Assembly (NCBI RefSeq): GCF_004785955.1
Contig: NZ_SJER01000005.1
Span: 186,001-250,000 of the forward strand
Direction of reading: 5' to 3'
Source: Halostella litorea
GTDB lineage: Archaea; Halobacteriota; Halobacteria; Halobacteriales; Natronoarchaeaceae
DNA: 64,000 nucleotides
Under the pieces are notes generated by a model. It made no database searches and was not told the origin of the DNA. It worked only from the letters and a program-made list of their open reading frames with translations. The position numbers and the translations under genes are program-made. Shown here piece after piece: positions 1-64,000 of this stretch. The first letter of the stretch is position 1; each line of letters begins with the position of its first letter.

Positions 1-279
1 AACACCGACGCGCTCATCGTTCTGCTCGCGGTGTACGCCTTCGCCCTGGTCTTTCTCGGCGGCCTCGCGTTCAAGGACTTCCTCGCCTCGGGCGCGGCCG
101 GGGTCTACCTCCTCCTCAACCAGCCGTACAGCATCGGCGACGACGTGCGGATCGGCGACCACGAGGGGATCGTCCAGGAGGTCGACGTGTTCGTCACCCA
201 CATCGAGAACGACGAGGAGGAGTTCATCGTCCCGAACAGCCGCGTGCTGGAAAACGGGATCGTCCGGATGCGGGAGTAG
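1..279 (+). CDS. Mechanosensitive ion channel (MscS family), C-terminal part
   Basis: The reading frame is open from the first base, so the N-terminus lies outside the window. The visible 92 residues hold the end of a membrane helix rich in Ala, Leu and Phe, then the MscS beta-domain signature (YSIGDDVRIGDHEGIVQEV) and the closing VPNS motif typical of this fold. MscS channels open under membrane tension and release solutes after hypo-osmotic shock. The protein stops soon after the beta domain, so it lacks the large cytoplasmic alpha/beta cage of E. coli MscS and belongs to a short-form type. It converges on the next gene. Confidence 0.85.
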   Translation, partial: NTDALIVLLAVYAFALVFLGGLAFKDFLASGAAGVYLLLNQPYSIGDDVRIGDHEGIVQEVDVFVTHIENDEEEFIVPNSRVLENGIVRMRE

Positions 280-349
280 CGCGAGCGCCGGCGCGAGTTC
301 GCTTGCCGCGAAGTGACCGGAGCGGCCGTACGCCCGGCAACGGGCCCGG

Positions 350-1165
350 TCAGACCACGACCTCGCCGTCGGCGACGAGGTCCCGCTTCACGCGCTCGAA
401 CTCGGGGCCCGCCGGGACGAGGCCGGGCGTCGCGGCGTCGTCGTCGAACCGGTCCGGGTCCGGGTCGACGGAGTCGAGTACCTCGGCGAACGTCGGTCCC
501 GACCGCCCGGTGATGTGGACGAACCCCCCGTATCGACGCCGCTCGAACGGCGTCGTATCCGGGTCCGGGAACGCCTCCCTGATGTGGTCGACGTTCCCGC
601 GGACGTACGCCGCGGCCTCGTGCTGGGAGTACTGGCAGTCCGCGTAGTACTGTTCCCGAGCGGCGTCGTCGAGTTCCGCCCCGCCGTGCTTCGAGGACTC
701 GTATCGAACCCCCTCCGGGCCGACGTCGCCGTCGAGGAAGGTCAGGTTCACGGTGAAACAGTCGGGATAGCGCAGGATCACCAGACAGAAGACGTCCTCC
801 CCGACGGTGTAGCGCTCCTGCAAGCGGTAGTAACACTCCAGATAGTACGCCGCGAGCGCCCCGACCCAGTCGTCCCGGTCGCCGTCGATGTAGGCGGTCG
901 CGACGTCGTAGTAGTCCTCGCCGGCGACCTGTCGCAGGCGGTGTTCGAAGCTCCGGCGCATGTCGTCCAGTTCGTCCTCGTACACCTCCGTCAGCGGGAC
1001 GTTCGGGTCGTCGAGCAATTCGCTCTTTCGCTCGCCGGCGGCCGCGATCCGCATCATGTTCTCGTGGAGGGACCGTTCGGCCTCGGCGTCCGGCAGCGGG
1101 ATCCGGACCGCCCGGCCGTACAGAACCTCGGACCCGGTGTGCATGCGCTCGCGGCCGGTTTCCAT
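350..1165 (-). CDS. Conserved haloarchaeal protein of unknown function
   Basis: This acidic, soluble protein of about 271 residues has no signal peptide or membrane segment. I do not recognise a characterised domain. It is rich in Tyr, Asp and Glu and has a Cys-Tyr-Tyr patch near the middle. The start at 1165 (METGRER) is preferred because an AT-rich TATA-like element lies at 1191-1196, about 27 bases upstream, as expected for a leaderless transcript. An ATG at 1192 (MSVCDQ) is also in frame. It is transcribed away from the acyltransferase promoter region. Confidence 0.6.
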   Translation of the reverse strand: METGRERMHTGSEVLYGRAVRIPLPDAEAERSLHENMMRIAAAGERKSELLDDPNVPLTEVYEDELDDMRRSFEHRLRQVAGEDYYDVATAYIDGDRDDWVGALAAYYLECYYRLQERYTVGEDVFCLVILRYPDCFTVNLTFLDGDVGPEGVRYESSKHGGAELDDAAREQYYADCQYSQHEAAAYVRGNVDHIREAFPDPDTTPFERRRYGGFVHITGRSGPTFAEVLDSVDPDPDRFDDDAATPGLVPAGPEFERVKRDLVADGEVVV

Positions 1166-1302
1166 GGCGTGTGGCTGATCGCAGACCGACATTAATGGTT
1201 TGGTAGATACGTCCCCCGCGTGCCGGCCCGACGTGGGAGTTCGGCCGTCGCTCCGGGGGTGTCGCGCCGGAGAACGGGGGACGCCGGACCGTGGCCGCAG
1301 TG

Positions 1303-1824
1303 CTACGAGTCGGCCGACATCGGACGCGCTGGGACGCCGGCGACCGTCTCGCCCGGCGGCACGTCCTCCGTGACCAGCGAGTTCGCGGCGACGCTCGCGC
1401 CCTCGCCGATCCGGACGCCGGGCAGGACGACCGCGCCCGCGCCGATCATCGCCCGCTCGCCGACGACCACCTCGCCGGTGCGGTACTCGTCCTGCAGGAA
1501 CTCGTGGCACAGGAGCGTCGCGTCGTAGCCGACGATGGCGTGGTCCTCGACGGTGATCAGTTCCGGCCAGAACACGTCCGGCGTCGACTCCAGCCCCCAC
1601 GAGACGCCCGCGCCCAGCGTGACGCCGATCCGCCGCAGGAGCCAGCACTTCAGGCGGAGGCTCGGGGAGACGCGGGCGAGGACGATGACGACGTAGTTCA
1701 GCGCGACCCGCAGGGGGTGTTTGGCGTCGGGCCAGTGCCGGAGGGAGTTGGCCGCGCCCGGCGTGGGGTGGGCGGCGACGCGGTCGTGGCGGGAGCCGTC
1801 GGCCGGCGGGTCGTCGTCTGTCAC
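1303..1824 (-). CDS. Hexapeptide-repeat acyltransferase
   Basis: This 173-residue protein has left-handed beta-helix hexapeptide repeats from about residue 84 to 167 (for example GAGAVVLPGVRIGEGASVAA). His107, in the CHEF motif, sits where the catalytic His of the LbH acetyltransferase family is expected. The end (VAGVPARPM) is the classic closing motif of the maltose/serine/nodulation O-acetyltransferase group. The first 70 residues are a helical, partly hydrophobic lead that may bind the membrane or the acceptor. The acceptor substrate cannot be read from sequence. It lies 51 bases downstream of purD on the same strand. Confidence 0.8.
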   Translation of the reverse strand: MTDDDPPADGSRHDRVAAHPTPGAANSLRHWPDAKHPLRVALNYVVIVLARVSPSLRLKCWLLRRIGVTLGAGVSWGLESTPDVFWPELITVEDHAIVGYDATLLCHEFLQDEYRTGEVVVGERAMIGAGAVVLPGVRIGEGASVAANSLVTEDVPPGETVAGVPARPMSADS

Positions 1825-1875
1825 GGCACGGCGTTCGGGGCGGGAGCTAATAAACGCTCCCGGCGCGGGGCGCGC

Positions 1876-3186
1876 TCAGTTCCCGCGCAGTTCGTCCACG
1901 TGGTCGATCCGCGACTGGACGAGGTCGGGCTTGCCGATGTCGTGGCGGACGCGCAGGCCCTCCTCGCCGGCGAGCGCGAGCGCCGCCTCCGCGGTCTCCT
2001 CGGCCGCGGCGATGTCGTCGCCCAGCCCCACGACCGCAAAGGACCGTGAGGTCGTGGTGTACACGCCGTCGTCGCGGGCGTCGACCGAGGCGTAGAACAG
2101 CAGCGCCTCGCCGGGGGCGTCCACGTCGGCGACGCTCGCCTCGTCGACGGTCACCGGCGCGCCCGCCTCGGGGTCGGTCGGGTAGCCCGCGGGGACGGCG
2201 TACTTGCAGACGGTCGCCCGCTCGGCGAAGTCGAGTTCGGGCAGGGGGTCGCCGTCGCGGGCCGCGGTCAGCACGTCGAGGAAGTCGGTTTCGAGGACGG
2301 GGAGCGTGTTCATCGCCTCGGGGTCGCCGAAGCGGGCGTTGAACTCGACGACCTTCGGCCCGTCCGCGCCGAGCATGAACTGGCCGTAGAGGACGCCGCG
2401 GTAGCCGTCGAGCGCGTCGACCACGGCCTCGATGATCCGGACCGCCTCGCGGTAGTCGGTCTCGTTCATGAACGGCAACTGCGGGATTGCGTCGCTGTAA
2501 CTGCCCATGCCGCCGGTGTTCGGCCCCTCGTCGTCCTCATAGGCGCGCTTGTGGTCCTGCACGGCCGGCGTGACGCGCACGTCGCCGTTGGCGACGAACG
2601 CCTGCACGGTGAACTCCTCGCCGACGAGGCGTTCCTCCAGCACGAACTCGTCGTAGTCGCTCCCGCGGACGTACTCCTTGGCCTCGTCCTTCGTGATCTG
2701 GTCGCCCGTGACGCGGACGCCCTTGCCGCCGGTCAGCCCCGTCGGCTTCACCGCGAGGTCGCCGTCGTAGTCGTCGATGTACGCGGCCGCTTCCTCGGGG
2801 TCGGAAAACGTCGCGAAGTCCGGGCAGCCGGGGATGTCGTTGTCCGCCATGAACTCCCGCTGGAACCGCTTGTCCGTCTCGATGCGGGCCTCGGCCCGCT
2901 TCGGGCCGAATGCGTACACACCGGCGTCCTCCAGTGCGTCGACGACGCCGGCGGCCAGCGGCGTCTCCGGGCCGACCACCGCGAGCGTCGCGTCGACGCG
3001 ATCGGCGTAGTCGACGACGGCGTCCGCGTCGGTCGTCTCCAGGGCCTCGAACCCGGCGGCGATCCGCGCGATCCCCGGGTTCCGGTTGCCGGCGCAGGCG
3101 TACAGGTCACAGTCCGACTCGGCCAGCGCGCGGGCGATGGCGTGCTCGCGGCCGCCGCCGCCGACCAGCAGGACGGTCTCGGTCAT
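1876..3186 (-). CDS. purD: Phosphoribosylamine-glycine ligase
   Basis: GAR synthetase joins phosphoribosylamine and glycine with ATP in the second step of purine synthesis. The 436-residue length matches the family. The N-terminal GGGGREHAIA motif is at residues 8-17. The ATP-grasp part shows PTGLTGGKGV near residue 150, NTGGMGSYS near 225 and EFNARFGDPE near 285. A TATA-like stretch (ctttacact on the minus strand, about 3210-3218) lies about 27 bases upstream of the ATG, so the transcript is probably leaderless. Confidence 0.97.
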   Translation of the reverse strand: MTETVLLVGGGGREHAIARALAESDCDLYACAGNRNPGIARIAAGFEALETTDADAVVDYADRVDATLAVVGPETPLAAGVVDALEDAGVYAFGPKRAEARIETDKRFQREFMADNDIPGCPDFATFSDPEEAAAYIDDYDGDLAVKPTGLTGGKGVRVTGDQITKDEAKEYVRGSDYDEFVLEERLVGEEFTVQAFVANGDVRVTPAVQDHKRAYEDDEGPNTGGMGSYSDAIPQLPFMNETDYREAVRIIEAVVDALDGYRGVLYGQFMLGADGPKVVEFNARFGDPEAMNTLPVLETDFLDVLTAARDGDPLPELDFAERATVCKYAVPAGYPTDPEAGAPVTVDEASVADVDAPGEALLFYASVDARDDGVYTTTSRSFAVVGLGDDIAAAEETAEAALALAGEEGLRVRHDIGKPDLVQSRIDHVDELRGN

Positions 3187-3256
3187 GCGCGGAGGTGGTG
3201 GGCACGGAAGTGTAAAGGTTGCTCTTCCACCGCACGATACGATCCACGAACGTGCG

Positions 3257-3676
3257 CTACTCCGGCTCGGCCAACAGCTTCCGCAGGGTCACCGCCAGTT
3301 CGCGGAACCCGTCGATGTCGAGCCCGTCGGTCGTCATGAACACGCCGCGGTCGTCGACGATGACGCGGCTCAGATACCCCCGGTCGAACACGCGCATGGT
3401 GAAGCCGTACTGGCCGAGTTCTGGCTCCGTCCCCGCCTGCGTGGCGAGCGAGCGGTACGTCTCCTGCGAGTCGAACCCCAGCCGCTCGCTCTCGACGAAC
3501 TCCGACTGGACGCGGTGGAGCAGTTCCTCGTCATCGCCGTACAGGTCGCTCCGGACGTACGCCACCTCGTGGTCGTCGGGCGTGAAGTAGACAACCGCGC
3601 GGAGCGAGTCCCCCACCGCCGCCCGGCACGCGCCGGTCAGTTCCTCCGCGAAGTCGTCGGTGATCAGGTCCCCCAT
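3257..3676 (-). CDS. Conserved haloarchaeal protein of unknown function
   Basis: This acidic soluble protein of 139 residues has alternating beta and alpha pattern and no Cys pairs, signal peptide or membrane segment. It resembles small haloarchaeal DUF families often found near stress or redox genes, but I cannot assign a role. It is divergent from the large YyaL-type gene at 3799, and the two share a 122-base intergenic region that must hold both promoters. Confidence 0.65.
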   Translation of the reverse strand: MGDLITDDFAEELTGACRAAVGDSLRAVVYFTPDDHEVAYVRSDLYGDDEELLHRVQSEFVESERLGFDSQETYRSLATQAGTEPELGQYGFTMRVFDRGYLSRVIVDDRGVFMTTDGLDIDGFRELAVTLRKLLAEPE

Positions 3677-3798
3677 GTGAGCCGGCTACGACGGGCACCG
3701 GCATCAATGCGATCCGTCCGGGCGGACGCCGGTCCCCGCCCGGACCCCTCCGTGCCGCGATACCGGCACTTAGGTGGCCGAAGCCACAACGACCGCCC

Positions 3799-5964
3799 AT
3801 GACCGCACCGACGGACCGCAACCGACTGGACGAGGAGGAAAGTCCCTATCTGCGCCAGCACGCCGACAACCCGGTGAACTGGCAGCCCTGGGACGAGGAC
3901 GCGCTGGCGGCCGCGCGGGAGCGCGACGTCCCCATCTTCCTCTCCGTGGGCTACTCGGCCTGCCACTGGTGTCACGTGATGGAGGAGGAGAGCTTCCAGG
4001 ACGAGGGCGTCGCGGAACTGCTCAACGAGCACTTCGTCCCGATCAAGGTCGACCGCGAGGAGCGCCCGGACATAGACCGGATCTACCAGACGGTGTGCCA
4101 GCTCGTCAGCGGGCGGGGTGGCTGGCCGCTGTCGGCGTGGCTCACGCCGGAGGGGAAGCCGTTCTACGTCGGGACGTACTTCCCGCCCGAGGAGAAACGC
4201 GGGACGCCCGGCTTCAGGAACCTGCTCCGCAACATCGCCGACTCCTGGGCGGACGGGACGGACCGCCCGGAGATGGAGAACCGCGCCGACCAGTGGACCG
4301 ACGCCGCCACCGACCGGCTGGAGGCCACGCCGGGCGCGGGCGGCGACGCGCCGGGGAGCGAACTGCTGACGGACGCGGCCGACGCCGTCCTCCGGGGGTC
4401 GGACCGCGACCACGGCGGCTTCGGCTCGGGCGGCCCGAAGTTCCCGCAGCCGGGCCGGATCGACCTGCTGCTCCGGGCGTACGACCGCACCGGCCGGGAG
4501 ACGTATCTGGAAGTCGCCCGGGAGACGCTGGACGCGATGGCCGAGGGCGGGATGTACGACCACGTCGGCGGCGGGTTCCACCGCTACGCGACCGACCGCG
4601 AGTGGACGGTACCCCACTTCGAGAAGATGCTGTACGACAACGCGGAACTGCCCCGCGTCTACCTCGCCGGCTACCAGGTGACCGGCGACGAGCGCTACGC
4701 CGACGTGGCCCGCGAGACGTTCGCCTTCGTCGAGCGCGAACTGACCCACCCCGAGGGCGGCTTCTACAGCACGCTCGACGCCCAGAGCGCAGTGCCCGAG
4801 GGCCGCGAACACGCCGCCAAGGACGACGAGCAGGAGGAGGGCGCGTTCTACGTCTGGACCCCCGCGGAGGTCCGAGACGCGCTGGACGCGGAGACGGCTG
4901 ACCTCGTCTGTGACCGCTACGGGATCACCGACGCGGGCAACTTCGAGGGCGGCACGACCGTCCTGACCGCCGACGCGAGCGTCGGGGAACTGGCCGAGAC
5001 GCACGGCCTGGAGCCCGACGCCGTCGAGGAGCGCCTCGACGCCGCCGACGAGGAACTGTTCGACGCCCGCGCCGACCGGCCGCGCCCGCGCCGCGACGAG
5101 AAGGTGCTCGCGGGCTGGAACGGCCTGATGATCGGCGCGCTCGCCGAGGCCGGTCTCGTGCTCGACGAGGCGTACGCGACGCGGGCCGCGGACGCGCTCT
5201 CGTTCGTCCGGGAACACCTCTGGGACGAGGACGCGGGGCGGCTGGCCCGACGGTACAAATCGGGCGACGTGAAGGGCGACGGCTACCTGGAGGACTACGC
5301 CTTCCTCGCCCGCGGCGCGTTCGTGCTGTACGAGGCGACCGGGGACCCCGACCATCTCGGGTTCGCGCTGGACCTGACCCGGGTGATCCGCGAGGAGTTC
5401 TGGGACCCCGAGGCCGGGACGCTTTACTTCACGCCCGAGAGCGGCGAGGGGCTGGTGACCCGCCCCCAGGAGCTGCGGGACCAGTCGACGCCGTCGAGCG
5501 TCGGCGTCGCCGTCGACGCGCTGCTGGCGCTGGACCACTTCGTCCCGGAGGAGTCGTTCGCGGACATCGCGGAGGCGGTCGTCGGCACCCACGGCGACGA
5601 GGTCCGGGCCAGCCCCGTCGAGTACGTCTCGCTGGCGATGGCGGCCGACCGGCTGGAGGCGGGCGGCCTCGAACTCACCGTCGTCGCCGACGAAACGCCC
5701 GCGGCGTGGCGCGACCGGATCGGCGGGGAGTTCGTGCCGAACCGCGTGCTCTCGCGGCGGCCGCCGACCGACGACGGGCTGGCGGCGTGGCTGGACGACC
5801 TGGGGCTGGCGGAAGCCCCGCCGATCTGGGCCAACCGGGCGCGCGACGGGGACGAGCCGACGCTGTACGTCTGTCGTGCGTTCACGTGCTCGCCGCCCCA
5901 GACCGACGTGGACGCGGCGCTGGAGTGGGCGGAACGGCTCGACCCGTCGAGCGAAACGGAGTGA
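3799..5964 (+). CDS. YyaL/SPATA20-type thioredoxin-domain protein (DUF255)
   Basis: This 721-residue protein has two parts. Residues about 1-170 form a thioredoxin-like domain with the family motif YSACHWCHVM, giving a CHWC site at Cys55 and Cys58. Residues about 190-700 form an alpha/alpha toroid like that of N-acylglucosamine 2-epimerases and glycosidases (GGFGSGGPKFPQP, HVGGGFHRYATD, HFEKMLYDNA). The family is widespread, but its biochemical role is not well settled. It converges with a small thioredoxin gene, the stops being 27 bases apart, so a redox link is suggestive only. Confidence 0.93.
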   Translation: MTAPTDRNRLDEEESPYLRQHADNPVNWQPWDEDALAAARERDVPIFLSVGYSACHWCHVMEEESFQDEGVAELLNEHFVPIKVDREERPDIDRIYQTVCQLVSGRGGWPLSAWLTPEGKPFYVGTYFPPEEKRGTPGFRNLLRNIADSWADGTDRPEMENRADQWTDAATDRLEATPGAGGDAPGSELLTDAADAVLRGSDRDHGGFGSGGPKFPQPGRIDLLLRAYDRTGRETYLEVARETLDAMAEGGMYDHVGGGFHRYATDREWTVPHFEKMLYDNAELPRVYLAGYQVTGDERYADVARETFAFVERELTHPEGGFYSTLDAQSAVPEGREHAAKDDEQEEGAFYVWTPAEVRDALDAETADLVCDRYGITDAGNFEGGTTVLTADASVGELAETHGLEPDAVEERLDAADEELFDARADRPRPRRDEKVLAGWNGLMIGALAEAGLVLDEAYATRAADALSFVREHLWDEDAGRLARRYKSGDVKGDGYLEDYAFLARGAFVLYEATGDPDHLGFALDLTRVIREEFWDPEAGTLYFTPESGEGLVTRPQELRDQSTPSSVGVAVDALLALDHFVPEESFADIAEAVVGTHGDEVRASPVEYVSLAMAADRLEAGGLELTVVADETPAAWRDRIGGEFVPNRVLSRRPPTDDGLAAWLDDLGLAEAPPIWANRARDGDEPTLYVCRAFTCSPPQTDVDAALEWAERLDPSSETE

Positions 5965-5991
5965 CGCCGCGGAGAAACGGCGACGGCCGTC

Positions 5992-6375
5992 TCAGGCCGT
6001 CGCTTCGAGGTCCTCTAGCTGTTCGGCGATGAGCACGGCGGCGGGGCGGTCGGCCTCCTCGACGAAGCGGGCGACCTCCTCGCCGTCGCGCTCGACGATG
6101 ATGGTCGGGATGAGTTCGATGCCGTACTCCTCGACCTTCGGACCGACCTTCTCCCCGTCCTCGCGCTCGACGGGGTAGTGTTCGATCCGGTCCTCGGGGA
6201 CGCCCGCGGCGGAGAGCGCGGCGGCGAAGTCCGGGAGGACGGCGCGGCAGTCCTTGCACCAGTCGCCGCCCCACACCTTGTACGTCAGGTCGTCGTGGGC
6301 GGCCAGTACGTCGACGGTGTCCTCGTAGGCGGTCCCGTCCCAGGTCGGGGTGGGCTCCATCGTGTCGAGAGTCAT
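5992..6375 (-). CDS. Thioredoxin family protein
   Basis: This 127-residue cytoplasmic protein has the thioredoxin fold. The redox site is WGGDWCKDC, with Cys40 and Cys43, and the cis-Pro region is ELIPTIIVERDGEE. The WCKDC active site differs from the usual WCGPC, so its redox potential or partner may differ from the main thioredoxin. The start at 6375 (MTLDTM) is chosen; a second in-frame ATG at 6360 is possible. An upstream extension beyond 6375 is low in similarity to any thioredoxin and was left out. Confidence 0.88.
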   Translation of the reverse strand: MTLDTMEPTPTWDGTAYEDTVDVLAAHDDLTYKVWGGDWCKDCRAVLPDFAAALSAAGVPEDRIEHYPVEREDGEKVGPKVEEYGIELIPTIIVERDGEEVARFVEEADRPAAVLIAEQLEDLEATA

Positions 6376-6519
6376 GCGCGGTCGTACGGGGTCGAGGGGC
6401 TTAACGCCCCCGCTCCCCGCAGAATCGGGCGACACCCCCAGCCGGGCGGCGGCCGCGCCGGCGGCACGTCCTGCCGGTGTCCGGGAACGGTTTACGTCCC
6501 AGATGCCTAGGACGGGGCA

Positions 6520-7494
6520 ATGAAAGGGAGCATTCTGGACACGATCGGCTCGCCCCTCGTGCAGGTGGCGTCGCCCGAGGGGGCGACCGTCGCCGCGAAG
6601 GTCGAGTCGTTCAACCCGGGCGGGTCGGCCAAGGACCGGCCGGCGCTGGCGATGATCCGGGCCGCGGAGCGCGAGGGGGCGATAGCGCCGGGCGACCGGC
6701 TGGTCGAGCCGACGAGCGGGAACACCGGGATCGGGCTGGCGCTCGTCGCCGCCGCGCGGGGGTACGACCTGACCATCGTGATGCCGGCCTCGAAGTCCGA
6801 GGAGCGCCGGCGGCTGATGAAGGCCTACGGGGCGGACCTGGAACTCGTCGACGGCGAGATGGAGCGGGCCCGCGAGCGGGCCGACGAGCTAGTCGCCGAG
6901 ACCGGCGCGGTCCAGCTCGGCCAGTTCGAGAACCCCGCGAACCCGGAGGCCCACTACCGGACGACCGGCGAGGAGATAGTCGAGCAGGTCGGCGACCGCG
7001 AGGTGGACGCGCTGGTCGCCGGCGTCGGCACGGGCGGCACGCTGTCGGGCACCGCCCGCAGGCTCCGCGAGGAGTTCCCCGGAATGGACGTCGTCGCCGT
7101 CGAGCCCGCGCGCAACGCCGTCCTCTCGACCGGGGAGTCGGGCGACGACGACTTCCAGGGGATGGGGCCGGGCTTCGTCAGCGAAAACCTCGACACGAGC
7201 CTGATCGACGACGTGGAGACCGTCCGCGTCGAGGACGCCGAGGCCGAGTGTCGCCGCCTCGCCCGCGAGGAGGGCATCCTCGTGGGCCAGTCCAGCGGCG
7301 CGACCAGCCTCGCCGCGAAGCGCGTCGCCGAGCGGCTCGCCGCCCCCGAACTCGACTGCCCGCCCGCGCCGGCCGGGGCGGGGGGCGTCGAGCCGGACGG
7401 CGGGGACGCGGCCGGCTACGACGACTGCCCGCTGGTCGTCACCGTCTTCTGGGACAGCGGGGAGCGCTACCTCTCGACGGGGATGTTCGACTGA
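6520..7494 (+). CDS. PLP-dependent cysteine synthase
   Basis: This 324-residue enzyme belongs to the O-acetylserine sulfhydrylase/cystathionine beta-synthase family. Lys38 in NPGGSAKDRP is the predicted PLP lysine, SGNTG at 66-70 is the substrate loop, and GTGGTLSG near residue 166 is the phosphate-binding glycine loop. It should make L-cysteine from an activated serine and sulfide, although phosphoserine or cystathionine chemistry cannot be excluded. A low-complexity Pro/Gly/Ala/Asp segment of about 25 residues interrupts the C-terminal part near residue 288. A TATA-like stretch near 6489-6497 supports the start. Confidence 0.9.
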   Translation: MKGSILDTIGSPLVQVASPEGATVAAKVESFNPGGSAKDRPALAMIRAAEREGAIAPGDRLVEPTSGNTGIGLALVAAARGYDLTIVMPASKSEERRRLMKAYGADLELVDGEMERARERADELVAETGAVQLGQFENPANPEAHYRTTGEEIVEQVGDREVDALVAGVGTGGTLSGTARRLREEFPGMDVVAVEPARNAVLSTGESGDDDFQGMGPGFVSENLDTSLIDDVETVRVEDAEAECRRLAREEGILVGQSSGATSLAAKRVAERLAAPELDCPPAPAGAGGVEPDGGDAAGYDDCPLVVTVFWDSGERYLSTGMFD

Positions 7495-7566
7495 CGGCGG
7501 CCGCTGGCGGTTCCAGCGCCCCGCGCCGACGCGGACACATTTAGCCCCTCACGTGGTAGGGCGGCC

Positions 7567-7974
7567 ATGCGAACCGAACGGATCCGGCGGGAGGTAGACG
7601 AGGCGCTCCGGGCCGGCTGGACCATCGAGGACGAGTCGTCGGAGCGGGTCGTCCTCGTCAAGCGGAGCTACGGAAGCCTCGGGGTCCACGCCGTCATCGC
7701 CGTGCTGACCGCGTGGTGGTCGTTCGGCGTCGTCAACGCCGTGTACGCCGGCTACATGTACCTCAACGACTCCAGCCGGCGAGTGCTGTGGGAGTCCGAC
7801 CGGTCCTGTCCGAACTGCGGCACCCGCGCCGCCGCGGACGCCGAGTACTGCAGCAACTGCGGCGAGGACCTCCCGACCGACGCCGACAGCCCCCGCAACT
7901 GCCCGGACTGCGGCGTCGTCCTCGGGGCGGACGCGCGGTACTGCCGCAACTGCGGCACGGAGGTCGCCGCCTGA
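7567..7974 (+). CDS. Membrane-anchored double zinc-ribbon protein
   Basis: This 135-residue protein has a basic/acidic N-terminal 35 residues, a hydrophobic stretch at about 40-67 that looks like one or two membrane helices, and two rubredoxin-like zinc ribbons. The first uses Cys81, Cys84, Cys95 and Cys98; the second uses Cys112, Cys115, Cys126 and Cys129. Double zinc ribbons usually mediate protein or nucleic acid contacts. The partner is unknown. A TATA-like element (catttagcc, about 7537-7545) sits about 27 bases before the ATG. Confidence 0.85.
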   Translation: MRTERIRREVDEALRAGWTIEDESSERVVLVKRSYGSLGVHAVIAVLTAWWSFGVVNAVYAGYMYLNDSSRRVLWESDRSCPNCGTRAAADAEYCSNCGEDLPTDADSPRNCPDCGVVLGADARYCRNCGTEVAA

Positions 7975-8027
7975 GGCCGGGGAGCCGGCCGGAGTCGCCG
8001 CCGGCGGGCGGGGCGGAAGCGCGCCTG

Positions 8028-8037
8028 TTTTATTTAC
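8028..8037 (+). promoter_or_regulatory. TATA-like promoter element
   Basis: An AT-rich ttttatttac stretch lies in GC-rich surroundings, centred about 25 bases before the ATG at 8057. That is the spacing expected for a leaderless haloarchaeal transcript. Confidence 0.55.
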
Positions 8038-8056
8038 CGCGCGGTTAGGGCGATAC

Positions 8057-8776
8057 ATGGACTGTCGGCACTGCGGGTCCCCGCTGGAGCGACCGGGCGA
8101 CTACTGCCTGGTCTGTCGGACCCCCAACGCCGACGCCGTCGTGCTGGACATCGCCCGGGACCGCGCGACGGTGACGATGCTGGACGACGAGGACGTGGTC
8201 GCCTCGACGACGGTCACCACCACCCCGGAGGACGGCGAGGAGACGGGCGTCGTCGAACTGCGGAACTTCGCCGGCCGGATCGCCGACGAGGTGCGGCGCA
8301 AGCGGCCCGACGAGGTGTTCGCGGCCGGCCACCGGGAGGTGCTGCGCGCGACCCGGGAGCAACTCCACCACGAGTTCTACCGCGTCGACGGCGACGACCC
8401 CGTGGAGGCGGTCCGCACCCGCCGGGGCGAGACGGCGCTGGAGGTCGTCGACGCCGCGCCGGCCGAGAAGATCGGCGGCACCCACTCGACGCTCATCGGC
8501 GGCCGCGGGGGGCGGAAGGCCGTCCAGACGGTCGCCGGGCACCCCCACGTCAAGAAAATCGTCCCCGGCCCCATCGACGCGGGCGGCACCGGATCGCAGT
8601 CGGGCGTGCGGGCGAAGGCGACCCGCGCGGACGGCAACGGCAACGTTCGCCTGCTGATCCGCAACGGATCCAGCGTGCAGGAGAACCGCGTCGTGACGAC
8701 GGCCGGCGACCGCGACACCGGCGAGCGCGTCCGCGAGGACCTGAACGACGCGCTCGGCGACGCCGACCTGCAGTGA
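8057..8776 (+). CDS. DUF2103 predicted metal-binding protein
   Basis: This 239-residue protein begins with a zinc-ribbon knuckle (Cys3, Cys6, Cys17, Cys20). A central acidic region follows, and then a basic C-terminal domain from about residue 135 that carries the family motif THSTLIGGRGGRKAVQTVAG and the segment HPHVKKIVPGPI. The Lys/Arg/Gly-rich second half suggests nucleic acid binding, which is an inference from composition. The function of DUF2103 is not established. It follows another zinc-ribbon gene but has its own TATA-like promoter. Confidence 0.85.
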   Translation: MDCRHCGSPLERPGDYCLVCRTPNADAVVLDIARDRATVTMLDDEDVVASTTVTTTPEDGEETGVVELRNFAGRIADEVRRKRPDEVFAAGHREVLRATREQLHHEFYRVDGDDPVEAVRTRRGETALEVVDAAPAEKIGGTHSTLIGGRGGRKAVQTVAGHPHVKKIVPGPIDAGGTGSQSGVRAKATRADGNGNVRLLIRNGSSVQENRVVTTAGDRDTGERVREDLNDALGDADLQ

Positions 8777-8865
8777 CCGCGCCGCGGGTCGTGGCCCCGC
8801 CGACTTGACGGCGACACGAGGCGAACCCCCGACGCTTTTCACCGGTAATGAGATATAATTAGGCG

Positions 8866-9069
8866 ATGGTCACCCGCTACGACGCCGTGCTGGCCGCCAT
8901 CCCGGCCGTCGCCGTGACCGGCGTGGTGCTTCACGCCGGCGTTCGAGCGCTCGATTCGACGGTCGGACTGACGGGGTCGCCCGCGCAGTACCCGCTGTGG
9001 ATCGGCGGGTTCCTCGCCGCGCTCGCGCTCATCGCCCACGAGATGGTAACGTTCCCGGTCGAGGAGTGA
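8866..9069 (+). CDS. Small two-helix membrane protein
   Basis: This 67-residue protein has two predicted membrane helices, at about residues 8-27 and 44-62, joined by a short polar loop, and it ends in an acidic tail. I do not recognise the family. The reading frame has haloarchaeal codon use and an AT-rich upstream region (gatataatta at about 8852-8861), which supports a real gene. It is isolated between DUF2103 and the eL43 operon. Confidence 0.65.
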
Positions 9070-9164
9070 GAGCACCCGCTACGACCGCCGGGCGGGGGCG
9101 CGCGAGCGTCGCGCGAGCCTGACTCGTAGGGTTTATCTGCCCGCTCGGGCTACGTGTCGTTACT

Positions 9165-9446
9165 ATGGCCGAAGACGGACCACGAAACACCGGCAGTGCC
9201 GGGCGGTTCGGGGCGCGCTACGGTCGCGTCTCCCGACGCCGCGTCTCCGAGATCGAGGCGGACATGAACGACGACCACGCCTGCCCCGACTGCGGCGCGG
9301 AGGCCGTCGACCGGCAGGGAACCGGGATCTGGCAGTGCGGCAAGTGCGGCTACAAGTTCGCCGGCGGTACCTACCGCCCGCAGACGCCGGGCGGCCGCAC
9401 CGTCACCCGGTCGATCCGCGCGGCGCTGGGCGAAGAGGACGAATGA
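9165..9446 (+). CDS. rpl37ae: 50S ribosomal protein L37ae (eL43)
   Basis: This 93-residue protein of the large ribosomal subunit has the expected basic N-terminus ([19 protein letters not shown]) and a C4 zinc ribbon at Cys40, Cys43, Cys58 and Cys61. It starts the conserved archaeal group eL43-rpoP-pcc1. Its stop overlaps the rpoP start as ATGA at 9443-9446, so translation is probably coupled. A TATA-like ggtttatct near 9129-9137 precedes the gene. Confidence 0.96.
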
Positions 9447-9577
9447 GCTACAAGTGTTCCCGCTGTAAGCGCGACGTCGAACTCGACGAGTACGGCGGGG
9501 TCCGGTGTCCGTACTGCGGGCACCGGGTGCTGCTGAAGGAGCGGAGCCGCGACGTCAAGGAAGTCGACGTCCGCTGA
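9443..9577 (+). CDS. rpoP: DNA-directed RNA polymerase subunit P (Rpb12-like)
   Basis: This 44-residue protein is the small zinc-binding subunit of archaeal RNA polymerase. The four zinc ligands are Cys5, Cys8, Cys22 and Cys25 (YKCSRC and [10 protein letters not shown]). The start overlaps the eL43 stop by four bases, and the pcc1 GTG start follows the stop by two bases, so the three genes form one translationally tight operon. The length matches archaeal RpoP. Confidence 0.95.
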
Positions 9578-9579
9578 GC

Positions 9580-9858
9580 GTGCCCGCGTTCGTCCACGAC
9601 GCGACGTTCACGTTCGACTACGATTCTGCGGCACGCGCACGAACCGTCGAGCGCAGCGTCCGTCAGGAGGTGGGGGAGATAGACGGCGACCGGTCGGCCG
9701 CCGCGGTGTCGCGGGACGGGGCGACCGTGACCGTCACCGTCGAGGCGGCCGACCCGGTCGCGCTCAGGGCGGGGATAAACACCTGGCTCTCGCTGGTCGA
9801 CGTGGCCGAGCGCGTCGCCGCGGGTCAGGCGTCGTCGTCCCGGGCCGCGTCGAGGTAG
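9580..9858 (+). CDS. pcc1: KEOPS complex subunit Pcc1
   Basis: This 92-residue protein has the alternating beta-alpha pattern of Pcc1, the dimerising subunit of the KEOPS complex that makes the t6A modification of ANN-decoding tRNAs. A central TVTVTVEAADPVALRAGINT segment and a following helix (WLSLVDVAERVA) match the family. It starts with GTG two bases after the rpoP stop. Its last 34 bases overlap the end of the convergent winged-helix gene at 9825. Confidence 0.9.
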   Translation: MPAFVHDATFTFDYDSAARARTVERSVRQEVGEIDGDRSAAAVSRDGATVTVTVEAADPVALRAGINTWLSLVDVAERVAAGQASSSRAASR

Positions 9859-10217
9859 CGCTCCAGCGTCTCCGAACCGCGATAGCGAACGACGCCGTCG
9901 GACTCGTCGTAGTCGACGACCCCCGCGTCCGCCAACTGCGGGAGATGTGAGTGGTGTAACGCGGTCGCGACCCGCTCCTCGTGGCCGCGTGGCGGCGCGA
10001 GCCCGGCCGACTCCCAGTCGACGACCGCCTCGACGAGCGCGTCGAACCGGACGGGGCCGTCGGCGTCAGCGAGGCGGTAGAGGGCGGCCCTGCGGCGTCG
10101 GTCCGCCAGGAGTTCGAAGATAGTGGTGGCCGTGAGGGGATCCGACCCATCGCCCCGCAGGAACGACCCGCGTGGACCGTCGCCGGCCGGACCTCCCGAG
10201 AGAAAGTCACCAGACAT
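9825..10217 (-). CDS. Winged-helix DNA-binding protein (DUF7344-like)
   Basis: This 130-residue protein has a disordered N-terminus followed by a winged helix-turn-helix domain (TIFELLADRRRRAALYRLAD through LHHSHLPQLADAGVVDYDES, then the wing GVVRYRG). Haloarchaea carry many such ArsR-like proteins, probably transcriptional regulators, with unknown targets. The ATG at 10217 is preferred over an in-frame TTG at 10235. It is divergent from prefoldin beta, and its 3' end overlaps pcc1 by 34 bases in antisense orientation. Confidence 0.8.
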   Translation of the reverse strand: MSGDFLSGGPAGDGPRGSFLRGDGSDPLTATTIFELLADRRRRAALYRLADADGPVRFDALVEAVVDWESAGLAPPRGHEERVATALHHSHLPQLADAGVVDYDESDGVVRYRGSETLERYLDAARDDDA

Positions 10218-10328
10218 GTACGCTCCCTTTGACAAATATCCGATTTAAGACTGCCGGTCGGATCGGACCGGCGTCGCCGACCGACCGTAAAGCGGGGGTT
10301 TTTCAATGCGGGGCACGACCCAACGCGT

Positions 10329-10712
10329 ATGCAGGGTAATCTACCGCCGGAAGCCCAGGAGAAACTCGAGGAGCTACAGGACCTGCAGGAGACGGCCCAG
10401 CAGGTCGCCGTTCAGAAAAACGAGGCCGAGAGCCAGCTGACGGAGGCACAGAACGCGCTCAACGAGCTCGACGACATCGACGCGGACACGCAGATGTACC
10501 GCGAGGTCGGCGAACTGCTCGTCGCCACCGACTACGACGAGGCCCAGGAAGACTTAGACGAGAAGGTCGACAGCCTGGAGATCCGCGTCGAGACCCTCGA
10601 AAAGCAGGAGGAGCGCGTCCAGGAGCAGTTCGAGGAGCTGCAGGGCGAGCTCCAGCAGATGCTCGGCGGCGCGGGCGGCGGCGGTCCGATGGGCGGCCCC
10701 GGCGGCGCGTAG
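10329..10712 (+). CDS. pfdB: Prefoldin subunit beta
   Basis: This 127-residue protein has two long coiled-coil helices separated by the beta hairpin segment ([21 protein letters not shown]) typical of beta prefoldins. Prefoldin is a hexameric jellyfish-shaped chaperone that passes unfolded proteins to the thermosome. The C-terminus is a Gly/Pro/Met tail ([16 protein letters not shown]). A TATA-like gtttttcaa about 27 bases upstream suggests a leaderless transcript shared with the adjoining DUF3194 gene. Confidence 0.96.
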
Positions 10713-10949
10713 ATGCCGACCGACGACGAGGTCGTTCGGACCGCAGCCGACGCGGCCGAAGAGGTCGTTTTTTCGCGGCTCGACAACGGCGAGGTCGACG
10801 ACCTGGACGTGACGGTGACGTTCGAGGACGGCGTCCTCGAAGTGGACGTGTACGTCCACGCGCCGGACGCCGAGGCCGACGAGAAACGCGTCGCCGACGA
10901 CGCGGCGCTGGCCGCCCGCGGCGCGGTCGACGACCTGTTCGACGAGTAG
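10713..10949 (+). CDS. DUF3194 family protein
   Basis: This acidic 78-residue protein starts on the base after the prefoldin beta stop codon, so the two are almost certainly cotranscribed. The pattern (VTFEDGVLEVDVYVHAPDA) matches the small archaeal DUF3194 family, which is often next to pfdB. Its function is unknown; a chaperone or translation link is an inference from context. It converges with the DUF2070 gene, one base apart. Confidence 0.85.
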   Translation: MPTDDEVVRTAADAAEEVVFSRLDNGEVDDLDVTVTFEDGVLEVDVYVHAPDAEADEKRVADDAALAARGAVDDLFDE

Positions 10950-10950
10950 C

Positions 10951-12807
10951 TCAGGAAAGGAGGAAGACGATGGCGCTGACGACCATCGCGGTGAGCGTCG
11001 TGGCGGCCGCGAGGCCGCCGCCCATCGACACCATCGCGTTCGCGGTGCTGGCGAGCGTCTCCGTGCGGTCGTTGCCGAACACGGTGACGGCTGCCCGTTC
11101 GCTCGCCACGCCCGCCTCGACCGGTTCGACGTCCGCGACCGCTTCCTCCACCAGGTCGTTTATCACGGCGAGCAGCGCGTCCCCGTCTATCGCCTCGCCG
11201 ACCTGGTTGGTCGCCTCGACCTGATTGACGACGTGGGTGTCGGTCGTCAGCACCTCGACCCGGTCGACGCCCTCGACCCCGTCGACGAGGCGGTCACGGA
11301 GGCCGGGTTCCATGTTGTTCCCGTCGACCAGCACGTACGCCGTCCGCTGGTCGTCGACCTCGAAGACGGCGACCCGGACGCCCAGCGGACCGACCCCGTC
11401 GGTCGGCTCCCACTCCGTCGGGTCCCAGGCGACGCCGACCCGGAGGGGGTGGCGCTCGGCGTCCGCGAGCGCGTCGCCCGCCCGCCCGGCCGCGGTCTGG
11501 GTGTCGAACGCGCGCTCGCTCCCCGGCGTGACGTGGCCCAGGTCCTCGCCCTGGAGGCCGTTGTTGCTGTTGTGCGCGTCGGCGAGCAACACGTCGTCGA
11601 TGCCGCCGGAGCGAGCCTCCGCGGCGGCGGCGAGGCCGACCGCGTAGGCGACGTCGTCGGCGTACCCCGGGGCGTAGGTCACCGCCGAGAGCATGTCGTC
11701 GCCGACCGCCTGGGCCAGCACCGAGGCGTCGCCCTCCGAGACCCGCACGCTGCGGGTCGCGCGGTCGGTGTACTCCAGCCCCGCGGCCGCGCGCTCCGCG
11801 GCGTCCAGCACGGTGTCGACCTCCCGCTCGGTGACGAGGTTGAAGTCGTGGCCGGCGGTGGCGTGGGGCGGGAACGCGAGGCCGTCGGCCTCCTCGGCGA
11901 CGCGGACGGGGAGGTTGCCGCCGCCGATCTCCCCCATCGGCCCGGGGTGGATCATCGGCAGGACGAAGCGGGCCTTCTCCTCGCCGTCCGGCCGGCGGAG
12001 CGAGCAGACCGTCACCGGGACGACGGCCTCCTCGCCGATCTCCTCGAAGAAGTCCTCCAGTTCGCGGGTGCCATCCGCGATGTGGCCGATGAACCCGCCG
12101 AGGAAGTCGAGCACGCTCACGCCGAGGCTCCGCTGCCACGGCCGGTCGATGATGCGGACGAACGCGTACACCGCGGTGCCGTACACGACACAGACCGCGG
12201 CCAACACGCCGAAGTCGGCGGGCACCACGACGTTCAGCGCCGCCGGGGCCTGCTCCTGCCGCGAGAGGAAGGCGTCGATCACCGCGCCCTCGACGACGAT
12301 GTAGCGCATCGTCCCGCTGTAGACGAAAAGCAGCACGGCCGCCGCCACCGTCTGCACGCTCGCGGGTACGGCCGCGACGAGGACGCCGTGGCGGGACACC
12401 GCCATCACGACGAGCAGGCGGAACGCGAAGATGCCGGCCAGCGCCGCGAGGAAGGCGTCGAACACGAAGTTCTGCCCGAGCGGCGTCAGCGCCGCGAGGA
12501 GGCCCGCGCCGACGAGAGTGACCACGACGAACACCTCGCAGACGAGGGCCAGCAGCGACGACCGGTTCGGCGTGAGCTGCCCGCCCAGCCGGCGGTCGAT
12601 GCTGCTGGTCAGCAGCCCCGCAGCGAGGGTCGGGATACCGATGTAGAACAGGCCCTGCCAGGCGTCCTCCAGTACGTAGGTGGTGTCGAAGACGCCCAGC
12701 CCCGTGACCGCCGCGACCAGCAGCGCGAACGCCGCCGACGTCGGCCACCGCGGCGCTCGGAAGACGAAGCGCGAGAGGCTTGCCAGGTCGCCCTGGGTCG
12801 CTGTCAT
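10951..12807 (-). CDS. DUF2070 family membrane protein
   Basis: This 618-residue protein has six or seven membrane helices within residues about 23-215 and one more at the extreme C-terminus (TTLTAMVVSAIVFLLS). Between them is a large soluble domain (about 245-580) with conserved His and Asp motifs (MIHPGPMGEIGGGN, ATAGHDFNL, LLADAHNSNNG). Those residues suggest a metal site, and the domain may be an enzyme, but DUF2070 is uncharacterised. It lies 32 bases downstream of the GMP synthase glutaminase gene on the same strand and may be cotranscribed. Confidence 0.9.
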   Translation of the reverse strand: MTATQGDLASLSRFVFRAPRWPTSAAFALLVAAVTGLGVFDTTYVLEDAWQGLFYIGIPTLAAGLLTSSIDRRLGGQLTPNRSSLLALVCEVFVVVTLVGAGLLAALTPLGQNFVFDAFLAALAGIFAFRLLVVMAVSRHGVLVAAVPASVQTVAAAVLLFVYSGTMRYIVVEGAVIDAFLSRQEQAPAALNVVVPADFGVLAAVCVVYGTAVYAFVRIIDRPWQRSLGVSVLDFLGGFIGHIADGTRELEDFFEEIGEEAVVPVTVCSLRRPDGEEKARFVLPMIHPGPMGEIGGGNLPVRVAEEADGLAFPPHATAGHDFNLVTEREVDTVLDAAERAAAGLEYTDRATRSVRVSEGDASVLAQAVGDDMLSAVTYAPGYADDVAYAVGLAAAAEARSGGIDDVLLADAHNSNNGLQGEDLGHVTPGSERAFDTQTAAGRAGDALADAERHPLRVGVAWDPTEWEPTDGVGPLGVRVAVFEVDDQRTAYVLVDGNNMEPGLRDRLVDGVEGVDRVEVLTTDTHVVNQVEATNQVGEAIDGDALLAVINDLVEEAVADVEPVEAGVASERAAVTVFGNDRTETLASTANAMVSMGGGLAAATTLTAMVVSAIVFLLS

Positions 12808-12839
12808 TGAGTCCGGGTTCGCAGCCCGGTAAGGTAAAG

Positions 12840-13391
12840 TTAGGCCTCGCAGATCCGCCGGAAGTTCTCGAGCAGCTCCTCGCCCTCCTCGGTGTGGGCG
12901 ACCTCGGGGTGCCACTGGACGCCGTAGAGGTCCCGGTCCGTGTCGCTCATCGCCTCGACGTCACAGACGTCGCTCCGGCCGGTGAGATCGAACCCGTCGG
13001 GGAGTTCGGTGACCTCGTCGGCGTGGCTCGCCCACACCCGCGTCTCCGGGGCCAGCGACCCCGTGAGCGGGTCGTCCTCGTCGAGCACCTCGACGGTGAC
13101 GTCGGCGTAGCCGCCGTACTCGCCGCTCCCGACGCTGCCGCCCAGCTCCTCGGCAATGAACTGCATGCCGAGACAGATGCCGAGCACGGGCACGTCGAGT
13201 TCCAGGTACTCCGCGCAGCGCCCGACGTCGTCCATGTCGGGACCGCCCGAGAGGACGACGCCGTCGGCGTCGACCTCGTCGGCGGGCGTGTCGTTGTCGA
13301 CCATGTCGGTGTCGACCCCCATGTCCCGCAGCGCGCGCTGTTCGAGGTGCGTGAACTGTCCGTGGTTGTCAACCACGACGATCCGCGTCAT
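12840..13391 (-). CDS. guaAA: GMP synthase subunit A (glutamine amidotransferase)
   Basis: This 183-residue class I glutamine amidotransferase releases ammonia from glutamine for XMP amination. The nucleophile elbow GICLGMQ places the catalytic Cys at residue 73, and the His-Glu pair is in VQWHPEVAHT near residue 165. In archaea the amidotransferase and ATP pyrophosphatase halves of GMP synthase are separate proteins, as here; subunit B is not in this window. The start MTRIVVVDNHGQF is typical for the family. Confidence 0.95.
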   Translation of the reverse strand: MTRIVVVDNHGQFTHLEQRALRDMGVDTDMVDNDTPADEVDADGVVLSGGPDMDDVGRCAEYLELDVPVLGICLGMQFIAEELGGSVGSGEYGGYADVTVEVLDEDDPLTGSLAPETRVWASHADEVTELPDGFDLTGRSDVCDVEAMSDTDRDLYGVQWHPEVAHTEEGEELLENFRRICEA

Positions 13392-13523
13392 TACGTCCCG
13401 ATAGCCGCCCGGACGGTAAAAGCGGTCCGGAGTGTGCCGGCTCCGCACGGCGGCGAGAGCGCCTTCGACGGTCGGCCGCCCGCTCTCGGTACAACTATGG
13501 CACGCGAGCACGAGGGCCGAGGT

Positions 13524-13664
13524 ATGACGAACCCCCTCGACGGCTTCGACCACCCCGCGTGGCGGACCGCGCTCGGCACCGGCGTCGGCTACGGCGTCAT
13601 CCTCGTCGGCATGACGCTGCTGCTGTTCGGCCTGCCGTACCTCCTGTTTACCGCGCTGGGCTGA
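13524..13664 (+). CDS. Small single-helix membrane protein
   Basis: This 46-residue protein has a polar N-terminus (MTNPLDGFDHPAWRTALG) and a hydrophobic half that can form one long or two short membrane helices (VGYGVILVGMTLLLFGLPYL). The gene is divergent from guaAA and convergent with the DICT gene, whose stop is 9 bases away. Similar tiny proteins are common and conserved in haloarchaea. The function is unknown. Confidence 0.6.
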   Translation: MTNPLDGFDHPAWRTALGTGVGYGVILVGMTLLLFGLPYLLFTALG

Positions 13665-13673
13665 ACGGCCGAG

Positions 13674-14414
13674 TCAGACGGTCGCGGCGGACGTCTGGAG
13701 CGTTTCGAGGCGGGCTATCGTGTCGTCGACGACCGCCGGGTCGTCGGACCAGAAGCCGTAGAACTCGTTCGGGCCCCGCTCCTGTGCCAGCAGGAGGCTC
13801 TTGTCGGCGTCGTCCCCGTCGCCGTCGTACGCCACCCACCAGTGGTCGACTATCTCGTCGGCGTCGCTGGCGTGCACCCGGAGCCCCAGGTCCTTCGCCG
13901 ACGCGACGGTGTCGCCGTCGCCCGCGCCGTACACGTGGACGTCGAGCCCCTTCCGGCCGAGGTTCCGGTAGACGTTCCGCTGGAAGTCGATCTTCGAGAG
14001 GTCCTGAAAGCCGGCGTGGAGTTCCCCCTCGCCGACGTTCCACCCTCGGAATTCCACGATCCGCGAGGCGTGGATCATCCGCCGCTTGTCGTAGGACTCG
14101 AAGCGCGTCTCGGTCATCGACTCGACGACCGACGGCGGCGCCGTCCGGACGTTCGGGGTCTCGCCGCCCTGCCACCCCTCGACGTACTGCCGGAGGTCGC
14201 GCAGGGGGTCGGCGGCCAGGAACCGGCCGTCGGATTCGAGAACGACGACGTCCCGCGGCAGGCCGCTCTCGGTCCGGTCTATCGTCAGGTCCACCTCCTG
14301 GGAGGAGAAGTAGCTCGCGACCTCGTTCAGGTCGGCCCGCTCCCCGGTGAAGTTACAGATCCGTAGCGTCTTGTCGCTGGTCCCGGTGTCGTGAACGATC
14401 TCCGACAGCGTCAT
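13674..14414 (-). CDS. DICT-domain sensory protein
   Basis: This 246-residue soluble protein matches the DICT sensory domain family, found alone in haloarchaea and fused to GGDEF or EAL domains in bacteria. Visible features are an N-terminal region (LRICNFTGERADLNEVASYF) and conserved Trp/Tyr motifs (VDHWWVAYDGDG, PNEFYGFWSDDPAVVD). The family is thought to sense a ligand or light-linked signal, but the stand-alone haloarchaeal form has no known output partner. AT-rich sequence (cttaccaagggtttatac, 14420-14437) upstream gives TATA-like promoter options. Confidence 0.85.
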   Translation of the reverse strand: MTLSEIVHDTGTSDKTLRICNFTGERADLNEVASYFSSQEVDLTIDRTESGLPRDVVVLESDGRFLAADPLRDLRQYVEGWQGGETPNVRTAPPSVVESMTETRFESYDKRRMIHASRIVEFRGWNVGEGELHAGFQDLSKIDFQRNVYRNLGRKGLDVHVYGAGDGDTVASAKDLGLRVHASDADEIVDHWWVAYDGDGDDADKSLLLAQERGPNEFYGFWSDDPAVVDDTIARLETLQTSAATV

Positions 14415-14533
14415 CTCATCTTACCAAGGGTTTATACGGCAAAACAGTACCGCCCCAAGCCGCGATTGCCGGCTCCCGCCCGCCACGCGAGCGACGGGGG
14501 ATCCGGCGGACCGAAAATCGGACAGTCCCGGCG

Positions 14534-15748
14534 TCAGGCGAACGTCTTCGAGACGTCCTCCTCCTCGGACTCCGCCTGGATCTTCTCGTAGGCGTCCTCG
14601 AAGTCGGACTGGCGGATCTCGGTACGGTCGTCGCGGATGGCGAACATGCCGGCCTCCGTGCAGATCGCCTTCACGTCCGCGCCGCTTGCATCCTCGGCCA
14701 TCTCGGCGAGCGCGGCGAAGTCGACGTCGTCGGCCGTGTTCATGTCGCGGGTGTGGATCTCGAAGATGATCTCGCGGCCCTCGTGGTCCGGCTTGGGCAC
14801 CTCGATGAGGCGGTCGAAGCGGCCGGGGCGGAGGATCGCGCGGTCGAGCATGTCGAAGCGGTTGGTGGCGGCGATGATGCGGATCTCGCCGCGATCCTCG
14901 AAGCCGTCCATCTCCGAGAGCAACTGCATCATCGTGCGCTGGACCTCGGCGTCGCCGGAGGTCTTCGACTCCGTGCGCTTTGCCGCGATGGCGTCTATCT
15001 CGTCGATGAAGATGACGGCGGGTTCGTGGTCGCGGGCGACCTGGAACAGGTCACGGACCAGCTTCGCGCCCTCGCCGATGAACTTGTGGACGAGTTCGGA
15101 GCCGGCCATCTTGATGAACGTCGCGTCGGTCTCGTTGGCGACGGCCTTCGCGAGCATCGTCTTCCCCGTCCCGGGCGGGCCGTACAGCAGGACGCCGCTG
15201 GGCGGCTCGATGCCGACCTCGTCGAATGCACCGGGCTTGTTTAGCGGCATCTCGACGGTCTCGCGGACCTCCTGCATCTGTTCCTCGAGGCCGCCGATGT
15301 CGGCGTACGTGACGTCGGGGCTCTCGCTGACCTCCATCACACGGGCGCGGACGTCGGTCTCGTCGTCGAGCGTCTTGACGACCGAAAGCGAGTTGTTGAC
15401 CGCGACCCGGCTGTCGGGCTCGATGTCGGTCCGCATCTCGTCGGTGACCTCGGTGAGGGCCTCCTGGTTGTTCCCGTGCTGTTTGATGATGACGCCCTCG
15501 TCGGTGACCTCCTGCACCGTCGCGACGAACAGCGGGGACTGCTTCAGCTTCTTGTTCTCGTGGGTGAGCCGCTCTAGCTTCTGCTGGTACTTGTTGTTCT
15601 CGGCGTTCGCGTCGAGGAGCTTGTCGCGCATCTCCTCGTTTTGGGTCTCGAGAACCTCCAGGCGCTCGCGTAACGCCTCGATCTTCTCCTGTTGGGACGT
15701 GTCCTCCTCGTCGTAGGGGAGGTCGACGTCTTCCACGGTGTCGGTCAT
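14534..15748 (-). CDS. pan: Proteasome-activating nucleotidase PAN
   Basis: This 404-residue AAA+ ATPase unfolds proteins and feeds them to the 20S proteasome. It has an N-terminal coiled coil (about residues 14-70), an OB-fold domain (about 75-135) and an AAA module with Walker A GPPGTGKT, Walker B IFIDEIDAI and the arginine-finger region LRPGRFDR. The C-terminus is SKTFA, so the gate-opening HbYX motif has Phe where Tyr is usual. The ATG at 15748 is preferred over an in-frame GTG three bases earlier. Confidence 0.96.
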   Translation of the reverse strand: MTDTVEDVDLPYDEEDTSQQEKIEALRERLEVLETQNEEMRDKLLDANAENNKYQQKLERLTHENKKLKQSPLFVATVQEVTDEGVIIKQHGNNQEALTEVTDEMRTDIEPDSRVAVNNSLSVVKTLDDETDVRARVMEVSESPDVTYADIGGLEEQMQEVRETVEMPLNKPGAFDEVGIEPPSGVLLYGPPGTGKTMLAKAVANETDATFIKMAGSELVHKFIGEGAKLVRDLFQVARDHEPAVIFIDEIDAIAAKRTESKTSGDAEVQRTMMQLLSEMDGFEDRGEIRIIAATNRFDMLDRAILRPGRFDRLIEVPKPDHEGREIIFEIHTRDMNTADDVDFAALAEMAEDASGADVKAICTEAGMFAIRDDRTEIRQSDFEDAYEKIQAESEEEDVSKTFA

Positions 15749-15770
15749 CACCCCGGGATAAGGGGTTGTC

Positions 15771-15778
15771 TCATAAAA
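15771..15778 (-). promoter_or_regulatory. TATA-like element of pan
   Basis: On the minus strand the sequence ttttatga lies about 25 bases before the pan ATG at 15748, in the position expected for a leaderless haloarchaeal promoter. Confidence 0.55.
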
Positions 15779-15878
15779 GCCTGCGGGTGGGGGCGATCCG
15801 AGGGCTTAAACCGCCGGAGACGACGGCTCTGCGGGCGGCGAGGTGAGGACGTCGGCGCGCTCGTCTAATTCATAATAG

Positions 15879-15903
15879 TAATATTTTGAAAGAGGAAATA
15901 TTA
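15879..15903. promoter_or_regulatory. Inverted repeat in the promoter of the HTH gene, probable operator
   Basis: Two perfect 8-base half-sites, TAATATTT and AAATATTA, are separated by 9 bases. They lie in an AT-rich island 30-54 bases before the start of the HTH gene at 15933. A regulator dimer could bind here, and the overlap with TATA-like sequence would let it control its own gene. The symmetry is seen directly; the operator role is inferred. Confidence 0.55.
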
Positions 15904-15932
15904 TTACCCTGTATTCACTATGGCGTTGTACG

Positions 15933-16202
15933 ATGAGCGCATCAGAGCCAGCACGAGCCGAGGAGGCCGACGCCGCGGCGTCGTGGGACGACGTCCGCGA
16001 CCTGCCGCCCAGCGCCAAACTCGTCGCCAAAGTCCTGGAGTACAACGACACCCTCACCCAGAGCCAACTCGCCGAGGAGACGCTGCTGCCGCCGCGGACC
16101 GTCCGGTACGCGCTGAACCGCCTCGAAGAGGTCGACGTGGTCGCGTCCCGCTTTTCCTTCTCCGACGCGCGAAAGCGCCTGTACACGCTCGACATCGAAT
16201 AA
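15933..16202 (+). CDS. Small helix-turn-helix regulator (MarR/TrmB-like)
   Basis: This 89-residue protein has a disordered N-terminus and then a winged helix-turn-helix (PPSAKLVAKVLEYNDTLTQS, LAEETLLPPRTVRYALNRLE) with a short wing (SFSDARKRLYTLDIE). It is nearly all DNA-binding domain, so it probably acts as a dimer without a ligand domain. The promoter holds an 8-base inverted repeat at 15879-15903, which suggests autoregulation. Close relatives are conserved in haloarchaea; their targets are unknown to me. Confidence 0.85.
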   Translation: MSASEPARAEEADAAASWDDVRDLPPSAKLVAKVLEYNDTLTQSQLAEETLLPPRTVRYALNRLEEVDVVASRFSFSDARKRLYTLDIE

Positions 16203-16217
16203 CCGTCCGTCCCCCGC

Positions 16218-17096
16218 TCACGCCGCGTCGGTCCGGTCGAGAAACGACGCGAGCGTCTCGTTGAAGCGCTCCGGCCGCTCCCGCGGCGGCCAGTGGCCGC
16301 AGTCCTCCAGCGTCGCGAGTTCGCCGTCGGGCACCCGGTCGGCGGCGCGCTCGGACCACGAGACGGGGACCAGCGGGTCGTCGCGGCCGTGGACGAACAG
16401 CGTCGGCGGCTTCAGCCCCGGGAGCGCCGACTCGAAGCTCGTGCGGACGCCGCCCGGCGAGAACTCGTGGCGGAGATAGGCGAGGAACTCGTCGCCGGCG
16501 TCCGACCGTCGAAGGCGCTCACGCACGTCCGCGACGAACTCGTCGTCGACCGCGTCGGCGTCGTACACGATGTTTCTGAGCGCCGTCCGTGCGCCGGCCG
16601 CGCTGCTGCCGAACGCCAGCCGTCCGAAGGCGTTGGCGAAGGGCGTATTGGCGAGGAGGTACGATCCGACCCCGCCCGGGATGGCGTCGGCGAGGCCGTA
16701 GCTGTCGACGAGCACGAGCCGGTCGACGCGGGCCGGGTCGTCGACGGCGACGGAGAGCGCCGCCGCGCCGCCCATCGAGATGCCGACGAGCGTCGCCGCG
16801 TCGAGGCCGACCGCGTCGAGGAACCCCGCCAGCGTCTCGGCGTACAGCTCGGTCGACGGCGTCGTGCCCGAGGGGTCGCTCTCGCCGTAGCCCGGCCAGT
16901 CGAGCGCGTACACCCGGTAGCGCTCCGCGAAATACGGCACCGCGTGCTTCCACGACACCGCGGCGTCGTCGACGCCGCCGCCGTGGAGGAAGACGAGCGG
17001 CGGCCCCTCGTCGCCCGCCCGGAGGAAGCGGATCCGCCGGCCGTCGACGGTGGCGTACAGCGAGTCGGCGGCGGGGACCGCCTCGCTTCGGATCAT
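16218..17096 (-). CDS. Alpha/beta hydrolase
   Basis: This 292-residue protein has the alpha/beta-hydrolase fold. The oxyanion region is FLHGGG (37-42), the nucleophile elbow GISMGG gives Ser107, the acid is in GRDDPLVP and the catalytic His in EDCGHWP near residue 270. Substrate cannot be told; esterases, lipases and C-C hydrolases share these motifs. Its ATG overlaps the stop of the preceding gene as ATGA (17093-17096), so the two are translationally coupled. Confidence 0.9.
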   Translation of the reverse strand: MIRSEAVPAADSLYATVDGRRIRFLRAGDEGPPLVFLHGGGVDDAAVSWKHAVPYFAERYRVYALDWPGYGESDPSGTTPSTELYAETLAGFLDAVGLDAATLVGISMGGAAALSVAVDDPARVDRLVLVDSYGLADAIPGGVGSYLLANTPFANAFGRLAFGSSAAGARTALRNIVYDADAVDDEFVADVRERLRRSDAGDEFLAYLRHEFSPGGVRTSFESALPGLKPPTLFVHGRDDPLVPVSWSERAADRVPDGELATLEDCGHWPPRERPERFNETLASFLDRTDAA

Positions 17097-17545
17097 CGGC
17101 CGAACTCCCCCTCGGTGACGCGGACGGCGACCGTCTCCTCGACGTCCCGGAGGTCGTACTCGGGCACCTCGCCGTCGGTCCGCCGGACGAACAGCGGCTC
17201 GACGAGGCGGCCGCCGTCGACGCCGTACAGCCGGAGGAACTCGTCGGTCTCCTCGGGGGTCACCTCGTCGTTGCGCACCGCCTCCGCCAGGTCGCGGGAG
17301 AGCCACTCCGTCTCGCTGACGCTCGGGTCCCGGACGAGGGCGGCGTCGGCGTAGCGGACCAGATACCAGTTCAGGTCGTTCAGCAGCGACACGGCCGCCC
17401 CGACGGAGACGGTCGAGAGCGCGAGCGTGTTCTCGTACGGCTGCGTCAGGTCGTACGTCGAGAGCGCCTCGCGGGCCGTCTCCCGGGAGAGGAGTTCGAA
17501 GCGCAGGTCGACGTCGTCGGCGCCGACGAGACAGACGCGGGTCAC
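17093..17545 (-). CDS. Conserved haloarchaeal protein, coupled to the hydrolase
   Basis: This 150-residue soluble acidic protein starts at GTG (VTRVCLVGADDVDLRFELLS). No known domain is recognised, though haloarchaeal DUF5804-type proteins look similar in length. The start is chosen because the N-terminal beta strand begins there and an AT-rich aaattcacatta stretch lies about 27 bases upstream. The four-base ATGA overlap with the hydrolase suggests that the two products work together or are needed in similar amounts. Confidence 0.7.
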   Translation of the reverse strand: MTRVCLVGADDVDLRFELLSRETAREALSTYDLTQPYENTLALSTVSVGAAVSLLNDLNWYLVRYADAALVRDPSVSETEWLSRDLAEAVRNDEVTPEETDEFLRLYGVDGGRLVEPLFVRRTDGEVPEYDLRDVEETVAVRVTEGEFGR

Positions 17546-17630
17546 TACCCCCAGTTCCGCCGCCGCCGGTAATGTGAATTTCGACTCGCCACCCCCGTCG
17601 GTTATCCCGATCACCGTCGTCGGGTCCGGT

Positions 17631-18191
17631 ATGGTAGACGTGATGGGACACTTCGGGATGGCGCTGCTGTGGGCGGCCCCGGCCTGGATACTTTGGGACG
17701 GTCGCGTCAGCCTGGCGTTCGTCGGCTTCGCGCTCGTGACGGCGATGCTCCCCGACGTCGACCTCGTGTTGCGGTCGTTCACCCCGGTGACCCACCACGG
17801 CATCACGCACACGCTGGTGTTCGTGGTGACCGCGTCAGTCCTCACGGGCATCGCGGTGGAGTACGGCCTGCGGGACCGCCTCGACCGGTCGCTGCTCGGG
17901 CCGCGCGGGTACGAGGCGGCCCGCGGCGGCCTGTTTCTGTTCGCCACGGCCGGCCTGCTGGTCGGCGGGGTGAGCCACCTCTTCGCCGACACGCTGTCCA
18001 CGCCCGACATCGCCGCCCCGCTGAACCCGTTCTGGCCGTTCTTCGACAGGCCGTACTCGATCGACCTGATCTGGTACAACTCGCCGTGGTGGAACGTCGG
18101 CCTCCTGTCGGTGGCGGTGGCGGTCCACCTCGTGCTGGCCTACCGGGACCTCCGGATCGACCACCCGTACACGATCGGGAGGCGAACGTGA
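17631..18191 (+). CDS. Membrane-bound metal-dependent hydrolase (YdjM-like)
   Basis: This 186-residue membrane protein has about four helices and the His/Asp motifs of the YdjM/DUF457 family: MGHFGMALLW near the start, AMLPDVDLVL, THHGITHTLVFV and GGVSHLFADTLST. The conserved His and Asp residues on the membrane face are thought to bind metal. The physiological substrate is unknown. A strongly aromatic loop (FWPFFDRPYSIDLIWYNSPW) precedes the last helix, as in other members. Confidence 0.88.
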   Translation: MVDVMGHFGMALLWAAPAWILWDGRVSLAFVGFALVTAMLPDVDLVLRSFTPVTHHGITHTLVFVVTASVLTGIAVEYGLRDRLDRSLLGPRGYEAARGGLFLFATAGLLVGGVSHLFADTLSTPDIAAPLNPFWPFFDRPYSIDLIWYNSPWWNVGLLSVAVAVHLVLAYRDLRIDHPYTIGRRT

Positions 18192-18210
18192 CCGCGTGAG
18201 CGGGCAGGTG

Positions 18211-19392
18211 TCAGTGCTCGACCCGCTCCGCCCGTTCTGCCGCCCGCTCGGCCCGCTCGAACAGGTCGTCGGGCTCCGCCCGGCGCAGCGGGTCGATCCG
18301 CGCGTTCGTCTCGGCCTGGTCCGGGGCGAAGCGGTTGCAGCCCGCGGGGATGGTCGAATCGCGGAACGTGCCGATCTCGCGGGCGCGCTCGACGATGTCC
18401 TGCTTGTCGAGCGTCAGCAGCGGCCGGTGGACGGGGAGGTCGGCCGCGCGGCTGGTGACGCCGAAGTTCCGCGCGGTCTGGCTCGACTTCTGGCCGATCG
18501 CCTCGCCCGTGACGAGCCCGTGTGCCCCCTCCATCTCGGCGATCCGCTCGCCGACGCGGTAGAGGAACCGGCGGAAGGCGAGCATCCGGCCCTGTTCCAT
18601 CGTCCCGGCGAGCAGGGAAACGGTGTCGCCGCCGTCCACCCGGTAGGGCCGCAGGTCGAAGTTCGGCGCGAGGTCGGCGAGCGTGCGGACCGTCTCCATC
18701 GCGCGGGCCTCGTGGTCGGGGCCGCCGTAGTCGCCCAGGTCGACGTACACCGGGACCACCGGCGCGCCGCGTTTCATCGCCTCGTAGGCGGCCACCGGCG
18801 AGTCGATGCCGCCGCTCACCAGCGCCACGAGCGGTGCCTGGCTCCCGAGCGGCAGGCCGCCGGGGCCGGGGCGCTTTTCGAGGAAGACGAAGGCGTCGCC
18901 GTCCTCGCGACACTCCACGAAGAACGTCAGGTCGGGGTCGTCGAGGTCAACCTCGGGGTCGAACTCGTCGGCGACGGCCTCCCACACCGCGCGGCCGCCG
19001 AATTCCTCGACGTCCTCGCTCGTGAACGGCAGCGAGTCGCCGGCCCGGCGGGCGGCGACCGCGAACGTCCCGCCGTCGTACCGCTCGCGGGCCGTCCGGG
19101 CGAGCGCATCCGTGATGGCGTCGCGCTCGGCCGGAACGACGAGCGCGGGGCTCGCGGAGACGACGCCGAACGCGTCCGTCGCGGCGTCGGCCGCCGCCTC
19201 GACGGTCTCCGGGGTGGCGTGGACCAGCGGCCGCGTCCAGCGGTGCTCCACGTCGGCGTCGACGCCGCGGTCGGCCAGGAGCGCCTCGATGTTCGCCACG
19301 AGGCGTCGCTCCATGTCGCGCTGGACGCTCCCGCTCTTCTGGTTGACGTCGCCGTGGCGCACGACCACGGTGTCCGCTCCCGGCGGCTTCAT
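18211..19392 (-). CDS. thiI: tRNA sulfurtransferase ThiI
   Basis: This 393-residue enzyme makes 4-thiouridine at tRNA position 8 and can support thiamine thiazole synthesis. It has a ferredoxin-like and THUMP N-terminal half (about 1-165) and a PP-loop ATPase half with SGGIDSPVAAYEA. The C-terminal rhodanese domain of E. coli ThiI is absent, as is usual in archaea. The N-terminus (VVVRHGDVNQKSGSVQRDME) is typical, which supports the start. Confidence 0.94.
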   Translation of the reverse strand: MKPPGADTVVVRHGDVNQKSGSVQRDMERRLVANIEALLADRGVDADVEHRWTRPLVHATPETVEAAADAATDAFGVVSASPALVVPAERDAITDALARTARERYDGGTFAVAARRAGDSLPFTSEDVEEFGGRAVWEAVADEFDPEVDLDDPDLTFFVECREDGDAFVFLEKRPGPGGLPLGSQAPLVALVSGGIDSPVAAYEAMKRGAPVVPVYVDLGDYGGPDHEARAMETVRTLADLAPNFDLRPYRVDGGDTVSLLAGTMEQGRMLAFRRFLYRVGERIAEMEGAHGLVTGEAIGQKSSQTARNFGVTSRAADLPVHRPLLTLDKQDIVERAREIGTFRDSTIPAGCNRFAPDQAETNARIDPLRRAEPDDLFERAERAAERAERVEH

Positions 19393-19450
19393 GACCGCGG
19401 GTTGACGGTGGGGGGATAAACAGGCTTCGGGCGCGGGCCGACAGTCGAGG

Positions 19451-20494
19451 TCAGTCCGCCTTCCGGAGTTCGACGGTGAAGACCGCCCCGGTCGGCTCGT
19501 TGTCGGCGACGCGAACGCTCCCGCCGTACTCGGTGAGCAGCGACTCGACGAGGTGGAGCCCGATGCCGCTGCCGTGGCTCTCGGGGCCCCTCTCGCACTT
19601 GCCGAAGATCGCGTCCTTCCGCGCGTCGGGGATTCCGGGGCCGTCGTCGGCGACGTGGACGGCCACGCTCCCCGCCCGGTCCTCGAACGATATCTCGACG
19701 GTCGGCTCGTCGCGGTCGTTGTGCAACACGGCGTTGTTCAGGACGTTCCTGAACACCGACGACAGCATCTCGTCGGCCATCACGTCGACCGCGGGGATCT
19801 CGCCGGTGATCACGAACTCCGCCTCGGGGTACATCTCGCGGCGGCGCTCCAGTTCGTGGCGCAGCGTCGCACGGAGGTCCTGCGGCCCGACGCGGACCCC
19901 CTCGTCGTCGGTGATCGACTCTCCGTACTCCCGGGCGACCTCGGTGAGTTCGACGACGTGTTCGCCGGTCCGGACGATCTTCGACAGGGGCTCTTCGCCG
20001 GCCTCGTCGACGTGGTCCCCGAGGACGTCCGCCCACCCGAGGATGATGTTCATGTCGTTCCGGATGTCGTGGCGGACGACCTGGTTCAGCGCTTCGAGTT
20101 CGCGCTCGCGTCGCTTCTGGTCGGTGATGTCCGTCGAGATGCCGATGATCTCGGCGAGTTCCCCGCCGTCGCGGATCGGGACGTGCTGCGTCTGGACCCA
20201 GCGGATCGCCCCGTCGGCGTCGAGGATGCGGGCGACGTACGACGACCTGGAGACGTCCTCCGGCGGCTGTCGGATGGCCGCCCTGACCCGGTCGCGGTCG
20301 GCGGGGTGGATGGTCTCGATCAGGCGGTCGACGTCGGTCTCGATCTCCGCTGCCGGGATCCCCCAGATGTCCTCGAACCCGGCGCTGATGTAGTCGAACT
20401 CCCCCGGTTCGGAGACGGTCCAGACCGCGACGTCACCGAGGTGGTCCACCAGGGACCGAAAATCGCTTCGCGTACCGAGGGCCGAGTTCTTCAT
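19451..20494 (-). CDS. PAS-domain sensor histidine kinase
   Basis: This 347-residue soluble kinase has a PAS domain (about 12-125) ending in GISTDITDQKRRE, a dimerisation helix with the phosphoacceptor His142 in VVRHDIRNDMNIILGWAD, and a HATPase domain (about 235-347) with the N box NVLNNAVLHN, G1 box DDGPGI and GSGIGLHLVE. There are no membrane segments, so the signal is likely cytoplasmic. No response regulator lies beside it, which is common in haloarchaea. Confidence 0.93.
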   Translation of the reverse strand: MKNSALGTRSDFRSLVDHLGDVAVWTVSEPGEFDYISAGFEDIWGIPAAEIETDVDRLIETIHPADRDRVRAAIRQPPEDVSRSSYVARILDADGAIRWVQTQHVPIRDGGELAEIIGISTDITDQKRRERELEALNQVVRHDIRNDMNIILGWADVLGDHVDEAGEEPLSKIVRTGEHVVELTEVAREYGESITDDEGVRVGPQDLRATLRHELERRREMYPEAEFVITGEIPAVDVMADEMLSSVFRNVLNNAVLHNDRDEPTVEISFEDRAGSVAVHVADDGPGIPDARKDAIFGKCERGPESHGSGIGLHLVESLLTEYGGSVRVADNEPTGAVFTVELRKAD

Positions 20495-20602
20495 GCCCGG
20501 TAAACTGTCGGAGAGACAATAACTGCTTTGGCGGCTCTTGCGGGTAGCCGCTCGGCCGATCCGTCGCGTTCGGACACACCGGCCCGAGGGAGGAGTCGCC
20601 GT

Positions 20603-21808
20603 TCAGAACGTCGACAGTTCGCCCTCGATGACGCGCTCGGTCACGTCCGTGACGGCGGCCAGTTCCTCGTCGACGATGGCGGCCACGTCGTCCTCGATGT
20701 CGGCGACCGTGACGCCGTCCTCCGGCACGACGTCCACGTCGGCGACGTGTGGCTGGTCGATGGGGCGGCCGATCTGGCTGAGCAGGCGCACTCGCAGGTC
20801 GCGGATGCCGTCGACCTCGGCGACGACGCTCTCGGCGATCCGGGTCGACAGCAGGTTGTAGATCTTCCCGATGTGGTTGACGGGGTTCTTGCCGCTGGTC
20901 GCCTCCATGCTCATCGAGCGGTTCGGCGTGATGAGGCCGTTGGCGCGGTTGCCCCGCCCCACGGAGCCGTCGTCGCCCTGCTCGGCGCTGGTGCCGGTCG
21001 TCGTGAGGTAGATGGAGCCGTCCTCGTAGTCGTCGGCGGTGTTGACGTGGACCGAGACGTCGCGGTCGGTGTAGTCGGCCGCGAGCGCCTCGACGTGGTC
21101 GCGGATCCCCTCGACCGCCGCGTCGTACTCCTCCAGGTCCGCGACGTGGCTGTCGACGATGGCCGCGGCGACGGTGACGTCGATGTGGTCGCCCTGGCGC
21201 TTGCCCATGATCTTCACGTCCGGGCCGACCGCGGGGTTGGCCTCGGCGTAGTCGCCGGTGAGGCTCCGCTCGGCGTTGAGGACGATCCGCTCGGTCTCGG
21301 TCAGGGGCGCGTGGCCGACGCCGAAGGAGGTGTCGTTGGCCATCGGCACGGTCCGCCCCTCCTCGCCGAACACCTCCTGGAGGTCGCCGCTGCCCTCGCC
21401 GAGTTTCACGTCGAGGATGATGTCGGTGCCCACGTCGAGTTCGGGGAAGTTCTCGGAGAGGTACTCGCGGGCGGCCCGGAGCGCGATGGTCTCGGCGGGG
21501 ATGCGCGTGCCCTCGTACTCCTTGGTCGCGCGGCCGACGATGAGGAGGTAGATCGGGTCGATGACCTCGCCGCCGCCGAACTCTGGGGCCGCGGTGCCGG
21601 CGACCAGTTGGGTCTCGTCGGTGTTGTAGTGCAACACCTTGCCGACGCGGTCGATGTACTCGCGGGCCAGCGCGCCCGAGACGCTCTCGGCGATGCCGTC
21701 GCAGATGGAGTCGGGATGCCCGAGGCCCTTCCGCTCGACGATCTCCACTTCCTGGTCCTCGACTGCCCGCCGGTCGATGGACTCGACCGCGATGTTCCGC
21801 TCGCTCAT
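20603..21808 (-). CDS. mat: S-adenosylmethionine synthetase, archaeal type
   Basis: This 401-residue enzyme makes S-adenosylmethionine from methionine and ATP. It belongs to the archaeal class of methionine adenosyltransferases and has the signatures [47 protein letters not shown] and [19 protein letters not shown]. The length is typical. A TATA-like gttatagaa near 21826-21834 sits about 25 bases before the ATG, so the transcript is probably leaderless. Confidence 0.97.
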
Positions 21809-21896
21809 TGCCGGACGTACTTGTTTGGAGGTTCTATAACTTGCGGAAACCCCCGTCGGCGGGAAAATGCCGTTGAGTAATGCGAACGACGGGAGA

Positions 21897-22436
21897 TCAG
21901 CCGAGGAGGAGTCCGAGGTAGGACGTCCGGATCCCCTCGTCCGGGTCCAGTCCGAGGCGGTCGAGCAGGTCGAACGCCCCCTCGCGGGCGGCGTCGACGC
22001 CCGCCTCGTCGGTCTCGGTCTCGACCTCGACGAACTCGCCGAGCCCATCGACCGCGTCGAGCGTGACGACGTAGTCGCCGACCGCGTAGCGCTCCCGCTC
22101 CTTGCGGACGGTCGCCGCCGGGTCGAAACCCAGTCCGTCGAGGACGGCGGCCATCGTCTCGCCGTCAGCGACGCCCGTCTCGAACTCCTCGCGAGTCTTC
22201 GACGCGTCGTCGACGAGCGGCCCCTTGTACGTGACCCGCGCCTCGCAGTCGTCGGCGTCGGCCGGCCGCTCCCGGCGGATCCGCAGCGCCTCGTCGGTCG
22301 CCGCGAAGTCCCGGTGGGGCGCGTCGTAGTAGGTGTCTTCCTGCACGACCCTGCCGACGCGTTCGCCCCCGATATCGCCGAGCCGGTCCCGGACGGCGTC
22401 GTGGTCGGCCCGGACCTTCACCTCCACCTCGTACAT
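21897..22436 (-). CDS. cyaB: CYTH-domain protein (class IV adenylate cyclase type)
   Basis: This 179-residue protein has the CYTH fold signature, with the ExExK motif at Glu3, Glu5 and Lys7 (YEVEVKVRA) and the paired motifs YYDAPHRDF, ALRIRRERP, VTYKGP and KERERYAVGDYVVTLD. CYTH enzymes act on triphosphates, as class IV adenylate cyclases or thiamine and inorganic triphosphatases. Archaeal CyaB-like proteins are often named cyclases, but their true substrate is open. Confidence 0.88.
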   Translation of the reverse strand: MYEVEVKVRADHDAVRDRLGDIGGERVGRVVQEDTYYDAPHRDFAATDEALRIRRERPADADDCEARVTYKGPLVDDASKTREEFETGVADGETMAAVLDGLGFDPAATVRKERERYAVGDYVVTLDAVDGLGEFVEVETETDEAGVDAAREGAFDLLDRLGLDPDEGIRTSYLGLLLG

Positions 22437-22510
22437 GCACGGGCGGACGCCGACCCGCCGGATAAGCGTGACCGTTTCAGCCGGGAGCGGCCTCCGCGCG
22501 GGAAAACGTG

Positions 22511-22520
22511 GTCCTTAAAT
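22511..22520 (+). promoter_or_regulatory. TATA-like element of the FKBP gene
   Basis: The stretch gtccttaaat lies about 28 bases before the ATG at 22544, in line with a leaderless transcript. Confidence 0.5.
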
Positions 22521-22543
22521 GGCGACCGACAGTGGTAGAAGGT

Positions 22544-23491
22544 ATGAGCGAGGAACCAGAGGCCGACACGGCCGATGAAGCGGACGCCACCGAGGGCGAG
22601 GAAGACGTCGAGCAGGAGGAAGGACTCCAGCAGGGTGACTTCGTCCGCCTCGACTACACCGCACGCACCGCCGACGGCGGCCAGCTCGTCGACACGACCG
22701 ACCCCGAGGTCGCCGAGGAGGAGGGCGTCGACGACCAGCAGACCACGTTCGAGCCCCGCGTCGTCGTGCTCGGCGAGGGTCACATCTTCGAGGACGTCGA
22801 GGAGGACATCTACGGCGAGGACGTCGGCGCGTCCGGCTCCGTGACCGTCCCCGCCGAGGACGCGTTCGGCGAGCACGACGAGGAGGAGGTCCGCACCGTC
22901 AGCGCCGACAAGATCCCCGAGGACGACCGCTACCCCGGCGCGCACGTCGACGTCGACGGCCAGCACGGCCACGTCGAGACGATCATCGGCGGCCGCGCCC
23001 GCGTCGACTTCAACCACCCGCTCGCCGGCGAGGACGTCGAGTACGAGTACGAGGTGCTCGAGGAGGTCGAGGACCGCGTCGAGAAGGCCCAGGGCCTGAT
23101 CGGCATGTACGTCGACGCCGACCTCGAGATGTGGATCGAGACCGACGAGGTCGAGGAGGAGGTCGAGGTCGAATCCGACGAGGACGCCGAACCCGAGTTC
23201 GAGACCGAGACCGTCGAGAAGGAGACGCTGTACATCGAGTCCACGCCCCAGCTGGCGATGAACCAGCAGTGGATGATGTCGAAACAGCAGGTCGCACAGG
23301 ACGTCGTCGACCGGCTCGACATCGACCGCATCATCGTGCAGGAGACCCTCGGCGAGGGCCCCGGCATGATGGGCGGGATGCCCGGCATGATGGGCGGCGG
23401 CATGGGCGGCGGCGACATCGAGGACGCGCTCGAGGACGCCGACGTCGACGCCGACGAGATCGTCGAGGAGCTCGAGGACGTCGAGGAGTAA
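22544..23491 (+). CDS. slyD: FKBP-type peptidyl-prolyl isomerase with C-terminal extension
   Basis: This very acidic 315-residue protein has an FKBP domain from about residue 28 (GDFVRLDYTARTADGGQLVD) with a SlyD-type insert-in-flap domain, then a further domain after residue 170. Near the C-terminus (272-290) is a Gly-Met run (GPGMMGGMPGMMGGGMGGG), like the flexible tails of chaperonins, and then an acidic end. It should catalyse prolyl isomerisation and act as a chaperone. The in-frame ATG at 22508 would put the start before the promoter and is rejected. Confidence 0.93.
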   Translation: MSEEPEADTADEADATEGEEDVEQEEGLQQGDFVRLDYTARTADGGQLVDTTDPEVAEEEGVDDQQTTFEPRVVVLGEGHIFEDVEEDIYGEDVGASGSVTVPAEDAFGEHDEEEVRTVSADKIPEDDRYPGAHVDVDGQHGHVETIIGGRARVDFNHPLAGEDVEYEYEVLEEVEDRVEKAQGLIGMYVDADLEMWIETDEVEEEVEVESDEDAEPEFETETVEKETLYIESTPQLAMNQQWMMSKQQVAQDVVDRLDIDRIIVQETLGEGPGMMGGMPGMMGGGMGGGDIEDALEDADVDADEIVEELEDVEE

Positions 23492-23617
23492 TCGCCGACG
23501 CGGTCGCGACGTATTTTCGCGGTACCGACGGAACTCATCGAAGAGCGGCGGGTGTCGGCACCGAATCGGCGGTCACCGACCGGCCAGCGGGAGGCCGACC
23601 GGGGGGACTCCGCCGCC

Positions 23618-24244
23618 CTACGCGATGTCGCGGCTGGTGTCTATCGCCACTTCCTCGGTGAGTTCAAGCTTGATCGTCTCGCCCAGCGCCTGGCCGCCCC
23701 GGAACTTGGGGACGGCGAGGCGGTTCACCATGTCGGTGCCCTCGACGCGCGTGTCGAGGTCGAACACCACGTCGGCCATGTGCTCGGTCGCGTCGCGGTT
23801 TCGGGGCACGTCGTGCCCGTCGAGGCAGTGAAGGATGGCGATGGAGCCGGTGTTGACCATCTGTGTCTGGAGTTCGTTGAGAAACGTCCGGAACCGGGGC
23901 CGGTCGCGCCGTTCGAGCGGGTCGACCGGGTCGATGATCAGGTTCGCGCCCTCGGGGAGCGCGCGGATGAGGCGGTTGGCCTCGTCGAGGGGCTCGCTCC
24001 CCCCGACGTCGCGGACGGTCGGGTTGCCGGTCGACGTGTTCGTCGCGTCGATGGCGTCCTTGACCGCCTGGTCGGACCGGTGGGTGGTGAGGTACAGCGT
24101 CCCCCGCGCGGCGGTCAGTTCGTACAGCAACAGTTCCGACTGACTCGCCGGCGACGCGGTGAGCGCGACGATGTTGCCCTCGGGAACCCCACCGTTTAGC
24201 TTCCTGTCGAGGACGTCGATGCCCGTCTTCAACCGGCTCCCCAT
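23618..24244 (-). CDS. RAD55/KaiC-like protein with degenerate Walker A
   Basis: This 208-residue protein has the RecA-fold layout of haloarchaeal KaiC/RAD55 relatives: GIDVLDRKLNGGVPEGNIVA at 8-27 and a Walker B strand (ANLIIDPVDPLE). The P-loop that should read GxxxxGKT is replaced by TASPASQSELLL (29-40), so there is no Lys-Thr to bind phosphate. It is probably not a normal ATPase. Such proteins often sit with signalling genes, but no partner is evident here. The ATG at 24244 is preferred over an in-frame TTG at 24256. Confidence 0.83.
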   Translation of the reverse strand: MGSRLKTGIDVLDRKLNGGVPEGNIVALTASPASQSELLLYELTAARGTLYLTTHRSDQAVKDAIDATNTSTGNPTVRDVGGSEPLDEANRLIRALPEGANLIIDPVDPLERRDRPRFRTFLNELQTQMVNTGSIAILHCLDGHDVPRNRDATEHMADVVFDLDTRVEGTDMVNRLAVPKFRGGQALGETIKLELTEEVAIDTSRDIA

Positions 24245-24325
24245 GCTACGACTCAAAATACGGGGCCGACCCCATAACCTTTTGCCTCTCCGAAAAGGGC
24301 GAAAAGGACCCCGCCGGGGCCGCGC

Positions 24326-24955
24326 TCATCCGTCGAGGTCGACGACCCGAACCGCCCGGCGGAACGCGGCGACCGTCGCCCGTGACCGGAGCGGTGCCTC
24401 GCCGCCGTCCGGGACCGCGACGGGTCGGTCGACGCCGAGCAGCCCTCCGACGCCGTCGGGCACGTCGTCCGTCCGGACCACGACCGCGCCGGCCGGCGGC
24501 GCGTCGAGTTCGCGCGCCATCGCCGCGGTCTTGGCGGCGTCGCGCAGGCTCTCCGGCGTGGGCAGCGAGACGAGCAGCGTCGCGTCGGCCGCCCGGAGCG
24601 GCGCGGCGGCGTCCGGTCCCGCGCCCGCCGGACAGTCGAGCAACACGTGACGGTCCGCTCCCCGCAACTCGGAGAGTGCGGCCGGGAGATCGAGGTCGGC
24701 TCCGGGCGACGCCGGAAAGATCCGGACGCCCCCCGTCGTCGGGTCCGGGTGAGCGGCGGCGGTGGCGTCCGGCCCCTCGACCGCGTCCGCGAGCGTCGGC
24801 TCCGCCGGGACCCCGGCGAGCGCGTGCAGGTTCGGCATGTCCCGGTCCGCGTCGACCGCGAGGACGCGCCGCCCGGCGTCGGCGAGCGCCCTGGCGAGGC
24901 CGAGCGCGGTCGTCGTCTTCCCACAGCCGCCCTTCCCGCCGGCGATAGCGATCAC
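24326..24955 (-). CDS. MinD/ParA-family ATPase
   Basis: This 209-residue deviant Walker A ATPase begins with GTG. The motif GGKGGCGKTTT at residues 6-16 includes the signature Lys8 and the P-loop Lys13, and DADRDMPNLHAL is the switch I region. It is shorter than MinD proteins that carry a C-terminal amphipathic helix, and no such helix is evident, so membrane cycling is uncertain. Haloarchaea have several MinD homologues; this one stands alone and is divergent from pyrB. Confidence 0.87.
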   Translation of the reverse strand: MIAIAGGKGGCGKTTTALGLARALADAGRRVLAVDADRDMPNLHALAGVPAEPTLADAVEGPDATAAAHPDPTTGGVRIFPASPGADLDLPAALSELRGADRHVLLDCPAGAGPDAAAPLRAADATLLVSLPTPESLRDAAKTAAMARELDAPPAGAVVVRTDDVPDGVGGLLGVDRPVAVPDGGEAPLRSRATVAAFRRAVRVVDLDG

Positions 24956-25057
24956 GTCCCCCCGTCGCCGCGGCTTCCGGTATCAACGTTCGCCCCGACC
25001 TGTCGCCCGGGGAACGGATGGAGGGATTCAAGGGGTCCCGGCGAGCGTCACTAGGCG

Positions 25058-25972
25058 ATGCGGCACGACCATCTCGTCACGGCGAAGCAGTTAACGCGGG
25101 CCGACGTCGAGACCGTCCTCGACCGGGCGGCGGAGATCGACGCCGACCCTGGGGCGTTTCGGGACCGACACGCCGGGGCACTGCTGGGCCTCCTCTTTTT
25201 CGAGCCGAGCACCCGGACGAAGATGAGCTTCGAGGCGGCGATAAAGCGCCTCGGCGGCGACGTCGTCGACATGGGGTCGGTCGAGTCGTCCAGCGTCAAG
25301 AAGGGCGAGAGCCTCGCCGACACCGTGCGGGTCATCGAGGGGTACGCCGACGCCCTCGTGCTCCGCCACCCGCGCCAGGGCGCGGCGAAGATGACCGGCG
25401 AGTACGTCGACGTGCCCCTGCTGAACGCGGGCGACGGCGCGGGCCACCACCCGACCCAGACCCTGCTCGACCTGTACACGATCCGCGAGAACGCCGGGCT
25501 CGACGACCTCACCATCGGCATCATGGGCGACCTGAAGTACGGCCGGACGGTCCACTCGCTTGCCCACGCGCTGACGAACTTCGACGCCCACCAACATTTC
25601 ATCAGCCCGGAGAGCCTCCAGCTCCCCCGGAGCGTCCGGTACGACCTCCACGAGGCCGGTGCGACCGTCCGGGAGCACACCGACCTGGAGGCGGTCCTGC
25701 CGGACCTCGACGTGCTGTACGTCACCCGGATCCAGCGCGAGCGGTTCCCCGACGAGAACGAGTATCACGCCATCGCCGGCGAGTACCAGGTCGACGCCGA
25801 CACGCTCGCGGCCGCCAGGGACGACCTCACCGTGATGCACCCGCTCCCGCGTGTCGACGAGATCGCCGCCGACGTCGACGACACCGACCACGCGACGTAC
25901 TTCGAGCAGGCCCACAACGGCGTGCCGGTCCGCATGGCCCTGCTCGACCTCCTCCTGGGTGATTCCGAATGA
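25058..25972 (+). CDS. pyrB: Aspartate carbamoyltransferase catalytic subunit
   Basis: This 304-residue enzyme condenses carbamoyl phosphate with aspartate in pyrimidine synthesis. The carbamoyl phosphate motif [12 protein letters not shown] is near residue 50, followed by [14 protein letters not shown], the substrate motif HPRQGAAKM, and [12 protein letters not shown]. The stop overlaps the pyrI start as ATGA, so the catalytic and regulatory chains are made together. Confidence 0.97.
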
Positions 25973-26430
25973 GCGAGCACGAACTCCGCGTCAGCAAGAT
26001 CCGCGACGGCACCGTCATCGACCACATCCCCGGCGGGCAGGCGCTGAACGTCCTCGCCATCCTCGCCATCGACGGCAGCGGCGGCGAGGAGGTCAGCATC
26101 GGCATGAACGTCCCCAGCGACCGCCTCGGCCGCAAGGACATCGTGAAGGTCGAGGGCCGCGAACTGAGCCAGGACGAGGTAGATGTCCTCTCGCTCATCG
26201 CGCCCGACGCGACGATCAACATCGTCCGCGACTACGACGTCGTCGACAAGCACCGCCTCGAACGCCCCGAGGAGGTCACCGGCGTCCTGACGTGTCCGAA
26301 CCGCAACTGCATCAGCACGGACGACGAGCCGATCGACTCCCGGTTCGCCGTCCTCCCCGACGGCGTTCGGTGCGAGTACTGCGAGACGATCGTCCGGGAT
26401 AGCATCCCGGACCTCATCGACGCGGCGTAG
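25969..26430 (+). CDS. pyrI: Aspartate carbamoyltransferase regulatory subunit
   Basis: This 153-residue subunit binds nucleotide effectors in its N-terminal domain ([20 protein letters not shown]) and zinc in its C-terminal domain. The four zinc ligands are in the pairs CPNRNC and CEYC (RCEYCETIV). It assembles with PyrB trimers into the allosteric dodecamer. It overlaps pyrB by four bases. Confidence 0.97.
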
Positions 26431-26446
26431 CTCGTCCCAGAAATTC

Positions 26447-26452
26447 TATATA
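26447..26452 (+). promoter_or_regulatory. TATA box of a 35-residue peptide gene
   Basis: The sequence tatata, within ttctatatacc, is a near-consensus archaeal TATA box. Its centre is about 25 bases before the ATG at 26475, the ideal leaderless spacing. Confidence 0.7.
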
Positions 26453-26474
26453 CCAGCGCCGCCTACATTAGGGC

Positions 26475-26582
26475 ATGTCAAGGAAAGTCAAGTTCCTGCT
26501 CGTCCTGGTCCTGATCGCGGTCGCCGTGAAGCTCTTCGCCGGCGGCGACGCCCCCGAGGAGATCGAGTACGACGAGCCGTAA
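26475..26582 (+). CDS. Tiny membrane peptide, 35 residues
   Basis: The frame encodes MSRKVKFLLVLVLIAVAVKL followed by an acidic tail ending in EIEYDEP. It has three basic residues, one membrane helix of about 14-18 residues and a negatively charged C-terminus, so the N-terminus should stay inside under the positive-inside rule. A strong TATA box sits exactly at leaderless distance, which supports a real, independently transcribed gene although it is too short for most gene finders. No homologue or function is known to me. Confidence 0.65.
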   Translation: MSRKVKFLLVLVLIAVAVKLFAGGDAPEEIEYDEP

Positions 26583-26631
26583 CGAACGGCGTAACGGAAC
26601 TTCTTACCGACGCCACCCCGTAGCGACGCCC

Positions 26632-27456
26632 ATGTACGGCGTCGTCACGCGCAACGAGGAGGAGCTGGAGTGGGGCGAGTTCGACCGCGGGTTCTACGAG
26701 GTCAAGGACGTCACCGGCCGCGCGGCGGAGCCGCTGGAAACCGGCGTGAACATGATCTCGTGTTTCGGCGACACGGCGGCCGGCGAGGCCGACCCCGAAC
26801 TCGTCCCCGTCAGCGAGGACGGCGAGCGGGCCACCCGGGACCAGCCGTACTTCGACTGGGGCTACGTCTGTCCCTCCCGGGAGCAGTACCGGGCGGGGCT
26901 GCTGGAGATGGTCGAGGACTGCGCCGCGGCGAATCCCGACGTCCGACTCGACGACGTGGGCTTTCCGCGGGCCGGCTACTGCCACTGCGAGGTCTGTAAC
27001 GAGCGGTTCGCCGACAGCGAGTTCGAGGACCGGTCGGCCTGGCGCGCCGACGTGATCACCGAGTTCGTCGCCGACGCTGCCGACCGGATCCCGGGGACCA
27101 CGTACCTCACGCTGTACCCCGACCCGTACCCCGGCCACCTCCACGAGCGGGCGGGCCTGGACCTCGACGCGCTGGCCGCCCACGTCGACGAGTTCGTCGT
27201 GCCGCTGTACGACATGGCCTACGAGACGACGTACTGGCTGGAGACCATCGCGAGCGGCTTCGCCGACCTGCTCGACGCCCCGTTCAGCGTCGAACTGTAC
27301 GCCGTCGACGTCGACATCGACAACCTGATCCACGCCGCCGACGTCGCCGCGGAGTACGGCGAGTCCGTGCTGTTCGGCTACGACGCCAGCAACGCCCGCG
27401 CCGCCGTGCGCCGCATGCGGGCGGACGCGCAGGACGGGAAGCAGTACGGCGAGTAG
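26632..27456 (+). CDS. Uncharacterised protein, possible TIM-barrel fold
   Basis: This 274-residue protein is conserved in style with haloarchaeal proteins that look like glycoside-hydrolase TIM barrels. It has regular beta-alpha units (VRLDDVGFPRAGY, YLTLYPDPYPGHLHERAGLD, FSVELYAVDVDID), acidic residues at strand ends and a cysteine cluster (CHCEVC) near residue 120. No signal peptide is present, so it acts in the cytoplasm. I cannot name a substrate. It is only 49 bases downstream of the 35-residue peptide gene. Confidence 0.7.
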   Translation: MYGVVTRNEEELEWGEFDRGFYEVKDVTGRAAEPLETGVNMISCFGDTAAGEADPELVPVSEDGERATRDQPYFDWGYVCPSREQYRAGLLEMVEDCAAANPDVRLDDVGFPRAGYCHCEVCNERFADSEFEDRSAWRADVITEFVADAADRIPGTTYLTLYPDPYPGHLHERAGLDLDALAAHVDEFVVPLYDMAYETTYWLETIASGFADLLDAPFSVELYAVDVDIDNLIHAADVAAEYGESVLFGYDASNARAAVRRMRADAQDGKQYGE

Positions 27457-27617
27457 CTCGGCCGTCGACCGCCACAACCGCACTTTCTCAGAGCCAGCAA
27501 CACCCAGCAACTTTGATAGTAATGATACGACTACCCCATCGTAGCGATGATGGATTCGCCGAACGCGCGACCTGATAGTCCCCCCCTCCTTTGGCCCCTC
27601 CCCGGGGGCGTGAGACG

Positions 27618-28898
27618 ATGATCGCGAACGATACGGACCGGCTCCCCGACCGCGTCGGGGTCCGGGCGGTCCTGCTTGCCGGCATCGTCGGCGGCACGCT
27701 CGTCCCCGTGTACTACCTCCTGCTCGCGGACGTGACGCCGCTCGCCTGGGACTTCCGGGCGTACCGACACGCCGCCGAACTGTTCGTCAGCGGGGAGCCG
27801 TTCGTCGGCGTGGAGCCGCCGGTCGGCGGCGGCGAGTGGGTGTACCCGCCGATCGTCGTGGTGCTGTTTGCCCCCCTGGCCGCGTTCCCGACGTGGACGG
27901 GCGCGTACGTCGCCTTCACCGTCGTCAACGTCGGCCTGCTCGCGCTCACAGCGGCGCTCATCGTCCGAATCGCGGAGCGCGTCCGCGGGGAGCGGCTCCC
28001 GAGCCTCGACCGCACGCTCCTGTGGCTGTTCGTCATGGGGAACACGTTCGCCGCGGTGGTCCTCGGCCAGGGACAGGTCGACCCGCTGGTCGCCGCCTGC
28101 CTCGCGGGCGGCGTGCTCGCGCTCGAACGCGAGCGTGAGATCCTCCCGGGCGTCCTTTTCGGGCTGGCCGCCGTCATCAAGCTCTTTCCCGTCGTGGTCG
28201 GCGTCTGGCTCCTCTACCGGCGCGCGTACCGGACCGTGGCCGCCGCCGTCGGAACCGGCCTCGCGGCGGTCGCCGCCAGTTTCGCCCTGTTCGGCGTCGA
28301 CACCCACCGCGCGTATCTCGACCTCATCCTGCACGACCGCAGCCGGCTGTCGGACGCGGCCGCCGGGCTCGACCCCAACTACTCCGCGCTGACCCTCCAC
28401 CGACCGCTCTCGGCGCTGTTCCCGGAACTGTCGCCGCTCGCCTACGTCGCCCTCGCCGTCGTCACCGCCTTTCCGATCGTCGCGGTCTGTTGCCTGCAGT
28501 CCGCCACGGTCACCGACCGCCTCGTCGCGTTCCTCGCGACGGTCGCCGCGGGGCTGCTGGTGACGCCCGCCACGATGATCCACCACGCGGTGTACCTGCT
28601 GGTGCCGCTGCTCCCGCTGCTGTACGGGATCGAGCGGCCGGGCGTGCGCAGGCTGCTCTGTCTCGGCACGCTGTTCATGCTGTTTCCGGTCCTCCCGGCG
28701 CAGATCCAGCGGGCGTTCGCCGTCAGCGACGTCCCCGCGGTCGTGACGTCGAACGTGATGCGCGTGGTCACGCCCGTCCTGTCCGTCGGGACCGTGACGC
28801 TGTACGGGCTCCTGATCGTGTTGGCCGCCTGCGTCAACTATCGGCTCTGGGGGATCGGCCGGCGCAGTTCGGTGCCGTCCCGCTCGGCGGACGACTGA
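27618..28898 (+). CDS. GT87-type polyprenol-phosphate-mannose-dependent glycosyltransferase
   Basis: This 426-residue integral membrane protein has about ten helices and the pattern of the DUF2029/GT87 family. The early loop motif WDFRAYRHAAELFVSGE carries the conserved acidic residue after helix 1. Motifs GGEWVYPPIVVVLFAPLA and QVDPLVAACLAGG follow. GT87 enzymes use polyprenyl-phosphate sugars as donors and act on the outer face. The ATG at 27618 is preferred over an in-frame TTG at 27591. No other glycosylation gene is near. Confidence 0.88.
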   Translation: MIANDTDRLPDRVGVRAVLLAGIVGGTLVPVYYLLLADVTPLAWDFRAYRHAAELFVSGEPFVGVEPPVGGGEWVYPPIVVVLFAPLAAFPTWTGAYVAFTVVNVGLLALTAALIVRIAERVRGERLPSLDRTLLWLFVMGNTFAAVVLGQGQVDPLVAACLAGGVLALEREREILPGVLFGLAAVIKLFPVVVGVWLLYRRAYRTVAAAVGTGLAAVAASFALFGVDTHRAYLDLILHDRSRLSDAAAGLDPNYSALTLHRPLSALFPELSPLAYVALAVVTAFPIVAVCCLQSATVTDRLVAFLATVAAGLLVTPATMIHHAVYLLVPLLPLLYGIERPGVRRLLCLGTLFMLFPVLPAQIQRAFAVSDVPAVVTSNVMRVVTPVLSVGTVTLYGLLIVLAACVNYRLWGIGRRSSVPSRSADD

Positions 28899-28937
28899 AT
28901 AGATCAATTTTTACCCGCGCCGACGGAACTGGGGAGC

Positions 28938-29120
28938 ATGAGTTTCGAAGAGGACGACCGCGTGGTTCTGCACGACGAGCACAGCGAGCACGACGGCGAG
29001 GAGGGGACGATCACCCAGGTGATGGACACGATGTTCGGCGACAGCACCTACACCATCAGCTTCGAGGACGGCCAGGAGACGGGCGTCCCCGAGGACTCGC
29101 TCGAAGCGGCCGAGGAGTAA
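28938..29120 (+). CDS. Small acidic SH3/KOW-like protein
   Basis: This acidic 60-residue protein contains a compact beta motif (DRVVLHDEHSEHDGEEGTIT, then STYTISFEDGQETGVPEDSL), which resembles a KOW or SH3-like barrel of the DUF1918 kind. Such small folds bind nucleic acid or protein. The TATA-like tttttaccc at about 28910-28918 and the 9-base gap to the next gene suggest a two-gene unit with the RNA-binding protein that follows. Confidence 0.7.
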   Translation: MSFEEDDRVVLHDEHSEHDGEEGTITQVMDTMFGDSTYTISFEDGQETGVPEDSLEAAEE

Positions 29121-29129
29121 CCCGAGCCG

Positions 29130-29555
29130 ATGGCGAGCGTCCCCTTCCACTACGTCGACCTCCGCGCGTTCTGTTATGCCACCGAGGACGAGAAGCGCGT
29201 CGAGGGGGCGCTCCGAAGCTTTCTCCCCGAGGAGTTCCCCGTCCAGCGCGCCCAGAGCGAGGGCCACCACGGCGACCGCATCGTCGTGCTGTCGGCCCGC
29301 GTCGAGAACGCCGACGGGATCAGGCACGTCCTCGACCGCGTGATGGAACTGGAAGACATCGACCGGCTCGTCGACGAACTAGACGAGCGCGTCACCGAGA
29401 ACTGCGAGTTCTTCGTCCACCTCGACAAGCAGGCGGCGTTCAACGGGCGGATCGAACTCGGCGAGGGGATCACCTTCCGCGCGAAGGTGGAGGCCTACCC
29501 CGCGAAGAAGGAGGCCGCCGTCGAGAACGCCCGCGAGGCGCTCACCCGGGAGTGA
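29130..29555 (+). CDS. Predicted RNA-binding protein (COG1325)
   Basis: This 141-residue protein matches the archaeal family often described as an exosome-related RNA-binding protein. It starts with VPFHYVDLRAFCYATEDE and has a ferredoxin-like alpha/beta pattern through FFVHLDKQAAFNGRIELGEG. Haloarchaea lack the RNA exosome, so its role here is not in that complex, or is older than its loss. It is adjacent to the KOW-like gene. Confidence 0.85.
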   Translation: MASVPFHYVDLRAFCYATEDEKRVEGALRSFLPEEFPVQRAQSEGHHGDRIVVLSARVENADGIRHVLDRVMELEDIDRLVDELDERVTENCEFFVHLDKQAAFNGRIELGEGITFRAKVEAYPAKKEAAVENAREALTRE

Positions 29556-29595
29556 CCCCGCAACGTTAACGCCCGCGGCAGCCGAACCGTCGGCC

Positions 29596-31032
29596 ATGAT
29601 CACGAGCGAGCGGATGGCCGTCGTGGACGCCAACGCCGAGGCGCTGGGCGTCCCGCGGAAGCAGTTGATGGAGTCGTCCGGCAACGCCGTCGCCCGCGAG
29701 GTCCGGGCGGTCGCCGACCCGGGCGACCGCGTGGCGGTCGTCGCCGGGCGCGGGAACAACGGCGGCGACGCGTTCGTCGCCGCGCGCTTTCTCGACGAGT
29801 TCGACGTGACGACGCTGCTGCTCGGCCGCGCCGAGCGGATCGGCACCGACATCGCCCGGGAGAACTGGGCGGCGCTGACCGCCGCCGAGGCCGACGCCCA
29901 CGAGGTCACGGACTCGGCGGACTTCGCACTGCCCGAGTGCGACGTTATCGTCGACGCGATGCTCGGCACTGGCGTCACGGGCGCGCTCCGCGAGCCGGCG
30001 GCGACGGCGGCCGAAGCGATCAACGACGCCGACGCGGCCGTCGTCGCGGTGGACGTCCCCTCCGGCGTCGACGCCGACACCGGCGGGAGCGAGGGCGTCG
30101 CCGTCGAGGCGGACCGGGTCGTCACGTTCCACGACGAGAAGCCCGGGCTGTCGGAACTGGACGCCGACGTTCGGGTCGCGGACATCGGCATCCCGCCCGC
30201 AGCCGAACTGTTCGTCGAGCGCGGCGACCTGCAGTCGCTCTCGCGGGACCCACTGAGCCACAAGGGCGACCACGGCGAGGTGCTCGTCGTCGGCGGCGGG
30301 CCGTACACCGGCGCGCCGGCGCTCGCCGGCCAGGCGGCGCTCCGGGCGGGCGCGGACCTCGTTCGAGTCGCGTGCCCCGAGACGGTCGCCCGCGAAGTGC
30401 AGGGATACGAGGAGAGCCTCATCGTCCGGGAACTGCCCGGCGAGCGCCTCCGCGCCGGACACGTCGACCGGCTGCTCGATCTCGCGGACGAGCACGACGC
30501 CGTGGTGTTCGGGCCGGGGCTGGGCGACGCCGAGGAGACGGGCGCGGCCGCGCGGGAGTTCCTGTCGTCGTTCGACGGCACCTGCGTCGTCGACGCCGAC
30601 CCGCTCCGTCAGGTGCCGGACGTGAAGACGGACGCCGAGTTGATCTGCACGCCCCACCAGGGAGAACTGCTGGCGATGGGCGGCGAGACGGCCGACGACT
30701 GGCGCGAACGCATGGACCTCGTCGAGTCCTTCGCCGCCGACCTCGGCCACACGCTGCTGGTGAAGGGCGCCTACGACGTGGTCTCGGACGGCGACCGGAC
30801 GCGGGTGGGACGCACCGGCAACCCCGGCATGACCGTCGGGGGCACCGGCGACGTACTCGCCGGGATCACCGGCGCGCTGGCGAGCATCCGGGACCCGGTG
30901 ACCGCGGCGGGGATCGCGGCGTACGTCAACGGCCGCGCCGGCGACCTGGTCGTCGACGAGCAGGGGTACGGCCTGCTGGCGACAGACCTGCTGGACGGCA
31001 TCCCCGAGGCGATGTGGGGTGACGACGAATGA
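29596..31032 (+). CDS. nnr: Bifunctional NAD(P)H-hydrate epimerase/dehydratase
   Basis: This 478-residue repair enzyme restores damaged hydrated NADH and NADPH. The N-terminal half (about 1-215) is the YjeF epimerase domain, with GRGNNGGDAFVAARFL and DAMLGTGVTG. The C-terminal half (about 225-478) is the ribokinase-like ADP-dependent dehydratase, with HKGDHGEVLVVGGGPYTGAP, CTPHQGELLAM, LVKGAYDVV and GTGDVLAGITGA. The stop overlaps the moaC start as ATGA. Confidence 0.96.
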   Translation: MITSERMAVVDANAEALGVPRKQLMESSGNAVAREVRAVADPGDRVAVVAGRGNNGGDAFVAARFLDEFDVTTLLLGRAERIGTDIARENWAALTAAEADAHEVTDSADFALPECDVIVDAMLGTGVTGALREPAATAAEAINDADAAVVAVDVPSGVDADTGGSEGVAVEADRVVTFHDEKPGLSELDADVRVADIGIPPAAELFVERGDLQSLSRDPLSHKGDHGEVLVVGGGPYTGAPALAGQAALRAGADLVRVACPETVAREVQGYEESLIVRELPGERLRAGHVDRLLDLADEHDAVVFGPGLGDAEETGAAAREFLSSFDGTCVVDADPLRQVPDVKTDAELICTPHQGELLAMGGETADDWRERMDLVESFAADLGHTLLVKGAYDVVSDGDRTRVGRTGNPGMTVGGTGDVLAGITGALASIRDPVTAAGIAAYVNGRAGDLVVDEQGYGLLATDLLDGIPEAMWGDDE

Positions 31033-31508
31033 GCGACGACCTGACCCACACCGACGACGAGGGGGACGTGCAGATGGTCGACGTGGGCGACAAGCCGGAC
31101 ACGGCGCGGCGGGCAGTCGCACAGGGGACGATCCGCCTCCAAGCGTCGACGGTCGACGCCGTCCGCGAGGACGGGATCGGGAAGGGCGACGTGCTGGCGA
31201 CGGCCCGCGTCGGCGCGGTCCAGGCCGTCAAGCACACCTGGGAGACGATCCCGATGTGCCACCAGATCCCCATCACGAACGTCGAGACGGAGTTCGACGT
31301 TCGGGAGGACCGGATCGACCTGACGGTCGCCGTCGAGACGACCGGCAAGACCGGCTGCGAGATGGAGGCGCTGGAGGGGGTGACGACGGGGCTGAACGTC
31401 GTCTGGGACATGGTGAAGGCCGCCGAGAAGGACGCCGACGGGGAGTACCCCGACACCGGGATCGGCGAGGTGCGCGTCGTCGAGAAGACGAAGCGGCCGC
31501 TGGAGTAG
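31029..31508 (+). CDS. moaC: Cyclic pyranopterin monophosphate synthase
   Basis: This 159-residue enzyme completes the first stage of molybdenum cofactor synthesis after MoaA. Family motifs are MVDVGDKPDTARRAVAQG, KHTWETIPMCHQIPI and the catalytic-region KTGCEMEALEGVTTGLN. It is translationally coupled to nnr, with which it has no direct pathway link. Confidence 0.96.
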   Translation: MSDDLTHTDDEGDVQMVDVGDKPDTARRAVAQGTIRLQASTVDAVREDGIGKGDVLATARVGAVQAVKHTWETIPMCHQIPITNVETEFDVREDRIDLTVAVETTGKTGCEMEALEGVTTGLNVVWDMVKAAEKDADGEYPDTGIGEVRVVEKTKRPLE

Positions 31509-31666
31509 GGCGAGCAGGCGACGCTAGCGGTCCGCGGGGCGGCGCGTCGCGCAACCGCTGACGCCCCGCGGCGGGCGGTCAGGGCACGGCGGGACTGGCC
31601 GTGTTTTCCGGGATAAACCCACGGCGAGGGAGAACGTTTTCCGCGGCGGGGGTTCTCGGACGGCGT

Positions 31667-32674
31667 ATGGACACGCCGTTTACGGATCTGGTCGGCGTCG
31701 ACCACCCCGTCGTGCAGGCACCGATCGGGAGCGCGACGTGCCCGGAACTGGCCGCCGCGGTGTCGAACGCCGGCGGACTGGGCCACCTCGCTGTCACGTG
31801 GCGCGACCCGGACGACACGCGGGACGCGATAGCGCGGACGCGCGAACTGACCGACCGCCCGTTCGCGGTCAACGTCGTGCTCGACGACGCGACGACGCAA
31901 CGACCGACCGAGGAACACCTCGCGGTTTGCCTCGACGCGGGCGCGGAGGTGGTCTCGCTGTCGTTCGGCGACGCCGCGCCCCACGTCGATCAGGTCCACG
32001 ACGCCGGCGGCGTCGTGTTCCAGACCGTCGGGAGCGCCGCCGAGGCGCACGACGCCGCGGACGCGGGCGTCGACGCGGTGGTCGCGCAGGGCTGGGAGGC
32101 CGGCGGCCACGTCCAGAGCGAGGTGGCGACGATGCCGCTGGTGCCCCGCGTCGCCGACGCCGTCGACGTCCCCGTGGTGGCCGCCGGGGGCATCGCGGAC
32201 GGCAGGGGGATCGCGGCGGCGCTCGCGCTCGGGGCCGACGCGGCGTGGCTCGGGACGCGCTTCGTGGCGACGGCGGAGGCGAACGTCCACCGCGCGTACC
32301 GCCGGCGCGTGACGGACGCCGACGAAACGGCAACGGTGTACACGGACCTGTTCGACAAGGGGTGGCCGGGGACCCCCCACCGCGTCGTCGAGAACGGGAC
32401 CGTCGACCGGTGGCGCGAGGCGGGTGAGCCGACCCCCGGCGACCGGCCCGACGAGGACGAGGTGGTCGCGAGAACTGGCAGCGGGGAGCCCGTCGAACGC
32501 TACTCGGAGGCGCTCGCGACGCCGGACGTGGACGGCGACGTCGGCGCGATGGCGCTGTTCGCGGGGCAGAGCGCGGGACTGACGGACGAGGTCTCGCCCG
32601 CGGCCGACGTGGTCGGCGACCTGGTCGACGAGACGGAGGCGGCGATAGACCGCGTCTCGGAACTCCGGACCTGA
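31667..32674 (+). CDS. FMN-dependent nitronate monooxygenase/2-nitropropane dioxygenase family
   Basis: This 335-residue TIM-barrel flavoprotein has VVQAPIGSATCPELAAAVSN and GGLGHLAV at the start, the motif GWEAGGH, and the FMN phosphate site VVAAGGIADGRGIAAALALG and DAAWLGTRF. Members oxidise nitronates or act as enoyl reductases, and the exact substrate is open. The start at 31667 (MDTPFTDLVG) is supported by its fit to the barrel start and a TATA-like gttttccg about 27 bases upstream. Confidence 0.9.
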   Translation: MDTPFTDLVGVDHPVVQAPIGSATCPELAAAVSNAGGLGHLAVTWRDPDDTRDAIARTRELTDRPFAVNVVLDDATTQRPTEEHLAVCLDAGAEVVSLSFGDAAPHVDQVHDAGGVVFQTVGSAAEAHDAADAGVDAVVAQGWEAGGHVQSEVATMPLVPRVADAVDVPVVAAGGIADGRGIAAALALGADAAWLGTRFVATAEANVHRAYRRRVTDADETATVYTDLFDKGWPGTPHRVVENGTVDRWREAGEPTPGDRPDEDEVVARTGSGEPVERYSEALATPDVDGDVGAMALFAGQSAGLTDEVSPAADVVGDLVDETEAAIDRVSELRT

Positions 32675-32738
32675 GCGGGCGAGGGAAGGCAGCGACGGCC
32701 GGACCAACACTCTTCCGCGGTCCCGGCGAACGTCCGGT

Positions 32739-33188
32739 ATGCCGAACCTGATGGAGACGTACATCGAGAACCGGAACCGCGTCCAGCCGAACCACGCCAA
32801 CAACCTCGGGACGGTCCACGGGGGCAACGTGATGAAGTGGATGGACGAGGTGGGCGCGATGTCGGCGATCCGCTTTGCGGGGCAGTCCTGCGTCACGGCC
32901 AGCATCGACCACATGGACTTCCAGCGGCCGGTGCCGACCGGCGACACGGTGGTCGTCGAGGCCTACGTCTACGACGCCGGGAAGACGAGCGTGAAGACGC
33001 GGATCCGGGCGTACCGCGAGAAACCCGAGACGGGGGAACGCCAGCAGACCACGGAGTCGCGGTTCGTCTTCGTCGCCGTCGACGAGGACGGGTCGCCGTC
33101 GGGGGTGCCGGAGCTCTCGGTCGACTCGGAGCGGGGCGAGGAGTTGCTGGCGGCGGCCCGGAAGATGGAGCGGGCGGAGATGGATTAG
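32739..33188 (+). CDS. Acyl-CoA thioesterase, hotdog fold
   Basis: This 149-residue protein has the hotdog motif NHANNLGTVHGGNVMKWMDE and the following MDFQRPVPTGDTVVVEAYVY strand-turn pattern of YciA/acyl-CoA hydrolases. It hydrolyses acyl-CoA to free acid and CoA; chain preference is unknown. Its stop overlaps that of the convergent hflX by four bases. Confidence 0.92.
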   Translation: MPNLMETYIENRNRVQPNHANNLGTVHGGNVMKWMDEVGAMSAIRFAGQSCVTASIDHMDFQRPVPTGDTVVVEAYVYDAGKTSVKTRIRAYREKPETGERQQTTESRFVFVAVDEDGSPSGVPELSVDSERGEELLAAARKMERAEMD

Positions 33189-34480
33189 GCCGACTCCGCG
33201 AGCGACAGGTCGGCCGCCTTCGCCCGGGACTGGTCCACGACCGCGGGGCGGGCCTCGAACTCGACGACGACGTCGCCGTCGCCGTAGGTGACGTCGTCGA
33301 CGCGGGCGTGGTCGTGGAGCCAGGAGACGACGCTCATCGTGTCGTCGGTCATCGGCATGACGAGCGTCTCGCGCTCCCAGTCCGGCAGTTCGCGGTCGAT
33401 CCGGTCCCGCAGGCGGTCGACGTCGATCCCCTCCTTCCCGCTGACCGCGATGGGGTTGGGGGCGAGCGCGGACAGCGCCTCCCGCTTCTCGGCGAGTTCG
33501 TCGTCGTCCACGAGGTCGATCTTGTTCAGCACGGTGACGATGGGCGCCTCGTTGCGCTCGTACAGCGTGTCGTGGGAGGTGACTAGCTTCTCGCGGATCG
33601 CCTCGACGGGTTCGCTCACGTCGACGACGAGCAGGACGAGGTCGGCCTGGTACACCTCGTCGAGCGTCGACTTGAACGACTCGACGAGCCAGTGGGGCAG
33701 GTCGCTGATGAATCCGACCGTGTCGGTGAGCAACACGTCGCGGCGCTCCATGTCCATCCGCCGGGTGGTGGTGCCCAGCGTGGTAAAGAGGCGGTCCTCG
33801 GACTCGGCGGTCTCGTCGAGGTCCGGGTGGAGGTCCTCGTTCTCGTCGACGTCAAGGTCCTCGGCGAGGCGGCGCATCAGCGTCGACTTGCCGGCGTTGG
33901 TGTAACCCGCGAGCGCGACGAGGTCGAAGCCGGACTCGCGGCGCTGGGCGCGGCGCTGCTCCTCGGTCCGCTCGATCTTGTCGAGTTCGTCCTTGATGCG
34001 GCTGATACGGGCCTTGATGTCCTGCTCGCGGCTCTCATCGTACTCGCCAAGCCCCATGAACCCGGGGCGCTCGTCGCGCTTGGCGAGGCTGGCTTTCGCC
34101 TCGGCGCGGGGCAGTTCGTAGCGCAGTTCCGCGAGTTCGACCTGGAGCTGGGCCTTCCGGGTCTGGGCGCGCTGGCCGAAGATGTCGAGGATGAGCGTGA
34201 ACCGGTCGACGACCTCGACGCCCTCGGGGAGCTTCTGCCCGAGGTTGAACGTCTGGTACGGGCCGAGCCGGTTGTCGAAGACGACGGCGTCCGCGTCGGT
34301 CCGGTAGACCTTCCCCGCCAGTTCCTCGGCTTTCCCCTCGCCCAGTTCGAGCGCGGGGTCTTCCTCCCTGGTCTGGGTCACCTCGTCGACGACGGTGTAG
34401 CCGGCGGCCCGCGCGAGGTCGCGGATCTCGCCGGTGTCGGCCGTCCCGGAGTCGACGCGTTTGGCGATTATCGCTTTCAT
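33185..34480 (-). CDS. hflX: GTPase HflX
   Basis: This 431-residue GTPase binds ribosomes and in bacteria rescues stalled ones. It has the HflX N-terminal domain (about 1-160) with the glycine-rich subdomain, a coiled coil (DIKARISRIKDELDKIERTE), and a G domain with P-loop GYTNAGKST, DTVGFISDLP and NKID, followed by a short C-terminal domain. The length is typical of archaeal HflX. Confidence 0.96.
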   Translation of the reverse strand: MKAIIAKRVDSGTADTGEIRDLARAAGYTVVDEVTQTREEDPALELGEGKAEELAGKVYRTDADAVVFDNRLGPYQTFNLGQKLPEGVEVVDRFTLILDIFGQRAQTRKAQLQVELAELRYELPRAEAKASLAKRDERPGFMGLGEYDESREQDIKARISRIKDELDKIERTEEQRRAQRRESGFDLVALAGYTNAGKSTLMRRLAEDLDVDENEDLHPDLDETAESEDRLFTTLGTTTRRMDMERRDVLLTDTVGFISDLPHWLVESFKSTLDEVYQADLVLLVVDVSEPVEAIREKLVTSHDTLYERNEAPIVTVLNKIDLVDDDELAEKREALSALAPNPIAVSGKEGIDVDRLRDRIDRELPDWERETLVMPMTDDTMSVVSWLHDHARVDDVTYGDGDVVVEFEARPAVVDQSRAKAADLSLAESA

Positions 34481-34684
34481 GCTGGTGCTTGCGATGTCGC
34501 TGTCACCCTTTCACCCAGCTACGCACTCGACCCATTTAAACCCGAGCCGCCCCGAAAGACTGGTTGGTGTTCTTATCATAACAACTCAGAGACTGCTTCG
34601 GGCGACGTTCGACCGCAAGCCGGCACCGCGCTTTCCCGGCGCATGCCACAAAGCTCATAACATCTAGCTCCCGTCCTATCGGAT

Positions 34685-34993
34685 ATGGTAGCAATCGATC
34701 CGCAGCAACTGGGCCTCGAGTTCGGGAGCGGGGCCCTCATCGGAGCCATCATCGGCTTCGCTGCGAAGAAGATCGCCAAGCTCCTGGCCGTCATCGTCGG
34801 GCTCGAACTGGCGCTGTTCAAGTTCCTCGAATCGAAGGGCATCCTCACGGTCGACTGGAACCGCCTGTCTGCGGGCCTGTTGCAGACCGGCGAGAAGGTA
34901 CAGGACCCCGGCTGGATCGCGCCGATACTCTCGACGCTGTCGATCGGCGTCGGCTTCACGGGCGGGTTCCTGGTCGGGTTCAAGAAGGGATAG
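34685..34993 (+). CDS. FUN14 family membrane protein
   Basis: This 102-residue protein shows the FUN14 pattern: a Gly-rich helix (GSGALIGAIIGFAAKKIAKL), a second helix (LAVIVGLELALFKFLESKGI), the polar linker with Asp-Trp, and a final glycine-rich helix (LSIGVGFTGGFLVGFKKG). The eukaryotic relative FUNDC1 is a mitophagy receptor; the archaeal role is unknown. A TATA-like ctcataacat about 27 bases upstream supports a leaderless start. Confidence 0.9.
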   Translation: MVAIDPQQLGLEFGSGALIGAIIGFAAKKIAKLLAVIVGLELALFKFLESKGILTVDWNRLSAGLLQTGEKVQDPGWIAPILSTLSIGVGFTGGFLVGFKKG

Positions 34994-35005
34994 AGCAGCG
35001 CCGGT

Positions 35006-35731
35006 CTAACGGGTGCTTATCTCGTCCTCGTCCCGGACGATCTGGGTTTCGGCCTCGCCGCTCGTGATCTCGTTGACGGTGTCGTAGAAGTCGTTCTGGA
35101 GCCCGGCCGGGAACGTCAACACGCCGATCCACGAGCCGTCTGGCTGCCACTCCTCGCGTTCGAGGTCGCCGTACGACCGGATCTTCGCCTGCGCGCTGCC
35201 GGCGTGGTCCGGCGGGACGTTCACCGCGACGGTCACCTCGTCGAACCGGATCGGGATGACCGGGCGGAGGTCGTCTAACGCCTCGTCGACCTGGCTCTCG
35301 ACCGGCTCCATCGGGTCGACGGTGAACCCGGCCTCCTCCAGGGCGTTGTCGATGCGGTCGGGCGGATGGGGGGCGTCGTCCATCTGTGGGTTGACCGCGT
35401 TGCGCGCGATCCGCTGGATCAGCTGTTTGCGCTTTTGCTCCTGCATCTCGCGGCGCTGCTCGGCGGTGATCTGGATCTCCCCGCGCTTGATGACCTCCGG
35501 GATGATCTCTATGGGCTCGGTCGTGCCGAACACGTCCTCCAGGTCGTTCTCGGCCGGGCGGTCGCCGCGGCTGGCGTTCTCGAACACGTCCTCGGCCGCG
35601 ATGACGTCCTCCAGGTCGCCCTCGAACTCGTCGCGCTTTATCTCCAAGGCGGCGTCGGGGTCGACGAGCACCTCGAAGCGCGCCCCGTGGGATTCGAGCC
35701 GCGCCGTCACCGCGTCCTCCAGCGATATCAT
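35006..35731 (-). CDS. sbds: Ribosome maturation protein SBDS/Sdo1
   Basis: This 241-residue protein is the archaeal SBDS homologue, which helps remove eIF6 from new 60S-type subunits. It has the three expected domains: N-terminal FYSH (about 1-85, with LVDPDAALEIKR and DVFENASRGD), a helical middle (EITAEQRREMQEQKRKQLIQ-like segment) and a C-terminal ferredoxin-like domain. It sits 90 bases downstream of psmA in the archaeal proteasome-RNA processing neighbourhood. Confidence 0.95.
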   Translation of the reverse strand: MISLEDAVTARLESHGARFEVLVDPDAALEIKRDEFEGDLEDVIAAEDVFENASRGDRPAENDLEDVFGTTEPIEIIPEVIKRGEIQITAEQRREMQEQKRKQLIQRIARNAVNPQMDDAPHPPDRIDNALEEAGFTVDPMEPVESQVDEALDDLRPVIPIRFDEVTVAVNVPPDHAGSAQAKIRSYGDLEREEWQPDGSWIGVLTFPAGLQNDFYDTVNEITSGEAETQIVRDEDEISTR

Positions 35732-35821
35732 GTCCGGCAGTAACGCGGCCCGATTAAAAGGTGTTTCCCGCGCTGACCCGTCGCGGGGACGGAGCCGTCG
35801 CGGCGGCCCGCGGGAGCGGGG

Positions 35822-36613
35822 TTACTCCTCGCTCTGCTCGTCGTCCGCGTCGTCGGCCTCGGATTCGTCGGCCTCGGACTCGTCGGCCAGCAGGTCGTTC
35901 TCGGCGAGGTACTCCTCGACCTCGTCGTCGGTCAGCGGGATGTAGCTCTCGGACTCCGCGTCGACCGTCGAGAGGCCCAGTCCCTGCGGGGAGAGCTTGC
36001 CGTCGTTGACGGAGGCGAGCGCCTCCAGCGCGAGGGTGATGCCGCCGTCCAGGTCGGCGTCCTCGTCGTAGTTCTCCTCCAGGTACTCCTGGATCTCGCC
36101 GCGGTCCGCGCCGACGGCCAGCGCCTTCCACTCGTAGGGCGTGCCGCTGGGGTCGGTTTCGAACAGGCGCGGCTCGCCGTTGTCGATGCCGCCGACGATG
36201 AGCGCGACGCCGAACGGGCGCGCGCCGCCGACCTGCGTGTACTGTTGGATGTGGTCGGTGACCTCCTTCGTCAGCGTCTCGACGCCGATCGGCTCGCCGT
36301 AGCGGACCTGGTTCACCTGCGCCCGGCGGCGGGCGAAGTCGATCAGCTGGCGGGCGTCGGCGACGTGGCCCGCGCTGGCGATGCCGACGTGGTCGTCGAC
36401 CTTGTGGAGCTTCTCGACGCTCGTGCCTTCCAGCAGCGGCGACCGGATGCGCTTGTCGACCGCAAGCACCACGCCGTCGCTGGTTCGCACCCCGATGCTC
36501 GCCGTGCCTCGTTTGACCGCCTCTCGCGCGTACTCCACCTGGTACAGCCGGCCGTCCGGCGAGAAGATCGTGATCCCGCGGTCGTAGGCCTGCTGTTGGG
36601 CTTGTCCCTGCAT
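35822..36613 (-). CDS. psmA: Proteasome subunit alpha
   Basis: This 263-residue protein forms the outer rings of the 20S proteasome. The gate N-terminus AYDRGITIFSPDGRLYQVEYA is diagnostic, and TASIGVRTSDGVVLAVDKRI follows. The last 30 residues are an acidic Glu/Ser/Asp tail, common in haloarchaea. It lies four bases after rnp2 in an operon. A TATA-like site inside rnp2 (36757-36770, minus strand) may give it an additional promoter. Confidence 0.97.
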   Translation of the reverse strand: MQGQAQQQAYDRGITIFSPDGRLYQVEYAREAVKRGTASIGVRTSDGVVLAVDKRIRSPLLEGTSVEKLHKVDDHVGIASAGHVADARQLIDFARRRAQVNQVRYGEPIGVETLTKEVTDHIQQYTQVGGARPFGVALIVGGIDNGEPRLFETDPSGTPYEWKALAVGADRGEIQEYLEENYDEDADLDGGITLALEALASVNDGKLSPQGLGLSTVDAESESYIPLTDDEVEEYLAENDLLADESEADESEADDADDEQSEE

Positions 36614-36617
36614 AGTA

Positions 36618-37097
36618 TCACTCGAAATCGAGTTCCGTCGCGCCGACGAACGAGCCGTCGAGCCGCACGTCGACGTCGCCGTTCCGGGCGTGGGCGGCCC
36701 GCCGATCGTTCTCGAACGCGACCTTTCTCTGCTCGAAAAGTTCCCCACGGCGTCCTAAATACTTTTCTTCACAGGCCCGGACGGTGCCGCTCGTCCCCCG
36801 GACGGCGACGCCGACCGGGTGGCCGTTCACCTCGTCGACGCAGGCGACCGCCGCCCGCGCAGCGTCGGCGTGGCCCCGCCGGGCGCGCACCACCGTCTCG
36901 CCGTACCCGTCGGCGAAGTCGAAATCGAGCACGGTGAGGTCGGCGTCGGCGCTGCCCGCGTCCCCGAGCAGGTTCTGGCCCGCGTACCACAGTTCGCGCT
37001 GGAACGCGCCGCGGTCGACGTCGGCGTCCGGCCAGCTCTCGACGGTGACCGCGAGGTAGCGCCAGCGCGGCCGGAGGTGCTTCGGGAGGTGCTTCAT
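36618..37097 (-). CDS. rnp2: RNase P protein component 2 (Pop5/Rpp14 type)
   Basis: This 159-residue protein is the archaeal Pop5 homologue that pairs with Rpp30 on the catalytic domain of RNase P RNA, the tRNA 5'-maturation enzyme. It starts MKHLPKHLRPRWRYLAVTVE, characteristic of the family, and has the GTSGTVRACEEKYL segment near residue 105. The start overlaps the stop of the preceding methyltransferase as ATGA. Confidence 0.93.
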   Translation of the reverse strand: MKHLPKHLRPRWRYLAVTVESWPDADVDRGAFQRELWYAGQNLLGDAGSADADLTVLDFDFADGYGETVVRARRGHADAARAAVACVDEVNGHPVGVAVRGTSGTVRACEEKYLGRRGELFEQRKVAFENDRRAAHARNGDVDVRLDGSFVGATELDFE

Positions 37098-37759
37098 TCG
37101 TCGCGGTCGCCGTCGACCGGGGCGTCGGCCCCGGTCACGCCGGCCGGCTCCGGCCCGCGCTCGGCGGCGAGGACGCCGACCTGCTCGTCGACCAGTTCGA
37201 CGGCGGTCAGGGCAAAGCCCGCGTCGGTCAGCGCGTCCGCGAGCACGCCGACGGTCGCGGGGTCGTCGACCTCCGGGCTGTAGAACGGCGCATCCGGGTC
37301 CGGCTCGTCGAACAGCATCACGTCGCCGACAACGAACCGCCGGGGGTCGAGCGCGGCGACCGCGTCTATCGCCTCGCGCTTCTCGTCGTCGCTCAGGTGG
37401 TGGAGCGCGAAGTTCGTCGTGACCACGTCGACGTCGGCGTCGTCGGGGACGTTCGGCTCGCGGAAGCGCCCCTCGCCGAACTCGACGTTGTCGAGGCCTC
37501 GCTCGGCGGCTTTCGCCTCGGCCTGCTCCAGCATCCCCTCGCTGATGTCGCGTCCGATCACGCGGCCGGCGTCGTCGGCGAGCGCGAGCGCGATGGCTCC
37601 GGTGCCCGTGCCGAGGTCCAGAACGGTGTCGCCGTCGCGCGGCGCGGCGTGTTCGACCACGAGGTCCGCGCAGGCGCGGTACTCCGGGGACTCGTCGTCG
37701 TCGTACTCGTCGGCCTTCTCCGAGAAGCGCTCGGCGTGTTCCTCAAGGCTCTTCTTCAT
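37094..37759 (-). CDS. Class I SAM-dependent methyltransferase
   Basis: This 221-residue enzyme has the Rossmann methyltransferase motifs VLDLGTGTGAIALALAD (motif I), VIGRDISEGMLEQAEAKA (motif II) and TTNFALHHLSDDEKREAI (motif IV region). The substrate is unknown. It sits between the two RNase P protein genes, overlapping rnp3 by 17 bases and rnp2 by four, so an RNA or translation-related role is a reasonable guess. The ATG at 37759 is chosen over a TTG at 37786. Confidence 0.9.
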   Translation of the reverse strand: MKKSLEEHAERFSEKADEYDDDESPEYRACADLVVEHAAPRDGDTVLDLGTGTGAIALALADDAGRVIGRDISEGMLEQAEAKAAERGLDNVEFGEGRFREPNVPDDADVDVVTTNFALHHLSDDEKREAIDAVAALDPRRFVVGDVMLFDEPDPDAPFYSPEVDDPATVGVLADALTDAGFALTAVELVDEQVGVLAAERGPEPAGVTGADAPVDGDRDE

Positions 37760-38447
37760 ACCGACCACGTTCGACCCCCGGCTCAATGAACGCCTCGGAC
37801 TGGCGCTCGCGGTTGCGCTTTGCGAGCCGGCCCCACTCCCGGAGCCCCGTCCGGACCTGCTCGGCGGAGAACCCGACCGCCTCCCCGACCGCGACGAGTT
37901 CGCGGGGGGCGCGGAGCTGGAGGTGCGAGGACGGGTCGGCGCTGACGACGTACGGCGCGTCGTAATGGTCGACGACTTCCCGGAGCCTCCGGAGCTTCGA
38001 CAGCGCCTGCACGCGCTGCCCGCCGCTCTCCCGGAGGACCGGCGAGAGGTCGAACTCCACGCGGACGCCGTTCGCCCGGGCGGCCTTCGCCAGCACGTGG
38101 TTGAAGTCGCCGTCGCCCCGCATCGGGTGGGCCAGCACGTCCACCCGGGGCTGTTCGACGGCGAAGCGGTTCAGCTCCGGCGTTCCGCCGGCGACGAGCA
38201 GCAGCGTCGCGTCGCGGCGGTAGTTGCCGACGGCGCCGCTCGCCGCCTCCGGGCCGTCGGCGCGGACCGTCAGCCCGTCGACCACGTCGACGCCGTACGC
38301 CTCGCGGACGCGCTCGGCGTCGTACTCGGCGCGAGCGTCGCCGCCGTTGCGGACGACCACCCCGTCGAACCCGTAGTCGGCGGCGGTGCTGGCCAGCCGC
38401 GCGACCGTGCTCTCGCCGTCGGGGCGGGCGTGGACGGCCTCGTACAT
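37743..38447 (-). CDS. rnp3: RNase P protein component 3 (Rpp30 type)
   Basis: This 234-residue protein has the TIM-barrel-like Rpp30 fold with the start MYEAVHARPDGESTVARLAS, the strand motifs DGLTVRADG, DVLAHPMRGD and VRVEFDLSP and the closing region VSADPSSHLQLRAPREL. It works with Pop5 in RNase P. It is the first gene of the operon rnp3-methyltransferase-rnp2-psmA. Confidence 0.93.
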   Translation of the reverse strand: MYEAVHARPDGESTVARLASTAADYGFDGVVVRNGGDARAEYDAERVREAYGVDVVDGLTVRADGPEAASGAVGNYRRDATLLLVAGGTPELNRFAVEQPRVDVLAHPMRGDGDFNHVLAKAARANGVRVEFDLSPVLRESGGQRVQALSKLRRLREVVDHYDAPYVVSADPSSHLQLRAPRELVAVGEAVGFSAEQVRTGLREWGRLAKRNRERQSEAFIEPGVERGRYEEEP

Positions 38448-38610
38448 GCCCCGACGAGGGGCGCGGCGGGCCTTTGCAGTTGCGGAACGGCGGGCGGCGT
38501 CGGCATCCCTGGGGCCGCTCGCGGCTGATAGCGGACCCCGATCCGTCCGCCCCTCGACATGTAACCTCCCGCCGTCCGAGCCTTTTCAGCGTCGCCGCCG
38601 TCGATCCGGC

Positions 38611-39396
38611 GTGTCCATCGCGCCCGACCCCTCGGAGGTGTTCCACCGCGCGGCGGACGAGGGCGAACGCCGCCTCGACCAGTCGACGCTGGAACTGGTC
38701 TCGACGAGCGTCATCGCGGGGTTCACGGTCGTCTTCGGCCACATCGCGCTGGGGATCGTCGACGGGCTGGCCGCGCCCCAGTTCGGCGAGTTCGCCCACG
38801 TCGCCGGGTCGCTCGCGTTCGGCGTCGGCGTCGTGTTCCTGATCGTCGGGCGGGCGGAACTGTTCAACGAGAACTTCTTCGACCCGGCCGCGACGGCGGT
38901 CGAGAAGGGCGGGGTCGGGGCGGCGTCGCTCCTCCGGCTGTGGACGCTCACCTTCGCGTTCAACCTCGTCGGCGGGGTCCCGTTCGTCCTCCTGCTCTCC
39001 GTCAAGGGCGCGCTCCCGACGCCGGCGGTGGAGGTGCTCGACGCGACCGCCGTCGGGATCGTCCGCCGGGAGTCGGTCGCCGAGTTCTCGCGGGCCTTTA
39101 CCGGCGGCGCGCTGGTGGCGCTGCTGTCGTTCATGCTGAACGCCGTCGACAGCGTCGGGAGTCGGATCGCCGTCGCCTACGCCGTGGGGGTCCTGCTGGC
39201 GCTCGGCCCGTTCGACCACGTGATCGTCACCGTGTTGCACGTCTGCTTCGGCCTCTTCCTCGGCGCGCCGGTCGGCCTCGGTGCGCTGGCCGTGACGACG
39301 GCGGTCGTGACCGCCGGCAACGTCGTCGGGGGACTGGGCCTGGTCACGCTCACCCACGTCACGCAGGCGATCGGAGCCCGCGAGTCCGAGGGCTGA
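38611..39396 (+). CDS. Formate/nitrite transporter family membrane protein
   Basis: This 261-residue protein has six or seven membrane helices and the FNT-family signatures VGRAELFNENFFDPAAT and FTGGALVALLSFMLNAVDSV. FNT channels pass small anions such as formate, nitrite or hydrosulfide; this branch (YfdC-like) has no fixed substrate. The start is GTG at 38611 (VSIAPDPSEVFHRAADEGER); sequence further upstream lacks family character. Confidence 0.87.
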   Translation: MSIAPDPSEVFHRAADEGERRLDQSTLELVSTSVIAGFTVVFGHIALGIVDGLAAPQFGEFAHVAGSLAFGVGVVFLIVGRAELFNENFFDPAATAVEKGGVGAASLLRLWTLTFAFNLVGGVPFVLLLSVKGALPTPAVEVLDATAVGIVRRESVAEFSRAFTGGALVALLSFMLNAVDSVGSRIAVAYAVGVLLALGPFDHVIVTVLHVCFGLFLGAPVGLGALAVTTAVVTAGNVVGGLGLVTLTHVTQAIGARESEG

Positions 39397-39402
39397 GGCC
39401 GG

Positions 39403-39681
39403 TCACCGCCGGATCCGGAAGCCGTCCTCGCCCTGCGGTTCGCCGTACTCCACCTCCACGTCCTCGACGGTCGCCATCTCGCTGCCCTCGTGGCAGAACT
39501 CGACCATCGACTCGACGGCCTCTTCGGCCCCCTCGAAGACGGCCTCGACACGGCCGTCCTGCCGGTTCCGCACCCAGCCGTCGACGCCCGCCTCCTCGGC
39601 GGTCTCCCGCGTCGTCGCGCGGAAGTAGACGCCCTGGACGCGGCCGGAGACGAACACGTGTGCACGCGTGCGCTCGCTCAT
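39403..39681 (-). CDS. acyP: Acylphosphatase
   Basis: This 92-residue enzyme hydrolyses acyl phosphates. The active site Arg21 is in VSGRVQGVYFRATTRETAEE and the catalytic Asn39 in WVRNRQDGRVEAVFEG. The length matches the family. The start at 39681 (MSERTRAHVF) is preferred; a longer in-frame ATG at 39708 adds nine residues outside the domain. Confidence 0.94.
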   Translation of the reverse strand: MSERTRAHVFVSGRVQGVYFRATTRETAEEAGVDGWVRNRQDGRVEAVFEGAEEAVESMVEFCHEGSEMATVEDVEVEYGEPQGEDGFRIRR

Positions 39682-39762
39682 GTGCGGCGGATCGACCGCC
39701 GCGGGCAAGAAGGTGTCGCGAGGCCGGGACGCGCGGTGCGCCCAGTGGCCGGGAGTGCGACC

Positions 39763-40647
39763 TCACTCGGTCCGCAAGTGATGAAAGACGTACGTCTGGA
39801 CGTATCCCGCGTACTCGCCGCCGAACCGCTCGCGGATGGCCCGGGAGGTGTCGGCGTAGTTGCCGCGGTCGCAGTCGGGGTAGTAGTCCTCGATCGTCGT
39901 CCGGATCCAGGTGTCGAGCGGGACGGCTTCGAGGAAGTCAAGCGAGAACAGCAGGACGCAGTCGGCCACCTTGTCGCCGACGCCGACGAACCGCGTCAGG
40001 TACTCTCGGGCCTCCTCGTAGGGCAGATCCCGCGCCTCGGCCGGGTGGGCCTCGCCGTCGGCGACCATCTCGGCGGTGCGCTGGACGTACGGCGCGCGGT
40101 AGCCAAGCCCCAGGTCCCGCAGTTCCGCCTCGGTCGCGGCCGCGAGCTGTTCGGGACGGGGAAACGCGTGGTACGTCCGGCCGTCGAACTCGACGGGGTC
40201 GCCGTACGCCTCCGCGAGCGCCGTCACCATTGAGTGGATGCGCGAGACGCGCATCTGCGCCGAGCAGATGAAGGCGACCAGGCAGCCGAAGGGCGGGTCG
40301 TCGACGAGGCGCATCCCGCGGAACCGCTCGTACGCCTCGCGGATCAGGTCGTCGTCCGGCGAGGCGTCGACGATGGCCGGCAGGTCGTCGTCGAGGCGGA
40401 GCAGTTCCCGTAGCTTCGGCTCGGCGTCCGTCGTCGACGCCCACTCCAGTCGCCCGTCGACCTGCCGGGCGCGGATCACGTCGCCGTCGACGACCGTCGC
40501 GTACCACGCCGACCCGCCGTACAGGCCGTCGGTCTCGTACGTCCGCCCGTCCTCGCGCCGCCAGAGGTACGACTGACCGCTCTCGACGGTCGACTGGAGG
40601 TCGAAGCCGCCGGGGAGCGACGCCACGTCGATAGCACCCGTTTCCAT
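39763..40647 (-). CDS. ogg: 8-oxoguanine DNA glycosylase (OGG1-like)
   Basis: This 294-residue DNA repair enzyme has the OGG1 layout: an N-terminal beta domain, then a helix-hairpin-helix GPD domain. The catalytic Lys226 lies in VGVGDKVADC and the Asp245 in PLDTWI. Their 19-residue spacing equals that of Lys249 and Asp268 in human OGG1. It excises oxidised guanine and nicks the strand as a lyase. A typical start (METGAIDVASLPGGFDLQST) supports the chosen ATG. Confidence 0.92.
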   Translation of the reverse strand: METGAIDVASLPGGFDLQSTVESGQSYLWRREDGRTYETDGLYGGSAWYATVVDGDVIRARQVDGRLEWASTTDAEPKLRELLRLDDDLPAIVDASPDDDLIREAYERFRGMRLVDDPPFGCLVAFICSAQMRVSRIHSMVTALAEAYGDPVEFDGRTYHAFPRPEQLAAATEAELRDLGLGYRAPYVQRTAEMVADGEAHPAEARDLPYEEAREYLTRFVGVGDKVADCVLLFSLDFLEAVPLDTWIRTTIEDYYPDCDRGNYADTSRAIRERFGGEYAGYVQTYVFHHLRTE

Positions 40648-40727
40648 CGTTTCCGGGCAGGGCTGGCGGCGTTATGGCCGTTTCGTGTTGGGGCTAAGCT
40701 TCATACTGTTGGCCATCGAAGAACAGT

Positions 40728-41186
40728 ATGGCCATGAACTGCAGAGTCGTCGTCGAGGCCGCGGTGCCGGTGTACGACGTGGAAAACCCCGACGAGGCGG
40801 TCCGGATCGCCATCTCGAAGACCGGCGAGATGCTGAACCCGGACCTCAACTACGTCGAGATAAACATGGGCGAGCGACACTGCCCCCACTGTGGCGAGGG
40901 GCTCGACCCGGCGTTCATCGCGGCCGACGAGAGCCTCGTTGCGCTCGAACTCGAGATGACCGTGTTCAACGTCGAGCGGGAGGAACACGCCTCCCGGATC
41001 GCCCGCAAGGAGATCGGCCAGCGGCTGGAGAACATCCCGCTGGAGGTCCTCGAAGTCGAGGTCGTCGAGGAGGAGGACATCGAGGACGAGTCGGCCGACG
41101 AGGGCGAGTCGACGGAGGACGGGTCGGACCGCGACGAGTCCGACGACGACGAGGTCCTCCCGGAGTTCGAGGACCTGATCGAGTAG
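40728..41186 (+). CDS. UPF0212 (DUF555) family protein
   Basis: This 152-residue protein has the archaeal UPF0212 core NCRVVVEAAVPVYDVENPDE, with ISKTGEMLNPDLNYVEINMG and a Cys pair (CPHCGEG). The last 45 residues are very acidic and probably disordered. The function is unknown. Two in-frame ATGs, at 40728 and 40734, are possible starts; the family usually begins at the second. Confidence 0.9.
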   Translation: MAMNCRVVVEAAVPVYDVENPDEAVRIAISKTGEMLNPDLNYVEINMGERHCPHCGEGLDPAFIAADESLVALELEMTVFNVEREEHASRIARKEIGQRLENIPLEVLEVEVVEEEDIEDESADEGESTEDGSDRDESDDDEVLPEFEDLIE

Positions 41187-41305
41187 CCCGCGGTCGCTCT
41201 GCAGTTTTCACTTCTCCGCGGCAGGTGCGGGACGGCTCCGACGCGAGAGAAACGACGGCGCAGCGGCTGGGCAATGTGAGATCCGGCAGAACGCGAGGTC
41301 CCGTT

Positions 41306-41545
41306 TCAGTCTGCGGCGGCAGGAACCGTCTCGGACGTCTCCTCGTCCTCCATCTCGGAGGTGATTCCGGTCGCCAGTGCAAAGACCGCGGCCTTGTGGT
41401 CGGTCTTCGACTTGTGGATCGATGTGGGTCGTACGCCCAGGGACTCGTACTCGTCGAGGTCCACGGGAACGCCGTTTCGCTCCTCGTAGTGGTTGGAAAT
41501 CTCTGCAAGCAGGCCGTGAAGGTGGATAAGCTCCTGCTTTTTCAT
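41306..41545 (-). CDS. UPF0058 family protein
   Basis: This 79-residue protein has the UPF0058 signature MKKQELIHLHGLLAEISNHY and TSIHKSKTDHKAAVFALATG. The helical pattern and conserved His and Lys residues suggest a small nucleic acid or protein binder, but no role is established. The start MKKQEL is chosen over an ATG-like codon three residues upstream. A strong TATA element sits at leaderless distance. Confidence 0.9.
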   Translation of the reverse strand: MKKQELIHLHGLLAEISNHYEERNGVPVDLDEYESLGVRPTSIHKSKTDHKAAVFALATGITSEMEDEETSETVPAAAD

Positions 41546-41572
41546 GGACAGCAATCTCTTACGACTGGAGGG

Positions 41573-41584
41573 TTATATTATTAT
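41573..41584 (-). promoter_or_regulatory. TATA element of the UPF0058 gene
   Basis: On the minus strand the sequence ataataatataa ends 27 bases before the ATG at 41545. This is one of the most AT-rich spots in the window and is a clear core promoter. Confidence 0.7.
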
Positions 41585-41711
41585 CTTGAGTCCCGTTAAC
41601 ACACATCCCCTCATATCGGGGTTGTGAGAGCTATTGACACGGGTTCGCGGGGCGAGCGAGGGGACGGTTGGAGTCTGAACTTTTTTGGTCGGCGATCGGC
41701 TTTGGCCGGAT

Positions 41712-42116
41712 ATGGACTACGACGAGCAACTGGACCGCGCGATCGAGGCGACGCCCGAGATAGAAGGGACGAGCGACCGCTTCGACGTCCCGGACCCGGA
41801 CGTTCGTCAGGAGGGCAACGCCACCGTGTACGAGAACTTCCAGGACACGGTCGACCGCCTCGGCCGGGACGACGAACACGTGATGAAGTACCTGCAGGAC
41901 GACCTCGGGACGAGCGGCCACATCGACGAGAGCGGCCGCGCGCGGCTCACCGGCGAGTTCAGCGAGCGCCGGATCGACGAGGCGATAGGGGAGTACACCG
42001 AGGAGTTCGTCCTCTGTGACGAGTGCGGACTGCCCGATACCCGCTTCGAACGCGAGCAGGGCGTGCTCGTGTTGCGCTGCGAGGCCTGCGGCGCGCGGTC
42101 GGCCACGAGTTCGTAG
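41712..42116 (+). CDS. Translation initiation factor aIF2 beta-like protein
   Basis: This 134-residue protein has the eIF2-beta/eIF5 layout. It has an N-terminal helical region, the core YENFQDTVDRLGRDDEHVMK and LGTSGHIDESGRARLTGEFS, and a C-terminal zinc ribbon with the pairs CDEC and CEAC. aIF2 beta joins alpha and gamma to deliver initiator tRNA. A poly-T TATA-like stretch (41679-41686) is about 28 bases before the ATG at 41712, which rules against an in-frame start at 41685. Confidence 0.9.
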   Translation: MDYDEQLDRAIEATPEIEGTSDRFDVPDPDVRQEGNATVYENFQDTVDRLGRDDEHVMKYLQDDLGTSGHIDESGRARLTGEFSERRIDEAIGEYTEEFVLCDECGLPDTRFEREQGVLVLRCEACGARSATSS

Positions 42117-42296
42117 CTACTGGAAGGTCTTCAGCGTCTCCAGGTCGCGGTTCGTCCGCGTGAACTCGGCGGTCCGACGGGACGCGTGACAGTTCGGGCA
42201 GTGGAACATGTCGTCGTGTTTCGGGAGGTCGCTCGGCGACGACTGCCAGTCTTTCGCACACTCGGGACAGACCAGCTGCACAAACGCTTCCTCCAT
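42117..42296 (-). CDS. Small zinc-ribbon protein
   Basis: This 59-residue protein has two Cys pairs, CPEC near residue 10 and CPNC near residue 34, which form one zinc ribbon, and a basic-polar C-terminus. Such small haloarchaeal zinc fingers may bind RNA, DNA or proteins, and some affect swarming or biofilms in Haloferax, but this member's role is unknown. The ATG at 42296 is chosen because a TATA-like aaagttttt lies about 30 bases upstream; MTCYG at 42311 is an alternative. Confidence 0.8.
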   Translation of the reverse strand: MEEAFVQLVCPECAKDWQSSPSDLPKHDDMFHCPNCHASRRTAEFTRTNRDLETLKTFQ

Positions 42297-42339
42297 GCCG
42301 TAGCACGTCACGCGGGACCGTGAAAAACTTTGTCGGGGA

Positions 42340-43311
42340 TCAGGCGGTCGCGGCGGTCGACCCGGCCGCTTCGAGGAGTTCCTTGTAGCGGTTGCGGATG
42401 GTGACCTCGCTGACGTTGGCGACCTCGCCGACCTCCGACTGGGTCACCTTCTCGTTGGCGAGCAGCGAGGCGGCGTAGACGGCGGCGGCCGCGAGGCCGA
42501 CCGGCGACTTCCCGCTGTGGAGCCCGGTCGTCCGCCCGTCGTCGAGGAGCGTCCGTGCCTGCCGCTCGACCTCCTCCGAGAGGTCCAGATCCGAGCAGAA
42601 CCGCGGGACGAAGCTCTCGGGGTCGGCGGGCTGGACCTCAAGGCCCAGTTCGCGGACGACGTAGCGGTACGTCCGGGTGAGTTCCATCCGGTCGACGCGG
42701 CTGACGGCGGCTATCTCGTCGAGGCTCCGCGGGGTGCCGGCCTGGCGGGCGGCGGCGTACAGCGAACTGGTCGCGACGCCCTCGATGGAGCGACCCGGCA
42801 GCAGGTCCTCCTCGAGCGCGCGGCGGTAGATGACGCTGGCGGTCTCCCGGACGTTCTCGGGCAGGCCGAGCGCTGATGCCATCCGGTCGATCTCGCCGAG
42901 CGCCTGCTTCAGGTTGCGCTCCTGGGAGTCGCGGGTGCGGAACCGCTCGTTCCACTTGCGGAGGCGCTGCATCTTCCGGCGCTGGCGCGAGGACAGGGAG
43001 TTGCCGTAGGCGTCCTTGTCCTGCCAGCCGATGTTGGTCGAGAGGCCCTCGTCGTGCATCATCTTCGTCGTCGGCGCGCCGACGCGGCTCTTGCGGTCCC
43101 GCTCGCCCGCGTCGAACGCGCGCCACTCGGGGCCGTGGTCGATCTCGTCCTCCTCGACGACGAGGCCGCAGTCCTCGCAGACGGTCTCGCCGCGCTCGGT
43201 GTCCGCGCGGACGGAGCCCGAACACTCCGGGCAGACCTCGGTCTCGTCGCGCTCGTCGGGCCGCTCTCGCTCGGATTCGCCGTGTATCGTTCGTATCGTG
43301 GTGTCTGTCAT
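42340..43311 (-). CDS. tfb: Transcription initiation factor TFB
   Basis: This 323-residue TFIIB homologue recruits RNA polymerase to TBP-bound promoters. It has an N-terminal zinc ribbon (CPEC and CEDC, about residues 27-48), the B-reader/linker (GPEWRAFDAGERDRKSRVGA) and two cyclin repeats ending near residue 315 with the BRE-contacting helix-turn-helix (VTQSEVGEVANVSEVTIRNR). Haloarchaea have many TFBs with different promoter choice. This gene has an unusually long AT-rich control region upstream. Confidence 0.97.
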   Translation of the reverse strand: MTDTTIRTIHGESERERPDERDETEVCPECSGSVRADTERGETVCEDCGLVVEEDEIDHGPEWRAFDAGERDRKSRVGAPTTKMMHDEGLSTNIGWQDKDAYGNSLSSRQRRKMQRLRKWNERFRTRDSQERNLKQALGEIDRMASALGLPENVRETASVIYRRALEEDLLPGRSIEGVATSSLYAAARQAGTPRSLDEIAAVSRVDRMELTRTYRYVVRELGLEVQPADPESFVPRFCSDLDLSEEVERQARTLLDDGRTTGLHSGKSPVGLAAAAVYAASLLANEKVTQSEVGEVANVSEVTIRNRYKELLEAAGSTAATA

Positions 43312-43370
43312 GATGGGGTGGGACGGAACCGGCTACCGGGGGCGGGAAACCAAAAGAACCCGGGTGCTTC

Positions 43371-43385
43371 CTAACTATAGGTTAG
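43371..43385. promoter_or_regulatory. Inverted repeat upstream of tfb
   Basis: The half-sites CTAAC and GTTAG flank a 5-base tatag centre, itself part of a CTATAG palindrome. The site lies 60-75 bases before the tfb start in a promoter with several TATA-like elements, and it could be an operator or a second TATA box. The role is inferred. Confidence 0.4.
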
Positions 43386-43393
43386 ACCGCAAA

Positions 43394-43402
43394 CCATATA
43401 AG
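43394..43402 (-). promoter_or_regulatory. TATA-like element upstream of tfb
   Basis: On the minus strand cttatatgg is a good archaeal TATA box. A start about 26 bases further on would give tfb a leader of roughly 60 bases, unlike the leaderless pattern of its neighbours. A second AT-rich site (catttaaagg, 43414-43423) lies just upstream. Confidence 0.5.
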
Positions 43403-43535
43403 CCTTCCCCTTACCTTTAAATGAGGTGCTGTGCTCGGTTAAGAGGTTGTCGGAGGTCGGCGGCCGGAAGGTAGATGCGGCGGACGGGTGTGCGACTCGA
43501 CTGGCCGTGGACGGACGGCCGCCGGAACGCCCGCG

Positions 43536-43838
43536 TCAGTCCCACGTCACCCACGCGATGAACGCGAGCGCCACCGCCTCGAACACGCGGAGGAGGGTCA
43601 ACAGTCGCTGGGGCGCGACCGGCACGTCGGCCATCCAGGCGCTCATCACCGGGTCGAGCATGTAGAGGTAGAGCGCGACGGCGTTCTCCAGGAACAGCAT
43701 GACGGCAAACAGCAACAGGCCGAGCGCGTGCTTGGAGCGGAACCGCCTGTAGTTGCCGGCCCAGACGTAACCCAGGCCGAGCAACAGGAGGAGGTTGACC
43801 GCGATGGCGACGCGGGCCACGTCGTACCAGAGCGTCAT
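43536..43838 (-). CDS. Uncharacterised three-helix membrane protein
   Basis: This 100-residue protein has three predicted membrane helices, at about residues 7-26, 38-58 and 78-98. The loops carry basic residues (YRRFRSKHALG) on one side. It lies 55 bases downstream of the winged-helix regulator on the same strand, an arrangement common in haloarchaea in which a small regulator and a membrane protein form a pair. The function is unknown. Confidence 0.75.
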   Translation of the reverse strand: MTLWYDVARVAIAVNLLLLLGLGYVWAGNYRRFRSKHALGLLLFAVMLFLENAVALYLYMLDPVMSAWMADVPVAPQRLLTLLRVFEAVALAFIAWVTWD

Positions 43839-43893
43839 CTCCCCTCACCTTTCGCCGGGGTCACGATATACTCTTTCCCACTTTCGCCCGTAG

Positions 43894-44169
43894 TCACTCG
43901 ACGTGTTCGACGATCTCCTCGACGGCGTCCCAGTGGTCCCGGACGCGGTCGGTCGGGAAGTAGACCGCGCCGTAGTCGTCGCCGCTGTTCTCGACGATCC
44001 CGTTGTCGCCAAGCACCTCCAGGTGGTGCCGGACCGTCTTGTAGTCGAGGTCGAGGTCGTCGGCCAACTGGTTCGCGTTCCGGGGTCGTTCGTCCAGGGC
44101 ACGGAGGATCCGGGCGCGGTTCTCGCCCCCGCGGGTCCCGGTGAACACGTACCACAGGACGGCCTCCAT
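43894..44169 (-). CDS. ArsR-like winged-helix regulator
   Basis: This 91-residue protein has a winged helix-turn-helix (GENRARILRALDERPRNANQ, LADDLDLDYKTVRHHLEVLG) and a beta wing ending in GAVYFPTDR. It is close to a bare DNA-binding domain. It is followed by a membrane protein gene in the same direction, so the pair may be cotranscribed. The effector and targets are unknown. Confidence 0.85.
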   Translation of the reverse strand: MEAVLWYVFTGTRGGENRARILRALDERPRNANQLADDLDLDYKTVRHHLEVLGDNGIVENSGDDYGAVYFPTDRVRDHWDAVEEIVEHVE

Positions 44170-44281
44170 TTGGTAGGGGGACGGGAGCGGCGCTTGTAAA
44201 GCCACCCGACTGGCGTCCGGCGGTCTCGCCCCGACGAAACCGCGGCCCGCCCCGCCGGGCGACGGCGTCGTGCGGCCCCGG

Positions 44282-44566
44282 TCAGACGGTGAACAGGTGT
44301 CCGTCCGTCGGGACGTCGAACAGGCCGATTCGCGCGCCCGCGTCCAGCCAGGCGTGGCCGTACGAGAACGCCGCGAGCGCGTTGACGAGGTCGTCGTTCT
44401 CCCGGAAGTGCCTGCCGTCGTCGAGGTACGACTCGGCCATCTCCAGACACTCCGCGCTGGCGTCGTCGAGCGGCGTCCCGGCGGGTGCGACCGGCTCCGC
44501 GGCGTCCAGCGCCTCGGCGAGCAGGCGCTCGTAGCGGTCCGTCTTCTCGTCGATGTCGGCGGCCAT
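44282..44566 (-). CDS. DUF357 family protein
   Basis: This acidic 94-residue protein is all helical and matches the archaeal DUF357 family (KTDRYERLLAEALDAAEPVA, MAESYLDDGRHF, LVNALAAFSYGHAWLDAG). The TPR-like helix pair may mediate protein contacts. The function is unknown. It is divergent from the Grx-TrxR fusion gene. Confidence 0.87.
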   Translation of the reverse strand: MAADIDEKTDRYERLLAEALDAAEPVAPAGTPLDDASAECLEMAESYLDDGRHFRENDDLVNALAAFSYGHAWLDAGARIGLFDVPTDGHLFTV

Positions 44567-44650
44567 AGCCGGCCGGAGGGCCGACCCGCCCGTAAGCCCT
44601 TCGGCGGGCGTCCCGCGTCCGCGATGTCGGAAATCCATGAACACAACGCA

Positions 44651-44660
44651 AGCTAAATAC
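44651..44660 (+). promoter_or_regulatory. TATA-like element of the Grx-TrxR gene
   Basis: The stretch agctaaatac is centred about 28 bases before the ATG at 44684. It supports that ATG over the in-frame TTG six bases earlier. Confidence 0.55.
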
Positions 44661-44683
44661 GCCGCCCAGCCGAACTGTTGGGC

Positions 44684-46009
44684 ATGAGTGACCAGCCGCG
44701 CGTGGAGATATACACGAAGGAGGACTGCCCGTACTGCGAGAAGGCGAAGGACCTGTTCGACGCGAAAGGCATCGAGTACGAGGAGTACAACGTCACCGGC
44801 GACGACGAACTGTTCGACGAGATGGTCGAGCGAGCCGACGGGCGACAGACCGCTCCCGAGGTGTTCATCGACGACGAGCTGATCGGGGGCTGGGACGACA
44901 CCAGCGCGCTGAACGAGACGGGCGAACTCGACGAGAAGCTCGGCATCGCGGACGACGGGGCCGACGACGCCGTCGAGCACCGCAAGCTCGTCATCGCGGG
45001 CACCGGCATCGCCGGGCTGACGGCGGCCATCTACGCCGCCCGCTCGAACAACGACCCGCTCGTGATCGAGGGCGACGAACCGGGCGGCCAGCTCACGCTC
45101 ACGACGGACGTGGAGAACTACCCCGGGTTCCCCGAGGGGATCGGCGGCCCGGAGCTGATCAACAACATGAAAGAGCAGGCCCGGAAGTTCGGGTCGGATC
45201 TGATAAACGGCGTCATCGAGCGCGTCGACGACTCCTCGCGCCCGTACCGGGTGGAGCTGAAAAACGGCGACGTGTACACCGCCGACGCCGTCATCGCCGC
45301 CAGCGGCGCGAGCGCCCGCACGCTCGGCGTCCCCGGCGAGGACGAGCTGATGGGCTACGGCGTCTCGACGTGTGCGACCTGCGACGGCGCGTTCTTCCGC
45401 GGCGAGGAGATGCTCGTCGTCGGCGGCGGCGACGCCGCGATGGAGGAGGCCGACTTCCTCACCAAGTTCGCCTCGAAGGTGTACATCGCCCACCGCCGCG
45501 AGGAGTTCCGCGCGGAGGACTACTGGGTCGACCGCATCCAGGAGAAGGTCGACGAGGGCGAGGTCGAGATCCTGAAAAACACCGAACTCGTCGGCATCGA
45601 GGGCAGCGCCGAGGACGGCGTCGACGAGGCGACGCTGGTCGAGCACCCCGAGGGCCACCCCTCGGAGAAGCGCGACGACCCCGAGACCGAGGAGTACACG
45701 ATGGACGTGGGCGCGGTGTTCCTCGCCATCGGCCACACGCCGAACACGGAGTACCTCGAGGGCACCGACGTCGAGATGGACGACGCCGGCTACATCAAGA
45801 CCGAGGGCGGCAAGGGCGGCGGCCAGACGCGGACGGGCGTCCCCGGCATCTTCGGGGCCGGCGACGTGGTCGACTACCACTACCAGCAGGCCGTGACCGC
45901 GGCCGGCATGGGCTGTAAGGCGGCGCTCGACGCCGACGACTACCTCGAAACGCTCGGCAGCGCCGGAGCGGAGGCGTCCGCGGACGCGGCGGTCGAGGCC
46001 GACGACTGA
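44684..46009 (+). CDS. Glutaredoxin-thioredoxin reductase fusion protein
   Basis: This 441-residue protein joins two redox modules. Residues about 1-88 are a glutaredoxin with active site CPYC (Cys15, Cys18) and the cis-Pro motif TAPEVFID. After a short acidic linker (about 88-99), residues 100-430 form a thioredoxin reductase with the FAD motif GTGIAGLTAAIYAA, the redox pair CATC (Cys230, Cys233), the second nucleotide motif GGGDAAMEEADF and HRREEFRA, the usual NADPH-binding pattern. The closing GDVVD motif is present. A fusion lets electrons pass from NADPH to a CPYC site on the same chain. Haloarchaea use gamma-glutamylcysteine, not glutathione. Confidence 0.92.
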   Translation: MSDQPRVEIYTKEDCPYCEKAKDLFDAKGIEYEEYNVTGDDELFDEMVERADGRQTAPEVFIDDELIGGWDDTSALNETGELDEKLGIADDGADDAVEHRKLVIAGTGIAGLTAAIYAARSNNDPLVIEGDEPGGQLTLTTDVENYPGFPEGIGGPELINNMKEQARKFGSDLINGVIERVDDSSRPYRVELKNGDVYTADAVIAASGASARTLGVPGEDELMGYGVSTCATCDGAFFRGEEMLVVGGGDAAMEEADFLTKFASKVYIAHRREEFRAEDYWVDRIQEKVDEGEVEILKNTELVGIEGSAEDGVDEATLVEHPEGHPSEKRDDPETEEYTMDVGAVFLAIGHTPNTEYLEGTDVEMDDAGYIKTEGGKGGGQTRTGVPGIFGAGDVVDYHYQQAVTAAGMGCKAALDADDYLETLGSAGAEASADAAVEADD

Positions 46010-46014
46010 GCGGC
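45998..46014. repeat. Direct repeat copy 1 at the Grx-TrxR stop codon
   Basis: A 17-base sequence, gccgacgactgagcggc, spans the last codons and stop of the Grx-TrxR gene. An exact second copy starts 57 bases downstream. Confidence 0.8.
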
Positions 46015-46054
46015 CGAGCGTTTCATCGCGAGGCTGCAGTCTCGGCCTCGGTTT

Positions 46055-46071
46055 GCCGACGACTGAGCGGC
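46055..46071. repeat. Direct repeat copy 2 downstream of Grx-TrxR
   Basis: This is an exact copy of the 17 bases at 45998-46014. The 40 bases between the copies hold no gene. The pattern suggests slipped-strand duplication or the footprint of a past insertion at the gene end. Confidence 0.8.
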
Positions 46072-46146
46072 TAACTTCTCCCGAAACGGCTCGCCGGCGA
46101 CGGACGGACCCAAAGACGGATTAGTCGGACCCGCGAAGGTGGCGGC

Positions 46147-46431
46147 ATGACGGACACTATTTCCGTGACGATAGAGTCGTCGGACGACGGCACAGACGAG
46201 ATCGAACTCCCCGAGAACCTCGTCGACATGCTCGCGGAGGACGGCGAGGACGCCGCGACGGTCGTCGGCGACATCGCCCTGTTCGGCTGCGCCCAGCGCA
46301 TCCACGGCGCGATCCACCACGGTCAGGGCGAGCCGAGCGAGGCCGTCCAGGCCGTCGAGGAGGACACGATGGAGATCTTCGAGGAGCGGTTCGGCGCGAC
46401 GTTCGGCGAGCTGACCGGCCACGACCACTGA
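46147..46431 (+). CDS. Conserved acidic haloarchaeal protein
   Basis: This 94-residue soluble protein has an N-terminal beta hairpin (TISVTIESSDDGTDEIELPE) followed by helices and a conserved Cys-His region (LFGCAQRIHGAIHHGQGEPS). The His-rich central segment could bind metal. I do not recognise a named family. It lies between the redox fusion and the riboflavin reductase gene, whose stop is five bases away on the other strand. Confidence 0.65.
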   Translation: MTDTISVTIESSDDGTDEIELPENLVDMLAEDGEDAATVVGDIALFGCAQRIHGAIHHGQGEPSEAVQAVEEDTMEIFEERFGATFGELTGHDH

Positions 46432-46436
46432 CGCGG

Positions 46437-47108
46437 TCAGTCGCTTTTCTCCACCGTCCACCGCAGGAGGACGCCGTCGTCGACGCGCTCGACGCCGTCG
46501 AGCGACAGCGCCGGGAACTCCTCGACGAACCCCTCGCCGTCCGCCAGCGTGGGCGCGTCGCGGCCGCCGATCACCGTCGGCCCGACGAAGACGGTCAGTT
46601 CGTCGACCAGCCCCGCGTCGAACAGCGAGAAGATGAGTTCGCCGCCGCCCTCGACCATGAGGCGGTCGACGCCCCGGTCCGCCAGCGCGTCGAACGCCGC
46701 CGGGAGGTCGACCCGCTCGCCGCCGGCGGCGATGGGTTCCGCGCCCGCCTCCCGGAGCGCGGCGACCCTGTTGGCCGGGGCGGCGTCGCTCACCAGCACG
46801 TAGGTCGTCGCCGCGTCGTCCAGAACGCGGGCGTCGGTCGGCGTCCGCGCCCGGGAGTCCGCGACGACGCGGGCGGGGTGGCCCGACTCGCCGCGGTCGC
46901 GCCGCCGTTCGACGCGCTCGGGGTCGTCAAGCGTGAGGTGCGGGTCGTCGGCGAGCACCGTGCCGACGCCGACCGCGACCGCGTCGCTGTCGGCCCGCAC
47001 GCGGTCGACGCGGTCGAAGTCGTCCGGCCCGCTGATGGCGACCTGCTCGCGCCCGCGGTGGGAGAGTTTCCCATCGGCGCTCATCGCGGCGTTGACGACG
47101 ACGTGCAT
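46437..47108 (-). CDS. arfC: 2,5-diamino-6-(ribosylamino)pyrimidinone 5'-phosphate reductase
   Basis: This 223-residue NADPH enzyme reduces the ribose side chain in archaeal riboflavin and F420/flavin precursor synthesis (RibD C-terminal or RIB7 type). Motifs are VNAAMSADGKLSHRGREQVA, VGVGTVLADDPHLT, the nucleotide loop DRLMVEGGGELIFSLF and a closing VDELTVFVGPTVIGG. The length is that of the archaeal single-domain enzymes. Confidence 0.93.
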   Translation of the reverse strand: MHVVVNAAMSADGKLSHRGREQVAISGPDDFDRVDRVRADSDAVAVGVGTVLADDPHLTLDDPERVERRRDRGESGHPARVVADSRARTPTDARVLDDAATTYVLVSDAAPANRVAALREAGAEPIAAGGERVDLPAAFDALADRGVDRLMVEGGGELIFSLFDAGLVDELTVFVGPTVIGGRDAPTLADGEGFVEEFPALSLDGVERVDDGVLLRWTVEKSD

Positions 47109-47300
47109 GGGGGAGCGTTTCGGAGCGGGCGAGTAACCGCTTTCGCCTCCGCCCGAGCGACGATTCCGCTCGGCGAGTTCGACGCGCTGGAGTTCGAGAC
47201 GCCCGGCGGAACCCCGGAGTCGGGGCGCTGACCGCCGGCACGCGGTCGAATCCCCGTTTCCACGGAATGGTTTTTAGGGGCCCCTGCCGAAGTACCGGTG

Positions 47301-48572
47301 ATGAGCTTGGACGATCATGCCGAGGAACTCGCCTCCGACCTCGGTGTTGACAAAGAGGAGGTCAAAGAGGACCTTGAGAACCTGGTGTCGTACAGCGTGC
47401 CGATGGACGAGGCCAAACAGAGCCTCCGCCGGAAGTACGGCGACGGGAGCACGGGCGGCGGGACGCCCAACCAGACCGACGTGGCCGACATCGGGACCGA
47501 CGACGGAAACGTCACGGTGACCGCCAAAGTGCTGACAAAAGGCAAACGCTCCATCCGGTACCAGGGCGAGGACAACGTCATCTACGAGGGACGGCTCGCC
47601 GACGAAACGGGCGTCATCGACTACACCGCCTGGACCGAGGTCGGGTTCGAGCCCGGCGACACCGTCACGCTCGGCAACGCCGGCGTGCGCGAGTGGGAGG
47701 GCGAACCCGAACTCAACGTCGGCGAGAGCACGACCGTCGCCCGCGCGGACGACGACCTGACCGTCGACTACGAGGTCGGCGGCGACGCCGACCTGATCGA
47801 CGTGGCCGTGGGCGACCGCGGCGTCAACGTCGAGGCGCGCGTCGTCGAGGTCGAGACCCGCACGATCGACGGCCGGGACGGCGAGACGGAGATCCTCTCG
47901 GGCGTGCTCGGCGACGAGACCGCGCGGCTCCCGTTCACGGACTGGGACCCCCACCCCGAGATCGAGCAGGGGGCCGACCTCCGGATCGGGAACGTCTACG
48001 TCCGCGAGTACCGCGGCGTGCCCTCCGTGAACGTCTCGGAGTTCTCGACGGTCGAGGCGCTCGACCGGCCGGTGGACGTGAGCGCCGCCGCCCCGCGGAT
48101 GGGCGTCGGCGAGGCCATCGAGACCGGCGGCGTGTACGACGTGGAGGTCGTCGGCAACGTCATCGCGGTGCGTGACGGCTCCGGCCTGATCCAGCGCTGT
48201 CCGGAGTGTGGCCGGGTCATCCAGAAGGGGCAGTGCCGGACCCACGGCGAGGTCGACGGCGAGGACGACCTGCGCGTGAAGGCCATCGTCGACGACGGCA
48301 CCGGCGCGCTCACCGCCGTGCTCGACGAAGGGCTCACCGAGGACGTGTACGGCGGCGACGTCGACGACGCCCGCGAGCAGGCCCGCGAGGCGATGGACCA
48401 GGAGGTCGTGGCCGACACCATCCGGGAGAACGTCGTCGGGCGCGAGTACCGCGTCCGGGGCCACCTCTCGGTCGACGAGTACGGCGCGAACCTGGACGCC
48501 GCAGAGTTCGAGCGCACGGACGACGAGCCGGCGGACCGCGCTCGCGACCTCGTCGAGGAGGTGACGGCATGA
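47301..48572 (+). CDS. rpa1: Replication protein A, zinc-finger type
   Basis: This 423-residue single-stranded DNA-binding protein has an N-terminal helical domain (1-48), OB folds at about 68-150, 170-255 and 270-345, and a zinc finger inside the last (Cys300, Cys303, Cys312, His315). It protects ssDNA in replication and repair. The layout of RPA gene, COG3390 gene and phosphoesterase gene matches the rpa1 operon described in Haloferax volcanii. A TATA-like gtttttagg about 30 bases upstream precedes the ATG; a GTG three bases earlier is less likely. Confidence 0.93.
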   Translation: MSLDDHAEELASDLGVDKEEVKEDLENLVSYSVPMDEAKQSLRRKYGDGSTGGGTPNQTDVADIGTDDGNVTVTAKVLTKGKRSIRYQGEDNVIYEGRLADETGVIDYTAWTEVGFEPGDTVTLGNAGVREWEGEPELNVGESTTVARADDDLTVDYEVGGDADLIDVAVGDRGVNVEARVVEVETRTIDGRDGETEILSGVLGDETARLPFTDWDPHPEIEQGADLRIGNVYVREYRGVPSVNVSEFSTVEALDRPVDVSAAAPRMGVGEAIETGGVYDVEVVGNVIAVRDGSGLIQRCPECGRVIQKGQCRTHGEVDGEDDLRVKAIVDDGTGALTAVLDEGLTEDVYGGDVDDAREQAREAMDQEVVADTIRENVVGREYRVRGHLSVDEYGANLDAAEFERTDDEPADRARDLVEEVTA

Positions 48573-50230
48573 GCGAGAGCGACGACGGCGGCCCCGGCAA
48601 CCGCGAGGTCGCCTACCGCCTGTTCGCCGCGGCGTTCGACGACGCCGAACTGGAGTTCTCCGAGAGCGACGAGGAGCGCGCCCCCAACTACGTCGTGACG
48701 CCGACGGGCGCGCGGGTCAACCGCCTGTTCGCGGTGGGCGTGCTCACGGAGATAGAGCAGGTCAACGAGGACGTGCTGCGGGCACGCGTGGTCGACCCGA
48801 CCGGCGCGTTCGTCGTGTACGCCGGCCAGTACCAGCCCGACGAGATGGCGGCCCTGGAGCGGATGAACCCGCCGGCGTTCGTCGCGGTGACGGGCAAGGC
48901 AAACACCTTCCAGCCGGACGACTCGGACCGCGTGTTCACCTCGATCCGCCCGGAGAGCATCAACGAGGTCGACGCCGACACCCGCGACCGGTGGGTCGTC
49001 GCCACCGCCGAGCAGACGCTCGACCGCGTCGGCACGTTCGCGGACGCGCTGGATCTGGGGGAGACCGGCGACGCGCTCGAAGCGGCCCTGCGTGAGCGCG
49101 GCGTCGACCCGGCGCTCGCACAGGGGATCCCCATCGCGCTGGACCACTACGGCACGACCCGTGAGTACCTCGGCGAACTCCACGGCGTGGCCGTCGACGC
49201 GGCCCGCGTCGTGGCCGGCGAGATAGACGCCGACGAGGTCGGGCCGCTGTCGCTCGCGCCGGGCGAGGGCGGCGACGAGGCGGGCGTCGAGTTCACGCGG
49301 TCGCAGGTCGGCGAGGCGGACGGGACGACGACCGCGACGGCGGAGCCCGACGCGGAACGCGATACCGCGACCGACGACCCCGCGGAGCCGGCGACGGACG
49401 ACGCCGGGGCCGCCGCCGGGGAGACCGAACCGGCCGCCGAAGCGACCGAATCGGCTGCCGAAGCGGCCGACCCCGCGGCCGACGCCGAATCGACCACGGA
49501 CACCGAACCCACCACGGCCGACGCGGAATCCACGACGGACGCCGAATCGGACGACGACGCCGCCGAACCCGCCGCGTCCGAGGCGGGCGTCGACGAGGCG
49601 ACGGCCGCCGACGCCGAGGTGGACGGGGAGGCCGAACCCGCGGTCGAGGACGACGACGGCGAGGAGGCGCTCGGCGACTGGGACGACACGGCCGACGCGG
49701 AGCCGAGTGGGGACGCTGTGACCGACGAGGAGTCCGAATCCGAGGCCGACGCCGCGGCGGACGTGGGCACGGCCGACGCCGGCGACGAGATGTACGAGTT
49801 CGACGAGGAGGAACGCGAGCAGATAGAGGAGGAGTACGGCACGGAGTTCACTACCGGGACCGAAGTCGACGAACCCGGCGAGGCCGACATCGACATCGTC
49901 GAACCCGGCGAGGAGGCGGCCGACCCCGAGCCGACGGAAGGCGAACCCGCCGACGGGGCGGACGAGGCGGCCGCCGAGCCGGCAGGCGACTCCGCGGGCG
50001 CGGACGGTGAGGCCGACGCGGAACCCGCCGCCGACGTGGACCTCGACGCGCAGGTCATCGACACGATGGAGGAACTCGACGACGGCGACGGCGTGCCGCG
50101 CGAGGACCTCGTCGCGGCGGTCGTCGACCGGACGGGCGCGGCCCCGGGCGACGTGGAGGACGCCATCCAGGACGCCCTGATGGGCGGCCAGTGTTACGAG
50201 TCCGGCGAGGACACGCTGAAGCCGATCTGA
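48569..50230 (+). CDS. rpap1: RPA-associated protein (COG3390)
   Basis: This 553-residue protein partners RPA in haloarchaea. Residues about 1-255 form the conserved domain, with an OB-like region (TPTGARVNRLFAVGVLTEIE). Residues about 255-480 are an acidic low-complexity linker of Glu, Ala, Asp, Thr and Ser, broken by one conserved motif (MYEFDEEEREQIEEEYGTEF). Residues about 485-553 resemble a winged-helix tail (AQVIDTMEELDDGDGVPRED), like the RPA32 C-terminus that recruits repair proteins. The start overlaps rpa1 as ATGA and the stop overlaps the next gene. Confidence 0.92.
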   Translation: MSESDDGGPGNREVAYRLFAAAFDDAELEFSESDEERAPNYVVTPTGARVNRLFAVGVLTEIEQVNEDVLRARVVDPTGAFVVYAGQYQPDEMAALERMNPPAFVAVTGKANTFQPDDSDRVFTSIRPESINEVDADTRDRWVVATAEQTLDRVGTFADALDLGETGDALEAALRERGVDPALAQGIPIALDHYGTTREYLGELHGVAVDAARVVAGEIDADEVGPLSLAPGEGGDEAGVEFTRSQVGEADGTTTATAEPDAERDTATDDPAEPATDDAGAAAGETEPAAEATESAAEAADPAADAESTTDTEPTTADAESTTDAESDDDAAEPAASEAGVDEATAADAEVDGEAEPAVEDDDGEEALGDWDDTADAEPSGDAVTDEESESEADAAADVGTADAGDEMYEFDEEEREQIEEEYGTEFTTGTEVDEPGEADIDIVEPGEEAADPEPTEGEPADGADEAAAEPAGDSAGADGEADAEPAADVDLDAQVIDTMEELDDGDGVPREDLVAAVVDRTGAAPGDVEDAIQDALMGGQCYESGEDTLKPI

Positions 50231-50979
50231 TGGCCGCGGTCGAGCCGGTCCCGGGCGCGCCCGCCGCAGTGGCCGACCACGGCGACGGGCGGGCGCTCGT
50301 CGTCGCGGACTACCACGCCGGCATCGAAGCCGGACTGCGCTACGAGCGGGGCGTCGAGATCGACAGCCGCGCGGAGCGGCGGCGCGAGCGCCTGCGGGGG
50401 TTACTCGCCGAGACCGACCCCGACCGGCTGGTGGTGCTCGGCGACCTGATGCACTCCATCGGCGATCCGGGCGGCGCGGAGCGCGGCGAGGTGGAGGTGC
50501 TGCTGGAGTCCCTGCCCGCGGACCTGCCGGTGACGCTTGTCAAGGGGAACCACGACGGCGACGCGGAGTCGTGGGTCGAGGGCGTCGACGTGACCGACGG
50601 CGACGGCGTCCGGATCGGCGACGTGGGGTTCGCGCACGGCCACACGTGGCCCTCGCCGGACGTGCTCGCGGCGGACGTGGTGTGTACGGCCCACGAGCAC
50701 CCGTGCGTCCGGCTTGAGGACGAGGTCGGCGGGAGCCGCGTCGAGCGCGTCTGGCTCCGCGGGCCGGCGGCGGCCGAACCGTTCGCGGCCCGCCACGACG
50801 GCCTCGACTGGACGGCCCCGGACCTCGTCGTGTTCCCGGCGTTCAACGAACTGTCGGGCGGGACGTGGGTGAACGTCGCCGGCCAGTCCTTCCTCTCGCC
50901 GTTCCTGCCGGAGGGGCTGGTCGACGGGCAGGCGTACCTGCTGGACGGCACTCGCCTCGGCACGTACGACCGGGTCTGA
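50230..50979 (+). CDS. rpe: RPA operon metallophosphoesterase
   Basis: This 249-residue calcineurin-like phosphoesterase has the two-metal motifs VVADYHAGIEAG, VVLGDLMHSIGDPGG, VKGNHDGDAES and FAHGHTWPSPDV. The family (YcjY/COG1407 type) includes nucleases and phosphatases thought to act with DNA repair. It shares one base with the preceding stop, so the three genes are strictly coupled. Its biochemical substrate is unknown. Confidence 0.92.
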   Translation: MAAVEPVPGAPAAVADHGDGRALVVADYHAGIEAGLRYERGVEIDSRAERRRERLRGLLAETDPDRLVVLGDLMHSIGDPGGAERGEVEVLLESLPADLPVTLVKGNHDGDAESWVEGVDVTDGDGVRIGDVGFAHGHTWPSPDVLAADVVCTAHEHPCVRLEDEVGGSRVERVWLRGPAAAEPFAARHDGLDWTAPDLVVFPAFNELSGGTWVNVAGQSFLSPFLPEGLVDGQAYLLDGTRLGTYDRV

Positions 50980-51115
50980 ACCGGGCGCGACACGCGGCCT
51001 CTTCGTCGTCCGCGGACACTGTCCGCGACGCGACCAAACTGTTTGGGTGAAGGGTTTACCCGCGTGACCGTGGTAGAGGAATTCGCCTCAGCGGGGGGCA
51101 TCTGGGGGGAAACCA

Positions 51116-51430
51116 ATGTATGACCTAACAGGATTTCAGCGCGATCTGCTGTACGTGATCGCCGGCGAAGACGATCCGCACGGACTCGCGATCAAGGACG
51201 AACTGGAGGACTACTACGAGTCCGAGATCCACCACGGTCGGCTGTACCCGAACCTCGACACGCTCGTCGAGAAGGGGATCGTCGACAAGGGCGAGGTGGA
51301 CCGACGGACGAACTACTACGCGCTGACCCAACGCGGCGAGCGCGAGATCGAGGCCCGGCGCGAGTGGGAGCAGCAGTACATCGACGACGGGGAGGAGCTG
51401 GAAGTCGGGCGAGTTGCGGAAGCCGACTGA
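51116..51430 (+). CDS. PadR family transcriptional regulator
   Basis: This 104-residue protein has the PadR winged-helix signature LTGFQRDLLYVIAGEDDPHG, LAIKDELEDYYESEIHHGRL, YPNLDTLVEKGIVDKGEVDR and NYYALTQRGERE, followed by a short dimerisation helix. PadR proteins repress genes for stress response or transport, and this type is frequent in haloarchaea. The upstream purine run (gggggga) is a possible weak ribosome site. Confidence 0.9.
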   Translation: MYDLTGFQRDLLYVIAGEDDPHGLAIKDELEDYYESEIHHGRLYPNLDTLVEKGIVDKGEVDRRTNYYALTQRGEREIEARREWEQQYIDDGEELEVGRVAEAD

Positions 51431-51522
51431 CGCGACCGCGGGAAACGCGACGGGCCACCCATTTTTCGACGCGTCGGCCGCGGACGACGCGCTTAATCCG
51501 GTCGAACCGCTAGAGTGGATCG

Positions 51523-54366
51523 ATGAGCGACAGCGGCGTCGCACCGGATTCTGCCGCGTTCACGCGACTCGGCGACGAGGTCCGGGCGGCGCTCTCGGAT
51601 CGGGGGTTTCACACGCCGACGGAGCCACAGAAGCGGGCGATCCCGCCGCTTTCGGCCGGCGAGGACACGCTGGTCGTGGCACCCACGGGGACTGGCAAGA
51701 CCGAGACGGCGATGCTCCCGGTCTTCGACGCCATTGCCCGGGCGGAGCCGCGGTTCGGCGTGTCGGCGCTGTACGTCACGCCGCTGCGCGCACTGAACCG
51801 CGACATGCGCGAGCGCCTGGACTGGTGGGGCGAGGAACTCGGCATCGACATCGACGTGCGCCACGGCGACACGACCGACTACCAGCGGAGCAAGCAGGCG
51901 GAGGACCCGCCCGACGTGCTGGTGACGACGCCGGAGACCCTGCAGGCGATGTTCACGGGGTCGAAGCTCCGGCGCGCGCTCGAAGACGTCGAACACGTCG
52001 TCGTCGACGAGGTCCACGAACTCGCCGCCTCCAAGCGCGGGGCCCAGTTGACGGTCGGCCTCGAACGGCTCCGCGAACTGGCCGGCCCGTTCCAGCGGGT
52101 CGGCCTCTCGGCGACGGTCGGCGACCCGGCGGATGTCGGGCGCTTTCTCACCGGCGGCCGCGGCTGTACCGTGCGTTCGGTCGACGTGGGGAGCAAGGTG
52201 AGCGTGACCGTCCGCGAGCCGACCGTGACCGACGAGGACGAGCGCCTCGCGGGCGAACTGATGACGGACGCATCGACGGCCAGCCACGTCCGGGCGATCC
52301 GGGACGTGGTGGCCGAGAACGAGTCGACGCTGATCTTCGTCAACACGCGCCAGACCGCGGAGGCGCTTGGCTCGCGGTTCAAAGAACTCGACCTGCCGAT
52401 CGGCGTCCACCACGGGTCGCTGTCGAAGTCCGCCCGCATCGAGGTCGAGGACCGGTTCAAGGGCGGCGAACTGGACGCCCTGCTCTGTACGTCGTCGATG
52501 GAACTGGGCATCGACGTGGGTCACATCGACCACGTCGTCCAGTACGGTAGCCCACGGCAGGTGACCCGCCTCCTCCAGCGGGTCGGGCGGGCCGGCCACC
52601 GGATGGACCAGGTCTCGGAGGGGACGGTGATCACCACCCGGCCGGACGACACGTTCGAGGCGCTGGCGATCGCCCGCCGCGCGAAGGCCGGCGAGGTGGA
52701 ACCGACGGCGATCCACGACGGCAGCCTCGACGTGGTCGCCAACCAGGTGCCGGGGATGGTGATGGCCAGCGAGGACGGCGTCGGCGCGATGTGGGCCTAC
52801 GAGGTGGTGACGAACGCGTACCCGTTCCGGGACCTGACACGGGAGGAGTTCCGGGCGGTCCTCCGCGAACTGAAGGGCAACCGGATCGTCTGGGTCGACG
52901 AGGAGGCCGACCGGATCGAGTCCTCGGGGAGCACCTGGCAGTACGTGTACGCCAACCTCTCGATGATCCCCGACGAGGAGACGTACACCGTCGAGGACGT
53001 GGCCAGCGGGCGCGGCATCGGCACGCTCGACGAGCGGTTCGTCGTCAACTTCGCCGCGCCGGGCGAGGTGTTCATCCAGCGCGGCGAGATGTGGCGGATC
53101 ACCGAGATAGACGACGAGGAGAGCGAGGTGCTTGTCACGCCCATCGAGGACCCCGCCGGCGAGGTGCCAACGTGGGTCGGCCAGGAGATACCGGTGCCCC
53201 GCGCCGTGGCCGGCGAGGTCGGCGAGATGCGCGGCGTCGCCGCACCCCAGTTCGCGGCGGGGGCGGACGCGGCCGGGGTCGCGCGCGAGTTCGCCGGCAG
53301 GTATCCGACCGACGAGCGGACCGCCGAGCGCGCGCTGGCACAGGTCGAGCGGCAGGTCGAGGCGGACGCGCCGACGCCCACCGATGACCGGATCGTCGTC
53401 GAGCACCGCGGGCGGACCGTCGTCGTCAACGCCGCGTTCGGCCACCAGGTCAACGAGACGCTCGGGCGCGTCCTCTCGTCGCTGGTCGGCCAGCGGACCG
53501 GGTCGTCGGTCGGCCTCGACGTCGACCCCTACCGGATCGAACTGGAGGTACCGAGCGGCGTCACCGGCCCGGACGTCGTGGAGGTACTGGAGGACACCGA
53601 CCCGGACCACGTCGAGGCGATCATCGAACTGAGCCTCAAGCGCTCGGACGCGCTGAAGTTCAAGCTCTCGCAGGTGGCGGCGAAGTTCGGCGCGCTGAAG
53701 CGCTGGCAGGGGTCGGGCGGCTTCTCGGCCGACCGCCTGCTCGCCGCGCTGGAGGACACGCCCGTCTACGACGAGGCGGTCCGCGAGGTGTTCCACGAGG
53801 AACTCGACGTGGCCGGCGCGGCCGAGGTGCTGGCCGCCGTCCGCGACGGCGACCTCGAACTCGTCTCCGTCGGCGGGCGCACCAGCGTCGGGACGGGCGG
53901 CCGCTCGGGCGGGCGCGAACTGCTCGCCCCGGAGAACGCCGACGCGAGCGTCATCGACACCGTCCGCGAGCGCATCCGGAACGACCGCGTGATCCTGTTC
54001 TGCCTCCACTGTCAGGACTGGAAGCGCAAGAAGCCGGTCCGGCGGGTGCGCGACCAGCCCGAATGCCCGGAGTGCGGGTCGACGCGGGTCGCCGCGCTCA
54101 ACCCGTGGGCCGACGAGGTGGTGAAGGCCGTCCGCGCCCCGGAGAAAGACGAGGAGCAGGAGAAACAGACCGAGCGGGCGTACCGGTCGGCCAGCCTCGT
54201 CCAGAGCCACGGGAAGCGGGCGGTGATAGCGCTCGCCGCCCGCGGCGTCGGCCCGCACAACGCCGCCCGCATCATCAACAAACTCCGCGAGGACGAGGAC
54301 GAGTTCTACCGCGACATCCTCGCGCAGGAGCGCCAGTACGCCCGGACGCAGTCGTTCTGGGACTGA
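51523..54366 (+). CDS. lhr: Lhr-type DNA helicase
   Basis: This 947-residue superfamily 2 helicase has Walker A APTGTGKTETA, motif Ia YVTPLRALNRD, DEVH box VVVDEVHELAAS, motif III LSATVGDP, motif V STSSMELGIDVGH-like segment and motif VI QRVGRAGHR, followed by the winged helix and Lhr core. Near residue 830 it adds a four-cysteine zinc motif (CLHC and CPECG). Lhr helicases unwind DNA or RNA:DNA hybrids in repair. The haloarchaeal protein is of the long aLhr2-like group. Confidence 0.93.
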   Translation: MSDSGVAPDSAAFTRLGDEVRAALSDRGFHTPTEPQKRAIPPLSAGEDTLVVAPTGTGKTETAMLPVFDAIARAEPRFGVSALYVTPLRALNRDMRERLDWWGEELGIDIDVRHGDTTDYQRSKQAEDPPDVLVTTPETLQAMFTGSKLRRALEDVEHVVVDEVHELAASKRGAQLTVGLERLRELAGPFQRVGLSATVGDPADVGRFLTGGRGCTVRSVDVGSKVSVTVREPTVTDEDERLAGELMTDASTASHVRAIRDVVAENESTLIFVNTRQTAEALGSRFKELDLPIGVHHGSLSKSARIEVEDRFKGGELDALLCTSSMELGIDVGHIDHVVQYGSPRQVTRLLQRVGRAGHRMDQVSEGTVITTRPDDTFEALAIARRAKAGEVEPTAIHDGSLDVVANQVPGMVMASEDGVGAMWAYEVVTNAYPFRDLTREEFRAVLRELKGNRIVWVDEEADRIESSGSTWQYVYANLSMIPDEETYTVEDVASGRGIGTLDERFVVNFAAPGEVFIQRGEMWRITEIDDEESEVLVTPIEDPAGEVPTWVGQEIPVPRAVAGEVGEMRGVAAPQFAAGADAAGVAREFAGRYPTDERTAERALAQVERQVEADAPTPTDDRIVVEHRGRTVVVNAAFGHQVNETLGRVLSSLVGQRTGSSVGLDVDPYRIELEVPSGVTGPDVVEVLEDTDPDHVEAIIELSLKRSDALKFKLSQVAAKFGALKRWQGSGGFSADRLLAALEDTPVYDEAVREVFHEELDVAGAAEVLAAVRDGDLELVSVGGRTSVGTGGRSGGRELLAPENADASVIDTVRERIRNDRVILFCLHCQDWKRKKPVRRVRDQPECPECGSTRVAALNPWADEVVKAVRAPEKDEEQEKQTERAYRSASLVQSHGKRAVIALAARGVGPHNAARIINKLREDEDEFYRDILAQERQYARTQSFWD

Positions 54367-54452
54367 CCGGGGACGGCCGACCGGCCCGCGCGGGCGGCCG
54401 TTCGTGATAGCCTCCCGACACCTATTTACCGGGGAGGGAACATGACGCGAAC

Positions 54453-55436
54453 ATGGCTGTCGACGGGCGGGGCGGAGCGGACGAGGGTGGATCGATACCG
54501 GTCGTGTCGGGGGTCGTCGCCGGCGTCGGCGCGCTGGTGGCCGGCCTGGCCGCGACGTACCTGGCCAAGTCGGGCGCGATAGCGGATGCCAGAGCCCGGA
54601 CCTGGGACGAGGGTGGCATGTTCGAGGCCGTCCTGCAGACCCCCGGGACGGACGGGTGGGTCGAGCAGTTCAACGTCACGACGCCGGACGCGCCCACCGA
54701 GGGGGTGGAGTCGACGTTCGCCTTCTACGGCGTTAACGCGCCCGGGGACGAGACGGTCGTGTCGTGGCTGTACCAGCGCATGCACGGGCTCGACCCCGGC
54801 GGCACGATCGAAATAACGCTGCCGGACGGCAGCGCGACGTACGCGCTGTCGCTGAACGTCGGCGTGGAGACGTGGCTGCTCGCCGTCCCGCCGCTCGTCC
54901 TGACGGCGGCGGGCTACCTCGTCGTCGCCCGCATGGACCCGGCTGACCGGTCGGCGAAGGCGGGCGGCGCGGTCGCGGTGGGCTACGCCGTCGGGACGGC
55001 GGCGCTGCTCGTGGCGTTCGCGTGGAACGAAAGCGGGACGTACGGCGACGCCTCCGAGAGCGCGGTCGCCGTCAGCTACGGGGCCGACCTCCTGCCTGCG
55101 GTTCTCCAGATGGGCGTGGCATACCCGCTGGTCTTCGGGCTGCTCGGCGGCTATCTTGCGTGTCGGCGGACCGCGTCGGCGGCCCCGTCCGCCGGCCGGC
55201 GAGCCCCCGGTGGCGACCAGCGAACGCCCCGCGGCGGCCAGCAGGGACGGAGCCAACAGCGGCGAGGCCAGCAGGCGCGCGGACGGAACGAACGAGCGGG
55301 CGGCCAGCCTCGAAACGAGCGGCGGGACACGGGCGGTCAGCAGCGCCAGGGTCGGGGGCGCTCGGAGCGGCCGCCGGCCGAGCGCCGCGACGGACGCGAC
55401 CGCGGCCGCCGGGACGACGGGTCGCGGCGTCCGTAA
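54453..55436 (+). CDS. Membrane protein with Arg/Gly/Gln-rich tail
   Basis: This 327-residue protein has four likely membrane helices, at about residues 16-38, 140-159, 170-191 and 213-236, with a polar domain of about 100 residues between the first two. Residues 240-327 are a disordered tail of Arg, Gly, Gln, Asn and Pro with 25 Arg and no Lys (motifs RGGQQGR, RGQQARGR, GRGRSERPP), so it is strongly basic, which is unusual in a haloarchaeon. A TATA-like ctattta sits 25-31 bases before the ATG. Only 32 bases separate it from the lipid decarboxylase gene. Confidence 0.75.
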   Translation: MAVDGRGGADEGGSIPVVSGVVAGVGALVAGLAATYLAKSGAIADARARTWDEGGMFEAVLQTPGTDGWVEQFNVTTPDAPTEGVESTFAFYGVNAPGDETVVSWLYQRMHGLDPGGTIEITLPDGSATYALSLNVGVETWLLAVPPLVLTAAGYLVVARMDPADRSAKAGGAVAVGYAVGTAALLVAFAWNESGTYGDASESAVAVSYGADLLPAVLQMGVAYPLVFGLLGGYLACRRTASAAPSAGRRAPGGDQRTPRGGQQGRSQQRRGQQARGRNERAGGQPRNERRDTGGQQRQGRGRSERPPAERRDGRDRGRRDDGSRRP

Positions 55437-55468
55437 CGCACATACTCCCGGCACTCCCGTGATCGGAT

Positions 55469-56164
55469 ATGACTCTCGCCCCGGGCGGCTGGCGCTACGC
55501 CGTGCCGCCGGCGCTGGCCGCGGTGCCCGCGCTCATCTTCTCGGTCGGCCTGAGCGCCGCGCTGGTCGCGCTCGCCGTCGGCGTCGTCGCGTTCTTCCGC
55601 GACCCCGACCGGACGCCGCCGCCGACCGGGGTCCTCTCGCCCGCGGACGGGAAGGTGTCGGTGATCCGCGAGGAGGGCGACCGCCTCCGCGTCGGCGTGT
55701 TCATGAACGTCTGGAACGTCCACGTCAACCGCGCGCCGATGGCCGGCACGGTCGAGTCCGTCGAACACCGCCCGGGCGCACACCGCCCCGCGTTCTCGAA
55801 GGAGTCCGACCGGAACGAGCGGGTGTGGATCGAGTTCGGCGAGTGCGAGGTGAGCCTCATCGCCGGCGCGTTCGCGCGGCGGATCCACCCCTACGTCGAG
55901 GCGGGCGACGCGGTTTCGCGGGGCGACCGCATCGGCCACATCGCCTTCGGTAGCCGGGCGGACGTGCTCCTGCCGCCGGACGTCGACCGCGCGGATCTGG
56001 CCGTCGAGAAGGGGGATAAGGTGACCGCCGGCGAGAGCGTGATCGCCTACTCGGGCGACGCGACGCCGCCGGTCGGCGGCCAGACGGTGCTCGGCGTCGA
56101 GGACGAGGCGGACGGCGTCGACCCGACCGGAACCGACCCGGACGAGGAGGGCGGTCCGGCGTGA
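55469..56164 (+). CDS. pssD: Archaetidylserine decarboxylase
   Basis: This 231-residue protein is of the phosphatidylserine decarboxylase-related family. It has two N-terminal membrane helices, the motif FFRDPDRTPPPTGVLSPADG, the substrate motif FMNVWNVHVNRAPM and the self-cleavage/pyruvoyl site HIAFGSRADVLLP, in which Ser becomes the pyruvoyl group. In Haloferax the enzyme converts archaetidylserine to archaetidylethanolamine and is needed for archaeosortase-linked lipid anchoring. The last residues are acidic. Its stop overlaps the next GTG start. Confidence 0.93.
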   Translation: MTLAPGGWRYAVPPALAAVPALIFSVGLSAALVALAVGVVAFFRDPDRTPPPTGVLSPADGKVSVIREEGDRLRVGVFMNVWNVHVNRAPMAGTVESVEHRPGAHRPAFSKESDRNERVWIEFGECEVSLIAGAFARRIHPYVEAGDAVSRGDRIGHIAFGSRADVLLPPDVDRADLAVEKGDKVTAGESVIAYSGDATPPVGGQTVLGVEDEADGVDPTGTDPDEEGGPA

Positions 56165-57198
56165 GCGGCGAGGACGAAACCCCGTCGGTCCGCGAGCGGA
56201 TCGGCGAGGTCGAGGTGACCCGGCGGCAGGCGCTGGCCGGCGCGGGCGGCGTCGGGGCGCTCGGCGCCGGCAAGGCCGCTGACAACGTGTTGATCGGCTA
56301 CGGCGTCGTGGTCGGCGAGAACCTCGTGACCCAGGACCTCGCGGCGCTGGTCGACGAACGGCTCGACCCGTCGCTTGGCGACTCGCCGCTGCCCGGCGGC
56401 TACCGGGGCGCCGTCGACGACGGGACGCTGTTCGTACTGGACGGCGACGAGACGGCCGCCTCGGTCGCGCTCCCGGCCGACCCGTCGGAGGGCGCGGCGG
56501 TCGACGACGAACTCGGGTTCGGGGAGGCCCCGGTCGAACAGCTCGTCGCCGACCTCTCGGACCTGCTCGACGGGAACTACGAGTACGCCTTCTCGAAGCG
56601 CGACCCCTTCTTCGAGCGGGTCGACGCCGCCGAGCCGCGGCCGTTCACGGCCGGCGCGCTCCGCGGGCCGTACTACGACGACGCCGACCCGGAGACGGTC
56701 CGGGCGTTCGCCGACGCGGACCCCGCGCGGCCGCGGGCGGTGCTCTCCGGGCTCGTGGACGCGTTCCGGGAGCACTCCTCGTACGACGTGGCGCGGTACG
56801 TCGCCGGGTCGATAGAGGACAACGTACTGTTCGGCAGCGTCGACCTCCGACAGCACTTCCGGACGCCCGCGGACTTCGACGCGGTGCGCGAGGACGACGG
56901 CACGGGGATGTTCTGCTGGGAGTTCACCAATCGCTCGCTGGAGGCGCTGCACGCCGTCCCGGCGTGGCGACAGCGTCGCCCCGCCGTCGGCCTGAAGATG
57001 CTCGACGAGCGCCACAAGCACGTGTACACCGGCGTCGGGAGCGTCGTCCGCGAGGACGGCGACCTCGTGATCCCGGTCACGTTCGTCGACTACACGCACT
57101 CGACGCTGTACGACGACTTCTACGTGACCGGCCTGCTCGGCGAGGGCGTGGAGGCGTACAACGAGCGCCACCGCGCGACGGACGTGTACTGGCCGTAA
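56161..57198 (+). CDS. Unknown protein coupled to archaetidylserine decarboxylase, possible Tat signal
   Basis: This 345-residue protein starts at GTG, sharing four bases with the decarboxylase stop. Residues 20-45 read TRRQALAGAGGVGALGAG, which is like a twin-arginine signal though weak in its hydrophobic core. The rest is soluble, with many acidic and aromatic residues and no domain that I recognise (WEFTNRSLEALHAVPAWRQR, VYTGVGSVVREDGDLVIPVT). If exported, it may act on lipids or lipid-anchored proteins, but that is only suggested by the coupling. Confidence 0.7.
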   Translation: MSGEDETPSVRERIGEVEVTRRQALAGAGGVGALGAGKAADNVLIGYGVVVGENLVTQDLAALVDERLDPSLGDSPLPGGYRGAVDDGTLFVLDGDETAASVALPADPSEGAAVDDELGFGEAPVEQLVADLSDLLDGNYEYAFSKRDPFFERVDAAEPRPFTAGALRGPYYDDADPETVRAFADADPARPRAVLSGLVDAFREHSSYDVARYVAGSIEDNVLFGSVDLRQHFRTPADFDAVREDDGTGMFCWEFTNRSLEALHAVPAWRQRRPAVGLKMLDERHKHVYTGVGSVVREDGDLVIPVTFVDYTHSTLYDDFYVTGLLGEGVEAYNERHRATDVYWP

Positions 57199-57228
57199 GC
57201 CGCGGTAGCCGGGCTGAGCGTCGCCGGG

Positions 57229-59361
57229 TTACCGGCCGCTCGGGTCGACCGCCTCGACCGCCGCGTCGAAGTGCGCCGGCGTGACCGCTATCTCCTCGGC
57301 GCGTCGGTTCGCCTCCTCGGGGCCGAATTCGTCCGCGAGTTCGCGGATCGCCCGCATCGTGGCGTCTCTCACGACCGCTTCGAGGTCAGCGCCGGTGTAG
57401 CCCGCCAGGTCGGCGGCCAGCGCGTCGAGGTCCACGTCGTCGGCGAGCGGCTTCCCGCGGGCGTGGACGGCGAGGATCTTCCGGCGCGCGGCCTCGTCCG
57501 GTTCGGGCACCTCGACGTGCGTGTCGATGCGACCGGGCCGGAGGATCGCCGGGTCGATGGCGTCCCGGCGGTTCGTCGCCGCCAGCACGACGACGTTGGG
57601 GTTCTCCGCGAGGCCGTCCAGTTCGGTCAGCAACTGGGAGACGACGCGCTCGGTCACCTCGTGGCCCTCGCCCCGGCGGGCCGTGACGGCGTCTATCTCG
57701 TCGAAGAAGACGATGCTCGGCGCGGCCTGCCGGGCGCGGTCGAACACCTCGCGGACGGCCTTCTCGCTCTCGCCGACGTACTTGTCGATGATCTCCGGGC
57801 CGTTCACGTGGACGAAGTTCACGTCCGTCTCGCCGGCCAGCGCGCGGGCGAGCAGGGTCTTCCCCGTGCCGGGCGGGCCGTACAGCAGGACGCCGCTAGG
57901 GGGGTCGGTGTTGGTCACCTCGAACAGGCGCTCGTAGGCGAGGGGCCACTCGACGGCCTCGGTGAGCGTGTCCTTGGCCGCCTGCAGGCCGCCCACCTCG
58001 TCGAAGCTCGTCGACGGCGTCTCGGCGACGTACTCGCGCATCGCCGACGGCTCGACGGCGGCCAGCGCGGCGTCGAAATCCGCGCGGGTCACCTCGCGGG
58101 GCACGTCGTCGTCGGCCTCGCGGAACCGCGGCAGCGCGTGCATCGCCGCCTCCGTCACGAGCGCGTGGAGGTCCGCGCCGACGAAGCCGTGGGTCCGGGC
58201 GGCGAGTTTCCCCAGCGACACGTCCTCGGCCAGCGGCATCCCCCGGGTCTGGACGGCCAGTATCTCCTCCCGCCCCGTCTCGTCCGGGACGCCGATCCCA
58301 ATCTCGCGGTCGAAGCGGCCGCCGCGCCGGAGCGCCGGGTCGATGGCGTCCGGCCGGTTCGTCGCGCCGATGACGACCACGTCCTCGCGGCTGTCGAGCC
58401 CGTCCATCAGGCTCAGTAGCTGGGCGACGACGCGGTTCTCCGCGCCGTCGCTGTCGTCGCGGTCGCCCGCGATGGAGTCGATTTCGTCGAAGAACACGAC
58501 TGCTGGCGCGTTCTGGGCCGCGCGGTCGAACGCCTCGCGCAGGCGCTCCTCGCTCTCGCCCTTGTACTTCGACATGATCTCCGGGCCGTGGACCGTGACG
58601 AACTCGGCGTCGACCTCGTTCGAGACGGCCTTGGCGATGAGCGTCTTCCCGGTGCCGGGCGGCCCGTACAGCAGGACGCCCTTCGGCGCGTCGACGCCCA
58701 GTTCGCGGAACAGTTCCGGCTCAGAGAGCGGGATCTCGATCATCTCCCGGACCAGTTCCAGTTCGTCGTCCAGCCCGCCGATGTCCTCGTAGGTGACGAC
58801 GGCCTCGCCGTCGCCGCCGGCCTCCTCGCGCACCCCGGGCGCGTCCGGCTCGTAGGGGTCGGGGGCCGTGAACACCGTCGTCGACCGCGTCACGCGGACG
58901 GGGCCGTCCGGCTCCGTGTCGACGACGCGGAACGGCGCGTCGGCGACGCGTTCGAGCCGCACCTGCTCGCCGGCGCTGACCGGGCGGTCGTGGAGGTCGC
59001 CGGTGACGGCCCGCTCGACGACGCTCGCGTCGACGTCGTCCAGCGACGGCGGCGGCGCGACCGTGATCGACAGCGCGTCCTCGACGGCGCGCTTTGCGAC
59101 GACGACCGTGTCGCCGATCTGTACCCCGGCGTTTGCCCGCGTGTCGGCGTCGACGAGGATCGCGTCGCTCGGCACGTCGCCGTCCGCCGGCCACACCTTG
59201 GCGACCGTCGTGCGCTCCCCCCGGACGACGACTGTGTCGCCCGAGAGGACGCCCAGTTTCCGGCGTGCCGCCTCGGGGAGCCTGGCGACGCCCCGGCCGG
59301 CGTCGCGCTTCTCCGCGCCCCGGACCGTGAGTTCGACGGCGGCGGACCCCTGCGAGTTCAT
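57229..59361 (-). CDS. Cdc48/VAT-type AAA+ ATPase
   Basis: This 710-residue ATPase has an N-terminal substrate-binding domain (about 8-175, double-psi barrel VVVRGERTTVAKVW) and two AAA modules, each with GPPGTGKT and an arginine-finger region (RRGGRFDREIG and LRPGRIDTHVE). It unfolds ubiquitin-like-tagged or other substrates and threads them to proteases. The C-terminus (DAAVEAVDPSGR) lacks the HbYX motif, so proteasome docking is not indicated. Haloarchaea usually have several paralogues. Confidence 0.95.
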   Translation of the reverse strand: MNSQGSAAVELTVRGAEKRDAGRGVARLPEAARRKLGVLSGDTVVVRGERTTVAKVWPADGDVPSDAILVDADTRANAGVQIGDTVVVAKRAVEDALSITVAPPPSLDDVDASVVERAVTGDLHDRPVSAGEQVRLERVADAPFRVVDTEPDGPVRVTRSTTVFTAPDPYEPDAPGVREEAGGDGEAVVTYEDIGGLDDELELVREMIEIPLSEPELFRELGVDAPKGVLLYGPPGTGKTLIAKAVSNEVDAEFVTVHGPEIMSKYKGESEERLREAFDRAAQNAPAVVFFDEIDSIAGDRDDSDGAENRVVAQLLSLMDGLDSREDVVVIGATNRPDAIDPALRRGGRFDREIGIGVPDETGREEILAVQTRGMPLAEDVSLGKLAARTHGFVGADLHALVTEAAMHALPRFREADDDVPREVTRADFDAALAAVEPSAMREYVAETPSTSFDEVGGLQAAKDTLTEAVEWPLAYERLFEVTNTDPPSGVLLYGPPGTGKTLLARALAGETDVNFVHVNGPEIIDKYVGESEKAVREVFDRARQAAPSIVFFDEIDAVTARRGEGHEVTERVVSQLLTELDGLAENPNVVVLAATNRRDAIDPAILRPGRIDTHVEVPEPDEAARRKILAVHARGKPLADDVDLDALAADLAGYTGADLEAVVRDATMRAIRELADEFGPEEANRRAEEIAVTPAHFDAAVEAVDPSGR

Positions 59362-59460
59362 GCCCGCGGCTAGTGCGGCGACGGCCTTGACCTTTTCCGG
59401 CGCCCGCCGCCCGCGGCGGCCCGTCGGCGGCGCGTCACCCCCGCCCCGGTCCGGAGAAAC

Positions 59461-59468
59461 GCATATGG
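59461..59468 (+). promoter_or_regulatory. TATA-like element of the zinc-finger gene
   Basis: The sequence gcatatgg is centred about 28 bases before the ATG at 59492, so a leaderless transcript is likely. Confidence 0.55.
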
Positions 59469-59491
59469 CGACGGGCGTTCGAAGTCATCAC

Positions 59492-59626
59492 ATGGTCGTA
59501 CAAACGGAGCGCGACGACATGACCTGGTACGAGTGCGAGGCCTGTGGCCTGCTGTTCGACGACCGGGACGACGCGCGCCAACACGAGGAGAACTGCGACG
59601 CCGAGGAGCCGTCGTACATCCAGTGA
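59492..59626 (+). CDS. Small C2H2-like zinc-finger protein
   Basis: This 44-residue protein is almost entirely one zinc finger, with ligands in YECEACGLLFDDRDDARQHE and the following EENC. It is of the haloarchaeal DUF7128 kind. The function is unknown; its short size suggests a regulator or adaptor. It is divergent from the Cdc48-like gene. Confidence 0.8.
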   Translation: MVVQTERDDMTWYECEACGLLFDDRDDARQHEENCDAEEPSYIQ

Positions 59627-59659
59627 CGGCCGACCGGCCGCAGTGACGGCCCGTCGCGG

Positions 59660-59893
59660 TCACCCGCGGTGTTCCGCCGCGAGTTCCGCCGCCCGCTCGG
59701 CGGTGTTCGTCTCCTTCCAGCGGACCTGCGACCCGTCGCCGTAGGAAAGCGCCGTCTTCAGTTCGTCGCGGAGGACGCCGTGGCCGACCTCGACCACCTC
59801 ACCGTCCTCGCCGAGTTCGTACACGCCGTACCGCTCCGGCGCTCGCCCGACGGTCTCCCGGGTCAGCGGCCGCCACTGCTTGCGCAGCGCCAT
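59660..59893 (-). CDS. Small protein resembling a GIY-YIG-like fold
   Basis: This 77-residue protein begins MALRKQWRPLTRETVGRAPE and has YGVYELGEDGEVVEVGHGVL, a pattern like the first strands of GIY-YIG domains but without clear catalytic Arg and Glu. It may be a degenerate or non-nuclease member. It overlaps the stop of the preceding gene as ATGA, so the pair is coupled. Confidence 0.7.
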   Translation of the reverse strand: MALRKQWRPLTRETVGRAPERYGVYELGEDGEVVEVGHGVLRDELKTALSYGDGSQVRWKETNTAERAAELAAEHRG

Positions 59894-60306
59894 CAGACGA
59901 TCTCGTAGGAGCGTTCGCTCATCTCGTCCTCGGCGAAGACGAACACGCGGCCGCGGGCGACCTCCGGGTCGGCCTCGACGACGATAGCGTGGCCGTCCAT
60001 CCGCGCGGTGACCCCCGGGAACAGTTCGGTCTCGTCCTCGACGAAGATCCGCCCGACGCCGGTCGTTTCGAGGATGTCGTCGTGCGTGTTGCGGTCGTTG
60101 ACGTACATCATGACCCCCTCCGTCTCCGAGGGGTCGGTGACGAGCACCTGCACGAGTTTGCCGGGCGGCGTTCGGACCGCCCCCTCGACTTTCTCCGGGA
60201 CGCCGTGGTACAGGACCTCGCGGCCGTCGACGTACTCGACGTACACCCCCTCCTCGACGAGGCGGACGCCGATGGTGGACGGCGAGACGTTGTTGCGAGC
60301 GCTCAT
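59893..60306 (-). CDS. Conserved haloarchaeal protein (DUF5796-like)
   Basis: This 137-residue mostly beta-strand protein starts MSARNNVSPSTIGVRLVEEG and contains VLVTDPSETEGVMMYVNDRN and GVGRIFVEDETELFPGVTAR. The family is conserved in haloarchaea without a known role. The start at 60306 matches the family; the upstream ATG-like codon at 60333 adds nine residues and is unlikely. Confidence 0.75.
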   Translation of the reverse strand: MSARNNVSPSTIGVRLVEEGVYVEYVDGREVLYHGVPEKVEGAVRTPPGKLVQVLVTDPSETEGVMMYVNDRNTHDDILETTGVGRIFVEDETELFPGVTARMDGHAIVVEADPEVARGRVFVFAEDEMSERSYEIV

Positions 60307-60461
60307 ACCCGGCGTTTCGCGCGGCGCGCCCAAAAGCGGCCCGCTCTCGCGGTCCCGGCCGCAGCGCGGTCCGCCGTCGGCCCGCCGCCACGCCGGCGAC
60401 CGCCCCGGCCAAATCCGCGGGGACCGCCAGCGGTAAGTGCGTGATCTGACTCTCTCCCCGT

Positions 60462-61313
60462 ATGGACGGTCGGGCGGCGGCTCCGGCGGCCGGGACGGTG
60501 CTGAACGCGCTCGCCTGCGGCACGGGCGCGGCGTTCGCCATCGACGAGGACACCACCGCGACGGTGCGCCTCGACGCGGACGCCGACGGCGTGCGCGGCG
60601 AGATAGCCGACGCGCCGGACGCCGACACCCGCTTGATCGAGCGCTGCGTCGAACTGGTGACCGCCGAGTTCGGCGACGGCGAGGGCGGCACCGTCCGGAC
60701 CGAGAGCGACGTGCCGATGGCCTCGGGGCTGAAAAGCTCCAGCGCCGCCGCCAACGCGACGGTGCTGGCGACGCTGGACGCGCTCGGGGTCAACGATGTC
60801 GACCGCGAGGCCGCCTGCCGGGTCGGCGTGACGGCCGCCCGCGACGTGGGCGTCACCGTCACCGGCGCGTTCGACGACGCCAGCGCGAGCATGCTCGGCG
60901 GCGTCACCGTCACCGACAACGAGTCCGACGAACTGCTCGCCCGCGAGGAAGTCGACTGGAACGTGCTGGTCTGGACCCCGCCCGAGCAGTCCTTCTCGGC
61001 GGACGCGGACGCCGCGCGGTGCCGCCGGATCGCCCCAGTCGCCGAACTCGTCGCGGAACTGGCCCTTGACGGGCGCTACGGCGAGGCGATGACCGTCAAC
61101 GGCTTCGCGTTCTGCGCGGCGCTCGACGCCCCGACGGAGCCCATGCTGGAGGCCCTGCCGGACGTGACCGGCGTGTCGCTGTCCGGCACAGGCCCCAGCT
61201 TTACGGCGGTCGGCGAACGCGACCAACTGGAGGAACTACGAGACCAATGGGAGACACGACCGGGAACGACATGGCTGACGACGACACGGACGGACGGCGG
61301 CCGGACGAGATGA
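60462..61313 (+). CDS. aroK: Shikimate kinase, archaeal GHMP type
   Basis: This 283-residue GHMP-superfamily kinase phosphorylates shikimate in the aromatic amino acid pathway. Archaea use this fold in place of the bacterial P-loop enzyme. The ATP motif is VPMASGLKSSSAAANAT and the C-terminal motif is SLSGTGPSFTAVG. Its 3' end overlaps the chorismate mutase gene, the next pathway function in this operon. Confidence 0.95.
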   Translation: MDGRAAAPAAGTVLNALACGTGAAFAIDEDTTATVRLDADADGVRGEIADAPDADTRLIERCVELVTAEFGDGEGGTVRTESDVPMASGLKSSSAAANATVLATLDALGVNDVDREAACRVGVTAARDVGVTVTGAFDDASASMLGGVTVTDNESDELLAREEVDWNVLVWTPPEQSFSADADAARCRRIAPVAELVAELALDGRYGEAMTVNGFAFCAALDAPTEPMLEALPDVTGVSLSGTGPSFTAVGERDQLEELRDQWETRPGTTWLTTTRTDGGRTR

Positions 61314-61576
61314 GCCTCGACGAACTCCGCGAGGAGATAGAGAGCATCGACCGCGAACTCGTCGAACTCATCGCGCGGCGCACCTACGTCGCCGACACCG
61401 TCGCGGAGGTAAAAGAACAGCACGACCTGCCGACCACCGACGAGGCCCAGGAGGCGGCGGTGATGGAACGCGCCGGCGAGAACGCCGAGCAGTTCGGCGT
61501 GGACGCGAACCTCGTGAAGGCGATCTTCCGGCTGCTGATCGAGTTGAACAAGGTCGAACAGCGCGAGAGTCGTTAG
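61271..61576 (+). CDS. aroQ: Chorismate mutase, AroQ type
   Basis: This all-helical enzyme of about 101 residues turns chorismate into prephenate for Phe and Tyr. The motifs are SLDELREEIESIDRELVELI, RRTYVADTVAEVKEQHDLPT and the final helix AIFRLLIELNKVEQRESR. Starts at 61247, 61271 or 61310 are all in frame; the last would overlap the aroK stop as ATGA. The final coding bases are duplicated downstream at 62340-62361, as if an insertion had replaced the original gene end. Confidence 0.92.
   Translation: MADDDTDGRRPDEMSLDELREEIESIDRELVELIARRTYVADTVAEVKEQHDLPTTDEAQEAAVMERAGENAEQFGVDANLVKAIFRLLIELNKVEQRESR
61547..61568. repeat. Left direct repeat at the aroQ 3' end
   Basis: These 22 bases encode the aroQ C-terminus (NKVEQRE). 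They match 62340-62361 at 21 of 22 positions. The two copies flank the LysE-type gene, like left and right attachment sites of an integrated element. Confidence 0.8.
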
Positions 61577-61630
61577 CAAATAGCACACCATCGGAAAGTA
61601 CATACTCGGGAGTCGCTTCCGGCTAATTGT

Positions 61631-61638
61631 GAGGTGAT
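61631..61638 (+). promoter_or_regulatory. Ribosome binding site of the LysE-type gene
   Basis: The sequence gaggtgat is fully complementary to the expected haloarchaeal 16S rRNA 3' end. It ends 8 bases before the ACG at 61647. Most neighbours look leaderless, so this strong site stands out and helps fix the start. Confidence 0.6.
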
Positions 61639-61646
61639 GCGTATTA

Positions 61647-62267
61647 ACGACAGCGACAATCGGCATCCTGATTCAGGGTATCGTTCTCGGATTCTCGATT
61701 GCGGCCCCGGTCGGCCCGATCGGAGTCCTGTGCATCCAGCGAACGCTTTCTAAAGGCCGGCTCTCGGGGTTCGTCAGCGGCCTCGGAGCGGCGTCTGCGG
61801 ACGCCGTGTACGGGTCGATTGCGGGGTTCGGTATCACGGTGTTATCGTCGCTCCTGCTCGACCATCGGACGGCTATCCGTATCGGCGGTGGCCTCCTTCT
61901 CCTGTACCTCGGCGCTCAGTCGTTCCGTGCCGAGCCAGCAGAGACGGCGGTGTCCCCGTCGGACGTGGAGGGGCTCGTCAGGGACTACGGTTCGACGTTC
62001 CTACTGACGATAACCAATCCCGTGACCATTCTCGCCTTCATCGGCATCTTCACCGGACTGGGGGTCGGCGTCACGGGAGACTACACCGATGCCGCCGTGT
62101 TGGTTTGCGGTGTCTTCGTTGGCTCAGCGCTCTGGTGGTTCGCCCTGAGTATCGGTGTAAGCCGCTTCCGTTCGCGGTTCACTCGCCCGGTCATGCGTCG
62201 GGTGAATCAACTGGCAGGTGCAATCATCGTCGGCTTCGGGCTGCTCGGCCTTTGGAGTGCTCTGTAG
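61647..62267 (+). CDS. LysE family exporter with apparent ACG start codon
   Basis: The frame encodes about 206 residues of a six-helix LysE/RhtB-type amino acid exporter: the start IQGIVLGFSIAAPVGPIGVL, then ADAVYGSIAGFGITVLSSLL, and the conserved FLLTITNPVTILAFIGIFTG. No ATG, GTG or TTG exists in frame before 61806, which would cut off the first helix. An ACG at 61647 sits 8 bases after a perfect ribosome site, where an ATG is expected, so the start codon seems mutated. An ATG at 61637 is in another frame. The segment is lower in GC than its surroundings and lies between direct repeats. Confidence 0.75.
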   Translation, partial: TTATIGILIQGIVLGFSIAAPVGPIGVLCIQRTLSKGRLSGFVSGLGAASADAVYGSIAGFGITVLSSLLLDHRTAIRIGGGLLLLYLGAQSFRAEPAETAVSPSDVEGLVRDYGSTFLLTITNPVTILAFIGIFTGLGVGVTGDYTDAAVLVCGVFVGSALWWFALSIGVSRFRSRFTRPVMRRVNQLAGAIIVGFGLLGLWSAL

Positions 62268-62284
62268 TCGCGTTCTCTGTTTTC

Positions 62285-62294
62285 TTCGGCCGAA
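62285..62294. terminator. Perfect palindrome after the LysE-type gene
   Basis: The 10-base palindrome ttcggccgaa lies 18 bases after the stop and is flanked by T-rich and A-rich runs. It may act as a terminator or protein site, but it lacks a loop and a following T-tract. Confidence 0.3.
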
Positions 62295-62339
62295 AACGCA
62301 GCAAAGTAGACGAAGTCCGTAACGTCAGTTTGAGACCTA

Positions 62340-62361
62340 AACAAGGTCGAACAGCGGGAGA
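62340..62361. repeat. Right direct repeat, second copy of the aroQ 3' end
   Basis: These 22 bases match 61547-61568 except for one C to G change. Read in frame they continue to NKVEQRENR and a TAG stop at 62367-62369, a complete chorismate mutase C-terminus with no gene before it. This copy is probably the original gene end, displaced by the insertion. Confidence 0.8.
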
Positions 62362-62440
62362 ACAGGTAGCCGTACACTGTTCGGAGGGGCTCTCCTGAGA
62401 CGGTCGAACGATATGCTACCGACGTGACTCGCGTCCCGCC

Positions 62441-64000
62441 TCAGTCGTCCGCGCTGCTCGAAACCGTCGGGGTCGGCGGCTCGGCGGCGGACGGCTCCGA
62501 CCGGACCGGCTCCCACTCCAGGTCACCCTGGTAGTGGAGCGCCGCGTTCTCCTGTTCGGGGTCTATCACCGTCAGCTGTATCCAGCCGTTGTCGAGGAGC
62601 CGGAGGAGTTGCTCGTGCTGGCGGAGGATCCCGGTGACCTGCTCGACGGGCGCGTGGATCAGCGCCGTCAGGCGCAGGGGCTGGTGGTGTGGCCGGTCGG
62701 CGTCGGCGTAGAGCGACTGGAGCGGGAGGCCGGTCATCAGGTCGCCGCCGTTGCCCTGGAACACGCCGACGTTGCCGACCGGGTTCTGCGTCACCTTCGA
62801 CCCGCTGCCGTAGACGGCGTTGTCGACCGTGGCGAAGTAGTACTGGTTGTTGATCCACTGGGTGACCACGAGCGGGCCGGTGAGGATGGACTCCAGCGCG
62901 TCGCCGTCCGGGTCGGTGCGCCAGTCGTAGGAGTGGAGGAACGTGCGCCCGCCGAGGTCCTCGTCCGCGGTCAACTCGCGTGGGCCGACGACGAACGAGG
63001 CGTTGCCGGCCAGTCCCCACTCGGGACGGGTCTCCGCCCAGTCGGCGGCCCGGCGCTGCGTCTCGCGGACGCCGTCGGCGGTCGTGTCCGCCATCGAGTC
63101 CGTCCGCTCCGCGGCCGCGCCGGCCTGGGCTTCCGCGAGGTCGTCGCGCAACCGTTCGAGGTCCTCCCGGTGGCTCTCGGGCACCGCGCCGTCGAACAGG
63201 GTGACCTCGTCGGTCGTCGTGTTGTGCTCGGCGGCGAGGAACACGGTGTCGGCGGGGACGTCGAACCCCTGCTCGCGCAGTTCCGCCCTGACGTCCTCGT
63301 CGTTGCAGATGGCCGCGAGGACGCGGGCGTTCGGGCCGCCGGGGTTGCCGGCACAGGCCCCGCAGTCGAGGCTCGAATCGAACGGGTTGTTCGCCGTCTG
63401 ACTGGCGTGGCCTGTGAAGACGACGAGGCGGGCGAACTCCTCCCAGCCCATCAGTTCGAAGGCCGACCGGGCGTACTCGACTTTCTCCTCCAGGTGGAGG
63501 CCCTCCCGGAGGTCGCGGACGGCATCCGGGTTGTAGTCGACCGACGGCTCGCAGAACACGCGTTCGGCGGGCGCACGGTCGGTGTCGTGGACGGCGTCGT
63601 AGACGCGGGCGGGGAGCAGCGTCCGGGCCGCGAGCGCGGCACCGTACCCCGGCCCGGCGTGCTCGACGAAGCTGAACGCCGTCGCCGCGTTGGATTTGAG
63701 CGACTTCAGCACGCCCTTGCCGGCGTTCAGGACCCCGTGCCAGCGGTCGTAGCGCTCCCGCTTGCCGTCCGCGCCGCCGGCCGGGCGGTCGGTGATGCGG
63801 TGCTGGGCGTCGACGACCGGCGGACAGGCGTCGACGGCGACGTCCGCGTCGTAGGCCTGATGGCGCATCGGGACGCCGAAGAACCCCGCGTAGCCGTGGG
63901 TCTCGTACGGCCCGACCGCCTCGATGTGGCGGCGGATGACCTCCGAGCGCGTGTCGATACAGAACACGAGCTGTGCGGCCCGCCGGCCGGACTCGTCCGC
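62441..64000 (-). CDS. dabA: DabA-type inorganic carbon uptake subunit (DUF2309), partial
   Basis: The frame runs off the window end, so the N-terminus is missing; 519 residues are visible. The carbonic anhydrase-like site is seen in [10 protein letters not shown], with zinc Cys and catalytic Asp-Arg, and in [10 protein letters not shown] plus DCGACAG, which supply the second His and Cys ligands. DabA pairs with the membrane protein DabB to accumulate bicarbonate. DabB would be expected upstream, beyond the window. A low-complexity C-terminus ([14 protein letters not shown]) ends the protein. Confidence 0.9.

Follow-up and report, generated by a model that had tools for sequence, protein, structure and literature searches.

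Integrative elements use the ends of tRNA genes and restore the target, and those that enter gene ends are large and usually carry an integrase of their own. PAISt is one such case, described in the available part of its report as a site-specific insertion at the 3' end of bacA. Toxin–antitoxin genes are abundant in chromosomal integrons and also form part of the cargo of Acinetobacter dif modules. Integrons, as the accessible text sets out, consist of single-gene or single-operon cassettes in head-to-tail arrays, with one site per cassette, a fixed insertion point and no recombinase in the cassettes; archaeal integrons were reported from 75 MAGs in nine phyla, and words beginning 'halobacter', 'haloarchaea' and 'halophil' occur zero times in the main text as available (PMC9668308). 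In Acinetobacter dif (pdif) modules, adaptive genes lie between copies of one short recombination site, and the paper, in the portion available, credits the modules to the Xer recombination system of the host (PMC6449649). Neither 'cassette' nor 'chorismate' appears in a review of archaeal tyrosine recombinases, which in its accessible passages mentions integrons only among functions or reference families (PMC8371274). We found no description of aroQ-end cassettes in haloarchaea in the open-access literature searched, which is a weak negative given that most subscription journals and preprints lie outside it.

Compared with these systems, the units that we found at the 3' end of aroQ, the chorismate mutase gene, seem by analogy to act like integron cassettes and dif modules, and we file them under neither. 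With integrons they share the growth of an array at a single position, a site for each cassette and the lack of any recombinase found in the 69 units delimited here. They are not filed as an integron because no intI-type integrase stands by the aroQ array (searched with PF00589 and five Halostella-derived models), and the insertion site, unlike that of integrons, is the end of a coding gene. The dif modules are matched in small unit size (42 of 69 units are no longer than 1.2 kb) and in a wealth of toxin–antitoxin or adaptive genes, a PIN or MazF toxin being detected in 32 of the 69 units by iterative search from five hand-picked seeds. However, dif modules have Xer sites and occur, as far as the available text goes, mainly in plasmids, whereas the site here is the 3' coding end of one archaeal housekeeping gene, the last codons of which would be renewed with each insertion. 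Finally, as with gene-end integrative elements, the gene end is duplicated at insertion and the target restored (seen at the window repeat and at the L092/L098 junctions, below), but an own integrase was found in 0 of 69 units, most units measure 0.7–1.5 kb and they stand in runs of unrelated cargo.

The window, by which we mean the whole 64,000-nt stretch of Halostella litorea DNA that was analysed (G000:C4:186001-250000), contains an AT-rich unit of 793 nt, counted from left to right repeat copy, with one LysE-type gene (Table 1). The original prediction had proposed, from the letters of this stretch, a 22-base direct repeat with one mismatch that encodes the AroQ C-terminus twice, the right copy being an orphan with its own stop, on either side of a single LysE-type gene. 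All of this holds: the repeat lies exactly where predicted (61547-61568 and 62340-62361) and widens to 31 nt at 84% identity, the left copy reads ELNKVEQRESR and the right NKVEQRENR, each followed by a stop, and PF01810 identifies the enclosed gene. A third copy within five mismatches is absent from both strands of the 64-kb window, and a whole-genome search with a 21-nt pattern at up to three mismatches returned the two window copies only (reversed pattern, 0). The low GC counts were likewise correct (29/60, or 48.3%, and 28/60, or 46.7%). GC is 59.9% for 61577-62339 compared to 70.4% for the window, a value as low being reached by 0.03% of 763-nt segments, and it falls near 50% in both non-coding flanks of the cassette. 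We consider it very probable that this interval is a non-autonomous gene cassette inserted site-specifically, a confidence that excludes the identity of the enzyme. Between the two forms that had been suggested, a remnant or a small mobile cassette, the latter is favoured, the remnant being weakened by similar sizes and borders and open frames in many genera.

Table 1 Features of the aroQ end and the LysE cassette in the window
Feature	Position	Strand	Basis and remarks
aroQ, chorismate mutase, 109 aa	61247..61576	+	ORF; Pfam CM_2, E 8.8e-21; host gene, with insertion at its 3' end
aroQ-end core, left copy (NKVEQRESR and stop)	61547..61576	+	present functional gene end
17-nt stretch identical in both copies	61547..61563	+	sequence, AACAAGGTCGAACAGCG
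Cassette left arm, non-coding, 50% GC	61577..61640	+	starts CAAATAGCAC, as units L092.1 and L098.3 do on their left
Shine-Dalgarno-like GAGGTGA ahead of lysE	61631..61637	+	by eye; present in several homologues too
LysE-type exporter gene (cargo)	61641..62267	+	PF01810, E 4.9e-28; frame opens after TGA at 61635
Cassette right arm	62300..62339	+	class 2 arm, 0.85 match to class consensus
aroQ-end core, right orphan copy (NKVEQRENR and stop)	62340..62369	+	sequence

To place this arrangement in context, we assembled aroQ loci from haloarchaea, each extending as far as 10 kb beyond the gene. The 30-nt gene ends supplied a weight matrix, with which the DNA on either side of aroQ was scanned. Above 20 bits, 70 further aroQ ends were found downstream on the aroQ strand (714 kb scanned), compared to 0 on the opposite strand of the same DNA and 0 on either strand upstream (701 kb); control 21-mers from other parts of aroQ gave on average 0–0.2 matches per locus, with one locus at 0.5. 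Further ends occurred in 46 of 79 loci; the other 33 had none above 18 bits, the contig in some of these stopping soon after aroQ. Each of the five Halostella genomes has at least one further end. Successive ends delimit 69 units in the 46 loci (28 loci with one unit, 13 with two and 5 with three), with a median length of 1030 nt and 62 of 69 units no longer than 2.5 kb. These counts omit L045 and L023 (duplicates of the L022 and L028 records) and L091, L101 and L107 (aroQ end missed by the pattern). L079 is a second Halorubrum salinum contig whose aroQ end and further end repeat those of L075; it is counted among the 70 ends and not among the 79 loci or 69 units.

Across the class, the end pattern was matched in 377 of 391 genomes and was present in two or more copies in 180 (111 with two, 52 with three, 10 with four and 7 with five), these totals being tallied by hand from a table and the places being those among the matches listed. 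All copies lay on a single strand in 172 of the 180 genomes versus about 70 expected with independent strands. These data bear on an alternative in which the repeat arose by chance or by duplication of part of a gene, and LysE is an ordinary gene caught between the copies by coincidence. Two 22-nt copies could stem from a local duplication, and one of the 70 ends, at 4292 in L086, is a true longer duplicate that closes a second, longer shikimate kinase–aroQ stretch and forms no bare orphan. Nonetheless, we regard this account as extremely improbable for the window, in view of the 70 to 0 asymmetry of strand and position, the 180 genomes with multiple copies, the conserved arms outside aroQ and the lack of any other place in the window within five mismatches of the repeat; as a general account it was rejected on the asymmetry, the genome scan and the L092/L098 comparison. 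Beyond what had been predicted, insertion at the aroQ end appears to be general in the class, and in the loci read the runs reach three units.

A difference between close relatives was found in Natronorubrum, where two arrays differ by whole units at the aroQ end, an outcome in favour of the original prediction. Downstream of aroQ, N. sulfidifaciens (L092) and N. bangense (L098) are 96.1% identical across 4189 nt, and for the final 399 nt of the gene itself the figure is 93.5%. L098 has two extra units, of 1378 and 386 nt, and they sit precisely where aroQ ends. On the left, the extra DNA borders aroQ sequence common to both species; on the right, it runs on into the aroQ end of L092 and the flank native to that species, the core differing at two bases. 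Both borders share the 14-nt stretch GAGTTGAACAAGGT. L092 is empty for these two units only and has a cassette of its own, and the difference may reflect either gain in L098 or loss in L092. Past the second core, Halorubrum aquaticum (L051) exceeds H. cibi (L067) by about 690 nt; since no core can be recognised at the right border of the extra DNA, we do not treat this pair as a clean example of a unit difference. At the level of aligned DNA, comparison demonstrates recurrence at a single site, conserved arms, precise borders and sister species that differ by the gain or loss of entire units. A unit, complete with arm and core, is either there or missing where aroQ ends, its border falls within 14–17 nt and, as the alignments read, one gene end is renewed and the other displaced. 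The predicted insertion into the end of aroQ with restoration of its frame is therefore supported by comparison across haloarchaea.

We also traced the LysE gene itself. The window LysE family was found in 28 of 382 genomes at E 1e-30 and was absent at this threshold from the other four Halostella genomes, which contain distant relatives with 31–32% identity. The three closest homologues (G229, G222 and G025) adjoin aroQ, and in two of these genomes the core spacing around lysE is 792 nt versus 793 nt in the window; in G025, a second core was not found in the 1.5 kb beyond LysE. On this comparison, the same LysE unit occurs in several genera. For 24 of the 28 matches, the 1.5 kb around the gene contained no core, although the G330 copy is found about 2.7 kb past one; the LysE family therefore lives elsewhere too. 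Near its 5' end, the lysE frame of the window has no in-frame ATG, GTG or TTG and reads GTA TTA ACG. In the homologues L174, L179, L180, L182, L185, L189, L190 and L192, the GAGGTGA motif is kept (window 61631-61650), and several have GTA TTA ACG or near variants at the expected start; a non-standard start codon or odd initiation is possible for this family.

Haloarchaea recombine readily. Donor DNA holding aroQ and the array might spread cassettes between lineages by homologous recombination, through aroQ at one end and a core or a downstream gene at the other, with no site-specific enzyme, and the last 400 nt of aroQ, 86–96% identical between most compared relatives, may suffice for such exchange. 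This would leave unexplained the origin of the same core and arms on unrelated cargo, and it fits poorly with a right border confined to 14 nt in L092/L098. The LysE case leans against it as well: between the window and G229, G222 and G025, DNA identity is 84.7–85.9% for lysE and 80.4–84.6% for aroQ versus 70.8–74.5% for shikimate kinase. We therefore consider homologous recombination improbable as the full explanation, although it may be a secondary route.

Site-specific insertion of a cassette could proceed as follows. A DNA circle, presumed here, with one gene or operon and one attachment site would recombine with the 3' end of aroQ, the crossover falling at about TG/AACAAGGT and the cassette supplying the last 8–10 aroQ codons and the stop. 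The gene would stay intact, its old end would become an orphan beyond the cassette, and successive insertions would produce runs of two or three cassettes. A tyrosine recombinase would act in trans, as suggested because no unit was found to carry one. In the window, the crossover should lie in the 17-nt stretch identical in both copies. The left core copy, 3' of that point, would then have been brought by the cassette, and the right orphan copy would be the older, displaced gene end, by analogy with the L092/L098 junctions.

The 30-nt aroQ ends that form the cores hardly differ from one another, and the arms are specific to a class: the flank left of the orphan core is non-aroQ, non-coding and common to units with unrelated genes, and by our own grouping it falls into three main classes, the window belonging to class 2. 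We searched the class-2 arm alone in 382 genomes. At up to two mismatches there were 28 matches, of which 27 were placed (24 by reading the DNA and 3 by coordinates, G233 being the match left over), and the core or its first bases followed 10 nt on in 27 of 27. Among the 24 sites read, 18 had a core of at least 15 bits and 6 were damaged by small deletions or diverged, two of the latter retaining little beyond the first core bases. At exactly three mismatches, 26 distinct sites were read, comprising 4 with a core, 1 doubtful and 21 without, mostly elsewhere; these look like chance matches because a reversed-arm control also gave about 35 matches by hand count. Close class-2 arms therefore belong to the aroQ-end site.

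An imperfect palindrome with a 5-nt spacer lies at the crossover (GACCT-GAACA-AGGTC in class 2). With all sites pooled its paired fraction is 0.58, the runner-up axis reaches 0.56 and other axes are higher within classes 2 and 3, so that the palindrome is only suggestive as a recombination signal. The right-hand flank beyond about 40 nt was also considered as an arm and rejected, as judged by eye its motifs track the cargo, TACCCACTATTACCCAC in mazEF units and TCTTACCAC...GGTGGT in vapBC units; both are probably toxin–antitoxin operators. In L243, L244 and L201, the class-2 arm is followed by AACAAGGTTTCCCAAAGG or a close variant, and only the first aroQ core bases are kept. This may represent a diverged end or a second target gene.

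Next, we examined the cargo of the units. Among the first 25 of 94 Pfam families in 150 unit ORFs, there were 20 matches to PIN, 9 to PIN_2, 11 to PemK/MazF, 6 to HTH_10, 2 to ParE and 2 to PHO4, the PIN counts overlapping in that some proteins match more than one PIN model. The ORFs were picked by our own rule of length and acidity, which has probably let in some spurious ones, and from an initial 161 the scan omitted 11 that were short. Other cargo includes transporters of amino-acid, phosphate/sulfate, Nramp and bile-acid-symporter type, FAD oxidoreductases, a methyltransferase, hydrolases and HTH_10 regulators. Much of it consists of single operons, with toxin–antitoxin, transport, regulatory or redox genes. 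Comparison of related aroQ loci, proposed along with the original prediction, revealed different cargo at the same position within Halostella, the four first units that could be named holding LysE in the window, a PHO4-type permease in G001, an AhpC/TSA-like gene in G002 and a PIN-domain gene with a partner in G003; that of G004 gave a weak Bles03 match. Neither of the outcomes named in advance as contrary was seen, whether a LysE gene of normal GC in every relative or a right copy missing from most strains. In N. bangense, the first unit encodes AbrB and PIN proteins, the second (386 nt) has no annotated gene and the third encodes ribbon-helix-helix and RelE/ParE proteins, with a pair formed by a hypothetical gene and PemK/MazF past the last detected core.

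We then looked for an enzyme near the array. The predicted absence of an integrase is borne out, with 17 PF00589 matches in the genome and 0 inside the window; the single match on the window contig (C4:171438-171887) is about 75 kb from aroQ. The five Halostella genomes have 4 to 17 matches each, the nearest in G002 being about 26 kb from aroQ, and among the matches listed none is within 15 kb of the gene in any of the five. Five Halostella-derived integrase models applied to 83 loci detected no integrase inside any of the 69 units, and no recombinase or transposase family was matched in the 33 unit ORFs of at least 200 aa and 7 of the 12 of 150–199 aa (Pfam, E 0.01). Tyrosine integrases lie within 10 kb of aroQ at 2 of the 83 loci, 1.1 kb downstream in L096 and 3.3 kb downstream in L061, both found with the family A model, which we take to be SNJ2-like. 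L096 has no second core, the L061 integrase lies beyond the last core of its locus, and no tRNA gene in the 20-kb loci accounts for either. These two genes, at 13672-14712 in L061 and 11433-12557 in L096, match Halostella family A. The elements that carry them could also use the aroQ region.

Such integrases raise the alternative that elements with an integrase of their own, such as SNJ2-type proviruses or plasmids, insert at the 3' end of aroQ, and that the units are satellites of these elements or what is left of them after decay, with the viral or plasmid integrase acting in trans. The genes near aroQ in L096 and L061 and the 4 to 17 PF00589 matches per Halostella genome are in keeping with it, but the 69 units are free of detected integrases, the two nearby integrases stand apart from paired cores, the cargo is largely single operons and viral contigs yielded no convincing attP. 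On balance, we think this explanation rather unlikely. The viral contigs had been searched for a parent virus or plasmid with an aroQ-end site, using two patterns that returned 1 and 32 stretches; the best candidate attP, L108 at 26.5 bits, was rejected as it looks like the end of a viral coding sequence, and all others scored below 16 bits.

For a cassette moved in trans by a host enzyme, a XerA-like recombinase is the candidate that we favour, tentatively. Its gene was found in 378 of 382 genomes at E 1e-40 and is so nearly universal as to be non-discriminating. The protein could act in trans in nearly all haloarchaea searched. Among NCBIfam models it matches archaeal XerA best, with 109.6 bits compared to a curated cut-off of 220. 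The broader proposal is a haloarchaeal integron-like system without intI or attC, in which the aroQ 3' end is a class-wide platform, cassettes rebuild the gene end and a XerA-like enzyme acts in trans. We put it forward as a possibility, though one that is less likely than not. If true, it would be a class-wide archaeal platform for gene capture, independent of an integron integrase and landing in the coding end of a metabolic enzyme. Extra NKVEQRxxR-type ends downstream of aroQ could then serve as a marker with which to collect archaeal gene packets, many of them toxin–antitoxin pairs and genes of unknown function. The site would also provide a defined substrate for probing the role of the haloarchaeal XerA-like recombinase, and it could serve haloarchaeal genetics as an insertion locus.

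Several further observations concern the neighbourhood of individual arrays. In the window, the gene to the right of the array (62441-63967, minus strand) presumably resembles the DabA/DUF2309 inorganic-carbon protein, and a similar ORF follows the array in L099. The N. bangense array (L098, NZ_CP031307.1 16234-36533), with two toxin–antitoxin pairs in its units, is carried by a replicon labelled plasmid unnamed2, which also holds shikimate kinase and further genes that look like core genes. In Haloparvum sedimenti (L086, about 13237-14594), a second shikimate kinase-like gene and aroQ stand inside the array, about 4.3 kb downstream of the first and with their own IFRLLIELNNVEQRESR end.
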